Below, piece after piece: positions 1-34,730 of a stretch of DNA of 34,730 bases. The DNA lies in the NCBI GenBank assembly GCA_027492975.1, contig JAPUDS010000027.1:8570-43299 (forward strand), given 5' to 3'. Source of the DNA: Candidatus Saccharimonadota bacterium (GTDB lineage: Bacteria > Patescibacteriota > Saccharimonadia > Saccharimonadales > Saccharimonadaceae). The position numbers and the translations under genes are program-made. How positions within the stretch are numbered: position 1 is the first letter of the stretch; each line of letters starts with the position of its first letter. Below the pieces are notes generated by a model. The model made no database searches, was not told the DNA's origin, and worked only from the letters and a program-made list of their open reading frames with translations.

Positions 1-218
1 GTCCAATAACGCGGCACTGCGTCCTTCACAATACTGCTGAGCAGCGTCCCATGATGCGGATTGCCCGTGATGAACGGCGGACCGTCGTAAAACACGTAGG
101 CGTCATCAGCCGACCGGTTCTCGACCGATTTTTCAAAAGTCCCGTCCTCTTTCCAGCGCTGTACCCAGTCTTTTTCGTACTCCAGTGCTCGCCTGCGTGT
201 TCCGTGTTTGAATTTCAT
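1..218 (-). CDS. ileS: isoleucyl-tRNA synthetase, N-terminal fragment
   Basis: This is the first 72 codons of a class I aminoacyl-tRNA synthetase that charges tRNA-Ile in the cytoplasm; the rest lies beyond the left edge. The translation begins MKFKHGTRRRALEYEKDW. It contains FEKSVENR and then FYDGPPFITGNPHHG, which is the IleRS N-terminal signature including the HxGH-type ATP-binding motif (here HHGT). The ATG at 218 follows a GGGGAG ribosome-binding site at 6-nt spacing. A T-box riboswitch with an isoleucine specifier lies 550 bases upstream on the same strand, with a nuclease-like gene in between. Identification is secure from the signature; ValRS and LeuRS are less likely because of the NPHHGT context and the FEKS block. 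Confidence 0.88.
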   Translation of the reverse strand, partial: MKFKHGTRRRALEYEKDWVQRWKEDGTFEKSVENRSADDAYVFYDGPPFITGNPHHGTLLSSIVKDAVPRYW

Positions 219-234
219 GACTTCTCCCCGTCTA

Positions 235-264
235 TTGACATTATTTTACTACTTGTGGTACAAT
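235..264 (+). promoter_or_regulatory. sigma-70-type promoter facing away from ileS
   Basis: TTGACA (235-240) and TACAAT (259-264) are separated by 18 bp, on the strand opposite the flanking genes. Transcription would start near 271, immediately before an intrinsic terminator, so the product would be only about 45 nt, or the promoter could interfere with transcription into ileS. Confidence 0.55.
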
Positions 265-273
265 GAAGATAGT

Positions 274-316
274 GAACCGATGCAGCGATGTAATGCGCAG
301 CATCGGTTCCTTTTTT
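274..316 (+). terminator. intrinsic terminator between the nuclease gene and ileS
   Basis: A perfect 10-bp stem, GAACCGATGC (274-283) with GCATCGGTTC (300-309), is followed by C and six T residues (311-316) on the plus strand. On the minus strand no T-run follows the stem, so it should not stop readthrough from the T-box transcript into ileS. Confidence 0.7.
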
Positions 317-321
317 GCTGT

Positions 322-729
322 TCATCCTTTTATCTCCTCTACTTTTTCCGTCTTTGTGATGAGCAATATCCTCTTGATATGCTTCTTTATCGCGCCATGA
401 TGTCTCAACTGATTACGTATTTTTGCAATATGTAGCCGACAGCGTCTTGCATCTATTATTACGTTATTTGCCTGTTTCGAAGCTCGTTTGAGCTGTGTCT
501 CTATCGTATGTTTGCTTTTACCGGTCGGGCTCTTGATCTCCCATTCTACTCCTGCAATAGCGATATCGGGTGTTCTACTGGTATCCCTCACGATAAATAC
601 TGCGTCATCCCCCAAATACTCAGCGATGATGCTCGCCGCCTCAATCTCAAACCTCTCTGGCCGCGGGTTAATGGAGGTTGGGATGATAATCTGTTGCACT
701 TTGTAACGCGTACTGTATTTGCGCTTCAT
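322..729 (-). CDS. CdiA C-terminal (tRNase)-like PD-(D/E)XK protein
   Basis: This 135-residue protein resembles the toxic C-terminal nuclease domain of contact-dependent inhibition proteins (CdiA_C type). It shows a basic N-terminus, a helix with E28/E30, then PDIAIAGVEWEIKSPTGK (residues 54-71), which gives the nuclease pattern D55-x8-E64-x-K66. A basic helix rich in Lys, Arg and Gln and the strand NVIIDARR follow. There is no signal peptide and no delivery domain, so it is a free-standing domain and not an exported CDI effector. The start has a good AGGAAAAG site. It lies between a T-box leader and ileS and may be translated from the T-box transcript. No obvious immunity gene is adjacent. 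Activity is inferred from the motif; a restriction-like or DNA-repair nuclease is the alternative. Confidence 0.62.
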   Translation of the reverse strand: MKRKYSTRYKVQQIIIPTSINPRPERFEIEAASIIAEYLGDDAVFIVRDTSRTPDIAIAGVEWEIKSPTGKSKHTIETQLKRASKQANNVIIDARRCRLHIAKIRNQLRHHGAIKKHIKRILLITKTEKVEEIKG

Positions 730-748
730 TACTTTTCCTACTCTTGAC

Positions 749-772
749 TCATATCTTCTTTATTTCATCCAT
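749..772 (-). CDS. possible 7-codon leader ORF after the T-box
   Basis: The mini-ORF MDEIKKI starts at 772, about 9 nt after the AGAGAGGTGG ribosome-binding site that the T-box appears to control, and stops at 749, 19 nt before the nuclease gene. Two of its seven codons are isoleucine (both ATA). It may couple T-box control to the nuclease gene, or be the remnant of an older start. It is too short for coding statistics. Confidence 0.3.
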   Translation of the reverse strand: MDEIKKI

Positions 773-774
773 AA

Positions 775-980
775 ACAAAAACCACCTCTCTTGTTCACGA
801 GAATCCGCGGGTGTTCTTGGGCGGACGGTACCATCTCGTTTCCAAAAGAAGTGATTCTTTTAGCACTCTATTGCCTGATCTATCGTGTCAGTCCCGGCAG
901 GTTCTACTTTTACAAATTTCTTCCTGCTGGCATTTGCGGGTGATAGCCGCTCATCGACCAAAAGTCGAGCGCCGTCTACG
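775..980 (-). promoter_or_regulatory. T-box riboswitch, translational type, Ile (AUC) specifier
   Basis: T-box leaders sense uncharged tRNA. Read on the minus strand, the antiterminator/antisequestrator fold is complete. ACGAGA (839-834) pairs with TCTCGT (802-797). The seven-base bulge TGGTACC (833-827) is the T-box bulge whose UGGU can pair with the ACCA end of tRNA-Ile. GTCCGC (826-821) pairs with GCGGAT (808-803). Stem III is AAAAGAA/TTCTTTT (861-844). Upstream, GCGG-CTATCAC-CCGC (950-936) places ATC (944-942) in a loop as the likely specifier. The 3' arm TTCTC can instead pair with GAGAG of the ribosome-binding site (790-782). No U-run follows, so control is probably translational, as known for actinobacterial ileS leaders. 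An extended -10 box, TGCTATAAT, lies at 993-985. Confidence 0.82.
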
Positions 981-997
981 ATAAATTATAGCACAAT

Positions 998-2182
998 TTA
1001 CGAACGTTTGTGCGGTAAGTAGATTTTCTGACCCGGCTCAAGCGTATATGGAGCCTGTAGCTTGTTCATGATGGCGATTTTGTTCATAGGCATCCCGCTC
1101 TTCCTCGCGAGCTCTTTCAATGTATCGCCTTTTTTGACTTCATATGGACCCCAGAGTGGTTTTTCCGCCGAGCGCCTAAGCATGCGCCGGGCACGCCTGG
1201 ACGCCTCACGCGCTTGTATGATATGCCACGCAATAAAACTGAGAGCTGCAAGCATAAGGAGGCCGAGAATAATAAAGAACCAGACTGAAGGCCAGAAGAA
1301 AATCGTTATCTCTTTGGTTTCCGCACGCAACACATTACCAGCTGTATCCACACCGAATGTGCCAGCTTTTTTGTTATAGACGATATCCGTCTTGACGGTA
1401 TACCAGCCGCCAAAGAAAGGCTGGAACTCGGCGTCATAGTTTACCGAAAAAGTCGTACCAGCAATAACCGGATACTGACCTCCAAAGAATGTTTTCTGGT
1501 CAGCCGACCCTGGAGCACGCAGCTCATTGCCAAACATATCGCGAATATGTACTGACACCGCCACGTCTGCTGAGACATTTCCTTTATTGTTAAGGTCAAA
1601 ACTAACCCACGGTCCTACATGGGTATGCTCGCCCTTTTGATACGTCGAGGCTGCAACAAAATTTGTTATGTCAACTTCTCGATGGATATTTCCCGGCACA
1701 AGAGCAGCTACCCGCACCGCCGTCCGTGTATGCACACGTATGGAACCGGTTGCCTCACCTTCATCTTCTTTCTTCTGGATGACAATGCATCCATTGTGCT
1801 CACCAACGTCAGCTGTTTTTGGGAGCGTTAATGTAAACTCAACGAGCATATTGCCACCTGCCGGGATCATCACTTCGTTTTTCGAAAGCTGAATCGCTTT
1901 TCCAAGATCTGTGCGCTCTTCCACCTCCTGCTTGCAAGTGAAGGCGCCCGTGTTCGAGACCGTGCCGTCTACTGCATACAACTGAACAATCTGATCTGTG
2001 TCGCCGCCGTTACTAAGATATATCTGGTCAGTTTTTGATTCGCCACCATTTAGGGTATAGATAAATATGGATTGCGTACGGGGATTGTCCGGATCTGGAT
2101 TTGCCGGCCTTCCGCCAACACCACCTGAAGCTGCTGAGGCTACCGCGCCAACACCGACTGCAACCACAAGAGCAAGTAACAT
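998..2182 (-). CDS. surface protein with WxLIP/DUF916-like ectodomain, one TM helix and C-terminal LysM
   Basis: The 394-residue protein has a hydrophobic N-terminus (residues 1-18) ending in ASA, an all-beta ectodomain (about 30-290), a membrane helix (298-322), a basic stretch rich in Arg, and a LysM domain (347-390: YEVKKGDTLKELARKSG through PGQKIYLP). The ectodomain resembles the DUF916/WxL-interacting surface proteins, with an ordered Ig-like pair. It carries exactly two cysteines, C83 and C132, and the gene follows VKOR, so a VKOR-made disulfide is plausible. LysM normally binds peptidoglycan, but with one TM helix after a signal peptide it would lie on the cytoplasmic side, which is odd. 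The N-terminus lacks the usual basic n-region; an overlapping ATG at 2208 in another frame encodes MTARWAKR, so a frameshift or start error is possible. Confidence 0.72.
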   Translation of the reverse strand: MLLALVVAVGVGAVASAASGGVGGRPANPDPDNPRTQSIFIYTLNGGESKTDQIYLSNGGDTDQIVQLYAVDGTVSNTGAFTCKQEVEERTDLGKAIQLSKNEVMIPAGGNMLVEFTLTLPKTADVGEHNGCIVIQKKEDEGEATGSIRVHTRTAVRVAALVPGNIHREVDITNFVAASTYQKGEHTHVGPWVSFDLNNKGNVSADVAVSVHIRDMFGNELRAPGSADQKTFFGGQYPVIAGTTFSVNYDAEFQPFFGGWYTVKTDIVYNKKAGTFGVDTAGNVLRAETKEITIFFWPSVWFFIILGLLMLAALSFIAWHIIQAREASRRARRMLRRSAEKPLWGPYEVKKGDTLKELARKSGMPMNKIAIMNKLQAPYTLEPGQKIYLPHKRS

Positions 2183-2225
2183 GACCTTTTAGCCCAGCGA
2201 GCCGTCATGTCAAAACGTACCAGCC

Positions 2226-2861
2226 TCATGCAAATAGCCCATCCCTGTATTTGATAAGTATCGCAAACACAATGGTAACAATAAGCACCACCATAACAAA
2301 TTTATCATAGTCTTTCTCTGTAAATGCGTGAAGCTGTTTTTGAAGCTTATCTGGTAAATACAGGTTATTTTCACGGATGTTGTACCGCGTGATAGCAAAC
2401 CAGACAAGCGTTGTCGTCAGCGTGACAAGCAGACACCACGGACAAAGCGCTCCGATAACGAAATAGCTCATGAAGAAGAGGTAGTATGCAAACACGAGTC
2501 CAAGCGTGTAGCCAATCTGGGCGGCAAACATAAACCTACGTCCAAATTTAACTCCCGAAAGACCAGCTATCGCAACAGTTATCACGACTGATTCGGCCAT
2601 CAGACCGATAAAAGCATTTGGAAAACCGAAAAGCTGAGCCGACCAGTGGGTATTAACTGTCCCGCAACTGATAACCGAGTTTACATTGCAACTGAGCGCG
2701 GCATCTGGATTTCTTGCAAGCTCAACCGCATCAACCGACAGTACAAATGAAGCCGTCAGACTCAATAGTGAGCCCACGAGCATGCTAACAAAAATCCAAT
2801 AATTATCGGCTCTCTTTTTCGCGGTGTCACCGCCGAACCACTGTTTAATCTTCGCGAACAT
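2226..2861 (-). CDS. vitamin K epoxide reductase family protein (VKOR)
   Basis: Bacterial VKOR is a membrane quinone reductase that regenerates an oxidised thioredoxin-like partner for disulfide formation outside the membrane. The 211-residue protein has about five membrane helices (22-42, 83-101, 108-130, 132-155, 188-205). It has the loop cysteines C58 and C66 (SCNVNSVISC) and the active-site pair C140-P-W-C143. The family's conserved Ser/Thr-rich first helix is also present. The start overlaps the upstream thioredoxin-like gene by 17 nt, so the two are co-translated. There is no fused thioredoxin domain, unlike many bacterial homologues. The downstream LysM surface protein, with two cysteines, is a likely substrate. 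Confidence 0.9.
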   Translation of the reverse strand: MFAKIKQWFGGDTAKKRADNYWIFVSMLVGSLLSLTASFVLSVDAVELARNPDAALSCNVNSVISCGTVNTHWSAQLFGFPNAFIGLMAESVVITVAIAGLSGVKFGRRFMFAAQIGYTLGLVFAYYLFFMSYFVIGALCPWCLLVTLTTTLVWFAITRYNIRENNLYLPDKLQKQLHAFTEKDYDKFVMVVLIVTIVFAILIKYRDGLFA

Positions 2862-3111
2862 AATAACTTACCTCACTTATTGTTGGAAGGATCACGCCTC
2901 GCCATATATTCTGCAATTGCCCTTCATTATCAAGAGCAAGCAGTGTTGGGTATTCGACGATATCGTACGTACGACACAGTGACGCCCCCTCCCGACTGTC
3001 CGGATCGATCTCTTCGATACTCTTACCAGTCTGTCGTTCGAAGTCGCGCAACCATTCGGTTACCGAACGTGTATAATCCCTCTCTTGTTTGTATACCGCA
3101 ACCACTTTCAT
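2845..3111 (-). CDS. thioredoxin-like protein lacking the CXXC motif
   Basis: The protein is about 88 residues with a thioredoxin-like order: beta strand KVVAVYKQ, a helix, a strand ending EEIDPD, then VEYPTLLALDNEGQ, containing the cis-proline that normally faces the active site. The CXXC position is occupied by YKQERD, and the only cysteine is in ASLCRTYD, so classical redox activity is unlikely. There is no signal peptide. The longest reading starts at 3117, but the -10 box TATAAT (3124-3119) would place transcription start at about 3112, so the second ATG at 3111 (leaderless) is preferred. It overlaps the VKOR start and probably forms an operon with it. It may be a scaffold or assembly partner of VKOR; the function is not known. 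Confidence 0.65.
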   Translation of the reverse strand: MKVVAVYKQERDYTRSVTEWLRDFERQTGKSIEEIDPDSREGASLCRTYDIVEYPTLLALDNEGQLQNIWRGVILPTISEVSYYVRED

Positions 3112-3118
3112 CAACATT

Positions 3119-3147
3119 ATTATACGAAAAAACGAATGAAAAGTGAA
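3119..3147 (-). promoter_or_regulatory. promoter of the thioredoxin-like/VKOR/LysM operon
   Basis: On the minus strand TTCACT (3147-3142) and TATAAT (3124-3119) are spaced by 17 bp. Only seven bases separate the -10 box from the ATG at 3111, so the transcript is predicted to be leaderless. Confidence 0.65.
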
Positions 3148-3148
3148 A

Positions 3149-3174
3149 GAAATCGCCTTTTATAAGGCGATTTC
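3149..3174 (-). terminator. intrinsic terminator after nrdJ
   Basis: An 11-bp perfect stem, GAAATCGCCTT (3149-3159) with AAGGCGATTTC (3164-3174), has a four-base loop and is followed on the minus strand by a T-rich stretch (TTTCACTTTTC). It lies 21 bases after the nrdJ stop codon. The -35 box of the next operon lies in its tail. Confidence 0.85.
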
Positions 3175-3194
3175 TTATATATCCAGCGGTTATT

Positions 3195-5993
3195 TTACGA
3201 ACAGCCGGTGGTTGAGCCACACGTCGTACACACATAGCAGCTGCCTGCGCGCTGAGTTACGTTACCACAGTTACTACATAGTGGTGATGTTGCATCAGCT
3301 ACCTTGAGTTCTGCACGAGCTGTACGAAATGCTGTCTCGACCGTCTCTTGTTTGTCGAGATTTTCCGGGACCACCTCACTGACCGAGACCGACTCGACGG
3401 GTGCGTCCTGTTTTAACGCCTCTGTACTTGAGGTATCGAGTAGACTAGCTTGCTGTTCTTCGAGTTCAGCCTCAAGCTCATCGAGACTTGCAAGACCAAG
3501 CTCTAAACGATCATCAATTGAGAGATATTCGATGGCAAGACGACGGAAAATGTAATCAACGATACTGGTTGCATTTTTCACCTCAGGATCATCGGTTGCA
3601 CCGAATGGCGCAAAGTTCGTGTTACTCATGCCGCGGACATATGCCTTGAGGGGCACACCGTACTGAAGACCATAACTGACAGACCTCGCGAAGACATCCA
3701 TGAGACCAGCAAGTGTTGAGCCCATTTTGGCGGCCGTGATGAAGATCTCACCCGGAGCACCATCCTCAAATTCTCCAACTGTCACAAATCCCTTCAGATC
3801 AGCGACACGGAATTGAATAGTCTTGCTTTTGCGAATACGCGGCAACTCCCGTCGCTCGTTGACATGAAGTACTTTCTCGATAATCTTTGGCTCTGCTTCT
3901 GACTTGTCTTTCGCCTTTTTATCGCTGAGTGGCTGGCCAACCTTCGAGCCGTCACGGTAGATCGCTACCGCTTTCAAGCCAAGTTTCCAGCTATCCAGGT
4001 GCATTTGCTCAACATCTTCAACAGTTGCACTTTCCGGCATGTTGATCGTTTTTGAGATAGCACCAGAGAGGAACGGCTGAACTGCACCCATCATTTTGAC
4101 ATGGCCCATATAGTGAATTGCCCTGTCGCCAACCGCACAAGCAAAGACATCATAATCAGTCTCTTTAAGATGCGGTGCACCTATAACCGTACCATGTTCA
4201 TGAATAAACGCGACGATCTCCTCCGCTTCGGCCTTACTGTAACCCAATGTTTTTAGGGCTCGTGGAATCGTCTGATTGACTATGATCATACTACCGCCGC
4301 CAACAAGGGTTTTAAATTTTGTCAGCGAAAAGTCCGGCTCGATACCAGTGGTATCGCAGTCCATCATAAACCCGATAGTGCCAGTCGGAGCGAGCACAGA
4401 AGCCTGCGCATTGCGCACACCGTACTTTCGGCCAAGTTCCACCGCTTCATCCCAGACGGCCGCAGCGGCGTCGAGCAGCTCTTCAGGTACCAGGCTCGCA
4501 TCGATATCCCTAACGGCATCACGATGCTTACGAAGCACTCGGTTCATACCCTCTTTATCTTTTGCATAACCATCGAACGGACCAACTTTCTTAGCAATCT
4601 TCGCACTCGTCGCATAACCATAACCGGTCATAATTGCAGTCAGTGCGGCCGCAAAAGCACGGCCTTCGTCGCTGTCGTATGGAAGACCTTTCGCCATGAG
4701 CAACGCGCCGAGGTTTGCGTATCCCATACCAAGCTGTCGAAAACGCCGCGTATTTTTGTCGATTGCTTCGGTCGGGTATTCGCTATAGCCAACGAGAATC
4801 TCTTGTGCAAGGAAAATTATCTCTATGGCATGCTTGTACGCTTCGACATCAAATGACCCATCATTCTTCAAGAACTTCAGGAGATTTAAGCTCGCAAGGT
4901 TACACGCCGAATTATCGAGATGCATATACTCGCTACATGGATTTGAACCGTTGATACGTCCTGCATTCGGCGTCGTATGCCAGTCATTGACCGTCGTATC
5001 AAACTGCATACCCGGGTCGGCCGACTCCCACGCCGCTTCGGCGATTTGACGGAAGAGACTCCGTGCCTTGAGTGTTTCGTACACTTTCTTATCTTTGACA
5101 CCAACAAGATTCCAGTCGTCATCATTTTCGACTGCTCGCATGAAATCATCCGTGACACGAACCGAGTTGTTAGCATTTTGATACTGAATCGACATCATAT
5201 CTTTGCCGTTCAATCCCATGTCAAAACCAGCTTCGGCGAGCACTCTAGCCTTTCGCTCTTCTCGTGCTTTGCACCAAATAAACTCTTCGATATCCGGATG
5301 GTCGATGTTAAGAATCACCATCTTTGCAGCCCGGCGCGTCTTGCCACCGCTCGCAATCGTTCCAGCTGACGCATCGGCGCCGCGCATAAAGCTAACCGGG
5401 CCCGAGGCGCGGCCACCGCTTGAGCTAAGCTGTTCATTGCTGCCACGCAAAGAGCTGACATTTAGACCGGCGCCAGAGCCGCCTTTAAAAATCATCCCTT
5501 CTTCACGATACCAGTTCAAAATACTCGGTAGATTGTCCTCCACCTTCAAGATAAAACATGCGCTAGCTTGCTGACGACGATCAGGCGTTCCTATGTTGAA
5601 CCACACCGGACTGTTAAAGGCTGCTCGCTGTGACGCGAGAATGTATTTTAGCTCGGCATTGAACGTATCGGCTTCCGCTTCGTCCGCAAAGTAATCATTT
5701 TCAAAACCATAGCGAGTAATCGTATCGGCCACACGGTCGACGAGATTTCGCAAACTTGACTCGCGTTTCTCAGTTCCAGGAGTTCCGTGAAAATATTTCT
5801 GAGCCACGATATTGACAGCATTCTGGCTCCAAAAATCAGGAAACTCGATCTCTTTTTGTTCAAACACAACCTCACCCGTCCCAGGATTGGCAATCTTTGA
5901 ATCACGTTTTACCCATGTGAACTGATCATACGGATCAGTTCCTTCCTCTGTAAAATAGCGCTTAGTAACGAGCGCTCTTGTGGCCTCGGCCAT
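3195..5993 (-). CDS. nrdJ: adenosylcobalamin-dependent (class II) ribonucleotide reductase
   Basis: Class II reductase makes deoxyribonucleotides using a radical generated from adenosylcobalamin, independently of oxygen. The 932-residue protein has the N-terminal substrate-binding region, QASACFILKVEDN with the first redox cysteine, NPCSEY with the thiyl-radical cysteine followed by LDNSACNLASLNL, PTGTIGFMMDCDTTG, and a C-terminal tail CSNCGN...CYVCTTCG with four paired cysteines (zinc ribbon and redox shuttle). The length fits the long, zinc-tailed NrdJ subfamily. The start at 5993 has a strong AGGAGGG site. nrdR lies 113 nt upstream on the same strand, and the NrdR boxes are at the nrdR promoter, suggesting a shared nrdR-nrdJ transcript. 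No cobalamin synthesis gene or B12 riboswitch is visible in the window. Confidence 0.96.
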   Translation of the reverse strand: MAEATRALVTKRYFTEEGTDPYDQFTWVKRDSKIANPGTGEVVFEQKEIEFPDFWSQNAVNIVAQKYFHGTPGTEKRESSLRNLVDRVADTITRYGFENDYFADEAEADTFNAELKYILASQRAAFNSPVWFNIGTPDRRQQASACFILKVEDNLPSILNWYREEGMIFKGGSGAGLNVSSLRGSNEQLSSSGGRASGPVSFMRGADASAGTIASGGKTRRAAKMVILNIDHPDIEEFIWCKAREERKARVLAEAGFDMGLNGKDMMSIQYQNANNSVRVTDDFMRAVENDDDWNLVGVKDKKVYETLKARSLFRQIAEAAWESADPGMQFDTTVNDWHTTPNAGRINGSNPCSEYMHLDNSACNLASLNLLKFLKNDGSFDVEAYKHAIEIIFLAQEILVGYSEYPTEAIDKNTRRFRQLGMGYANLGALLMAKGLPYDSDEGRAFAAALTAIMTGYGYATSAKIAKKVGPFDGYAKDKEGMNRVLRKHRDAVRDIDASLVPEELLDAAAAVWDEAVELGRKYGVRNAQASVLAPTGTIGFMMDCDTTGIEPDFSLTKFKTLVGGGSMIIVNQTIPRALKTLGYSKAEAEEIVAFIHEHGTVIGAPHLKETDYDVFACAVGDRAIHYMGHVKMMGAVQPFLSGAISKTINMPESATVEDVEQMHLDSWKLGLKAVAIYRDGSKVGQPLSDKKAKDKSEAEPKIIEKVLHVNERRELPRIRKSKTIQFRVADLKGFVTVGEFEDGAPGEIFITAAKMGSTLAGLMDVFARSVSYGLQYGVPLKAYVRGMSNTNFAPFGATDDPEVKNATSIVDYIFRRLAIEYLSIDDRLELGLASLDELEAELEEQQASLLDTSSTEALKQDAPVESVSVSEVVPENLDKQETVETAFRTARAELKVADATSPLCSNCGNVTQRAGSCYVCTTCGSTTGCS

Positions 5994-6106
5994 ACTACTT
6001 CCCTCCTTGTTTTTTATATATGTTTAGATGGTGTTTATATTTTATTTACCCGAACAGCACCTCTTCTGCCGGACAAACTTTGCACCCCACCATAAAGTTA
6101 TGTTGT

Positions 6107-6571
6107 CTATGATTCACTCGAAGCGGTTCTGGCCTCTGTGATCGCTCGTTCGAATTCATCAAGTGAACTAAACCCACGATATACACTGGCAAAACGAACG
6201 TATGCTATCGCATTTCGTCGTTTCAATTCCTTTAGTACGAGATCACCCACCGTCTGCGAAGGTACTTCGCTCTCGCCAAGTCCGTACAGTTCGTCTTCGA
6301 CAAACGAAACAACTTCTTCGACTTCAACATCCGACCGCAAAAATTTCCCAACTGAGCGTAGAATCGCCGCCGACAGTTTACGCCTATCAAACAACTCGCG
6401 TTCGCCATTCTTCTTCAAGATAGCGAGATTTGGTCGCTCAATCCGTTCATATGTCGTGTAACGGTAACCGCAAGCCAAGCATTCGCGGCGACGACGAATC
6501 GAATCGCCATCACCCGCATCGCGGGACTCGATAACCTTTGTATCCTGATGTCTGCACTTTGGGCATCTCAT
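6107..6571 (-). CDS. nrdR: transcriptional repressor NrdR
   Basis: NrdR senses ATP/dATP and represses ribonucleotide reductase genes. The 154-residue protein has the full family layout. The zinc ribbon contains MRCPKCRHQDTKVIESRD and RRRECLACGYRYTTYER (C3, C6, C32, C35). The ATP-cone begins ILKKNGERELFDRRKLSAAI and continues to YVRFASVYRGFSSLDEF. The length is normal for the family. It lies directly upstream of nrdJ. Its own promoter carries two NrdR-box palindromes 32 bp apart, so the protein very probably represses itself and, by readthrough, nrdJ. Confidence 0.97.
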   Translation of the reverse strand: MRCPKCRHQDTKVIESRDAGDGDSIRRRRECLACGYRYTTYERIERPNLAILKKNGERELFDRRKLSAAILRSVGKFLRSDVEVEEVVSFVEDELYGLGESEVPSQTVGDLVLKELKRRNAIAYVRFASVYRGFSSLDEFERAITEARTASSES

Positions 6572-6631
6572 TCTTCAAGCCTCCTCTTGTCAACAACCCT
6601 CTACACCCCCTTAAACGTGTAGCTGCTTTAA

Positions 6632-6682
6632 CTATAAACCCTACATGTAGTGCGTGTAAAGTGTATTTTATGCAACATATAG
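6632..6682 (-). promoter_or_regulatory. nrdR promoter with two NrdR boxes
   Basis: On the minus strand TTTACA (6660-6655) and TTATAG (6637-6632) form a promoter with a 17-bp spacer. Two 10-bp palindromic cores match the NrdR-box pattern C-W-A-N-A-T-N-T-W-G: CTACATGTAG (6641-6650, inside the spacer) and CTATATGTTG (minus strand, 6682-6673, upstream of -35). Their centres are exactly 32 bp apart, about three helix turns, the known arrangement for tandem NrdR boxes. Repressor bound at the proximal box would block RNA polymerase. Confidence 0.75.
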
Positions 6683-6728
6683 CGTTTATGCTTATACACC
6701 TCTCTTCTACCAATAGTTAGTATAACTG

Positions 6729-6756
6729 AAATACCGCTCCGCGGGGAGCGGTATTT
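6729..6756. terminator. terminator downstream of ftsZ
   Basis: A 12-bp stem, AAATACCGCTCC (6729-6740) with GGAGCGGTATTT (6745-6756), has a GCGG loop. The plus strand continues with a T-run (TATTTTTTA) and the minus strand with ATTTC. It sits 30 bases after the ftsZ stop and before the nrdR promoter, isolating the division genes from nrdR-nrdJ. Confidence 0.85.
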
Positions 6757-6785
6757 TTTACAATCTTGGGTATAGCAACCGCAAA

Positions 6786-8003
6786 TTATTCTTTTTTATT
6801 CTTCTTGCGCCTAAGAAATGCAGGTGTATCGGACTCATCTTCATCGACATTGCGCCAAATATTTGTCGGATCTTCGTCTTCGGTTGCAAAATGTGTCACA
6901 CCGGATGCCTCTTGCTGCTCACTTTCAACATCAATATCGCCAGCAGCCGTAGCAACAGCGTCTTCACTCACCTCGGACTCAGATGTCTCGACGCTGCTAC
7001 CTGAAAACGAGGTATCATCATACGCAGCGGCTTGATCCTGAAAATACTGGCTATCGAAGCCGGTTGCAATAACGGTAATGATAAGCTCATCTTCCATCTC
7101 TGGCTTCAAGGTTGCCCCAAAGATAATATTTGCATCAGGAGCAACAGCACTAGTGATAATCTCCGCAGCTTCTTGGATTTCGCTCATACTCATGTCGTAT
7201 CCGCCAGTAACATTGAACAGAACACCCTTTGCGCCATCGATAGAAACCTCGATAAGCGGAGATTCTATGGCCTGCTGAGCAGCCTGAGCAGCACGGTTGT
7301 CGCCGCTCGCCCGTCCGATACCCATAAGAGCCGACCCGGCATGACTCATGATTGCTTTCACATCCGCAAAGTCAAGATTTATCAAACCGTGTTCGGTAAT
7401 AAGTTCTGATATACCCTGAACACCTTGCCGCAGTACATCATCAGCAATTTTGAACGTTTCTAGGAGAGGTGTCCGGCGATCAATCGTCTGAAGTAGTCGG
7501 TCGTTTGGAATCGTAATAAGCGTGTCCACCTGACGACCGAGGTGAGCAATCGCCCACTCGGCATTCTGACGTCGTTTTTCACCTTCAAAACTGAACGGCT
7601 TTGTCGCAACACCAACAACCAACACGCCCATTTCCTTTGCGATCTGCGCAACAACATGTCCAGCACCAGAACCAGTGCCGCCGCCAGCACCGATAGTCAC
7701 AAACGCCATATCGGCGCCCTCAAGGGCCTTCTTTATTTCATCTGTAGACTCCTCTGCGGCCGCTTGACCGACTTTCGGATCAGCACCGGCACCGAGACCA
7801 CGCGTCGTCGACTTACCGATATGAATCTTTGTGTCGGCTTTTGAGTTATGGAGCGCTTGAGCGTCAGTGTTCACAGCAATAAACTGAACACCGGTTAGTC
7901 CGGCCTCCTTCATGCGGTTGACAGCAGAGCCACCGGCCCCACCGACACCTATGACTTTGATGTTTGCGAATGTTTGGATTGCTGCTGGTTGTACTTCAGG
8001 CAT
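6786..8003 (-). CDS. ftsZ: cell division GTPase FtsZ
   Basis: This tubulin-like GTPase polymerises into the division ring. The 405-residue protein has the N-terminal [17 protein letters not shown], the GTP-binding signature [11 protein letters not shown] and the T7-type loop segment ([11 protein letters not shown]). A variable acidic linker follows (about 320-390), then the C-terminal peptide [14 protein letters not shown], the docking site for FtsA. The length is typical. The ATG at 8003 is preceded by GGGAG 13 nt upstream. ftsA lies immediately upstream on the same strand. The 103-bp gap carries a TATACT -10 box (8041-8036) and repeated TTGTTCAC elements, so ftsZ probably has its own promoter. 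Confidence 0.97.
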
Positions 8004-8078
8004 TATGTATTATCTCCCACGTTTGTTCACAAATAGTATACATTGCTTTTGGCCTGTTGCATAGCACCAACAATAAAA

Positions 8079-8103
8079 TTGTTCACGTAACTTTAGTGAA
8101 CAA
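8079..8103 (-). terminator. inverted repeat between ftsA and ftsZ (terminator or operator)
   Basis: TTGTTCAC (8079-8086) and GTGAACAA (8096-8103) form an 8-bp stem with a 9-base loop, followed on the minus strand by TTTTATTG. This could be a weak terminator just after ftsA. A third copy of the same octamer lies at 8023-8030 in the ftsZ leader, within TTTGTTCACAAA, which suggests a protein-binding site instead. Confidence 0.5.
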
Positions 8104-8106
8104 AAA

Positions 8107-9363
8107 TTATGAACGAACTTTACCGATAACCCCTGTTATCTTGCTGCTGAGCGACTGGAAAAACGAGTTGCCCTTGTTGTTATGCTTGTCATTCATAGAC
8201 TGATTTGCATTCGAATTGCTCGTGAGATCACTGAGCATAAGTCCAACAGCTGCGGCATATGAAGGGTTCGAAACTTCCTCGCCAACACCCCCGAGGCCAG
8301 ATGCTTTACCAACTCGAGCACTCAGCGACAATGCTTGTTTTGCATAGTCTGCAATCCCTTTGAGCTCTGCACCACCACCAACGAGAACAACGCCACCCGG
8401 CAGTTTCTGAACTCGACCAACTTTTTTTAGTTCCGCAGTAATTTGTTCAAACATCTCCTCTAAACGTGCATCGACTATCATGTCTATAATTGCTGTTTCG
8501 AATTCATGCTTTGCCCCGTCAACAACGACTTGTACTTTTTCCTCTTTACCGCGTCGAAAATCCGAATGCGCCACAGCATGTTCAAGCTTCACCTTTTCGG
8601 CAACATCGAGATCAACCTTTAACCCGATCGCAAGATCATTGGTTATGTTGTTACCACCGACCGGAAGCACCGCAACATGGATAAGGTCGCCTTCATCAAA
8701 CACAACGACATTCGTTGTGCTGTTGCCTATATCCACAAGAAGTACTCCGTTCTCCATTTGCTGGTCGCCCAAAACCGCCCGTGACGAGCCTAGGCCCGCC
8801 AACATAATATTGCTGACTCGCGTCTCTGTCATCTCACACGCTTTTTCAAGATTTTTCACATGCGGTGCAAGCGCTGTGATAACATATGCGTCGACTTCCA
8901 AACGAACACCTGTCATCCCGAGTGGATCTTTGATGTTTTCCTGTCCATCCAGCTGGTAGCTGCGCGGTGTCACTTCGACAATTTCGCGGTTCGCCGGTAA
9001 CTGAACAACTGTTGCCGCTTCTTCAACGCGAGCGATATCATCGCCATTGATCTCATGTCCAGCAGAGCCGACTGCGATAACGCCCTTTGAGGCAAGACCC
9101 ACGATATGGGCGCCATTGACGCTAACTGTCGCACTAGCAATCTGATGACCACTCATTCGTTCGGCTGCTTCCAGCGCTTTATCTATCGCTTGGGCGGTAT
9201 TGACCAAGTTAACAACAGTTCCTTTTCGCATGCCCGTATTGGGTTCTGACGCGACTCCAACTATCGTCGGCACTCCGGTCTGTTCGTCAAAATGTCCGAC
9301 AACGACACGGACACGTGACGTACCGATATCGAGACCAACTGCATATCGAGATGTATCTTGCAT
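8107..9363 (-). CDS. ftsA: cell division protein FtsA
   Basis: This actin-like ATPase tethers FtsZ filaments to the membrane. The 418-residue protein has YAVGLDIGTSRVRVVVG (phosphate 1 loop), the SHS2/1C domain region, LLVDIGNSTTNVVVF (phosphate 2), VVLVGGGAELKGI (adenosine motif), and the C-terminal amphipathic helix FFQSLSSKITGVIGKVRS that binds the membrane. It lies between map and ftsZ, the usual ftsA-ftsZ order. The -10 box TATACT (minus strand, 9377-9372) ends only 8 nt before the ATG at 9363, so the mRNA is probably leaderless. No MreB or FtsQ gene is adjacent. Confidence 0.96.
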   Translation of the reverse strand: MQDTSRYAVGLDIGTSRVRVVVGHFDEQTGVPTIVGVASEPNTGMRKGTVVNLVNTAQAIDKALEAAERMSGHQIASATVSVNGAHIVGLASKGVIAVGSAGHEINGDDIARVEEAATVVQLPANREIVEVTPRSYQLDGQENIKDPLGMTGVRLEVDAYVITALAPHVKNLEKACEMTETRVSNIMLAGLGSSRAVLGDQQMENGVLLVDIGNSTTNVVVFDEGDLIHVAVLPVGGNNITNDLAIGLKVDLDVAEKVKLEHAVAHSDFRRGKEEKVQVVVDGAKHEFETAIIDMIVDARLEEMFEQITAELKKVGRVQKLPGGVVLVGGGAELKGIADYAKQALSLSARVGKASGLGGVGEEVSNPSYAAAVGLMLSDLTSNSNANQSMNDKHNNKGNSFFQSLSSKITGVIGKVRS

Positions 9364-9371
9364 ATGTCTAT

Positions 9372-9401
9372 AGTATACCTAGCGAAGGCCAAAAACTGCA
9401 A
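9372..9401 (-). promoter_or_regulatory. ftsA promoter, predicted leaderless
   Basis: On the minus strand TTGCAG (9401-9396) precedes TATACT (9377-9372) with an 18-bp spacer. Eight bases separate the -10 box from the ftsA ATG, and no ribosome-binding site is visible. Confidence 0.5.
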
Positions 9402-9408
9402 ATTAGCC

Positions 9409-10173
9409 CTATATCTTTGTAAGAATTTCTGCGCCGCTCTCCGTTATCAGGATAGTATGTTCAGCATAAGCGCTCAGGCTACCATCTCGCGTGGCGATAG
9501 TCCAACCATCAGCAAGCTGTATGATTTTTTCACTGCCAAGCGTCGTGATCGGTTCTATCGCAATCGTATCGCCTGGTTGTAGTAGTGGACCGGTACCCTT
9601 CTGACCATAATTCGGTACATCCGGCGGCATATGCATTTCAAACCCAACACCATGGCCAACCAGTTCGCGAACTATACCAAGTCCGCCTATGCGCAGTACT
9701 TCCTCGACCGCAGCAGATATATCGCCAACCCTCGTGGGCCCTTGTATAGCATCGATACCGGCATATAAAGCTCGCTCAGTGTAGTCGAGCAACCGTTTCA
9801 CGTCGCCGCGCGGCGTTTCGTCGACAACGACAGCAAAGCCAGCATCCACACACATACCGCGGTAACGTATCACCATGTCAAAACTCACGACGTCACCTTT
9901 CTTAAATACATAGTCAGTCGGAACGCCGTGCACCACCTCATCGTTCGTCGATATGCAAATAACCCCAGGAAAGTTAACGCTTGACTCTTTATAGGTCGGT
10001 ACGGCCCCGTAATGAGCAATTCGTTCTGCCGTAAACTCATCGACGTCATGTTCGCTGAGGCCAGCGTGAACAAACTCGCGAATTTCATGAAAAATTGTTG
10101 CGAGAATTTTCCCGCCTTCACGCATTGCGTCGATTTGTTCGGAAGTTTTCGCTCCTGTCAGGAGTTTTCCCAT
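9409..10173 (-). CDS. map: methionine aminopeptidase, type I
   Basis: The enzyme removes the initiator methionine after deformylation. The 254-residue protein shows all five metal ligands in order: the two Asp in VSFDMVIRYRGMCVDAG, the His in VGHGVGFEMHMPP, the Glu in IAIEPITTLG, and the Glu in AYAEHTILIT. The length is normal for the short, single-domain type Ia form. The start overlaps the end of adk by 16 nt, indicating translational coupling. Its partner activities, def and fmt, are encoded about 6 kb away on the other strand. Confidence 0.96.
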   Translation of the reverse strand: MGKLLTGAKTSEQIDAMREGGKILATIFHEIREFVHAGLSEHDVDEFTAERIAHYGAVPTYKESSVNFPGVICISTNDEVVHGVPTDYVFKKGDVVSFDMVIRYRGMCVDAGFAVVVDETPRGDVKRLLDYTERALYAGIDAIQGPTRVGDISAAVEEVLRIGGLGIVRELVGHGVGFEMHMPPDVPNYGQKGTGPLLQPGDTIAIEPITTLGSEKIIQLADGWTIATRDGSLSAYAEHTILITESGAEILTKI

Positions 10174-10712
10174 CCGCTCGCAACCTCTGTATAAATACGA
10201 TCATGAATCTCCCCCGCAGTGCCCGTACCATCGAGATGAACTATACGCAGCCCCTGTTCCGCGAAATTTCCAAGAATCGGGTACATCTTTTGCCGGTAAT
10301 TCGCCATACGTTTCGCGATAATCTCTGGTGTATCTTCCATCCGTGCTCGCCGTGCAAGCCGCCGCGCTATCTCATTTTCTGGAACCTCAAGCGCTATAAC
10401 AAGATCTATTTTCTGGTTATTCTTCTCAAGATATTTAGCAAGCCACTCTGCCTGTGCCCTGGTTCTTGGAAATCCGTCAACGATAATGTCCGGATAGTTT
10501 TCCTCGAGTGCTTTTTGGATCGCCTCGTCAAATACACCATACGTAAGCTCGTCGCTGACAAGTTCACCTGCTTTAAGAAGCATGATCACTTCAGGGTCCT
10601 CGCTTTGACGAAGCATTTCACCGGTACTCAGCCATTTCCAGCCAAGCCGAACCGCAAGCATCTGTCCTTGTAAACTTTTTCCCGCACCCGTAGGACCAAA
10701 CAATAAAATCAT
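10158..10712 (-). CDS. adk: adenylate kinase family nucleoside monophosphate kinase
   Basis: The enzyme interconverts ATP + AMP and 2 ADP. The 184-residue protein starts with the P-loop ILLFGPTGAGKSLQGQMLA and has the AMP-binding LSTGEMLR and VDGFPRTRAQAEWL, then the short-lid region RRLARRARMEDTPEIIAKR. There is no four-cysteine zinc lid, and it is about 30 residues shorter than the E. coli enzyme, so this is the short-lid form. The order yqeY-adk-map is preserved within a tightly packed minus-strand run. Uridylate/cytidylate kinase is a less likely alternative, given the AMP-site residues. Confidence 0.9.
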   Translation of the reverse strand: MILLFGPTGAGKSLQGQMLAVRLGWKWLSTGEMLRQSEDPEVIMLLKAGELVSDELTYGVFDEAIQKALEENYPDIIVDGFPRTRAQAEWLAKYLEKNNQKIDLVIALEVPENEIARRLARRARMEDTPEIIAKRMANYRQKMYPILGNFAEQGLRIVHLDGTGTAGEIHDRIYTEVASGWENS

Positions 10713-10760
10713 ATATCCGCGCTATACCTTACTGTTACTTTGTTGATGAGTTACATCTGA

Positions 10761-11213
10761 TTATAACGATTCTTTGACGAGTTTGGCAACAAGTCCACCA
10801 TCAGCCGTGTTGCCGACTTTTGCCTTGACAGCACCTATAACCCGCCCCATATCCTTCGGCCCTTCGGGCTTCAACTCACCTATCACCTCTTGAATAACAC
10901 GTAAAAGTTCAGTCTCTCCTATCTGTTCCGGCAAATACGCACCGAGAATTGCTTTTTCGATTCGCTCTTTTTCGGCACTTGCGGTGTTACCGCCCTTGTC
11001 GAAAAGCTCGGCGGCTTCGTCGCGTTTTTTCGCTTCGCGAGCAACTATCTGTTCTATGGCTGACTCATCGAGACCGGTATCACGTACTCGTTTTGCAACT
11101 TCCTCGTTTAAAATCGCCGCCTTTAGTCCTTGCAAGGTCTGTGTTTTTACTTCATCACGAGCAAGCATCGCCGATTTCAGGTCGGCGTTGATACGATCTT
11201 TTAGGGTGGTCAT
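10761..11213 (-). CDS. GatB/YqeY domain protein
   Basis: The 150-residue protein is a stand-alone YqeY-type helical domain: MTTLKDRINADLKSAMLARD, KRRDEA-type helices (AREAKKRDEAAELFDKGG), AYLPEQIGETEL, and the C-terminal GPKDMGRVIGAVKAKVGN followed by DGGLVAKLVKESL. The same domain forms the tail of GatB, where it contacts tRNA; the free-standing version has no settled role. The ATG overlaps the rpsU stop (TAATG), the common rpsU-yqeY arrangement, so both are translated from one mRNA. Confidence 0.93.
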   Translation of the reverse strand: MTTLKDRINADLKSAMLARDEVKTQTLQGLKAAILNEEVAKRVRDTGLDESAIEQIVAREAKKRDEAAELFDKGGNTASAEKERIEKAILGAYLPEQIGETELLRVIQEVIGELKPEGPKDMGRVIGAVKAKVGNTADGGLVAKLVKESL

Positions 11214-11428
11214 TAGCGAACTCCGAGGCGGATTTTCTGCATCTTGTCAGCTTTGCGCTCTTTGCGAATAATCGCTTTCTTGCGGCGCTCAGTCTTGCTG
11301 ATGTCTTTTGTGAACCGTTGGCGAATTTTCGCAGTTGCGAGTACGCCAGATTGCATAACCTTACGGTTAAAACGGCGAATCAGATTTTCATTCGCCTCTC
11401 GTTCGTCTTTACGGGTAACTTGAATCAT
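11213..11428 (-). CDS. rpsU: 30S ribosomal protein bS21
   Basis: A small basic protein of the 30S platform that lies near the anti-Shine-Dalgarno end of 16S rRNA. The 71 residues begin MIQVTRKDEREANENLIRRF and continue with NRKVMQSGVLATAKIRQRF and a strongly basic C-terminal helix (RRKKAIIRKERKADKM). The length is normal. The start is preceded by AGAGGAG-like bases. It lies between recJ and yqeY. Confidence 0.92.
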   Translation of the reverse strand: MIQVTRKDEREANENLIRRFNRKVMQSGVLATAKIRQRFTKDISKTERRKKAIIRKERKADKMQKIRLGVR

Positions 11429-11458
11429 ACTCGAAACATTCTAACAGAGGAGAATAAC

Positions 11459-13093
11459 TTATGCAAGCTCTAAACGAACCAATCGTCCTTCAACATTCCG
11501 CCGTCCCTGCCATTCGTTCAGCGTCAGCTCAAGCCAGACATCAACTTGCTCGCCGATATCTTCGGTGTATGTATCCGCCATCCGCCAGGCAACGACACTA
11601 AAGTACCGGCCTTTCTCATCTTCAAAAGTATAATGAACATGCTGTCCGTCGCTTCCCATGACACGCCGTCCCGTCACGAGAACACTACGCACGCAAAATA
11701 CCGGCTCTGGGTTGCCGTTACCACACGGTTCCAGTCGCGAAAGTTCTGCAAGAAGTTGTTCGTCAAAACCACCAAACCCATCGACCGTCACATCTGCTTT
11801 TGCGAGAAAATGCCGTTCTTGATTTTCCAGTTTCAGTGTCTTATGGTACGTATTGATCGATGTGCGCCATTCGGCGATCCTCACCGTTTCGAGCGTCACT
11901 CCGGCCGCTAGTTTGTGTCCACCGCCTTTGATTAGCAACTTCTCGGTTGCTCGAATCCCCTCAACAGCTGAAAAATCACCGAAACTTCGCGCCGAACCCT
12001 TCGCAGTACCGTCACTCAGCTCTTGCAGTACAAAGGCCGGTTTACGGTACGTCTCGAGAAGTTTCGCAGCAACAATTCCTATGATCCCATGACTCCAGGT
12101 CGGGTCGCTCACAACAAGCACCGGATCCTGCTCATAGAGTAGTGCTTGCTCTGATGCAGCCGCAAATATCCTATCTTGTTCCGCACGGCGCTCTAGGTTA
12201 AGCGCATCCAGTTCTTCGGCAAGTGAAAGCGCCTTCTTGCCGTCGGTTGCCGTCAAAAGGTCTAGCGCATACTGAGCGGTTTTTAACCGACCAGAAGCAT
12301 TGAGCCGCGGCCCAAGTCCGAAACCAAGCGCTCTGGCAGTCACTTTATCCGGCTCGATACGTGCAACAGCTAGAAGCATTTTTAGCCCTATGCGCCGTGT
12401 TCGCTGCATAACTTTGAGCCCCCAAAAAACATTCGCGCGATTTTCTCCGGTCAGCTCCACTACATCACACACCGTCCCAAATGCCACCAGATCAAGCAAC
12501 CATTTTTCTTGCCCTTCCGGCAATCCCTCTAGTTTTGTTTGAAGCGCCTGAACGAGTTTAAATGCTACACCAACCCCTGCTAGATCGATGAAAGGATATG
12601 AATGATCTTTTCTCTTTGGGTTAACGACTGCTACCGCCGCCGGCATAACATCCGCTACTGAGTGGTGGTCGGTGACGATAACGTCAAGCCCCAGACTATT
12701 CGCGTGATCTATCTCTGTATGACTCAAACTGCCGCAATCCACTGTTACAACCAGCTGGCCGCCCTCGTCGGCTATTTTTTCAAGCGCATCGCTACTAAGC
12801 CCATACCCTTCGACAAACCGATTTGGTATGAACACACTCGCGTCTATGCCAAACTTTGTAAAACTGTCGATTAAAACTGTCGATGCTGTCAAGCCATCGA
12901 TATCGTAGTCGCCATATATGACAACTCGTTCTTTATTTTTCTGAGCCCGTACGAGCCGTTTGACTGCCTTTTCCATATCTGGCAGTAAAAACGGATCATG
13001 CTTCTCCGCCTCATAATCAGGCGCGAGAAAAGCCTCCCGGGCGGCTTTGGTTGTGTACCCGCGAGACTTCAGTATCTCATCTACCAGATTCAT
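11459..13093 (-). CDS. recJ: single-stranded-DNA exonuclease RecJ
   Basis: RecJ degrades single-stranded DNA 5' to 3' in recombination and repair. The 544-residue protein has the DHH-family motifs: VVIYGDYDIDGLTAST (motif I), VVTVDCG (motif II), VIVTDHHSV (motif III), and GVGVAFKLVQAL. The DHHA1 part has FGLGPRLNASGRL and KGSARSFGDFSAVEGIR...KGGGHKLAAGVTL. A C-terminal OB-like region follows. The length matches short bacterial RecJ. The start at 13093 is 8 nt after the stop of the winged-helix gene, so the two share a transcript. Confidence 0.95.
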   Translation of the reverse strand: MNLVDEILKSRGYTTKAAREAFLAPDYEAEKHDPFLLPDMEKAVKRLVRAQKNKERVVIYGDYDIDGLTASTVLIDSFTKFGIDASVFIPNRFVEGYGLSSDALEKIADEGGQLVVTVDCGSLSHTEIDHANSLGLDVIVTDHHSVADVMPAAVAVVNPKRKDHSYPFIDLAGVGVAFKLVQALQTKLEGLPEGQEKWLLDLVAFGTVCDVVELTGENRANVFWGLKVMQRTRRIGLKMLLAVARIEPDKVTARALGFGLGPRLNASGRLKTAQYALDLLTATDGKKALSLAEELDALNLERRAEQDRIFAAASEQALLYEQDPVLVVSDPTWSHGIIGIVAAKLLETYRKPAFVLQELSDGTAKGSARSFGDFSAVEGIRATEKLLIKGGGHKLAAGVTLETVRIAEWRTSINTYHKTLKLENQERHFLAKADVTVDGFGGFDEQLLAELSRLEPCGNGNPEPVFCVRSVLVTGRRVMGSDGQHVHYTFEDEKGRYFSVVAWRMADTYTEDIGEQVDVWLELTLNEWQGRRNVEGRLVRLELA

Positions 13094-13101
13094 GTGTCAG
13101 C

Positions 13102-13416
13102 TTACGCGTCGTTTGGATTTGTCCGCTTGCGGCCAGCCTGTGCCTGCTGTGACTTTATAACGATACTCTGCAGCTCTTTGAAAATAACGAAATGCTTGTT
13201 GGTGGAGTAAATCTTCGTATTGCCCTGTTTCTCACTTGTTAAAAATCCAACTTTTTCAAGCCGCTTCAGCTCACGCTGGATATTACCCGGATCTTCTTTT
13301 ATAAGTTTAGCGAGTCCTCGAACATGAGTGCGAAAATCGGGATACTTCGCATATACAACGATGATTTTCCTCCGGACCCTTGATGTGATGAAAACATCTA
13401 ACATAGTACGAAACAC
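13102..13416 (-). CDS. ArsR/MarR-like winged-helix DNA-binding protein
   Basis: The 104-residue protein starts FITSRVRRKIIVVYAKYP and has a predicted helix-turn-helix (HVRGLAKLIKEDPGNIQRELKRLEKVG), then the wing FLTSEKQGNTKIYSTNK, followed by a helix and a basic tail. This is the winged-helix type seen next to nucleotidyltransferases and in ArsR-like regulators. No metal-binding cysteine is present. AAGGGGTG is the ribosome-binding site. It heads the recJ-rpsU run and has its own promoter, so it could regulate that operon or itself; its target is not known. Confidence 0.75.
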   Translation of the reverse strand: MFRTMLDVFITSRVRRKIIVVYAKYPDFRTHVRGLAKLIKEDPGNIQRELKRLEKVGFLTSEKQGNTKIYSTNKHFVIFKELQSIVIKSQQAQAGRKRTNPNDA

Positions 13417-13446
13417 CCCTTACGTTTATATCGTTTGTTGCTAATT

Positions 13447-13475
13447 ATTCTACATTCCCCGCTCGTGAATTGCAA
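13447..13475 (-). promoter_or_regulatory. promoter of the winged-helix/recJ operon
   Basis: On the minus strand TTGCAA (13475-13470) and TAGAAT (13452-13447) are separated by 17 bp, 31 bases before the start codon region. Confidence 0.65.
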
Positions 13476-13492
13476 GACAGATTTTCAGAAAA

Positions 13493-14146
13493 TTAACGCC
13501 AATTCAGCACATAGTTGTTGATAGTCGCAAGCGTTCCCTCCTGGTCAGGGACATCATTTACCTCATAATAATGATTTGTATCCAAGTAGTTATCTGTGAC
13601 ACCAAGAATATGTAGTTCATCACCAAGTATGTGCGCCCTATCTACTGCCGCAACGGAAGCTACCGGTGCCGCAATGATCGTCCTGAGTACGTGGAGCGGT
13701 TTCATAAATTCCGCAGCCGCCTCAAGACTCGCACCATTCGGAAGGCCATCCGAGAGAACGATAACATTCTGTTCGCGCAGCATTGACTCATCGACGATCC
13801 CCCCTGCCCCGAGCAGACGATTTATCCGACCCATAACTTCGCGTTTCCGATCTTCCAAGTAGCCATGAAATTCACTGTAGTACTCCTCTATCTCCCCAGT
13901 CGAAAACATACCGTTATAGACAAAAACTCCGTCTTGACCCAGTACTCCAAATGTCTGCCCTTCGCCTGGCACCTCTATTGCCTCAAAGAGTAGTAGCGTC
14001 AGTGTTGCGTGAATTTCTGCCGCAATCTGCAACCCTATCTGAACCGCGCCGTTACTCAGCGCTAAAATAACTGTATTTTCATAGCGGTACCGTTCAAGTT
14101 CCCGCGCCAACAGTACTCCCGCCTCCGCTCGCGATTCAAAATACAT
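13493..14146 (-). CDS. phosphoribosyltransferase-like protein, degenerate signature
   Basis: The protein is about 217 residues in the order of the predicted phosphoribosyltransferase family COG1926: FESRAEAGVLLARELERY, VILALSNGAVQIGLQIA (normally LPRGGVPV), a flexible hood of acidic residues, then VIVLSDGLPNGASLEAAAEF in place of the PRPP-binding DDGIATGAT. The first Asp of the PRPP motif is Ser, and Thr-Gly is Asn-Gly, so catalysis may be lost or the substrate changed. A longer frame reaches 14203, but the -10 box TATACT (14158-14153) lies 6 nt before the ATG at 14146, so that leaderless start is preferred. It is divergent from priA, with both promoters in 35 bp. Confidence 0.6.
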   Translation of the reverse strand: MYFESRAEAGVLLARELERYRYENTVILALSNGAVQIGLQIAAEIHATLTLLLFEAIEVPGEGQTFGVLGQDGVFVYNGMFSTGEIEEYYSEFHGYLEDRKREVMGRINRLLGAGGIVDESMLREQNVIVLSDGLPNGASLEAAAEFMKPLHVLRTIIAAPVASVAAVDRAHILGDELHILGVTDNYLDTNHYYEVNDVPDQEGTLATINNYVLNWR

Positions 14147-14181
14147 ATGTTTAGTATAACACCCCCCTGTATACTGGGTGT
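14147..14181. promoter_or_regulatory. 35-bp divergent promoter pair for the PRTase-like gene and priA
   Basis: Two -10 boxes, TATACT at 14158-14153 (minus strand) and TATACT at 14170-14175 (plus strand), each lie exactly 6 nt before a start codon (14146 minus, 14182 plus). Both transcripts would be leaderless. The two polymerases would overlap, so the genes may compete for transcription. The -35 boxes are weak. Confidence 0.6.
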
Positions 14182-16113
14182 ATGTACTACTACGAGGTGT
14201 CACCGCTCAAGATAACGCATGCGACAAAGTCTGTATTGACATATTCCTCGTCCGAGAGGCTGAAAAACGGTCAGATCGTTGCTATCGAGATCGGTTCAAA
14301 AAATAGTGTGGCGATCGTCGAGCGCGAGGTCGAAAAACCCTCGTTTGAGACAAAGTCTATCCTCTCTATCATTGAGCAACAACCGCTACCGCCTGCGCTC
14401 ATTAAACTCCAGAGCTGGATAAGCGGCTACTACACCACCCACCCGGCACACGTCTGGCGTACCATGCTCCCGAGTGGTCTCACTAAAACTCGTCGTGCTA
14501 CGGGCGGACATCCCTCCCGTCCTAGTCGAGATAACGGAGATATTCGCCTCAACAGCGACCAAAACAAAGCTATTGCGACGATCATGGGCCAGCCCTCTGG
14601 CACCCATTTGCTCCATGGTATCACCGGCTCCGGCAAAACAGCGGTCTATATAGAACTGGCGAAACAAACTGTGGCAGCGGGCAGGTCGGTCATTATCCTT
14701 GTGCCGGAAATTGCGCTGACTTCGCAGCTTGTCGCCGACTTCACTCCGCACTTTACCGATGTCCATGTCACTCATTCGACCATGACCGAAGCGGCTCGTC
14801 ACAACCTCTGGCGATCAGTCCTTCAGGCAACTGACCCGCAGGTTATCATCGGTCCTCGTAGCGCCCTGTTTATGCCGGTACGCAATCTCGGGCTTATCAT
14901 CATCGATGAATGCCACGAACCAGCATTCAAACAAGAACAATCCCCTCGGTATTCGGCAGTCCGCGCCGCCGCCATGCTATCAAGATACGCTACAGCGCGA
15001 CTCGTGCTCGGTAGCGCCACGCCGAGTATCACTGACTACTATCTCGCAAAACTGTCAGACGCCGTTATTGAACTACCTGAACTCGCCCGAACCAACGCCA
15101 TCAAACCAACAGTAAGTCTTGTCGATATGACAAAACCGCATAATTTTTCGCGCTCAGCATTTCTCTCAACAAAACTCCTCGAAACCTTGTCCGAAACGCT
15201 CTCAAACGGTCAGCAGGCACTTCTTTTTCATAATCGCCGCGGTTCCGCCCCCATAACACTTTGTGAAGCCTGCGGCTGGAGCGCGTCATGCCCTCGCTGT
15301 TATACTCCGCTCACCCTCCACGCAGACGAATTTCGCCTCCGATGCCATCTTTGTAACTATACTGAAAAAATCCCAACAAGTTGCCCAAGTTGCCACAACG
15401 CAAATATTATTCATAAAGGTATCGGCACAAAACGTATCGAAGAAGAGGTCCATCGTCTCTTCCCAGAAGCGAAGATCGCCCGTTTTGATGGTGACACTCC
15501 AACGGGTGTCGAGCAGGAATACCAAGCACTATACGACGGCGACATAGACATCATCATCGGTACGCAGGTGGTCGCGAAAGGACTGGACCTGCCGCACCTT
15601 CGGTTTGTCGGTGTTGTTCAGGCCGACAGCGGTCTTGCGCTACCCGACTACCAGTCGAGTGAACGCGTCTTCCAGCTCATCTCTCAAGTAACCGGCCGTG
15701 TTGGACGCAACGAACATACCTCTCATGTTGTTATCCAGAGCTACCAACCGCAACATCCAAGTGTTGAATTCGGTATCGCCCAAGATTACGGCAGCTTTTA
15801 TACCTGGTGTATCGCCGAACGTCAGAGAGCCCATTTTCCGCCGTTCAGATACCTGTTGCGCTTAACAGCGGTCTACAAGACGGAAGCCGGTGCTATACGC
15901 GCCTCACGAGCCCTCATAGGCCTTCTGCGCGATAAAGCGCCCTCATCGGTCGAAGTTCTTGGCCCGGCTCCGGCATTTTACGAACGCCTCCGAGACACAT
16001 ACAGATGGCAGATCATCCTAAAAAGCCCTAAACGCAGCGATCTTGCCGACGTTATAAACCTATTGCCACCGAAGGGTTGGCAAGCCGAACTCGACCCGGT
16101 CAGCCTGTTATAA
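14182..16113 (+). CDS. priA: primosomal protein N' (PriA helicase)
   Basis: PriA restarts stalled replication forks, unwinding DNA 3' to 5' and loading the replicative helicase. The 643-residue protein has an N-terminal DNA-binding region, Walker A GITGSGKTAVYIELA, the helicase Asp-Glu box IIIDECHEPAF, LGSATPS (motif III), the zinc domain with eight cysteines in four CxxC pairs (CEACGW, CPRC, CHLC, CPSC), and motif V/VI (IIGTQVVAKGLDLPHL, SQVTGRVGR). It is about 90 residues shorter than E. coli PriA, chiefly at the N-terminus. The def and fmt genes follow on the same strand. Confidence 0.95.
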   Translation: MYYYEVSPLKITHATKSVLTYSSSERLKNGQIVAIEIGSKNSVAIVEREVEKPSFETKSILSIIEQQPLPPALIKLQSWISGYYTTHPAHVWRTMLPSGLTKTRRATGGHPSRPSRDNGDIRLNSDQNKAIATIMGQPSGTHLLHGITGSGKTAVYIELAKQTVAAGRSVIILVPEIALTSQLVADFTPHFTDVHVTHSTMTEAARHNLWRSVLQATDPQVIIGPRSALFMPVRNLGLIIIDECHEPAFKQEQSPRYSAVRAAAMLSRYATARLVLGSATPSITDYYLAKLSDAVIELPELARTNAIKPTVSLVDMTKPHNFSRSAFLSTKLLETLSETLSNGQQALLFHNRRGSAPITLCEACGWSASCPRCYTPLTLHADEFRLRCHLCNYTEKIPTSCPSCHNANIIHKGIGTKRIEEEVHRLFPEAKIARFDGDTPTGVEQEYQALYDGDIDIIIGTQVVAKGLDLPHLRFVGVVQADSGLALPDYQSSERVFQLISQVTGRVGRNEHTSHVVIQSYQPQHPSVEFGIAQDYGSFYTWCIAERQRAHFPPFRYLLRLTAVYKTEAGAIRASRALIGLLRDKAPSSVEVLGPAPAFYERLRDTYRWQIILKSPKRSDLADVINLLPPKGWQAELDPVSLL

Positions 16114-16115
16114 GG

Positions 16116-16121
16116 TATACT
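16116..16121 (+). promoter_or_regulatory. -10 box upstream of def
   Basis: TATACT ends 8 nt before the def ATG at 16130 and starts 3 nt after the priA stop. No Shine-Dalgarno sequence is present, so def could have a leaderless transcript besides readthrough from priA. Confidence 0.4.
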
Positions 16122-16129
16122 ATTCCCAT

Positions 16130-16705
16130 ATGACACGAGATGACATCATCACCCTACCACACCCATCACTCAGAAAACGTTCGGAACGAATTCACGTTAT
16201 CACCGATGAAACCAAAAAACTTATCGAAGATATGCGTTCTGCTGCTCTCGACTGGGAAGATTCTCGTCCGCACGAAATCGCCGTTGCCCTGGCCGCTGTT
16301 CAAATCAACCGCCTGGAACGCGTCGTTATCGTCCGGGCGGACTTTGACAACAAAGGCAACCAGGAATTTATCGCACTCATCAACCCCGAGATCGTAAAAC
16401 TTGAAGGAGCTATCGTCACGGAGCATGAAGGTTGTCTCAGCGTTGGTCATCAGATTTACGGCGCCGTTCCACGCTACCAAAAAGCTCGCGTGAAAGCTCT
16501 CGATGAATCAGGGCACGAAATCCGCATGAAAGTCAGCGGATTTGTGGCACGCATCCTTCAGCATGAAATCGATCACACCAACGGTATTTGTTTTGTCGAT
16601 CACCTGAAAGATACGTACGACGCATTTTTCAAACTGAACGATAAAGGGGATCTGGAACCCGTAACATATGACGATGCTATCTCGACTGGTATTTTTCGGG
16701 ACTGA
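16130..16705 (+). CDS. def: peptide deformylase
   Basis: The metalloenzyme removes the formyl group from new proteins. The 191-residue protein has the three family motifs: motif I region AVALAAVQINRLERV (usually GxGLAAxQ), motif II EGCLSV with the metal-binding Cys, and motif III QHEIDHTNG with HExxH. Motif I is changed (Gly to Ala at two places, Pro to Val), while the metal ligands are intact. The insertion RPHEIAVALAAVQ and the C-terminal extension are like CPR-type deformylases. It overlaps fmt by 38 nt, so formylation and deformylation genes are co-translated. Confidence 0.92.
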   Translation: MTRDDIITLPHPSLRKRSERIHVITDETKKLIEDMRSAALDWEDSRPHEIAVALAAVQINRLERVVIVRADFDNKGNQEFIALINPEIVKLEGAIVTEHEGCLSVGHQIYGAVPRYQKARVKALDESGHEIRMKVSGFVARILQHEIDHTNGICFVDHLKDTYDAFFKLNDKGDLEPVTYDDAISTGIFRD

Positions 16706-17588
16706 ACTGTTTAGTGTCCCAACACTCGAAGCGCTTATCGGCGCTGGTTATGATATCGCTGCTATCGTCACGAAGCCCGACACTGTTCGCGGTCGCGGGA
16801 AGAAAACATTTGTTCACCCAGTAAAACAGATAGGAATCGACCACGCTATACCAGTTTTACAGCCGGAAAAGCTCATCGACATAGAGGATGAGCTGCGTTC
16901 ATTTGACGCTCAATGTGCGGTCCTTGTATCCTACGGAAAGATTATTCCTGGGCGAATACTAAATGTGTTCGAACCTGTTGGTATCGTAAATATTCACCCA
17001 TCTCGCCTACCTGCACTACGCGGCCCGAGTCCCATCGAAGCTGCTATCATTTCAGGCCAGAAAGAGACCGCTATTTCCATCATGAAGCTTGACGAAGGTA
17101 TGGATACAGGGCCAGTATACCTGCAGCAGACAGTGCATCTCGCTGGCAACGAAACCAAACCGGAGTTGTCAGAACGGCTGGCAACTATTGGTGCAAATAC
17201 CCTTCTGGGGGTGCTGCCGCAAATCATCACAGGACAGCTACAACCAAAATCACAGGGAAATACTGATGTTTCTGTTACATCACTCATTTCGAAGACGGAT
17301 GGTGTTCTCAACCCTACAACAGATGATGCTATGACACTTGAGAGGAAGATCCGTGCTTTTCAAGGCTATCCCAAACCACATCTCATCGTATCTGATAATG
17401 ATGTTATAGTTACATCAGCAAAAGTTGTCTCGAATGTTTCGGAAACAACACTAACGATCCCCTGCGCGCGCAACACATGGCTTGAGATCATATCACTCAT
17501 CGCACCGAGTGGGCGAAGCATGAGTGGTACGGACTTTATGCGAGGCTATTTAAAAGACCGGGAGATCAGTCTCTTAGGCTCCACCTAA
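16668..17588 (+). CDS. fmt: methionyl-tRNA formyltransferase
   Basis: It transfers a formyl group from 10-formyl-THF to initiator Met-tRNA. The 306-residue protein has LVFFGTELFSVPTLEALI at the N-terminus, VLVSYGKIIPGRIL, the catalytic region GIVNIHPSRLPALRGPSPIE with Asn and His, and KLDEGMDTGPVYLQ with the catalytic Asp, then an OB-like C-terminal domain (LERKIRAFQGYPKPHL). The length is normal. Two in-frame starts exist (16668 and 16674), both inside def. The 3' end overlaps the convergent DUF5663-like gene by 15 nt. Confidence 0.96.
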   Translation: MTMLSRLVFFGTELFSVPTLEALIGAGYDIAAIVTKPDTVRGRGKKTFVHPVKQIGIDHAIPVLQPEKLIDIEDELRSFDAQCAVLVSYGKIIPGRILNVFEPVGIVNIHPSRLPALRGPSPIEAAIISGQKETAISIMKLDEGMDTGPVYLQQTVHLAGNETKPELSERLATIGANTLLGVLPQIITGQLQPKSQGNTDVSVTSLISKTDGVLNPTTDDAMTLERKIRAFQGYPKPHLIVSDNDVIVTSAKVVSNVSETTLTIPCARNTWLEIISLIAPSGRSMSGTDFMRGYLKDREISLLGST

Positions 17589-18002
17589 AATCGCCTCGCG
17601 ATTCGCCGCAATCTCCCCTTTCAACTTCTCCAACTCACCCGCAACGACCTGTCGATAGTCGGGTCTATTGAGTTCAAGCCACTTGAGTGAACCGTATTCG
17701 CAGAGCACATCAAGAGCACTCACATTTTCTGGTGCACCCGCTTTGAGCTGCTGATAGTCTTGCTGTTCACTGTAGTTTGGCAGATGCGCACCGAACCACT
17801 GCTCAACCTTCTCGGCATCACGGTCGATAAACGCCTCAAACTCTGCCATCTGATCATCGCTGAGCCCTTCGGATAGTTTCGTCCCTACCCGAAGCTCTAG
17901 CTCACTGTAAATATGCTGCAAAAACGCCTGCTTTTGGTCATCCGGCATACCGCCGAGACCTATATCCTGCAAAAACTGATCATCGAGCTGAAACATAAAC
18001 AC
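17574..18002 (-). CDS. DUF5663-type small acidic protein
   Basis: The 142-residue acidic protein begins MFMFQLDDQFLQDIGLGGMP, followed by DDQKQAFLQHIYSELELRVG and LSDDQMAEFEAFID, the pattern of DUF5663 proteins (seen mainly in Saccharibacteria and other CPR). A second half, PNYSEQQDYQQLKAGAPENV, and a conserved-looking C-terminal helix KLKGEIAANREAIL follow. It contains no membrane segment; its single cysteine lies in LDVLCEYG. A GAGGGAGGGG site precedes the ATG at 18002. The function is unknown. It is the last of four minus-strand genes that share an upstream motif, and a paralogue-like protein lies at 21825-22145. Confidence 0.7.
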   Translation of the reverse strand: MFMFQLDDQFLQDIGLGGMPDDQKQAFLQHIYSELELRVGTKLSEGLSDDQMAEFEAFIDRDAEKVEQWFGAHLPNYSEQQDYQQLKAGAPENVSALDVLCEYGSLKWLELNRPDYRQVVAGELEKLKGEIAANREAILGGA

Positions 18003-18011
18003 CCCTCCCTC

Positions 18012-18051
18012 GTTATATTCGTATGGTTATGTATTTATTATAACATTAGGA
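18012..18051 (-). promoter_or_regulatory. promoter region of the DUF5663-like gene, with ACCATA-type motif
   Basis: On the minus strand TATAAT (18042-18037) lies in TGTTATAATA, and the shared motif ACCATACG (18027-18020) and TATAAC (18017-18012) follow before the start codon. The block TATTATAACATTAGGA (18036-18051) is repeated with one change at 18109-18124. Confidence 0.5.
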
Positions 18052-18059
18052 AACGAGCG

Positions 18060-18081
18060 AAAAACGAGCCTGATCGTTTTT
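18060..18081 (-). terminator. terminator after the 1225-residue protein gene
   Basis: AAAAACGA (18060-18067) pairs with TCGTTTTT (18074-18081), with a 6-base loop. On the minus strand the stem ends in five T residues. It separates the large gene from the DUF5663-like gene. Confidence 0.75.
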
Positions 18082-18132
18082 CCGAGTGACGACATGTTTC
18101 AATAGTATTATTATAACACTAGGAGGCGGGGG

Positions 18133-21100
18133 TTAGGCTGCCCGTTGTTCCGCTTCTGCCACGAGGGCGAGGCGACGATCATGCAGTTGTTGGAGCGCTG
18201 TTTTCTTTTGTTTTGCTAGTTCTCGCTCTCTATTCAGGAGTTCTTGGGGTATAGCATCGATTCCTTGACTATTTTTCATATCCCGAACCCGATTTCTTAT
18301 ACTGCTAAGCTCCTTAGTTATGCCGCCTAGTCGTTTATTGATACTGACATAGAGGGGATCTGTTTCGAGAGCGCCGTACCTTACCTCAGCACCGCTTCCG
18401 CCCTTCTCTTGCTCCGTCTCGTCTACAGCCGAAGTGCCCGTAACCGTAGAGCCCCTGGTAGTCCTGTTGCTCGCTGGTGTTGTGCGCTGAGGTTTTGGCT
18501 GTTGTTGCTGTTCAGCTGATGCCTGTTGTTCTGCGCCTTTTTCACCCGCTTCGGTTTTCTTCTGTTCGGGTTGCGTGGGCTGCTGTTCAGTTTTCGCATC
18601 ACCCTGTTCGGATGAAGTGGTCTGTTCCGGCGGCACGGGAGGTTGAGAAGCCTGGTCCTTTGATTCTTTTTCGGCAGTTGATTTCTTCTTCGCTTCTTCC
18701 TGTTTCTTCTGCTCCTCCCGCTGTTTCTCGCGACGAGCAACCTCTTGCTTGACCTTGTTAACAGCTATCTGGCGTTCGGCTGCTTTCTTTGCTTTCTCTC
18801 TAAATGCTTCACTTTCGCCACTTTTAGTAAACTCTTCTTCTGCTTCATGACTTGCGGCCTTGAGATCAGAAAGAGCTCGTGCCAAGTTAAGTATACTCGG
18901 CTCATCCTCTTTGTTCTCACTTTTAGCTTCGCTCGCCCCTGAAGTCCCGCCGCCATCTACAGACTTCTCTTTTTCTTTAGGAGAAGATCCGTCTCCGTCT
19001 GGGCCTTTTTCGCCACCTGAGCTGCGTTCTTCGCCACGTTTACCAGAACCACGTAGACCCGTGCGATATGGCGGGTACACAAACAGTAAGTCCAGTTCTG
19101 GTGTTGTTGTTTCAGGAGGAACAACTTCCGGCGTTTTCATAAAGATAGTCATGTCGCCAACTTCTTTTGTTGCCGGTATCTCGATGGGGATCTTGCTGAC
19201 CGAACCTGGACCAGAATCTGTAGCAAGCGACCACATATTTAACGCACCCTTCCCATCGCGACCCTTCATCTGGGCCAGTTCTGCATACTTACCGTTAAAC
19301 TCAACGTTATCGCCTTTACCATTGAAGAGCTTCGCAACTGGATCGTCTTTGTCTATGACAGCACGGATAACATTGCCGTCACGCTCAGCATTAATCAAAA
19401 TAGGCGTCGACTGCGTATCGCGCGTCATAGAAAGTGCCAGTTTGAACTTGCCGTTCTTAAAGTCGGCATTTTTGCCGCCATGAAACGCTTCAGAGTTACC
19501 ATCAACCCTCATAGAGTAGACTATGTCGCCGTCACTGTTGCGAGACAGTATAAGTGAGCGTTCGACATGCGGTCGGTTTTCAAACTTGGTCGGAGTATCG
19601 TTATCAAACCAGTGGCGATGTACTTTTGTACCAAATTCTTTCGTGAATTTTTTCACGCTCACGTTCTTTGACTTTGTACCGTCCGGTATCTCTCGCGTAC
19701 TCTCACTGCCTTCGAGCCCGGCATCCCGGACGCGGTCCCATGAGTCTTTCGTTAGCGGACCGTCAGCATCACGTTGCAGCCCATCAAGCTGAAGGCCGTT
19801 CGGCCCTTTGATCGTCATAGTGCCGTTACCATTTTCAACAAAACTCAGCTTGTCATCAAGCTTGAAGTTACCTCCATGAGAGAGCGACTGGTCGACAAAG
19901 TTCGGTGGACTAACGTTCGGTGTTGAGGGCTGCGGCAGGGTGTTGCGTAGAGCATGCCAACTCCATGCAAACAGTGTTGCCGTATCGGCATTTAGATTTC
20001 TGCCCGTCGTAGCTTCATACGCATTTTGTATGTGCTCTGAAGCAAACCCCATAACCCCGCGAGCTATTTGACCACCGACGAAACCAAAACCAGCGATCTG
20101 CACCCCTTTCCAGAACGCTTTCCGCGTACTCTCCTGAGCAAATTCTTTATCCGCTTCGGCCGCTTGTTTCATCATCCCGGCCTCGATACCAACCTTCATC
20201 GACTCATAAAACTCATTGAAGTTTTTACCGTAAGTCTTTGAGTCATTCGAGAGGTTATTGCTTTCGTAGTAGTCTCTGAGAGCTTTGCGAGCATGAACGG
20301 TCTCTAGAAATAACTGGCGTCGCTCTTCGGCATTCTGCACCTCCGTCTCACCACTAAACGACAGGAAAGCTCGCCGTTCCGCACTTGACAGGTCGCGCCG
20401 CGCCGATGCTTCAGCAGCCCTAGTAAGTAGTGCTCCGAAATTATCAGCCGTTACTTCATAGTTGTTTTCCTCGTCTCTGAAGCCTCTTAGGTCATCGATA
20501 AGAACGGTTACATTTTTCATTTCATTGAGGCTACCAACGAGCATTTCGCGGCGCTTAGAGCTTCCTTCGCCTTGATAACCCAGCTCTGCTTCACGCTGAA
20601 CTTGTGCGCGCTCCGCACGTAGACGGAATTTTTCCTGCATGAAACCTATGCCGACGCTGGCCCCTGCGAAGAGACCAAACGTCACCGCTCGCGTAGCTAT
20701 ATTCCCGCCAGTCTTGGCCGCATAGCTTAAGGCTCCGTACGTAACCGCAGCAGCCAATGCTAGATTCGTACCGTTACCGATACCGAGAGTATGTTTCTGA
20801 ATCCATTCAAATGCCTTTTGCGGTTTCGTCATCTTCAGCTCAGTCCGTGCACCGGGATCAAGCCGCGCTGTTATGATATCAACTTTCGCAAGAACGTCCT
20901 GTATACCCTGTTCATGGCTAACGCGCTGCCGCACCGCCTCAGCGATGTCAACGATGTTCGACATATATGCTTCGCCTTCGCCGAGCAGCGCTTGAACGTC
21001 CGGATTGTCTTTAGCAAGCTCCGCCATCCGACGACGCATCTCTTCTTGCATACTCGCCTTACCATCCGGTGAGTCGTATTTGCCCTTATAGTCCCTGACA

Positions 21101-21810
21101 TACTCAACCACGAGACCATCTATAACACCCCGGATCTCCTTGCCGCCAGCTTGAGATTCAAGCTTTACTTGACGCTCGCCGGCTTTTTCGTCCATCATTT
21201 CACCAATCCCACGGTCATCCAGTATGCGCTGAATATGCGAAGCACTGAGATCCTCCCACTGCTCCTCGTTCATATCGTACAGACGGTGTGTCTCTTTGAT
21301 CTTCTTTGCGGCATCGCTTCTGTTTTTAAATAAAATACCTTCACGGGCTATATCGTGACGAGCGATGCCACGAAGCATCCGTCGTATCCAGCCAGCTTTT
21401 TTGACCGAATCAGCATCATACTTCTTCTCCGCCGAGACAAGCGCTGACTGCCGCTCAGCATTCTCCGTAACACCCGCGATAACCCCGGTAATTCTCTCAT
21501 CACCTTGCGCAGTGGGTACGATCTCTTTGCTATGCTCCTCGGGGACGATCAGTTCCTTACTAGCATTATCTGGCACAACCACCTCTTTGCTATGTTGGTC
21601 AACCGGCAATAGTTCTTTGCCCGGGCCGGGTTCACTCGGCTCACTCTGTGGGGTAAATATATCCACAACCCCCCCCGCTGACTCTTCTCTATCAAGAACG
21701 GCGACAGTCCCCTGCCCGCGACGTTCGAGCTCTTTTCCTTCCTGACCCTGGCCAGACGTCAGTTCGTGCTGGCTCTTTTGCGGTCCTGGTCCTGGCTGCG
21801 ACTCACTCAT
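18133..21810 (-). CDS. 1225-residue membrane/coiled-coil protein of unknown function
   Basis: I do not recognise this protein. Its visible parts are: a polar N-terminus with a 10-residue repeat (KELLPVDQHS, KEVVVPDNAS, KELIVPEEHS at 65-94); a mainly helical, charged region (100-340); a hydrophobic pair (349-390) and a second hydrophobic segment (566-589), each flanked by charges; a beta-rich region (about 640-910) with MRVDGNSEAFHGG and DNVEFNGKYAEL; then a Lys/Glu/Gln-rich low-complexity stretch (about 940-1150) and a helical C-terminus. No signal peptide and no enzyme motif are seen. It follows the 106-residue protein by 14 nt, so they share an mRNA. Its size, membrane segments and Gln/Glu-rich tail suggest a structural or assembly protein, but this is inference. 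Confidence 0.6.
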   Translation of the reverse strand: MSESQPGPGPQKSQHELTSGQGQEGKELERRGQGTVAVLDREESAGGVVDIFTPQSEPSEPGPGKELLPVDQHSKEVVVPDNASKELIVPEEHSKEIVPTAQGDERITGVIAGVTENAERQSALVSAEKKYDADSVKKAGWIRRMLRGIARHDIAREGILFKNRSDAAKKIKETHRLYDMNEEQWEDLSASHIQRILDDRGIGEMMDEKAGERQVKLESQAGGKEIRGVIDGLVVEYVRDYKGKYDSPDGKASMQEEMRRRMAELAKDNPDVQALLGEGEAYMSNIVDIAEAVRQRVSHEQGIQDVLAKVDIITARLDPGARTELKMTKPQKAFEWIQKHTLGIGNGTNLALAAAVTYGALSYAAKTGGNIATRAVTFGLFAGASVGIGFMQEKFRLRAERAQVQREAELGYQGEGSSKRREMLVGSLNEMKNVTVLIDDLRGFRDEENNYEVTADNFGALLTRAAEASARRDLSSAERRAFLSFSGETEVQNAEERRQLFLETVHARKALRDYYESNNLSNDSKTYGKNFNEFYESMKVGIEAGMMKQAAEADKEFAQESTRKAFWKGVQIAGFGFVGGQIARGVMGFASEHIQNAYEATTGRNLNADTATLFAWSWHALRNTLPQPSTPNVSPPNFVDQSLSHGGNFKLDDKLSFVENGNGTMTIKGPNGLQLDGLQRDADGPLTKDSWDRVRDAGLEGSESTREIPDGTKSKNVSVKKFTKEFGTKVHRHWFDNDTPTKFENRPHVERSLILSRNSDGDIVYSMRVDGNSEAFHGGKNADFKNGKFKLALSMTRDTQSTPILINAERDGNVIRAVIDKDDPVAKLFNGKGDNVEFNGKYAELAQMKGRDGKGALNMWSLATDSGPGSVSKIPIEIPATKEVGDMTIFMKTPEVVPPETTTPELDLLFVYPPYRTGLRGSGKRGEERSSGGEKGPDGDGSSPKEKEKSVDGGGTSGASEAKSENKEDEPSILNLARALSDLKAASHEAEEEFTKSGESEAFREKAKKAAERQIAVNKVKQEVARREKQREEQKKQEEAKKKSTAEKESKDQASQPPVPPEQTTSSEQGDAKTEQQPTQPEQKKTEAGEKGAEQQASAEQQQQPKPQRTTPASNRTTRGSTVTGTSAVDETEQEKGGSGAEVRYGALETDPLYVSINKRLGGITKELSSIRNRVRDMKNSQGIDAIPQELLNRERELAKQKKTALQQLHDRRLALVAEAEQRAA

Positions 21811-21824
21811 GTCCCGCTACTCCG

Positions 21825-22145
21825 TTATTCCTCTTCCTCAGAGTCTTTGCCTCGATATAATTCTCTGAACTCTATCATGACATTTTGTATAAGATCGGCC
21901 ATGTTCGTCCCTTTTGTCACAGCAAGTTCGGCAATCTTTTCAAACTGACCTTGTTTGATGAATTCTTGCACCTCGGGTAAATCCTCATCCGAAAACGAAT
22001 CTATCAACCGAGCGTTAAACAAATGCATAAACGCCGTGAATAATTCGGCTTTCGCATCTGGTATCTCATCCTCACTAAGATCACCGCCAAAGTTTTCCTG
22101 TACAAGGTTTGTCAGATAGTCGTCGAGGATTTTATCGAGGTCCAT
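21825..22145 (-). CDS. small acidic protein resembling DUF5663
   Basis: The 106-residue, strongly acidic, helical protein begins MDLDKILDDYLTNLVQENFG. It has DAKAELFTAFMHLFNARLID, SFSDEDLPEVQEFIKQGQFE and a C-terminus ending EEEE. The helix pattern and the ls-d-ddl-efe type segment resemble the DUF5663 protein at 17574-18002, but similarity is weak by eye. There is no cysteine and no membrane segment. AGTAAGGAAG is the ribosome-binding site. It lies 14 nt upstream of the 1225-residue gene, suggesting the two act together, perhaps as a partner or chaperone. No function is claimed. Confidence 0.55.
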   Translation of the reverse strand: MDLDKILDDYLTNLVQENFGGDLSEDEIPDAKAELFTAFMHLFNARLIDSFSDEDLPEVQEFIKQGQFEKIAELAVTKGTNMADLIQNVMIEFRELYRGKDSEEEE

Positions 22146-22172
22146 AGTTCTTCCTTACTCTGTTTTTACTTT

Positions 22173-22220
22173 TTTATAGTCCTTATGGTAACAGTTATAC
22201 CACATACACCCGGCCGGTGT
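22173..22220 (-). promoter_or_regulatory. promoter region of the 106/1225-residue gene pair
   Basis: On the minus strand the order is a hairpin ACACC/GGTGT (22220-22206), TATAAC (22199-22194), the shared motif ACCATAAG (22189-22182) and TATAAA (22178-22173). The same ACCATA(A/C)G element precedes the 516-residue and DUF5663-like genes. Confidence 0.45.
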
Positions 22221-22243
22221 CACGTACTTTTTACCCCGCCGCC

Positions 22244-23794
22244 CTACGCAGCAGTCCTCTCATCGATCTTCTGGATCTTTCCGAGAAGTTCGTGTATGCC
22301 CGTATCGTACAAACTGGTGTCGACACCTGGGTCCATAGTCTGCGCCGCATCACGATGGTTGGTTAACTCTTTTAATTGAGCCAGTAGAGCATTTTTTTGC
22401 CGTCGCAGCGCTAGTTCGTCTTCTGGAGGCTTCGGTGCTTCTACCGGTTCCGCAACCGATGGCTCTTCTTCGATACCAAGCATCTCTTGTATGAATCTCA
22501 TGTCACTCGTTATGTCTTCTAGCATGAGCTTGTTAAATTCATCGAACCGCGACACATCACCTCCAACAACCGCAAGTAGTTCTTCTCGTTGTTGTTGCAG
22601 TTCGTCAAGATCATTACGGTATTGCCCGTCGAGCTCAGTGTTCCGCGGAGTAGCTTCAGGGATCACCTCAGCCACAACCTCATCTTCTTCCAGTAGCTCA
22701 TCGAGAGTTGCGCTTGATTCCTCTGTATCGCCCGAGAAACCGCTTCGGTTGAGCCAGTCCGCAGCTGTTCTTAGAGCTCGGACGACACGCCCACCAAACC
22801 CTGCGGCTGCGGTCGCTTCCGGAACACCCTCTTCCTGTTCCGAGCTTGTTGTCATCTCCACGAGACGCGCGGCCTCTTCGGGGCTAAACTGTCGCGTCTC
22901 CTCCCCTACTCGAGGAATTTCCTGGGTCATTTGTATTTCCTGTGTCTCGTCATATATATCCGATGTTCCCGACTCGCTGCCCAAAACACGATCAACCTTT
23001 TCCACGACTCGCGTCAGCAACAAATGAAACGCATTGAGCTCCAGTTTGTCCGACGGACCACCGCTTTGCTCAAGTCCGACAGCCCCATAGTGACTGTCGA
23101 AAAACTCCTTGCACCGCATGATAAGATCTAGCGTCTGCTCAATCTCTGCTTGTGCCTCGGCATTTTGTTCAAGCTTCATTGCGCTGTATCGACGCATCAG
23201 CTCACCAGCCCGATCATAGAGCGTCACATTTATCAGAGCGATATCTTTAGCCAAAAGCTCATCTATGGGAGCGAGTTCAGAGGTATCAATATACCTACCC
23301 TTGCCAACGAGCAGATGATCACTTCGGGAAACCCTATTATTTTTACTTGAAGTTGTGTGGATAAACTCCTCAGTTGGAAGCACAAGGAACTCCTCTGTCG
23401 GATCATCAATATCAACGTCATCCCCCTCTAGTTTTTCTGGTAACACACCTCCATTAAGCTGGTGATCGAGTTCTATTGCTTTAGTCGCAAGCCCACCAGC
23501 AAGTACATCTAGCGCCTTCAGTGTCCCCTGGTCACCGCCGTTTTCTTTCACATAAACATAAGCATCAAGTACAGTACTCATGCGACCCACAACACTTTCT
23601 GCATCAGAAAATACTCTTTCGTATGATACCCCGGTTTTATCGGCCACTAACGCTCCAAGCCGCTTCATAACAACAGACAATCTATCTTTCGCACTCGACA
23701 CCTCGGAAGTATACCTTGGGGTATGCCGATCTGGCACATCAGCATTGGAGTGATGAATCGGCTTATGGCTCTCTGAGGATGATTCGGTAGGCAT
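22244..23794 (-). CDS. 516-residue acidic coiled-coil protein of unknown function
   Basis: I do not recognise this protein. It is soluble, acidic and mostly helical. The N-terminal third (about 30-120) is a helical domain (SVVMKRLGALVADKTGVSYE). Short repeated acidic motifs follow: PTEEFLVLPTEEF near residue 135, and TQEIQMTQEI with ETRQF near 290. A long helix (about 395-430) and a C-terminal coiled coil (ALRRQKNALLAQLKELTN) end the protein. TQ/TE repeats of this kind resemble phospho-threonine sites recognised by FHA domains, but no kinase or FHA gene is in the window. It starts the minus-strand run that leads to the 1225-residue protein; the gap to the next gene is 98 nt. Confidence 0.55.
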   Translation of the reverse strand: MPTESSSESHKPIHHSNADVPDRHTPRYTSEVSSAKDRLSVVMKRLGALVADKTGVSYERVFSDAESVVGRMSTVLDAYVYVKENGGDQGTLKALDVLAGGLATKAIELDHQLNGGVLPEKLEGDDVDIDDPTEEFLVLPTEEFIHTTSSKNNRVSRSDHLLVGKGRYIDTSELAPIDELLAKDIALINVTLYDRAGELMRRYSAMKLEQNAEAQAEIEQTLDLIMRCKEFFDSHYGAVGLEQSGGPSDKLELNAFHLLLTRVVEKVDRVLGSESGTSDIYDETQEIQMTQEIPRVGEETRQFSPEEAARLVEMTTSSEQEEGVPEATAAAGFGGRVVRALRTAADWLNRSGFSGDTEESSATLDELLEEDEVVAEVIPEATPRNTELDGQYRNDLDELQQQREELLAVVGGDVSRFDEFNKLMLEDITSDMRFIQEMLGIEEEPSVAEPVEAPKPPEDELALRRQKNALLAQLKELTNHRDAAQTMDPGVDTSLYDTGIHELLGKIQKIDERTAA

Positions 23795-23812
23795 AGTGTT
23801 GATTTTTACTCT

Positions 23813-23852
23813 TTATTACTCTTATGGTTACACACAAGCTCTTGAGTGTCAA
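23813..23852 (-). promoter_or_regulatory. promoter region of the 516-residue gene
   Basis: TTGACA (minus strand, 23852-23847) is followed after 18 bp by ACCATAAG (23828-23821) and TAATAA (23818-23813). The -10 identity is unclear, since the shared ACCATAAG motif occupies the expected position. Confidence 0.45.
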
Positions 23853-23876
23853 CTGTTATATTTCGTCATGCATTTA

Positions 23877-23905
23877 TTGCAAAATACATCATTTCATTGT
23901 ATTAT
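23877..23905 (+). promoter_or_regulatory. promoter of the high-G+C island
   Basis: TTGCAA (23877-23882) and TATTAT (23900-23905) are separated by 17 bp. Transcription would start near 23912, giving a 137-nt leader before the membrane-protein ATG. It diverges from the promoter of the 516-residue gene. Confidence 0.65.
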
Positions 23906-23935
23906 GCTATTAGTTGTACTGCAGGAGGAGGTTTT

Positions 23936-23985
23936 GCGGTTTGATGAGGTCCCAACTCACCCCTGTTGGTATTTCGTCAAACCGC
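23936..23985 (+). promoter_or_regulatory. leader hairpin over a short upstream ORF
   Basis: GCGGTTTGA (23936-23944) pairs with TCAAACCGC (23977-23985), and inside it CCAAC (23952-23956) pairs with GTTGG (23965-23969). The stem covers the start of a 19-codon ORF (23944-24003). Confidence 0.5.
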
Positions 23986-24003
23986 GGACATCTCCCCGGC
24001 TAG
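23944..24003 (+). CDS. possible 19-codon leader ORF
   Basis: MRSQLTPVGISSNRGHLPG begins 12 nt after a very strong AGGAGGAGG site (23923-23931) and ends at TAG (24001-24003), 45 nt before the membrane-protein ATG. It is embedded in a stable hairpin, as in translation-controlled leaders. No run of one amino acid suggests a specific signal. Confidence 0.35.
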   Translation: MRSQLTPVGISSNRGHLPG

Positions 24004-24048
24004 CGGCAACGCACCTGTCACTCAAAACTCTAGAGAAAGGTCTGTCTC

Positions 24049-24483
24049 ATGAGGCGTTTTTCATTCGGTATGTTCCTGGGCTTCACCGTCCTGAACCTAC
24101 TGCTCATGTTCCTGTGGGAGGCTCTGGGCGGTGGAGGCAAGCGCCTCGCCATACCAGAGGCCACCCTCAAAGACCCGTGGGCCATCCTGTGGGCCATCAC
24201 CGTGATCGTCATCACGATCACGATCCTCTACCTTGTGGGTATCGGCCTCTTCAGGTACCTCATGATCACCGTCATCGTCGCGGCCCTCGTCCTGCTGTGG
24301 CTGTTCTACATACAGCCCGTCCACTTTGAAGATGCCGTACCAAGCCTCAACTGGCTACACGACGCTGTCGCGAACTTCGGCTTCCATGTCGGCGACAACC
24401 TACTCATGGCCTTTTTCCTCTCCGGGGCGTTTGCTCTTGTTGAGGTCGGGGCCGTGCGTGCCTATGGCGCTCTCCGGAGCTGA
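24049..24483 (+). CDS. four-helix membrane protein, high-G+C codon use
   Basis: I do not recognise this 144-residue protein. Four hydrophobic segments are visible (6-24, 44-67, 69-89, 115-137), with short polar loops. The N-terminus MRRF is basic, so it is probably inside. Codon use is striking: most third positions are G or C (ATC, GTC, CTG, GCC), unlike the flanking native genes, which mix AAA, ATA and GTT. AAAGG lies 10 nt upstream of ATG. A long G+C-rich hairpin follows the stop. It has the look of an imported gene. Function is unknown; small four-helix proteins of this kind include transporters, regulators and DUF proteins. Confidence 0.6.
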   Translation: MRRFSFGMFLGFTVLNLLLMFLWEALGGGGKRLAIPEATLKDPWAILWAITVIVITITILYLVGIGLFRYLMITVIVAALVLLWLFYIQPVHFEDAVPSLNWLHDAVANFGFHVGDNLLMAFFLSGAFALVEVGAVRAYGALRS

Positions 24484-24502
24484 CCGGAGTAGTGTGACAG
24501 GT

Positions 24503-24563
24503 GCACCCACGCAGGGTGCGAGTGAGTGATGTAAATGACCGTTTACGTCCACTCCTCGCGCCC
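24503..24563 (+). promoter_or_regulatory. mutually exclusive hairpins after the membrane-protein gene
   Basis: A long stem pairs GGGTGCGAG (24514-24522) with CTCGCGCCC (24555-24563), and continues with GAGTG/CACTC and GTAAA/TTTAC. GGGTGC (24514-24519) can instead pair with GCACCC (24503-24508). It could be a G+C-rich terminator without a U-run or a conformational switch. Confidence 0.5.
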
Positions 24564-24588
24564 TCGTGGCACACCTCAGATCATTCAC

Positions 24589-24610
24589 GTCCCTTACGGG
24601 GCTATTTTTT
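24589..24610 (+). terminator. short intrinsic terminator
   Basis: GTCCC (24589-24593) pairs with GGGGC (24598-24602) with loop TTAC, followed by TA and six T residues (24605-24610). The stem is short, so efficiency may be moderate. Confidence 0.5.
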
Positions 24611-24657
24611 AAGGACATAGCGAACGTCTTCAGATTAAGCAGCTTGTATTTAGAGCA

Positions 24658-24712
24658 TAAGCAAATTATATTGTGCTTAAGTCTTGACATAAAAACAAAT
24701 TTGTGATAGACT
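24658..24712 (+). promoter_or_regulatory. promoter with upstream inverted repeat, for the secreted-protein gene
   Basis: TTGACA (24684-24689) and TAGACT (24707-24712) have a 17-bp spacer. Directly upstream, TAAGCA (24658-24663) and TGCTTA (24674-24679) form an inverted repeat that could bind a regulator. Transcription would start near 24719 and run about 365 nt before the start codon. Confidence 0.6.
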
Positions 24713-24961
24713 AGATGTATCCTCTGGAAGGAGCGTGTTGGGTTATGGCGTCTTTGTATGACAGCCTACATCCCCTACCGAGCAAGGTGTTGTTTAACAA
24801 GTCGGTACAAATAAGAGATTGTTTGCGACAAATTACTAACAATAACCGTAAAATTCGCAAACTAGATAGTCATGGGTCTTTAATACCGCTTGAGTTTTTG
24901 CTCGCGGATTTGGCCCAAGCTCACTCTTTTCTCTACATATATTCCTTTCTCCTGGAAGGTG

Positions 24962-25069
24962 TGACGATATATGCGTGCATGGCAACCACCTATGTTCGCG
25001 TCTATCGTCATACCCTCCCTGCGGGGTGTAGGCGATTCCAAGAATCGACCCCCTCGCAGGAACGAGGGG
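24962..25069 (+). promoter_or_regulatory. multi-hairpin 5' leader of the secreted-protein gene
   Basis: Four stems in a row precede the ribosome-binding site: TGACGATA/TATCGTCA (24962-24969 with 25003-25010), ACCC/GGGT (25012-25027), CGATTC/GAATCG (25033-25047), and CCCCTCG/CGAGGGG (25050-25069). The last stem ends 3 nt before GGAAGG. It may stabilise mRNA or control translation; no known riboswitch class is recognised. Confidence 0.45.
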
Positions 25070-25083
25070 AAAGGAAGGTCAAA

Positions 25084-26211
25084 ATGTCCACCAAGCGCTT
25101 CACCGGCGCCCTGGTCAGCCTGTTGCTGGCCCTCGGGCTGCTCGGCCTGATCGCCCCGGCAACCGCAACCGCCGACGGCATCGATTCCGGCTCCACCGTA
25201 TCCTACTCCTCTTCGGAGGTGACAGACGAAACGGTGGTCACCGACATCGCTACCGGCGATGCGATGGGCAAGACGAACCTCGAGTTCATCGTCAAGGACG
25301 GCATCACGTACAAGGGCAAGTGCCCTACAGTGAGCAAGGTCACTTCGAAGCTCCTCAAGAGCAAGAAGTGTTTCGTCCTGAAGAAGGGCAAGAAGTTCGT
25401 CAACAGCGGCCGCAACCGTGCCGGAAAGGTGGTGTACTACACAGACACCACCAAGTCGAACACCAAGTTCATCAAGGTGAACGGAGTGTGGCGCAAGGCC
25501 AACTGCGGCAACTACGCACGATTCAAGACCTACCCTGCCCTCAAGGCAAGCAGTGTCGTGATCGTCAAGTCGTTCGCCGAAGTTACGGTCACCGTCAAGG
25601 TGATCGCCAAAGCGAGTGTCACTGCCAAGGCGGAGGCCTGGTGCAAGAGCGGCAGCTCGTCCGCCAGTGGCTCGGCAACCGCAACCGCAACTGCTGAGGC
25701 AAGTGCCACAGCGACCGCATCGGCAAAGACAGAGCTCGAAGCCACGATCAAAGCTACAAACTCCGTTCGCGTGAGCGTACTCAACAAGGTGGAAGCCGCA
25801 GCCAAGGCGGAGGCAGCCATCAAGGCAACAGCCAAGGCGGAGGCCAAGGCCGTCTGCACCGAGGTGAAGCCCACACCGCCACCAACCCCAGCGCCGAAAT
25901 TGATCGAGACCGACACCATCAACGATGTGGTTGTCTCGAACAGCCGGACCATCACGGTCTCCGGTACCGTCGCCAAGGGTCACACCGCTACCCTCTTCGC
26001 TTCGGCGAAGAACGGCGGCACGATCTCCAGCGGCAAGTCTCAGACGGTCTCCGGATCGTTCTCAACCAAGGTGACCTACGTCGCTCCCGACGAGGTGCCC
26101 GATGGCGGCAAGGACTGGGTCGAGTTCACCCTCACCCAGGACGACGGCCAAGTCGACACCGCGTCGACGAACAAGTTCGTCATCACAGTGCGGCCGGAGA
26201 CACCCAAGTAG
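25084..26211 (+). CDS. secreted Ala/Thr/Lys-rich protein, high-G+C codon use
   Basis: I do not recognise this 375-residue protein. It begins MSTKRFTGALVSLLLALGLL and has a signal peptide ending near ATATA-DG (residue 30). A Lys-rich globular part with five cysteines before the repeat zone (two in the KGKCP and KKCFV segments) is followed by a long helical Ala/Thr/Lys region rich in TATA and KAEA repeats (about 195-265), a PTPPPTPAP linker, and a C-terminal Ig-like domain (VSNSRTITVSGTVAKGHTA to NKFVITV). No sorting signal or membrane anchor is seen, so it is probably released or held by partners. Lys is almost always AAG. GGAAGG lies 5 nt before the ATG; a longer in-phase frame from 24715 would remove the signal peptide from the N-terminus and is rejected. 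Confidence 0.7.
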   Translation: MSTKRFTGALVSLLLALGLLGLIAPATATADGIDSGSTVSYSSSEVTDETVVTDIATGDAMGKTNLEFIVKDGITYKGKCPTVSKVTSKLLKSKKCFVLKKGKKFVNSGRNRAGKVVYYTDTTKSNTKFIKVNGVWRKANCGNYARFKTYPALKASSVVIVKSFAEVTVTVKVIAKASVTAKAEAWCKSGSSSASGSATATATAEASATATASAKTELEATIKATNSVRVSVLNKVEAAAKAEAAIKATAKAEAKAVCTEVKPTPPPTPAPKLIETDTINDVVVSNSRTITVSGTVAKGHTATLFASAKNGGTISSGKSQTVSGSFSTKVTYVAPDEVPDGGKDWVEFTLTQDDGQVDTASTNKFVITVRPETPK

Positions 26212-26217
26212 TAGAGA

Positions 26218-26280
26218 GGAGTGAGCACTGACGTGCGCACGGATACTGACTCCTGTCAGCCCGTGCGCACGTCGCACTCC
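26218..26280 (+). terminator. large G+C-rich 3' hairpin without U-tract
   Basis: ACGTGCGCACGG (26231-26242) pairs perfectly with CCGTGCGCACGT (26261-26272), capped by CTGAC/GTCAG (26246-26259). Outer GGAGTG (26218-26223) pairs with CACTCC (26275-26280). No U-run follows, as in many actinobacterial terminators; it begins 6 nt after the stop codon. Confidence 0.65.
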
Positions 26281-26297
26281 ACATTAAAGATAATATG

Positions 26298-26327
26298 ACT
26301 ATCTAGTTTGTATATATTTAAGATAGT
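26298..26327 (+). promoter_or_regulatory. inverted repeat upstream of the anchored surface protein
   Basis: ACTATCT (26298-26304) and AGATAGT (26321-26327) flank 16 A+T-rich bases that include TATATAT, close to the AAGGAG ribosome-binding site. It may be an operator or an mRNA hairpin. Confidence 0.4.
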
Positions 26328-26344
26328 AACTAAGGAGATTTAAG

Positions 26345-27226
26345 ATGAAACGATTAGCTTCATTGATAGCTTTTCTCGCCCTCCCTATCGTCGCCCTCGT
26401 GCCAAGCGCACAGGTGTTCGCCGATAGTCCGGGTCAGCTCTCTAACGCCGCAACGAACTATGAAATTCGAAACGTCACGACAAATGGTAAGTTCGGTCAA
26501 ACCGCTAGTGCGACCTGTGGTGAAACCGTCAAATACAGCGTCCTGCTTGCAAACAGCGACTTTGGTCTGTTAAAGAATTTAACCGTCAAAGCCGACCTCA
26601 CAAACGGTAATATCAGCGCCTCGGCAACTAACGCCGCAAATGCTATCACTAGCGTATCCGGCAAAGTAACCGTCAGTGTTACTGGTGGCGGAACCCTGGC
26701 GTACATCCCAGGTTCGACAGTTCGTATCACCAGCGACGGCAAAACCACTACAAATCTGTCGGATGGTATCACGAGTGGCGGCGTCAACGCCGGCGAGCTA
26801 AATGGCTCAACTCAGACATTCGTCCAGTTCCAGGCAAAGGTAAACTGCCCAACTCCTCCTGAGGATAAGGAGATACAGGTTTGCCGCCTCAGTGACAAGA
26901 AATACCCTGTCACTATCAAGGAAAGTGAGTTTGATGAGAAAAAGTACTCAAAAGATCCAAACGATTGTAAAGAAGAGCCAAAAGATGAAAAGATGAAAGT
27001 CTGCCGTCTTAAGGACAAAGAGATAGTTTGGATAAAAGAGAGTGAGTTCGACAAGTCAAAATACTCAAAAGACTTTAACGATTGCGCTAAAGAGGAAACT
27101 CCATCGGAGATCCCGAGCACCGGCCCAGCCGGAATTATCGGTAGCCTCGTTGGTGCAAGTGCTCTCGGCTACGGTGCATACGCATACGCAGCTTCGCGCA
27201 AAGCCCTCCGTGGCCCACGCAACTAA
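26345..27226 (+). CDS. anchored surface protein with two Cys-bounded 30-residue repeats and EIPSTGP signal
   Basis: The 293-residue protein has a signal peptide ending near SAQVFA-DS (residue 27), a beta-rich domain (about 35-168, DUF11-like, cysteines C58 and C168), and then two repeats of one pattern, VCRLxDK...IKESEFDxxKYSKD...DC (178-208 and 218-247). It ends with EIPSTGP (255-261), a hydrophobic helix (262-283) and a basic tail (SRKALRGPRN), the layout of a sortase-type cell-wall signal with a non-LPXTG motif. Composition is native, in contrast to the high-G+C gene just upstream. AAGGAG gives a good start. It is likely displayed on the cell surface and may take part in attachment to the host bacterium, by inference only. 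Confidence 0.72.
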   Translation: MKRLASLIAFLALPIVALVPSAQVFADSPGQLSNAATNYEIRNVTTNGKFGQTASATCGETVKYSVLLANSDFGLLKNLTVKADLTNGNISASATNAANAITSVSGKVTVSVTGGGTLAYIPGSTVRITSDGKTTTNLSDGITSGGVNAGELNGSTQTFVQFQAKVNCPTPPEDKEIQVCRLSDKKYPVTIKESEFDEKKYSKDPNDCKEEPKDEKMKVCRLKDKEIVWIKESEFDKSKYSKDFNDCAKEETPSEIPSTGPAGIIGSLVGASALGYGAYAYAASRKALRGPRN

Positions 27227-27253
27227 TCTCTAGGCGACTGACACACCTATAGC

Positions 27254-27283
27254 AATAACCCCGGTTGTACAACCGGGGTTATT
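27254..27283. terminator. bidirectional terminator between surface protein and infB
   Basis: A perfect 30-bp palindrome begins AATAACCCCGGTT, with a GTAC centre. Its arms end in AATAA/TTATT, and the plus strand continues TTGT. It serves the convergent genes ending at 27226 and 27300. Confidence 0.85.
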
Positions 27284-27299
27284 TGTATGTCGAGATAAC

Positions 27300-29063
27300 T
27301 TAGAGTGAACGCTTTTTCAGCTCACGGGTAAAGAATTCAAGCCTGTCGCCCTCTTCTAGAAGCAATTTGCCGCGAGTTCGGAGTTCCAGGCCGCACTGCT
27401 CCCCTTCGAACACTTCTTTTGCTTCGGCCTGCTGCCGCTGTACAGAGCGAACCTCCACCTCAGCCACCTGCTCCTTGCCCCGTTTGACGCGAACCATAAG
27501 TCCTGCTGTCACCTTACCCGATAATACTTCGCCACCACATATAACGTCGTCTTTTGTGGTGCGGAAAATACCGAGCACCTTCAGCTCACCAACTTCCGTT
27601 TCAACAACTTCAGGCGCAAGCATAGCTTCCATAACACCTTTTACATCATCAAGTAGTTCGTAGATAACTTTAAATATCCGAACGCTCACTTTGTCACGCA
27701 CTGCCAGACGTTTTACTGTCGGAGGTAACTGAACATTAAACCCGTAGACTATAGCGCCTGCACTCGCAGCCAGGCGAATGTCGTTTTCAGTGATAGCACC
27801 AACCCCTGAGCTGATGATACGCATGATAAGCTCTTCGTTTTCGAGCAATTTCAGGCTATCTGTCACAGAGGTTAACGATCCTTGAACATCAGCTCGAACG
27901 ACGACATTGACATCTTGTGTTTCGACTTGACGATTCATCATGCGAAGCAGGTCGTTACCAGTAACACGGGCGTGCACCGCTTCGTGCTGCTCACTGAGGC
28001 GATGTTTTTCCGCCATAGAGCGCGCTGCTTTCTCATTTTTTACAACGATAAATCTGTCACCGAAGCTCGGAACATCTTTAAATCCAGTGACGATCGCTGG
28101 CGTCGCCGGACCGGCTGATTTTATGGGGTGGCCAGCATAATCTGACAGTGTCCGGACTTTGGCATATGTTGTACCAGATACAATGAATTGTCCCAGTTTT
28201 AGCAAACCGTTTTCTATGAGCATACTTACCACCGGACCCTTGCCCACTTCGAGGTGTGATTCTATAACGAGACCCTCGGCCGGCGTATCAACGTCAGCGC
28301 GCAAATCTTCAAGATCGGCAACCAGGAGTACCATGTCGAGAAGCTTATCGATATTTTCCCCCGTTTTTGCAGATATCGGCACCATGATCGTATCGCCGCC
28401 CCACTCTTCGGGGTTCATGTTGTACTCACTCGCGAGCTGCGCTTTAACCCGCTCGACATTTGCGGTGTCTTTGTCGCATTTTGTGATAGCAACGACTATC
28501 TTCGCATTTGCACTCTCGGCAAATTTTATCGCTTCGACTGTCTGCGGCTTCACGCCATCGTCAGCCGCAACAACGATAACAACAACATCCGTCAGTGTCG
28601 CGCCGTGCTGCCGGAGCGCCGAAAATGCCTCATGACCAGGCGTATCAAGTAGGGTTATGGAACGGTCATTTCGTACCGTCTGGTAAGCACTGATATGCTG
28701 GGTAATCCCGCCTGCTTCACCTTCGACAACTTTCATCTTAAGAACAGCGTCAAGCAACGTTGTCTTGCCGTGATCAACGTGACCCATAACAGCAACGATA
28801 GGAGGCCGAGAAACAGCGTGGTCGCTCAACTGGTGCTTTTTTTCTTTGATAACGGGCTGCGCTTCCTGTCGCTGTAGTTCAACATCAAGCCCAAGCTCTT
28901 CGACGATAATCTGTGCCGTTTCAACGTCGATACGTTGATTTATCGTTGCGGCGATACCATTCTTAAACAGTTCGCCGATAAGTTTCGTAACAGGGATATC
29001 AAGCGTGGTCGCTAGTTCGCCAACCGTTACCATATCCGGGACTTGCACAGTTCTTTCGGCCAT
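27300..29063 (-). CDS. infB: translation initiation factor IF-2
   Basis: This GTPase brings initiator tRNA to the 30S subunit and helps 50S joining. The 587-residue protein has a short N-terminal domain (MAERTVQVPDMVTVGELATTL), then the GTPase domain: G1 GHVDHGKTTLLD, G3 DTPGHEAF, G4 TKCD, G5 SAKTGENI. The beta-barrel and C-terminal domains end RTRGKLLLEEGDRLEFF. It lacks the long N-terminal region of E. coli IF-2 (890 residues). AGAAAGGAG precedes the ATG. It lies just after rpsA on the same strand (67-nt gap), unlike the common nusA-infB order. Confidence 0.96.
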   Translation of the reverse strand: MAERTVQVPDMVTVGELATTLDIPVTKLIGELFKNGIAATINQRIDVETAQIIVEELGLDVELQRQEAQPVIKEKKHQLSDHAVSRPPIVAVMGHVDHGKTTLLDAVLKMKVVEGEAGGITQHISAYQTVRNDRSITLLDTPGHEAFSALRQHGATLTDVVVIVVAADDGVKPQTVEAIKFAESANAKIVVAITKCDKDTANVERVKAQLASEYNMNPEEWGGDTIMVPISAKTGENIDKLLDMVLLVADLEDLRADVDTPAEGLVIESHLEVGKGPVVSMLIENGLLKLGQFIVSGTTYAKVRTLSDYAGHPIKSAGPATPAIVTGFKDVPSFGDRFIVVKNEKAARSMAEKHRLSEQHEAVHARVTGNDLLRMMNRQVETQDVNVVVRADVQGSLTSVTDSLKLLENEELIMRIISSGVGAITENDIRLAASAGAIVYGFNVQLPPTVKRLAVRDKVSVRIFKVIYELLDDVKGVMEAMLAPEVVETEVGELKVLGIFRTTKDDVICGGEVLSGKVTAGLMVRVKRGKEQVAEVEVRSVQRQQAEAKEVFEGEQCGLELRTRGKLLLEEGDRLEFFTRELKKRSL

Positions 29064-29130
29064 ACTCGACTCCTTTCTTCTCGGTGATAGTCATGCGGAC
29101 GAAGACTCGCCCGCACTCAACCCCGAGAAC

Positions 29131-30201
29131 TTATTTTGCCTTTTTGAGGCTTAAACTAATCTTGCGGTTATCTTTGTCAACTTCGAGTACGCGGAAATTC
29201 TTGCGTTCGTTGAGCGTAAAGACCTTTTCAGGATCCGCTCCGTCACCGTCACCAAGTTCCGAAACGTGCACGAGAGCTTCGACAGCCGGACTGAGCTGTA
29301 CAAATGCGCCAAATGGCGTGATGCGCGTTACTGTACCTTCGACATCATCACCCTTCTTGAACTTTTCTACCTCTGAAAGCCATGGATCTTCCTGTAGCTG
29401 TTTGAGACTCAAGCTGAGGCGCTCTTTGTCGATAGCGATAACTTTCGCCTCGATATTCTGCCCGACCTTGACGTAGTCGGTTGGGTTACTCACCCGCTCC
29501 CAGCTGATTTCAGAGATATGGATCAACCCTTCGATACCCTCGACGTTCACGAACGCACCGTAGTCAACAACACCGGTGATGATACCTTTAACCGTATCGC
29601 CGATCTTAAGTTTTTCAAACCGCTCGCTCAAACCATCCTTGATCGCTTCCTTCTCAGAGAAGATAAGCTTGTTTGCCCGCCTGTCGGCATCGAGCACACG
29701 TGCTTTGATAGGTTTGCCGACGAGCGCATTGAGTCGCTGCAAGATTTCGTCCTTGTCAGCGCTGCCAACCCGCGGATAATGCTCGGCCGAAAGCTGACTG
29801 ACAGGCAAAAAGCCGCGCACACCTTCAAGCTCTATAAGCAGCCCGCCGCGGTTCGCGTCGTACGCCGTTACCTCTATAACTTCTTCGCTTTCAACCACGC
29901 GGGCGATCTCGTCCCAGCCGCGGTCTTTAGCAGCTTTACGGAGTGAGAGGAGCGAATACCCGTCCTCCATCTCTACTTCGATAACACTCGCTGTTACAGC
30001 GTCGCCTTCAGCGAGTTTTTGGCTAAACCCGACTTCGCGGCGCGGGACAATCCCAACACCGTGCGGCCCAAGGTCAACCAGTACTTCATGTTTTTTAACA
30101 CTCAGTACAATCCCCTCGACAACCTCACTGGCCGCGAGAGTTTTGATGTTCTCCTCTTTCAGGAGATCATCCATAGTAATAGTTTTTTTGGCATCTGCCA
30201 T
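29131..30201 (-). CDS. rpsA: 30S ribosomal protein S1 (four S1 domains)
   Basis: S1-type proteins hold mRNA on the small ribosomal subunit. The 356-residue protein has four S1/OB repeats: EGIVLSVKKHEVLVDLGPHG, a second ending GVRGFLPVSQLSAEHYP, a third with KGIITGVVDYGAFVNVEGIEGLIHISE, and a fourth with EGTVTRITPFGAFVQLSPAVEALVHVSE. It ends with the KISLSLKKAK typical of S1. Repeats 3 and 4 fit best, repeats 1 and 2 are divergent, as in other short S1. It has a strong promoter at 30305-30333 and a leader hairpin (30213-30241) that could permit autogenous control. Confidence 0.95.
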   Translation of the reverse strand: MADAKKTITMDDLLKEENIKTLAASEVVEGIVLSVKKHEVLVDLGPHGVGIVPRREVGFSQKLAEGDAVTASVIEVEMEDGYSLLSLRKAAKDRGWDEIARVVESEEVIEVTAYDANRGGLLIELEGVRGFLPVSQLSAEHYPRVGSADKDEILQRLNALVGKPIKARVLDADRRANKLIFSEKEAIKDGLSERFEKLKIGDTVKGIITGVVDYGAFVNVEGIEGLIHISEISWERVSNPTDYVKVGQNIEAKVIAIDKERLSLSLKQLQEDPWLSEVEKFKKGDDVEGTVTRITPFGAFVQLSPAVEALVHVSELGDGDGADPEKVFTLNERKNFRVLEVDKDNRKISLSLKKAK

Positions 30202-30212
30202 AGTTAACAGTT

Positions 30213-30241
30213 TGGTAGGTTTTGTCGTAAAAGCCCTACCA
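30213..30241 (-). promoter_or_regulatory. leader hairpin before rpsA
   Basis: TGGTAGG (minus strand, 30241-30235) pairs with CCTACCA (30219-30213), a 7-bp stem with a 15-base loop starting 11 nt upstream of the ATG. It covers the region where a ribosome-binding site is expected, and no clear Shine-Dalgarno is visible, as in autoregulated S1 leaders. Confidence 0.45.
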
Positions 30242-30304
30242 GGCTCCCTTCATAGTATATTTTCTCTCTAGGTACCGAAGGCACACAAAAAAGAATTACT
30301 TATC

Positions 30305-30333
30305 ATTGTACCTCTTATACCACCTCTTGTCAA
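30305..30333 (-). promoter_or_regulatory. rpsA promoter
   Basis: TTGACA (30333-30328) and TACAAT (30310-30305) on the minus strand, with 17-bp spacer, about 100 nt before the rpsA start. One mismatch from consensus, consistent with high expression. Confidence 0.75.
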
Positions 30334-30336
30334 AAA

Positions 30337-30795
30337 TTATTTCACCATCGGGTCATTGGCGCGTCTGCGCGACTGGAAAAGATACGTCACTCCTGCGCCA
30401 AGGATACTCAGCGTTACTGCTGTAGCGAAGACCTCACGAGGACCGGCACTCGGAATTTCACTGTTAGCAGGACCCGTCGCGGCAACATTGCCAGTGGATG
30501 AAGAAGAGCCAGATCCTGTCGAACCTGGAGTCGATGAACCCCCCGAACTACCGGACGAAGAAGTACCGCCAGTAGAAGAGCCCGTTTCACCACCCGAAGA
30601 ATTGTTCCCGCCTGTCTGAGACTGGCCAGTCGTATCACCACCTTGTGCATCTGAACTACTTGAACTAGGTGTATCTGTCGAAGTTACGTATGTTTTCTTT
30701 GCCCACCAAATTCCACCGGCAAGCAGCAAAGCGAGTGCGGCCGCTACTATCACAAAAGTCACTACTCCACCCTGTTCGTAGCGATGATTTTTCAT
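30337..30795 (-). CDS. Ser/Gly-rich anchored surface protein with EIPSAGP signal
   Basis: The 152-residue protein has an N-terminal membrane segment (11-32), a Ser/Gly/Thr-rich linker (about 40-110, with repeated SSG, GSS and TG units), then EIPSAGP (113-119), a second hydrophobic segment (120-140) and a basic tail (QSRRRANDP). The C-terminal pattern matches that of the surface protein at 26345. The low complexity may be a wall-spanning stalk or a flexible display tether. No catalytic motif is present. AAGGAG precedes the start. It is transcribed toward rpsA, but rpsA has its own promoter. Confidence 0.62.
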   Translation of the reverse strand: MKNHRYEQGGVVTFVIVAAALALLLAGGIWWAKKTYVTSTDTPSSSSSDAQGGDTTGQSQTGGNNSSGGETGSSTGGTSSSGSSGGSSTPGSTGSGSSSSTGNVAATGPANSEIPSAGPREVFATAVTLSILGAGVTYLFQSRRRANDPMVK

Positions 30796-30874
30796 ACGTG
30801 TCTCCTTGAAACTTTAACTAGGTTTAAATATACCAGTTTTTACAGAGTAGCGCAAGCGATAGTTCGCATGCTAC

Positions 30875-30886
30875 ACTAAGCTTAGT
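30875..30886 (+). promoter_or_regulatory. 12-bp palindrome at the ROK gene start, with -10 box
   Basis: ACTAAGCTTAGT is perfectly symmetric and abuts the ATG at 30887. The -10 box TACACT (30872-30877) overlaps it, and GTAGC/GCTAC arms flank the region upstream (30847-30875). The start would be leaderless; a repressor could bind here. Confidence 0.45.
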
Positions 30887-31720
30887 ATGTTGATCACCGT
30901 CGACACCGGAGGGACCAAAACGCTCGTTACGGCGTTCACCCGCCAGGGAAAGCCTGGTAGTGAATTTCGATTTCAGACCCCAAAGAATGAAGATGACTAC
31001 ATAGGCACTCTGGGAGAGCTATTACACGAGCAGTATATATCGCGCGGCCGTCGTATCGACGGCGTCGTTATCGCTGTGCCCGGCATGGTAAAGGATAACG
31101 TAGCGCATCATTGCCCCAATCTTGGTTGGCGTAATTTCGATATCGTGAAACGCTTGCAACCTCTGTTCGACACCGACACCCCTATATGGCTCGAAAATGA
31201 CGCCAATCTCGCCGGCCTTTCAGAGACTCTCCGGCTCAAAAAATCGCCGCGCAACAGTCTCTATGTCACTATCAGCACCGGCATCGGTACTGGCATCGTC
31301 GCTGAAGGTCGTATCGACCGCAATATGTCCATGAGCGAGGGTGGTCATATGCTCGTAGAATACGATGGCCGTATGCGTGAATGGGAGAGTTTCGCCTCTG
31401 GACGCGCCATACTCAGCACCTATGGAAAGTATGCACGCGATATCGACAACAAGCACATTTGGCGGCAGATCGCCGACAAGATTTCCCGCGGTTTTCTCGT
31501 GCTCATCCCTGTTGTTATGCCAGACGTTATCATCATCGGCGGCAGTATCGGCACCTACTATGATCGCTACAAGGACTCGCTCAAGCAGCTCGTCGCCGCG
31601 CAACTCCCTAGTCATATTCCTATGCCAGTGTTTCATCAAGCAAAATATCCCGAGGAGGCTGTGATTTATGGCTGCTACTACTACGGCGTTCAACAGCTTA
31701 CTACAGACGTTACAGACTGA
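30887..31720 (+). CDS. ROK family protein (sugar kinase-like)
   Basis: The 277-residue protein starts LITVDTGGTKTLVTAFTRQG, the ATP-binding loop of ROK proteins, and continues with IDGVVIAVPGMV, NDANLAGL, STGIGTGIVAEGRIDRN and IIIGGSIGTYYDRY. The zinc motif CxCGxxGCxE that follows the GH in most ROK kinases is absent: GHMLVEYDGRMREWESFAS has no cysteine. The protein is shorter than most glucokinases (about 300-320). There is no DNA-binding domain, so it is a kinase-type and not a repressor-type member. Sugar specificity is not readable. It overlaps the next gene by 53 nt. Confidence 0.82.
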   Translation: MLITVDTGGTKTLVTAFTRQGKPGSEFRFQTPKNEDDYIGTLGELLHEQYISRGRRIDGVVIAVPGMVKDNVAHHCPNLGWRNFDIVKRLQPLFDTDTPIWLENDANLAGLSETLRLKKSPRNSLYVTISTGIGTGIVAEGRIDRNMSMSEGGHMLVEYDGRMREWESFASGRAILSTYGKYARDIDNKHIWRQIADKISRGFLVLIPVVMPDVIIIGGSIGTYYDRYKDSLKQLVAAQLPSHIPMPVFHQAKYPEEAVIYGCYYYGVQQLTTDVTD

Positions 31721-32135
31721 TTTTCCTCGCATAACCTACTGCGTAGGAGATGACTTTCACTGGTCGCCGTCTGCTCGTACGGTGTATTTCCGTGCGAAGA
31801 GCACCGATATGGCGACACTACTCCACGAAACAGCTCACGCGCTGTTAGGCCATACCTCATATAACCGCGACATAGACCTCGTACACCTGGAGCGCGATGC
31901 CTGGAGCAAAACCGTCGAACTTGGCACAAGATATGGCGTTAACATAGACAACGAAACAGTCGAAACCGCACTCGATACTTACCGCGACTGGCTCCATGCT
32001 CGTAGTCTATGCCCAAAATGCCGTCAAAACGGCGTCCAGACGGCAGAAAATACCTACACCTGTGTCATATGCTCTCAGAAGTGGATCGTCAACGACGCGC
32101 GCTCCTGTGGCCTCAAACGACGCAAAATCAACTAA
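31668..32135 (+). CDS. ImmA/IrrE-like metallopeptidase with C-terminal zinc ribbon
   Basis: The 155-residue protein has LLHETAHALLGH (H53-E54-x-x-H57), the zinc-peptidase motif, with a downstream acidic ligand candidate (E75), as in ImmA/IrrE peptidases that cleave repressors. The C-terminal half has a four-cysteine ribbon (C115, C118, C132, C135). The start after GAGGAGG at 10 nt lies inside the ROK gene, so the two are translationally coupled. No repressor partner lies beside it, which is unusual for ImmA/IrrE pairs. Target and role are not known. The fold call rests on the motif and length. Confidence 0.65.
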   Translation: MAATTTAFNSLLQTLQTDFPRITYCVGDDFHWSPSARTVYFRAKSTDMATLLHETAHALLGHTSYNRDIDLVHLERDAWSKTVELGTRYGVNIDNETVETALDTYRDWLHARSLCPKCRQNGVQTAENTYTCVICSQKWIVNDARSCGLKRRKIN

Positions 32136-32160
32136 ATACCCTCTGTATGGAGGGTATTTA
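32133..32160. terminator. bidirectional terminator after the metallopeptidase
   Basis: TAAATACCCTC (32133-32143) pairs with GAGGGTATTTA (32150-32160), 11 bp with a six-base loop, and A/T-rich ends on both sides. Confidence 0.75.
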
Positions 32161-32165
32161 GTATA

Positions 32166-32190
32166 GGAAGGCGCTCTTCCTTTTATTTTT
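32166..32190 (+). terminator. second plus-strand terminator
   Basis: GGAAG (32166-32170) pairs with CTTCC (32176-32180), followed by TTTTATTTTT. It lies just after the first hairpin and overlaps the end of the KGG gene. Confidence 0.55.
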
Positions 32191-32383
32191 CAGTCGACTT
32201 ACGGCGGCGAGAGATACGACCACCCTTAGCACCAGCTATACGAGCAAGCTCGCGGTTTGCGGCAAAGCCGCCCGTGCGGCCAAGTTTGCCACCTTTCGCG
32301 CCGATTTGAGCGTAAAAGTCTTTGCCATGACGCATCTTGTTGGTTGCTGCAGCTTTTTTGCCGCCTTCTTTTGTTCCTGCCAT
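32183..32383 (-). CDS. KGG-repeat small basic protein
   Basis: The 66-residue protein has the KGG motif twice (IGAKGGKLGRTGG and AGAKGGRISRRR), plus an N-terminal KEGGKKAAAT. This belongs to the stress-induced KGG family (YciG/con-10 type), short, highly charged proteins thought to bind nucleic acid or protect the cell. A ribosome-binding site AAGGAG is 10 nt before the start. Its mRNA has a long leader with a hairpin (32416-32444). It stands alone, converging with the metallopeptidase gene. Confidence 0.75.
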   Translation of the reverse strand: MAGTKEGGKKAAATNKMRHGKDFYAQIGAKGGKLGRTGGFAANRELARIAGAKGGRISRRRKSTEK

Positions 32384-32415
32384 ATGAGGATCTCCTTCTT
32401 TTTGGGAAAAGAAAA

Positions 32416-32444
32416 ACAGCCGAACCTATCCTGGTTTCGCCTGT
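32416..32444 (-). promoter_or_regulatory. 5' leader hairpin of the KGG gene
   Basis: Minus-strand ACAG, CGAA and CC segments pair with GG, TTCG and CTGT, interrupted by single-base bulges (32444-32416). The stem is about 10 bp and lies 33 nt before the start codon. A -10 like TATAAC lies at 32470-32465. Confidence 0.4.
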
Positions 32445-32561
32445 CTACCCCTGTTCCCACTTATGTTATATCTCACACACGATATGTGTATGTTTAAATA
32501 TTAGCACATTGAACCGTTTATGTCAATATTTACGATAAGCTTTTTTATGGTGATAAAACTG

Positions 32562-32590
32562 TTGCATTTATTCACCGAGTGCTATATTCT
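32562..32590 (+). promoter_or_regulatory. promoter of the candidate small RNA
   Basis: TTGCAT (32562-32567) and TATTCT (32585-32590) have a 17-bp spacer. The start would be near 32597, and the terminator follows 35-65 nt later. Confidence 0.6.
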
Positions 32591-32596
32591 AGATAC

Positions 32597-32662
32597 AGGC
32601 ACCTGAAGCAGTTCATCTGCTTCAACCGAAAACGACCGTATCTGCGAGATCGGTCGTTTTTT
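32597..32662 (+). ncRNA. candidate 66-nt small RNA with two hairpins
   Basis: The predicted RNA has hairpin 1, TGAAGCAG/CTGCTTCA (32604-32611 with 32617-32624, 8 bp, 5-base loop), a short A-rich linker (ACCGAA), then a terminator hairpin: AACGACCG (32631-32638) with CGGTCGTT (32651-32658), extended by ATCT/AGAT around a GCG loop, and six T residues (32657-32662). There is no ORF or ribosome-binding site. The single-stranded linker could be a target-binding region. It has no match to a known RNA family that I recognise. Confidence 0.55.
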
Positions 32663-32758
32663 ATTTACGTAATAGAGATAAATTCTATGATTTTCTCACC
32701 CAAGTAGTACACAGAATGAATCTGGGATTCTGATTACTCTTTTTCCTTGAAATGCAGG

Positions 32759-33124
32759 TTAGATTTTCTGCCAGAAACAGAGTTTATAACCGTCAGGGTC
32801 TTTAACGACGAACTCCCGCCTGCCCCACGGCCAGTCGCGTGGTAGCGCTACGGCTGTAATATTTTGCGACCTGAGGTTTTCGTATGTCCGATCAACATCA
32901 TCAGACTGAATATAGATATACATACCACGCCCCTTTTCGCCCGACATCGAGTCACGCGCAAATTCATCTTCATCGCGTATCGGCACAAGCTCAATTTCGA
33001 GCTCGCCGAGTCTCACCACTGACAGATCATCCCTGGAAAGTGTTACTTCGAAACCAAGTTTTTTATAAAACTTCTCCGAGAGCGTATTGTCCTGCGCCCA
33101 AAATAACAGATGTGTGAATTTCAT
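32759..33124 (-). CDS. VOC (glyoxalase/bleomycin-resistance-like) family protein
   Basis: The protein is about 121 residues with one VOC module pair: MKFTHLLFWAQDNTLSEKFYKKLGF, VVRLGELEIELVP, YIYIQSDDVDRTYENLR, and FVVKDPDGYKLCFWQKI. Metal ligand positions are partly kept (His at residue 4, Glu in ELEIEL). A longer frame begins at 33139, but the -10 box GATAAT (33137-33132) and TTGAAA (33161-33156) place the start at the ATG 33124, which gives the usual MKFTHLLF beginning. Substrate not predictable. Confidence 0.8.
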   Translation of the reverse strand: MKFTHLLFWAQDNTLSEKFYKKLGFEVTLSRDDLSVVRLGELEIELVPIRDEDEFARDSMSGEKGRGMYIYIQSDDVDRTYENLRSQNITAVALPRDWPWGRREFVVKDPDGYKLCFWQKI

Positions 33125-33131
33125 ACTTGCC

Positions 33132-33161
33132 ATTATCATCGTAACTCAGCGTATATTTCAA
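33132..33161 (-). promoter_or_regulatory. promoter of the VOC gene, predicted leaderless
   Basis: TTGAAA (33161-33156) and GATAAT (33137-33132) on the minus strand with 18-bp spacer; seven bases separate the -10 box from the ATG at 33124. Confidence 0.6.
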
Positions 33162-33196
33162 GGTTTTTTATACAACAATTTAAGTGAGCTGTATAA

Positions 33197-33220
33197 AAAG
33201 AGGCCTTTCGGCCCCTTCTT
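33197..33220 (-). terminator. rRNA operon terminator
   Basis: GGCC/GGCC stem with GAAA loop and flanking AAG/CTT, followed on the minus strand by TTTTTAT. It lies 10 nt after the 5S 3' end. Confidence 0.75.
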
Positions 33221-33229
33221 ATATAATTC

Positions 33230-33331
33230 GGCATCGTGCTAGTTTCCCGCTTGCGCAGTATAATCGCCGCTGACGAGCTTAACTGCTGTGTTCGGAATGA
33301 GAACAGGTGTTTCCTCGTCGCCATGGACACC
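33230..33331 (-). rRNA. rrf: 5S ribosomal RNA
   Basis: On the minus strand the sequence has GGTGTCCATGGCGACGAGG at the 5' side, the conserved loop B/C segment CATTCCGAACACAGCAGTTA, and ends with GCACGATGCC. The ends GGTGTC and GATGCC pair (helix I, two G-U pairs). About 102 nt, slightly short; the exact ends are uncertain by a few bases. Confidence 0.9.
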
Positions 33332-33353
33332 GATGATGTGTCGCAAGCGACAC

Positions 33354-33384
33354 AGGAGTAAGGAGTAAGGAGTAAGGAGTAAGG
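33354..33384. repeat. heptamer tandem repeat AGGAGTA, 4.4 copies
   Basis: Exact copies of AGGAGTA start at 33354, 33361, 33368 and 33375, with a partial AGG at the end. The array lies in the 23S-5S spacer. Confidence 0.9.
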
Positions 33385-33406
33385 TTTGTGCCATAAAATG
33401 CAATTC

Positions 33407-33434
33407 CATACTTCATACTTCATACTTCATACTT
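33407..33434. repeat. heptamer tandem repeat CATACTT, 4 copies
   Basis: Exact copies of CATACTT at 33407, 33414, 33421 and 33428, 22 bases from the AGGAGTA array and with the same period. Confidence 0.9.
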
Positions 33435-33614
33435 CTGCGCCTACGGCGCATCATCGATGCTCATCGATACCTATTTGTTCAAATTGCTGACGTCAAAAGA
33501 ACTGACGTATACGGCAAGCATATGCTACTCACCAATTACTAGTCAAAACCTATCTCTGGTCGTTACAAACGGCCTTCGAAACCAAGATTAATGCGTTCTC
33601 GCGCAAAAATCTTG

Positions 33615-34730
<1,116 letters not shown>

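Follow-up and report, generated by a model that had tools for sequence, protein, structure and literature searches.

An isoleucine T-box leader of Saccharibacteria with a putative terminator, and a CdiA_C-family nuclease with a candidate hairpin RNA partner in the variable slot before ileS

Why should the gene for a tRNase-like nuclease stand between an isoleucine-sensing leader and the gene for isoleucyl-tRNA synthetase? This arrangement lies within the first kilobase of a 34,730-nucleotide stretch of DNA (the window), which belongs to a genome of 0.84 Mb (G000) whose relatives are Candidatus Saccharibacteria. A preliminary description had reported the same-strand order of T-box, nuclease gene and ileS, and this order is confirmed, with ileS starting at position 218 and forming an open frame of 1055 amino acids in the genome (Table 1). 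We consider it on balance probable that the locus is a transcription-attenuating Ile T-box operon, whose cargo slot holds a two-gene module composed of a CdiA_C tRNase and an RNA antitoxin. The support for this reading is drawn from comparison among genomes, which establishes T-box homology, a conserved terminator, a cargo slot, the fold and catalytic residues of the nuclease and its pairing with an RNA.

Table 1. Predicted features of the locus, in window coordinates
Feature	Position	Strand	Basis and remarks
ileS, start of gene	1..218	-	Own SD GGGGAG; runs past the window; NCBIfam ileS E 3.6e-15 on the first 72 aa
36-codon ORF	215..325	-	Overlaps by ATGA with the nuclease stop (at its start) and with the ileS start (at its stop); lies antisense to the RNA gene
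Putative small RNA promoter, TTGACA-18-TACAAT	235..264	+	11/12, TG before the -10; directed towards the nuclease gene's 3' end
Small hairpin RNA with terminator, candidate type 1 CdiA_C partner RNA	271..316	+	Stem 274-283/300-309, U-run 311-316
Stand-alone CdiA_C PD-(D/E)XK nuclease P0001, 135 aa	322..729	-	Pfam PF18451 E 6.7e-16; own SD AGTAGGA at about 736-742
7-codon ORF MDEIKKI	749..772	-	Starts right after the U-run; SD and start of relatives lie downstream of the U-run
Putative intrinsic terminator	773..856	-	5' arm 856-843, 3' arm 793-780, U-run 781-773 (TTTTTGTTT)
Ile T-box	796..958	-	Model R1, built without the window: 98 bits, E 1.5e-27; consensus fold with covariation
UGGUACC bulge of antiterminator	833-827	-	Flanks paired
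Ultrashort Stem I of Ile T-box	950-936	-	
ATC specifier	944-942	-	In a 7-nt loop capping a 4-bp stem
T-box operon promoter, -10 element TATAAT	985..990	-	38 nt 5' of the specifier loop; read from sequence

The earlier identification of an Ile T-box with an ATC specifier and a seven-base bulge is well borne out. In addition to a specifier codon in the loop of Stem I and a UGGN-bulge antiterminator, the window leader contains Stem II/IIAB and Stem III, and its fold has a z of -3.7. Testing against a T-box model, as had been suggested, failed with one model and succeeded with another. Rfam RF00230 returned no match to the window leader at either the gathering or a permissive threshold (E<=10), and in 61 relatives it found no genome above the cut-off (0/61), with sub-threshold matches in 17 (best E 3.7e-10) that lie mostly 5' of ileS and in three cases before thrS. 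This miss is a sensitivity limit of the Rfam model and not a defining biological feature. A model made from the ileS leaders of 17 relatives, with the window left out (R1), shows double-sided changes at 18 of its 24 consensus pairs, matches 236 of the 345 genomes of the order and recognizes the window leader. From these sequence features, we are very confident that the leader is an Ile T-box. In 44 of 54 leaders, a -10 box is found at most 75 nt from the specifier; its median distance, 25.5 nt 5' of the specifier loop, implies that Stem I is ultrashort, and the distance of only 38 nt in the window likewise leaves no space for a long one. The gene upstream (998-2182, minus strand) encodes a protein with LysM plus WxLIP_PGBD and ends just before the T-box promoter. 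Within the same clade, cargo-free T-boxes whose specifier appears to be Thr and whose bulge is UGGAACC stand directly before thrS (L073, L075 and L078, in G033:C2, G015:C2 and G025:C1).

How might this leader act on the genes behind it? The preliminary description held that it works translationally, by sequestering a ribosome-binding site. The comparison of leaders argues against this claim: an alternative helix is followed by a U-run, located at most 75 nt right after the antiterminator, in 70 of 71 leaders, and SD and start codon lie 3' of that U-run in 67 of the 71. The 3' arm of the terminator has the 3' half of Stem III as its partner, and in a few lineages (G013, G031), judged by eye, the arm seems to be paired with the antiterminator itself. 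Over 67 leaders, own arms pair with a mean of -13.7 kcal/mol compared with -8.1 (sd 0.36) for permuted ones (0/2000), and the window duplex reaches -17.6 kcal/mol with its own arms and -11.2 with swapped partners. Conceivably, the same helix could instead conceal GAGAGGTGG as the SD of the 7-codon ORF, with the nuclease being translationally coupled to that ORF; GAGAGGTGG does lie 9 nt 5' of an ATG, and the ultrashort Stem I T-boxes of Actinobacteria are known to be translational. Yet this supposed ribosome-binding site is an arm of the conserved and covarying terminator helix, the equivalent arm of close relatives (AGAGAGGTGATTTTT; AGAGAGGTGA) does not serve as an SD, their separate SD being located downstream of the U-run, the U-run itself is conserved, and the nuclease gene of the window has its own SD outside the helix rather than inside a sequestrator. 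We regard translational control as improbable and the 7-codon ORF as probably incidental, and consider it likely, judging from the conserved helix, that the window T-box is under transcriptional control by an intrinsic terminator. Such control is unusual here, because translational control is the mode described to date for T-boxes with an ultrashort Stem I, and transcriptional T-boxes generally have a long Stem I with an elbow-binding IDTM motif (PMC7583486), for which the short distance from the -10 box leaves no space. The Saccharibacteria clade thus appears to combine an ultrashort Stem I with a terminator; if true, this breaks the rule that transcriptional T-boxes need a long elbow-binding Stem I. 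Searches of the open-licence literature, which are weak evidence of novelty, found no T-box work in Saccharibacteria or Patescibacteria.

Is the nuclease then a purpose-built output of the isoleucine sensor? Among the matches listed, and counting genomes with leader and ileS both on one contig and strand, the two are on the same strand and at most 2.4 kb apart in 99/99. They adjoin directly, at 33-79 nt, in 54 of these 99 genomes, and 205-2387 nt are interposed in the other 45, contrary to the earlier statement that such leaders normally sit directly before ileS. The comparison of relatives' upstream regions that had been proposed thereby reveals a slot whose cargo varies from genome to genome: GNAT, NUDIX, methyladenine glycosylase, GDSL, NYN and PemK/MazF-like proteins and, judged by eye, IMPase-like and CYTH-like ones, whose genes commonly overlap the ileS start by ATGA. 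In one such locus (L077, 3219-3773 after reverse-complementing; G023:C2), the first ~16 codons of the PemK/MazF-like gene between T-box and ileS resemble the N-terminus of ileS (MKYKYGSRRRAVEYEKD), which looks like an insertion with gene-start duplication.

Specific recruitment of the nuclease as an effector of isoleucine starvation, i.e., a dedicated T-box-controlled tRNase, would agree with gene order and strand, and with a simple scan from T-box to ileS that found no minus-strand promoter-like site. It is nevertheless highly improbable in view of the neighbours. Among the loci examined, CdiA_C occupies the slot in the window only; the slot cargo of the same-genus relatives G001 and G002 differs from the window's, being a CYTH-like or IMPase-like gene; and two genomes with leaders nearly identical to that of the window (L084 of G032, L089 of G139) have an unrelated ORF of 361-363 aa at this place, the one of G139 being without a Pfam match. 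The nuclease is thus one cargo among many, and it seems to have entered a permissive site opportunistically. Accordingly, of the two consequences drawn in the preliminary description, joint control of nuclease and IleRS gains support, conditional on a continuous transcript, whereas a dedicated link between amino-acid sensing and a tRNase does not.

The assignment of the protein to the PD-(D/E)XK tRNase type, resembling CdiA_C, holds on several grounds. It matches the Pfam CdiA_C domain, 23 relatives all retain residues E28, D55, E64, K66 and Q86, and an alignment-based AlphaFold model (pLDDT 86.8; single-sequence model 38) has the CdiA-CT fold, with 4g6v as its sole significant PDB match (Foldseek E 2.8e-6, TM 0.66). 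That structure shows the CdiA-CT of B. pseudomallei 1026b, a toxin that cuts tRNA-Ala within its acceptor stem and produces uncharged tRNA (PMC9086364). Sequence and model together make the window protein a likely tRNA-cutting toxin. Stand-alone CdiA_C genes are present in 89 of the 345 genomes, with up to 12 per genome. A clustering of the copies near tRNA genes was considered and rejected, since only 2 of 20 loci had a tRNA gene. Searches with P0001 in named genomes found nothing and a plasmid search gave no match; a phage search returned only weak partial matches, some of them in capsid protease/MuF fusions. The CdiA_C-type CDI toxins that have been characterised to date are neutralised by immunity proteins (PMC9086364). 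In the loci viewed, the Saccharibacteria gene stands alone among unrelated neighbours, lacking CdiB/CdiA delivery genes and a CdiI gene.

What, then, might restrain such a nuclease? The preliminary description placed ileS 103 nt behind the nuclease gene; this spacing and the ileS start stand, but the gap is not empty, and a small-RNA partner had escaped the earlier reading. The gap holds a putative plus-strand promoter and a predicted RNA gene of ~45 nt. The RNA is the best match to one of our RNA models, R2, within 1.2 kb, albeit a weak one (11.6 bits, E 0.082), and its assignment also draws on promoter, position and the agreement of nearest relatives, the nearest RNA and the nearest protein both belonging to module L151. 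The 36-codon ORF on the opposite strand may be incidental. A duplex of the RNA with the nuclease mRNA scores -34.1 against -27.5 (sd 2.8) for shuffled sequences, a modest gain that we do not use as evidence.

Across genomes, the association is considerably stronger. Inspection of the sequence 3' of 57 CdiA_C genes showed that a -10 box lies at the stop codon and that a hairpin of ~45 nt and a U-run come behind it; by a fixed definition of -10 box plus hairpin, 44 of the 57 carry it, compared with 14 of 256 control gene ends. Models of two RNA types (R2 and R3) match 35 + 33 = 68 places over 345 genomes, and 43 of these 68 (21/35 and 22/33) lie just after a CdiA_C domain, mostly 35-48 nt from its end, where chance would account for about 1e-4 per match. 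Because both models were built from CdiA_C-linked RNAs, the fair count excludes the seeds, and 19 of 44 matches then remain adjacent (11/25 for R2, four of which are near-copies of a seed, and 8/19 for R3). A 24-nt RNA pattern yielded 12 matches in 84,980 genomes, almost all in Saccharibacteria records, 11 of them 29-58 nt 3' of a CdiA_C gene, and none in viral contigs; Rfam gave no useful match to the nuclease-linked RNA. Covariation is evident in the stems (95% paired, 9 pairs with changes on both sides; 0/500 shuffles), while the sequence of the apical loop is conserved. Protein and RNA similarity are correlated over 47 modules (Mantel r=0.695, 0/5000), although such co-diversification would equally arise from plain joint inheritance of the RNA with its gene. 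In one locus (L009, 2986-3102, minus strand), a LOOT RNA (RF03000, E 3.9e-14) lies about 1.2 kb from the CdiA_C module.

These patterns make it highly probable, as far as sequence comparison can tell, that the hairpin RNA is a real partner of the CdiA_C nuclease, a pairing that is apparently undescribed; no RNA-partnered CdiA_C emerged from searches of the open-licence literature, themselves weak evidence of novelty. The partner hairpin does look like an ordinary terminator, and every hairpin ends in a U-run, most of them being co-directional with the nuclease gene just past its stop codon. One might thus take the hairpins for the genes' own intrinsic terminators, the -10-like hexamers for chance and the RNA partner for nonexistent. 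We deem this unlikely, because the apical loop is conserved in sequence on covarying stems, the combination of -10 box and hairpin is far commoner than at control genes, and some copies (that of the window, L001; L003/L012 and L186, identified by script; L174 and L187, seen by eye) run convergently with the nuclease gene, in many cases behind a TTGACA-TATAAT promoter that is perfect or nearly so. Moreover, orphan RNAs occur without a nuclease gene, one of them beside a CdiA_C fragment. One orphan partner-like RNA lies directly 3' of a gene pair that, judged by eye, resembles BrnT/BrnA (L200, G146:C43).

What a genuine partner RNA does is a separate matter. That it serves as an antitoxin of the nuclease is, in our estimate, slightly better than an even bet: tandem or mixed-type RNA arrays, found in modules of G260, G248, G272 and G336, and the orphan RNAs fit an antidote acting in trans. 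Alternatively, the RNA may activate or guide the nuclease, as in an RNA-guided or RNA-licensed effector. A compact conserved RNA with type-specific pairing, a nuclease of the restriction-enzyme fold superfamily and scattered multi-copy modules would all suit such a role, but the RNAs have no visible variable guide segment, the protein comprises only about 130 aa, its closest fold is a protein-only tRNase toxin and orphan RNAs are more easily explained as antidotes, so that we judge activation or guidance very unlikely.

With the RNA as a candidate antitoxin, we envision a scenario whereby uncharged tRNA-Ile stabilises the antiterminator and polymerase reads through into the nuclease gene and ileS, while the ~45-nt RNA, transcribed convergently from its own promoter, would bind and restrain the nuclease in a manner akin to type III systems. 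Speculatively, head-on transcription in the T-box-on state may lower the RNA, and isoleucine starvation would then bring more nuclease together with more IleRS. More broadly, Saccharibacteria CdiA_C may represent a new class of RNA-partnered PD-(D/E)XK nucleases, either RNA-antitoxin systems with hairpin immunity arrays or RNA-licensed enzymes, which here came to be placed downstream of a transcriptional ultrashort T-box, with the nuclease:RNA balance shifting under isoleucine starvation; we put this forward tentatively, as a possibility with somewhat less than even prospects. If a tRNase-family toxin is indeed held by a hairpin RNA and not by an immunity protein, the range of RNA antitoxins would widen to include a restriction-enzyme-like nuclease fold; the multi-copy modules and orphan RNAs suggest an economy of immunity within bacterial symbionts that are among the smallest.

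How does the locus relate to known systems? With the ileS T-boxes of Actinobacteria (Nocardia, Mycobacterium), the leaders share a very short Stem I that presents the Ile specifier in its terminal loop, a Stem II with an S-turn-like motif, Stem IIA/B, the UGGN bulge and ileS downstream; they differ by a conserved terminator helix and U-run where the Actinobacteria leaders sequester the SD, and by the cargo genes that often precede ileS. The nuclease resembles the CdiA-CT of Burkholderia pseudomallei 1026b (4g6v) in fold, domain family and PD-(D/E)XK type, but it is a stand-alone protein of about 135 aa without CdiA delivery parts, and is accompanied by an RNA gene, with no CdiI-like gene seen. 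The combination of a nuclease and a small RNA with its own terminator, in some cases as tandem RNAs, recalls the type III toxin-antitoxin systems ToxIN, CptIN and TenpIN. Type III toxins have the ToxN fold, and their RNA, arranged in repeats, lies upstream of the toxin gene, whereas the Saccharibacteria pair consists of a PD-(D/E)XK protein and an RNA at the 3' end of its gene, which is sometimes convergent.
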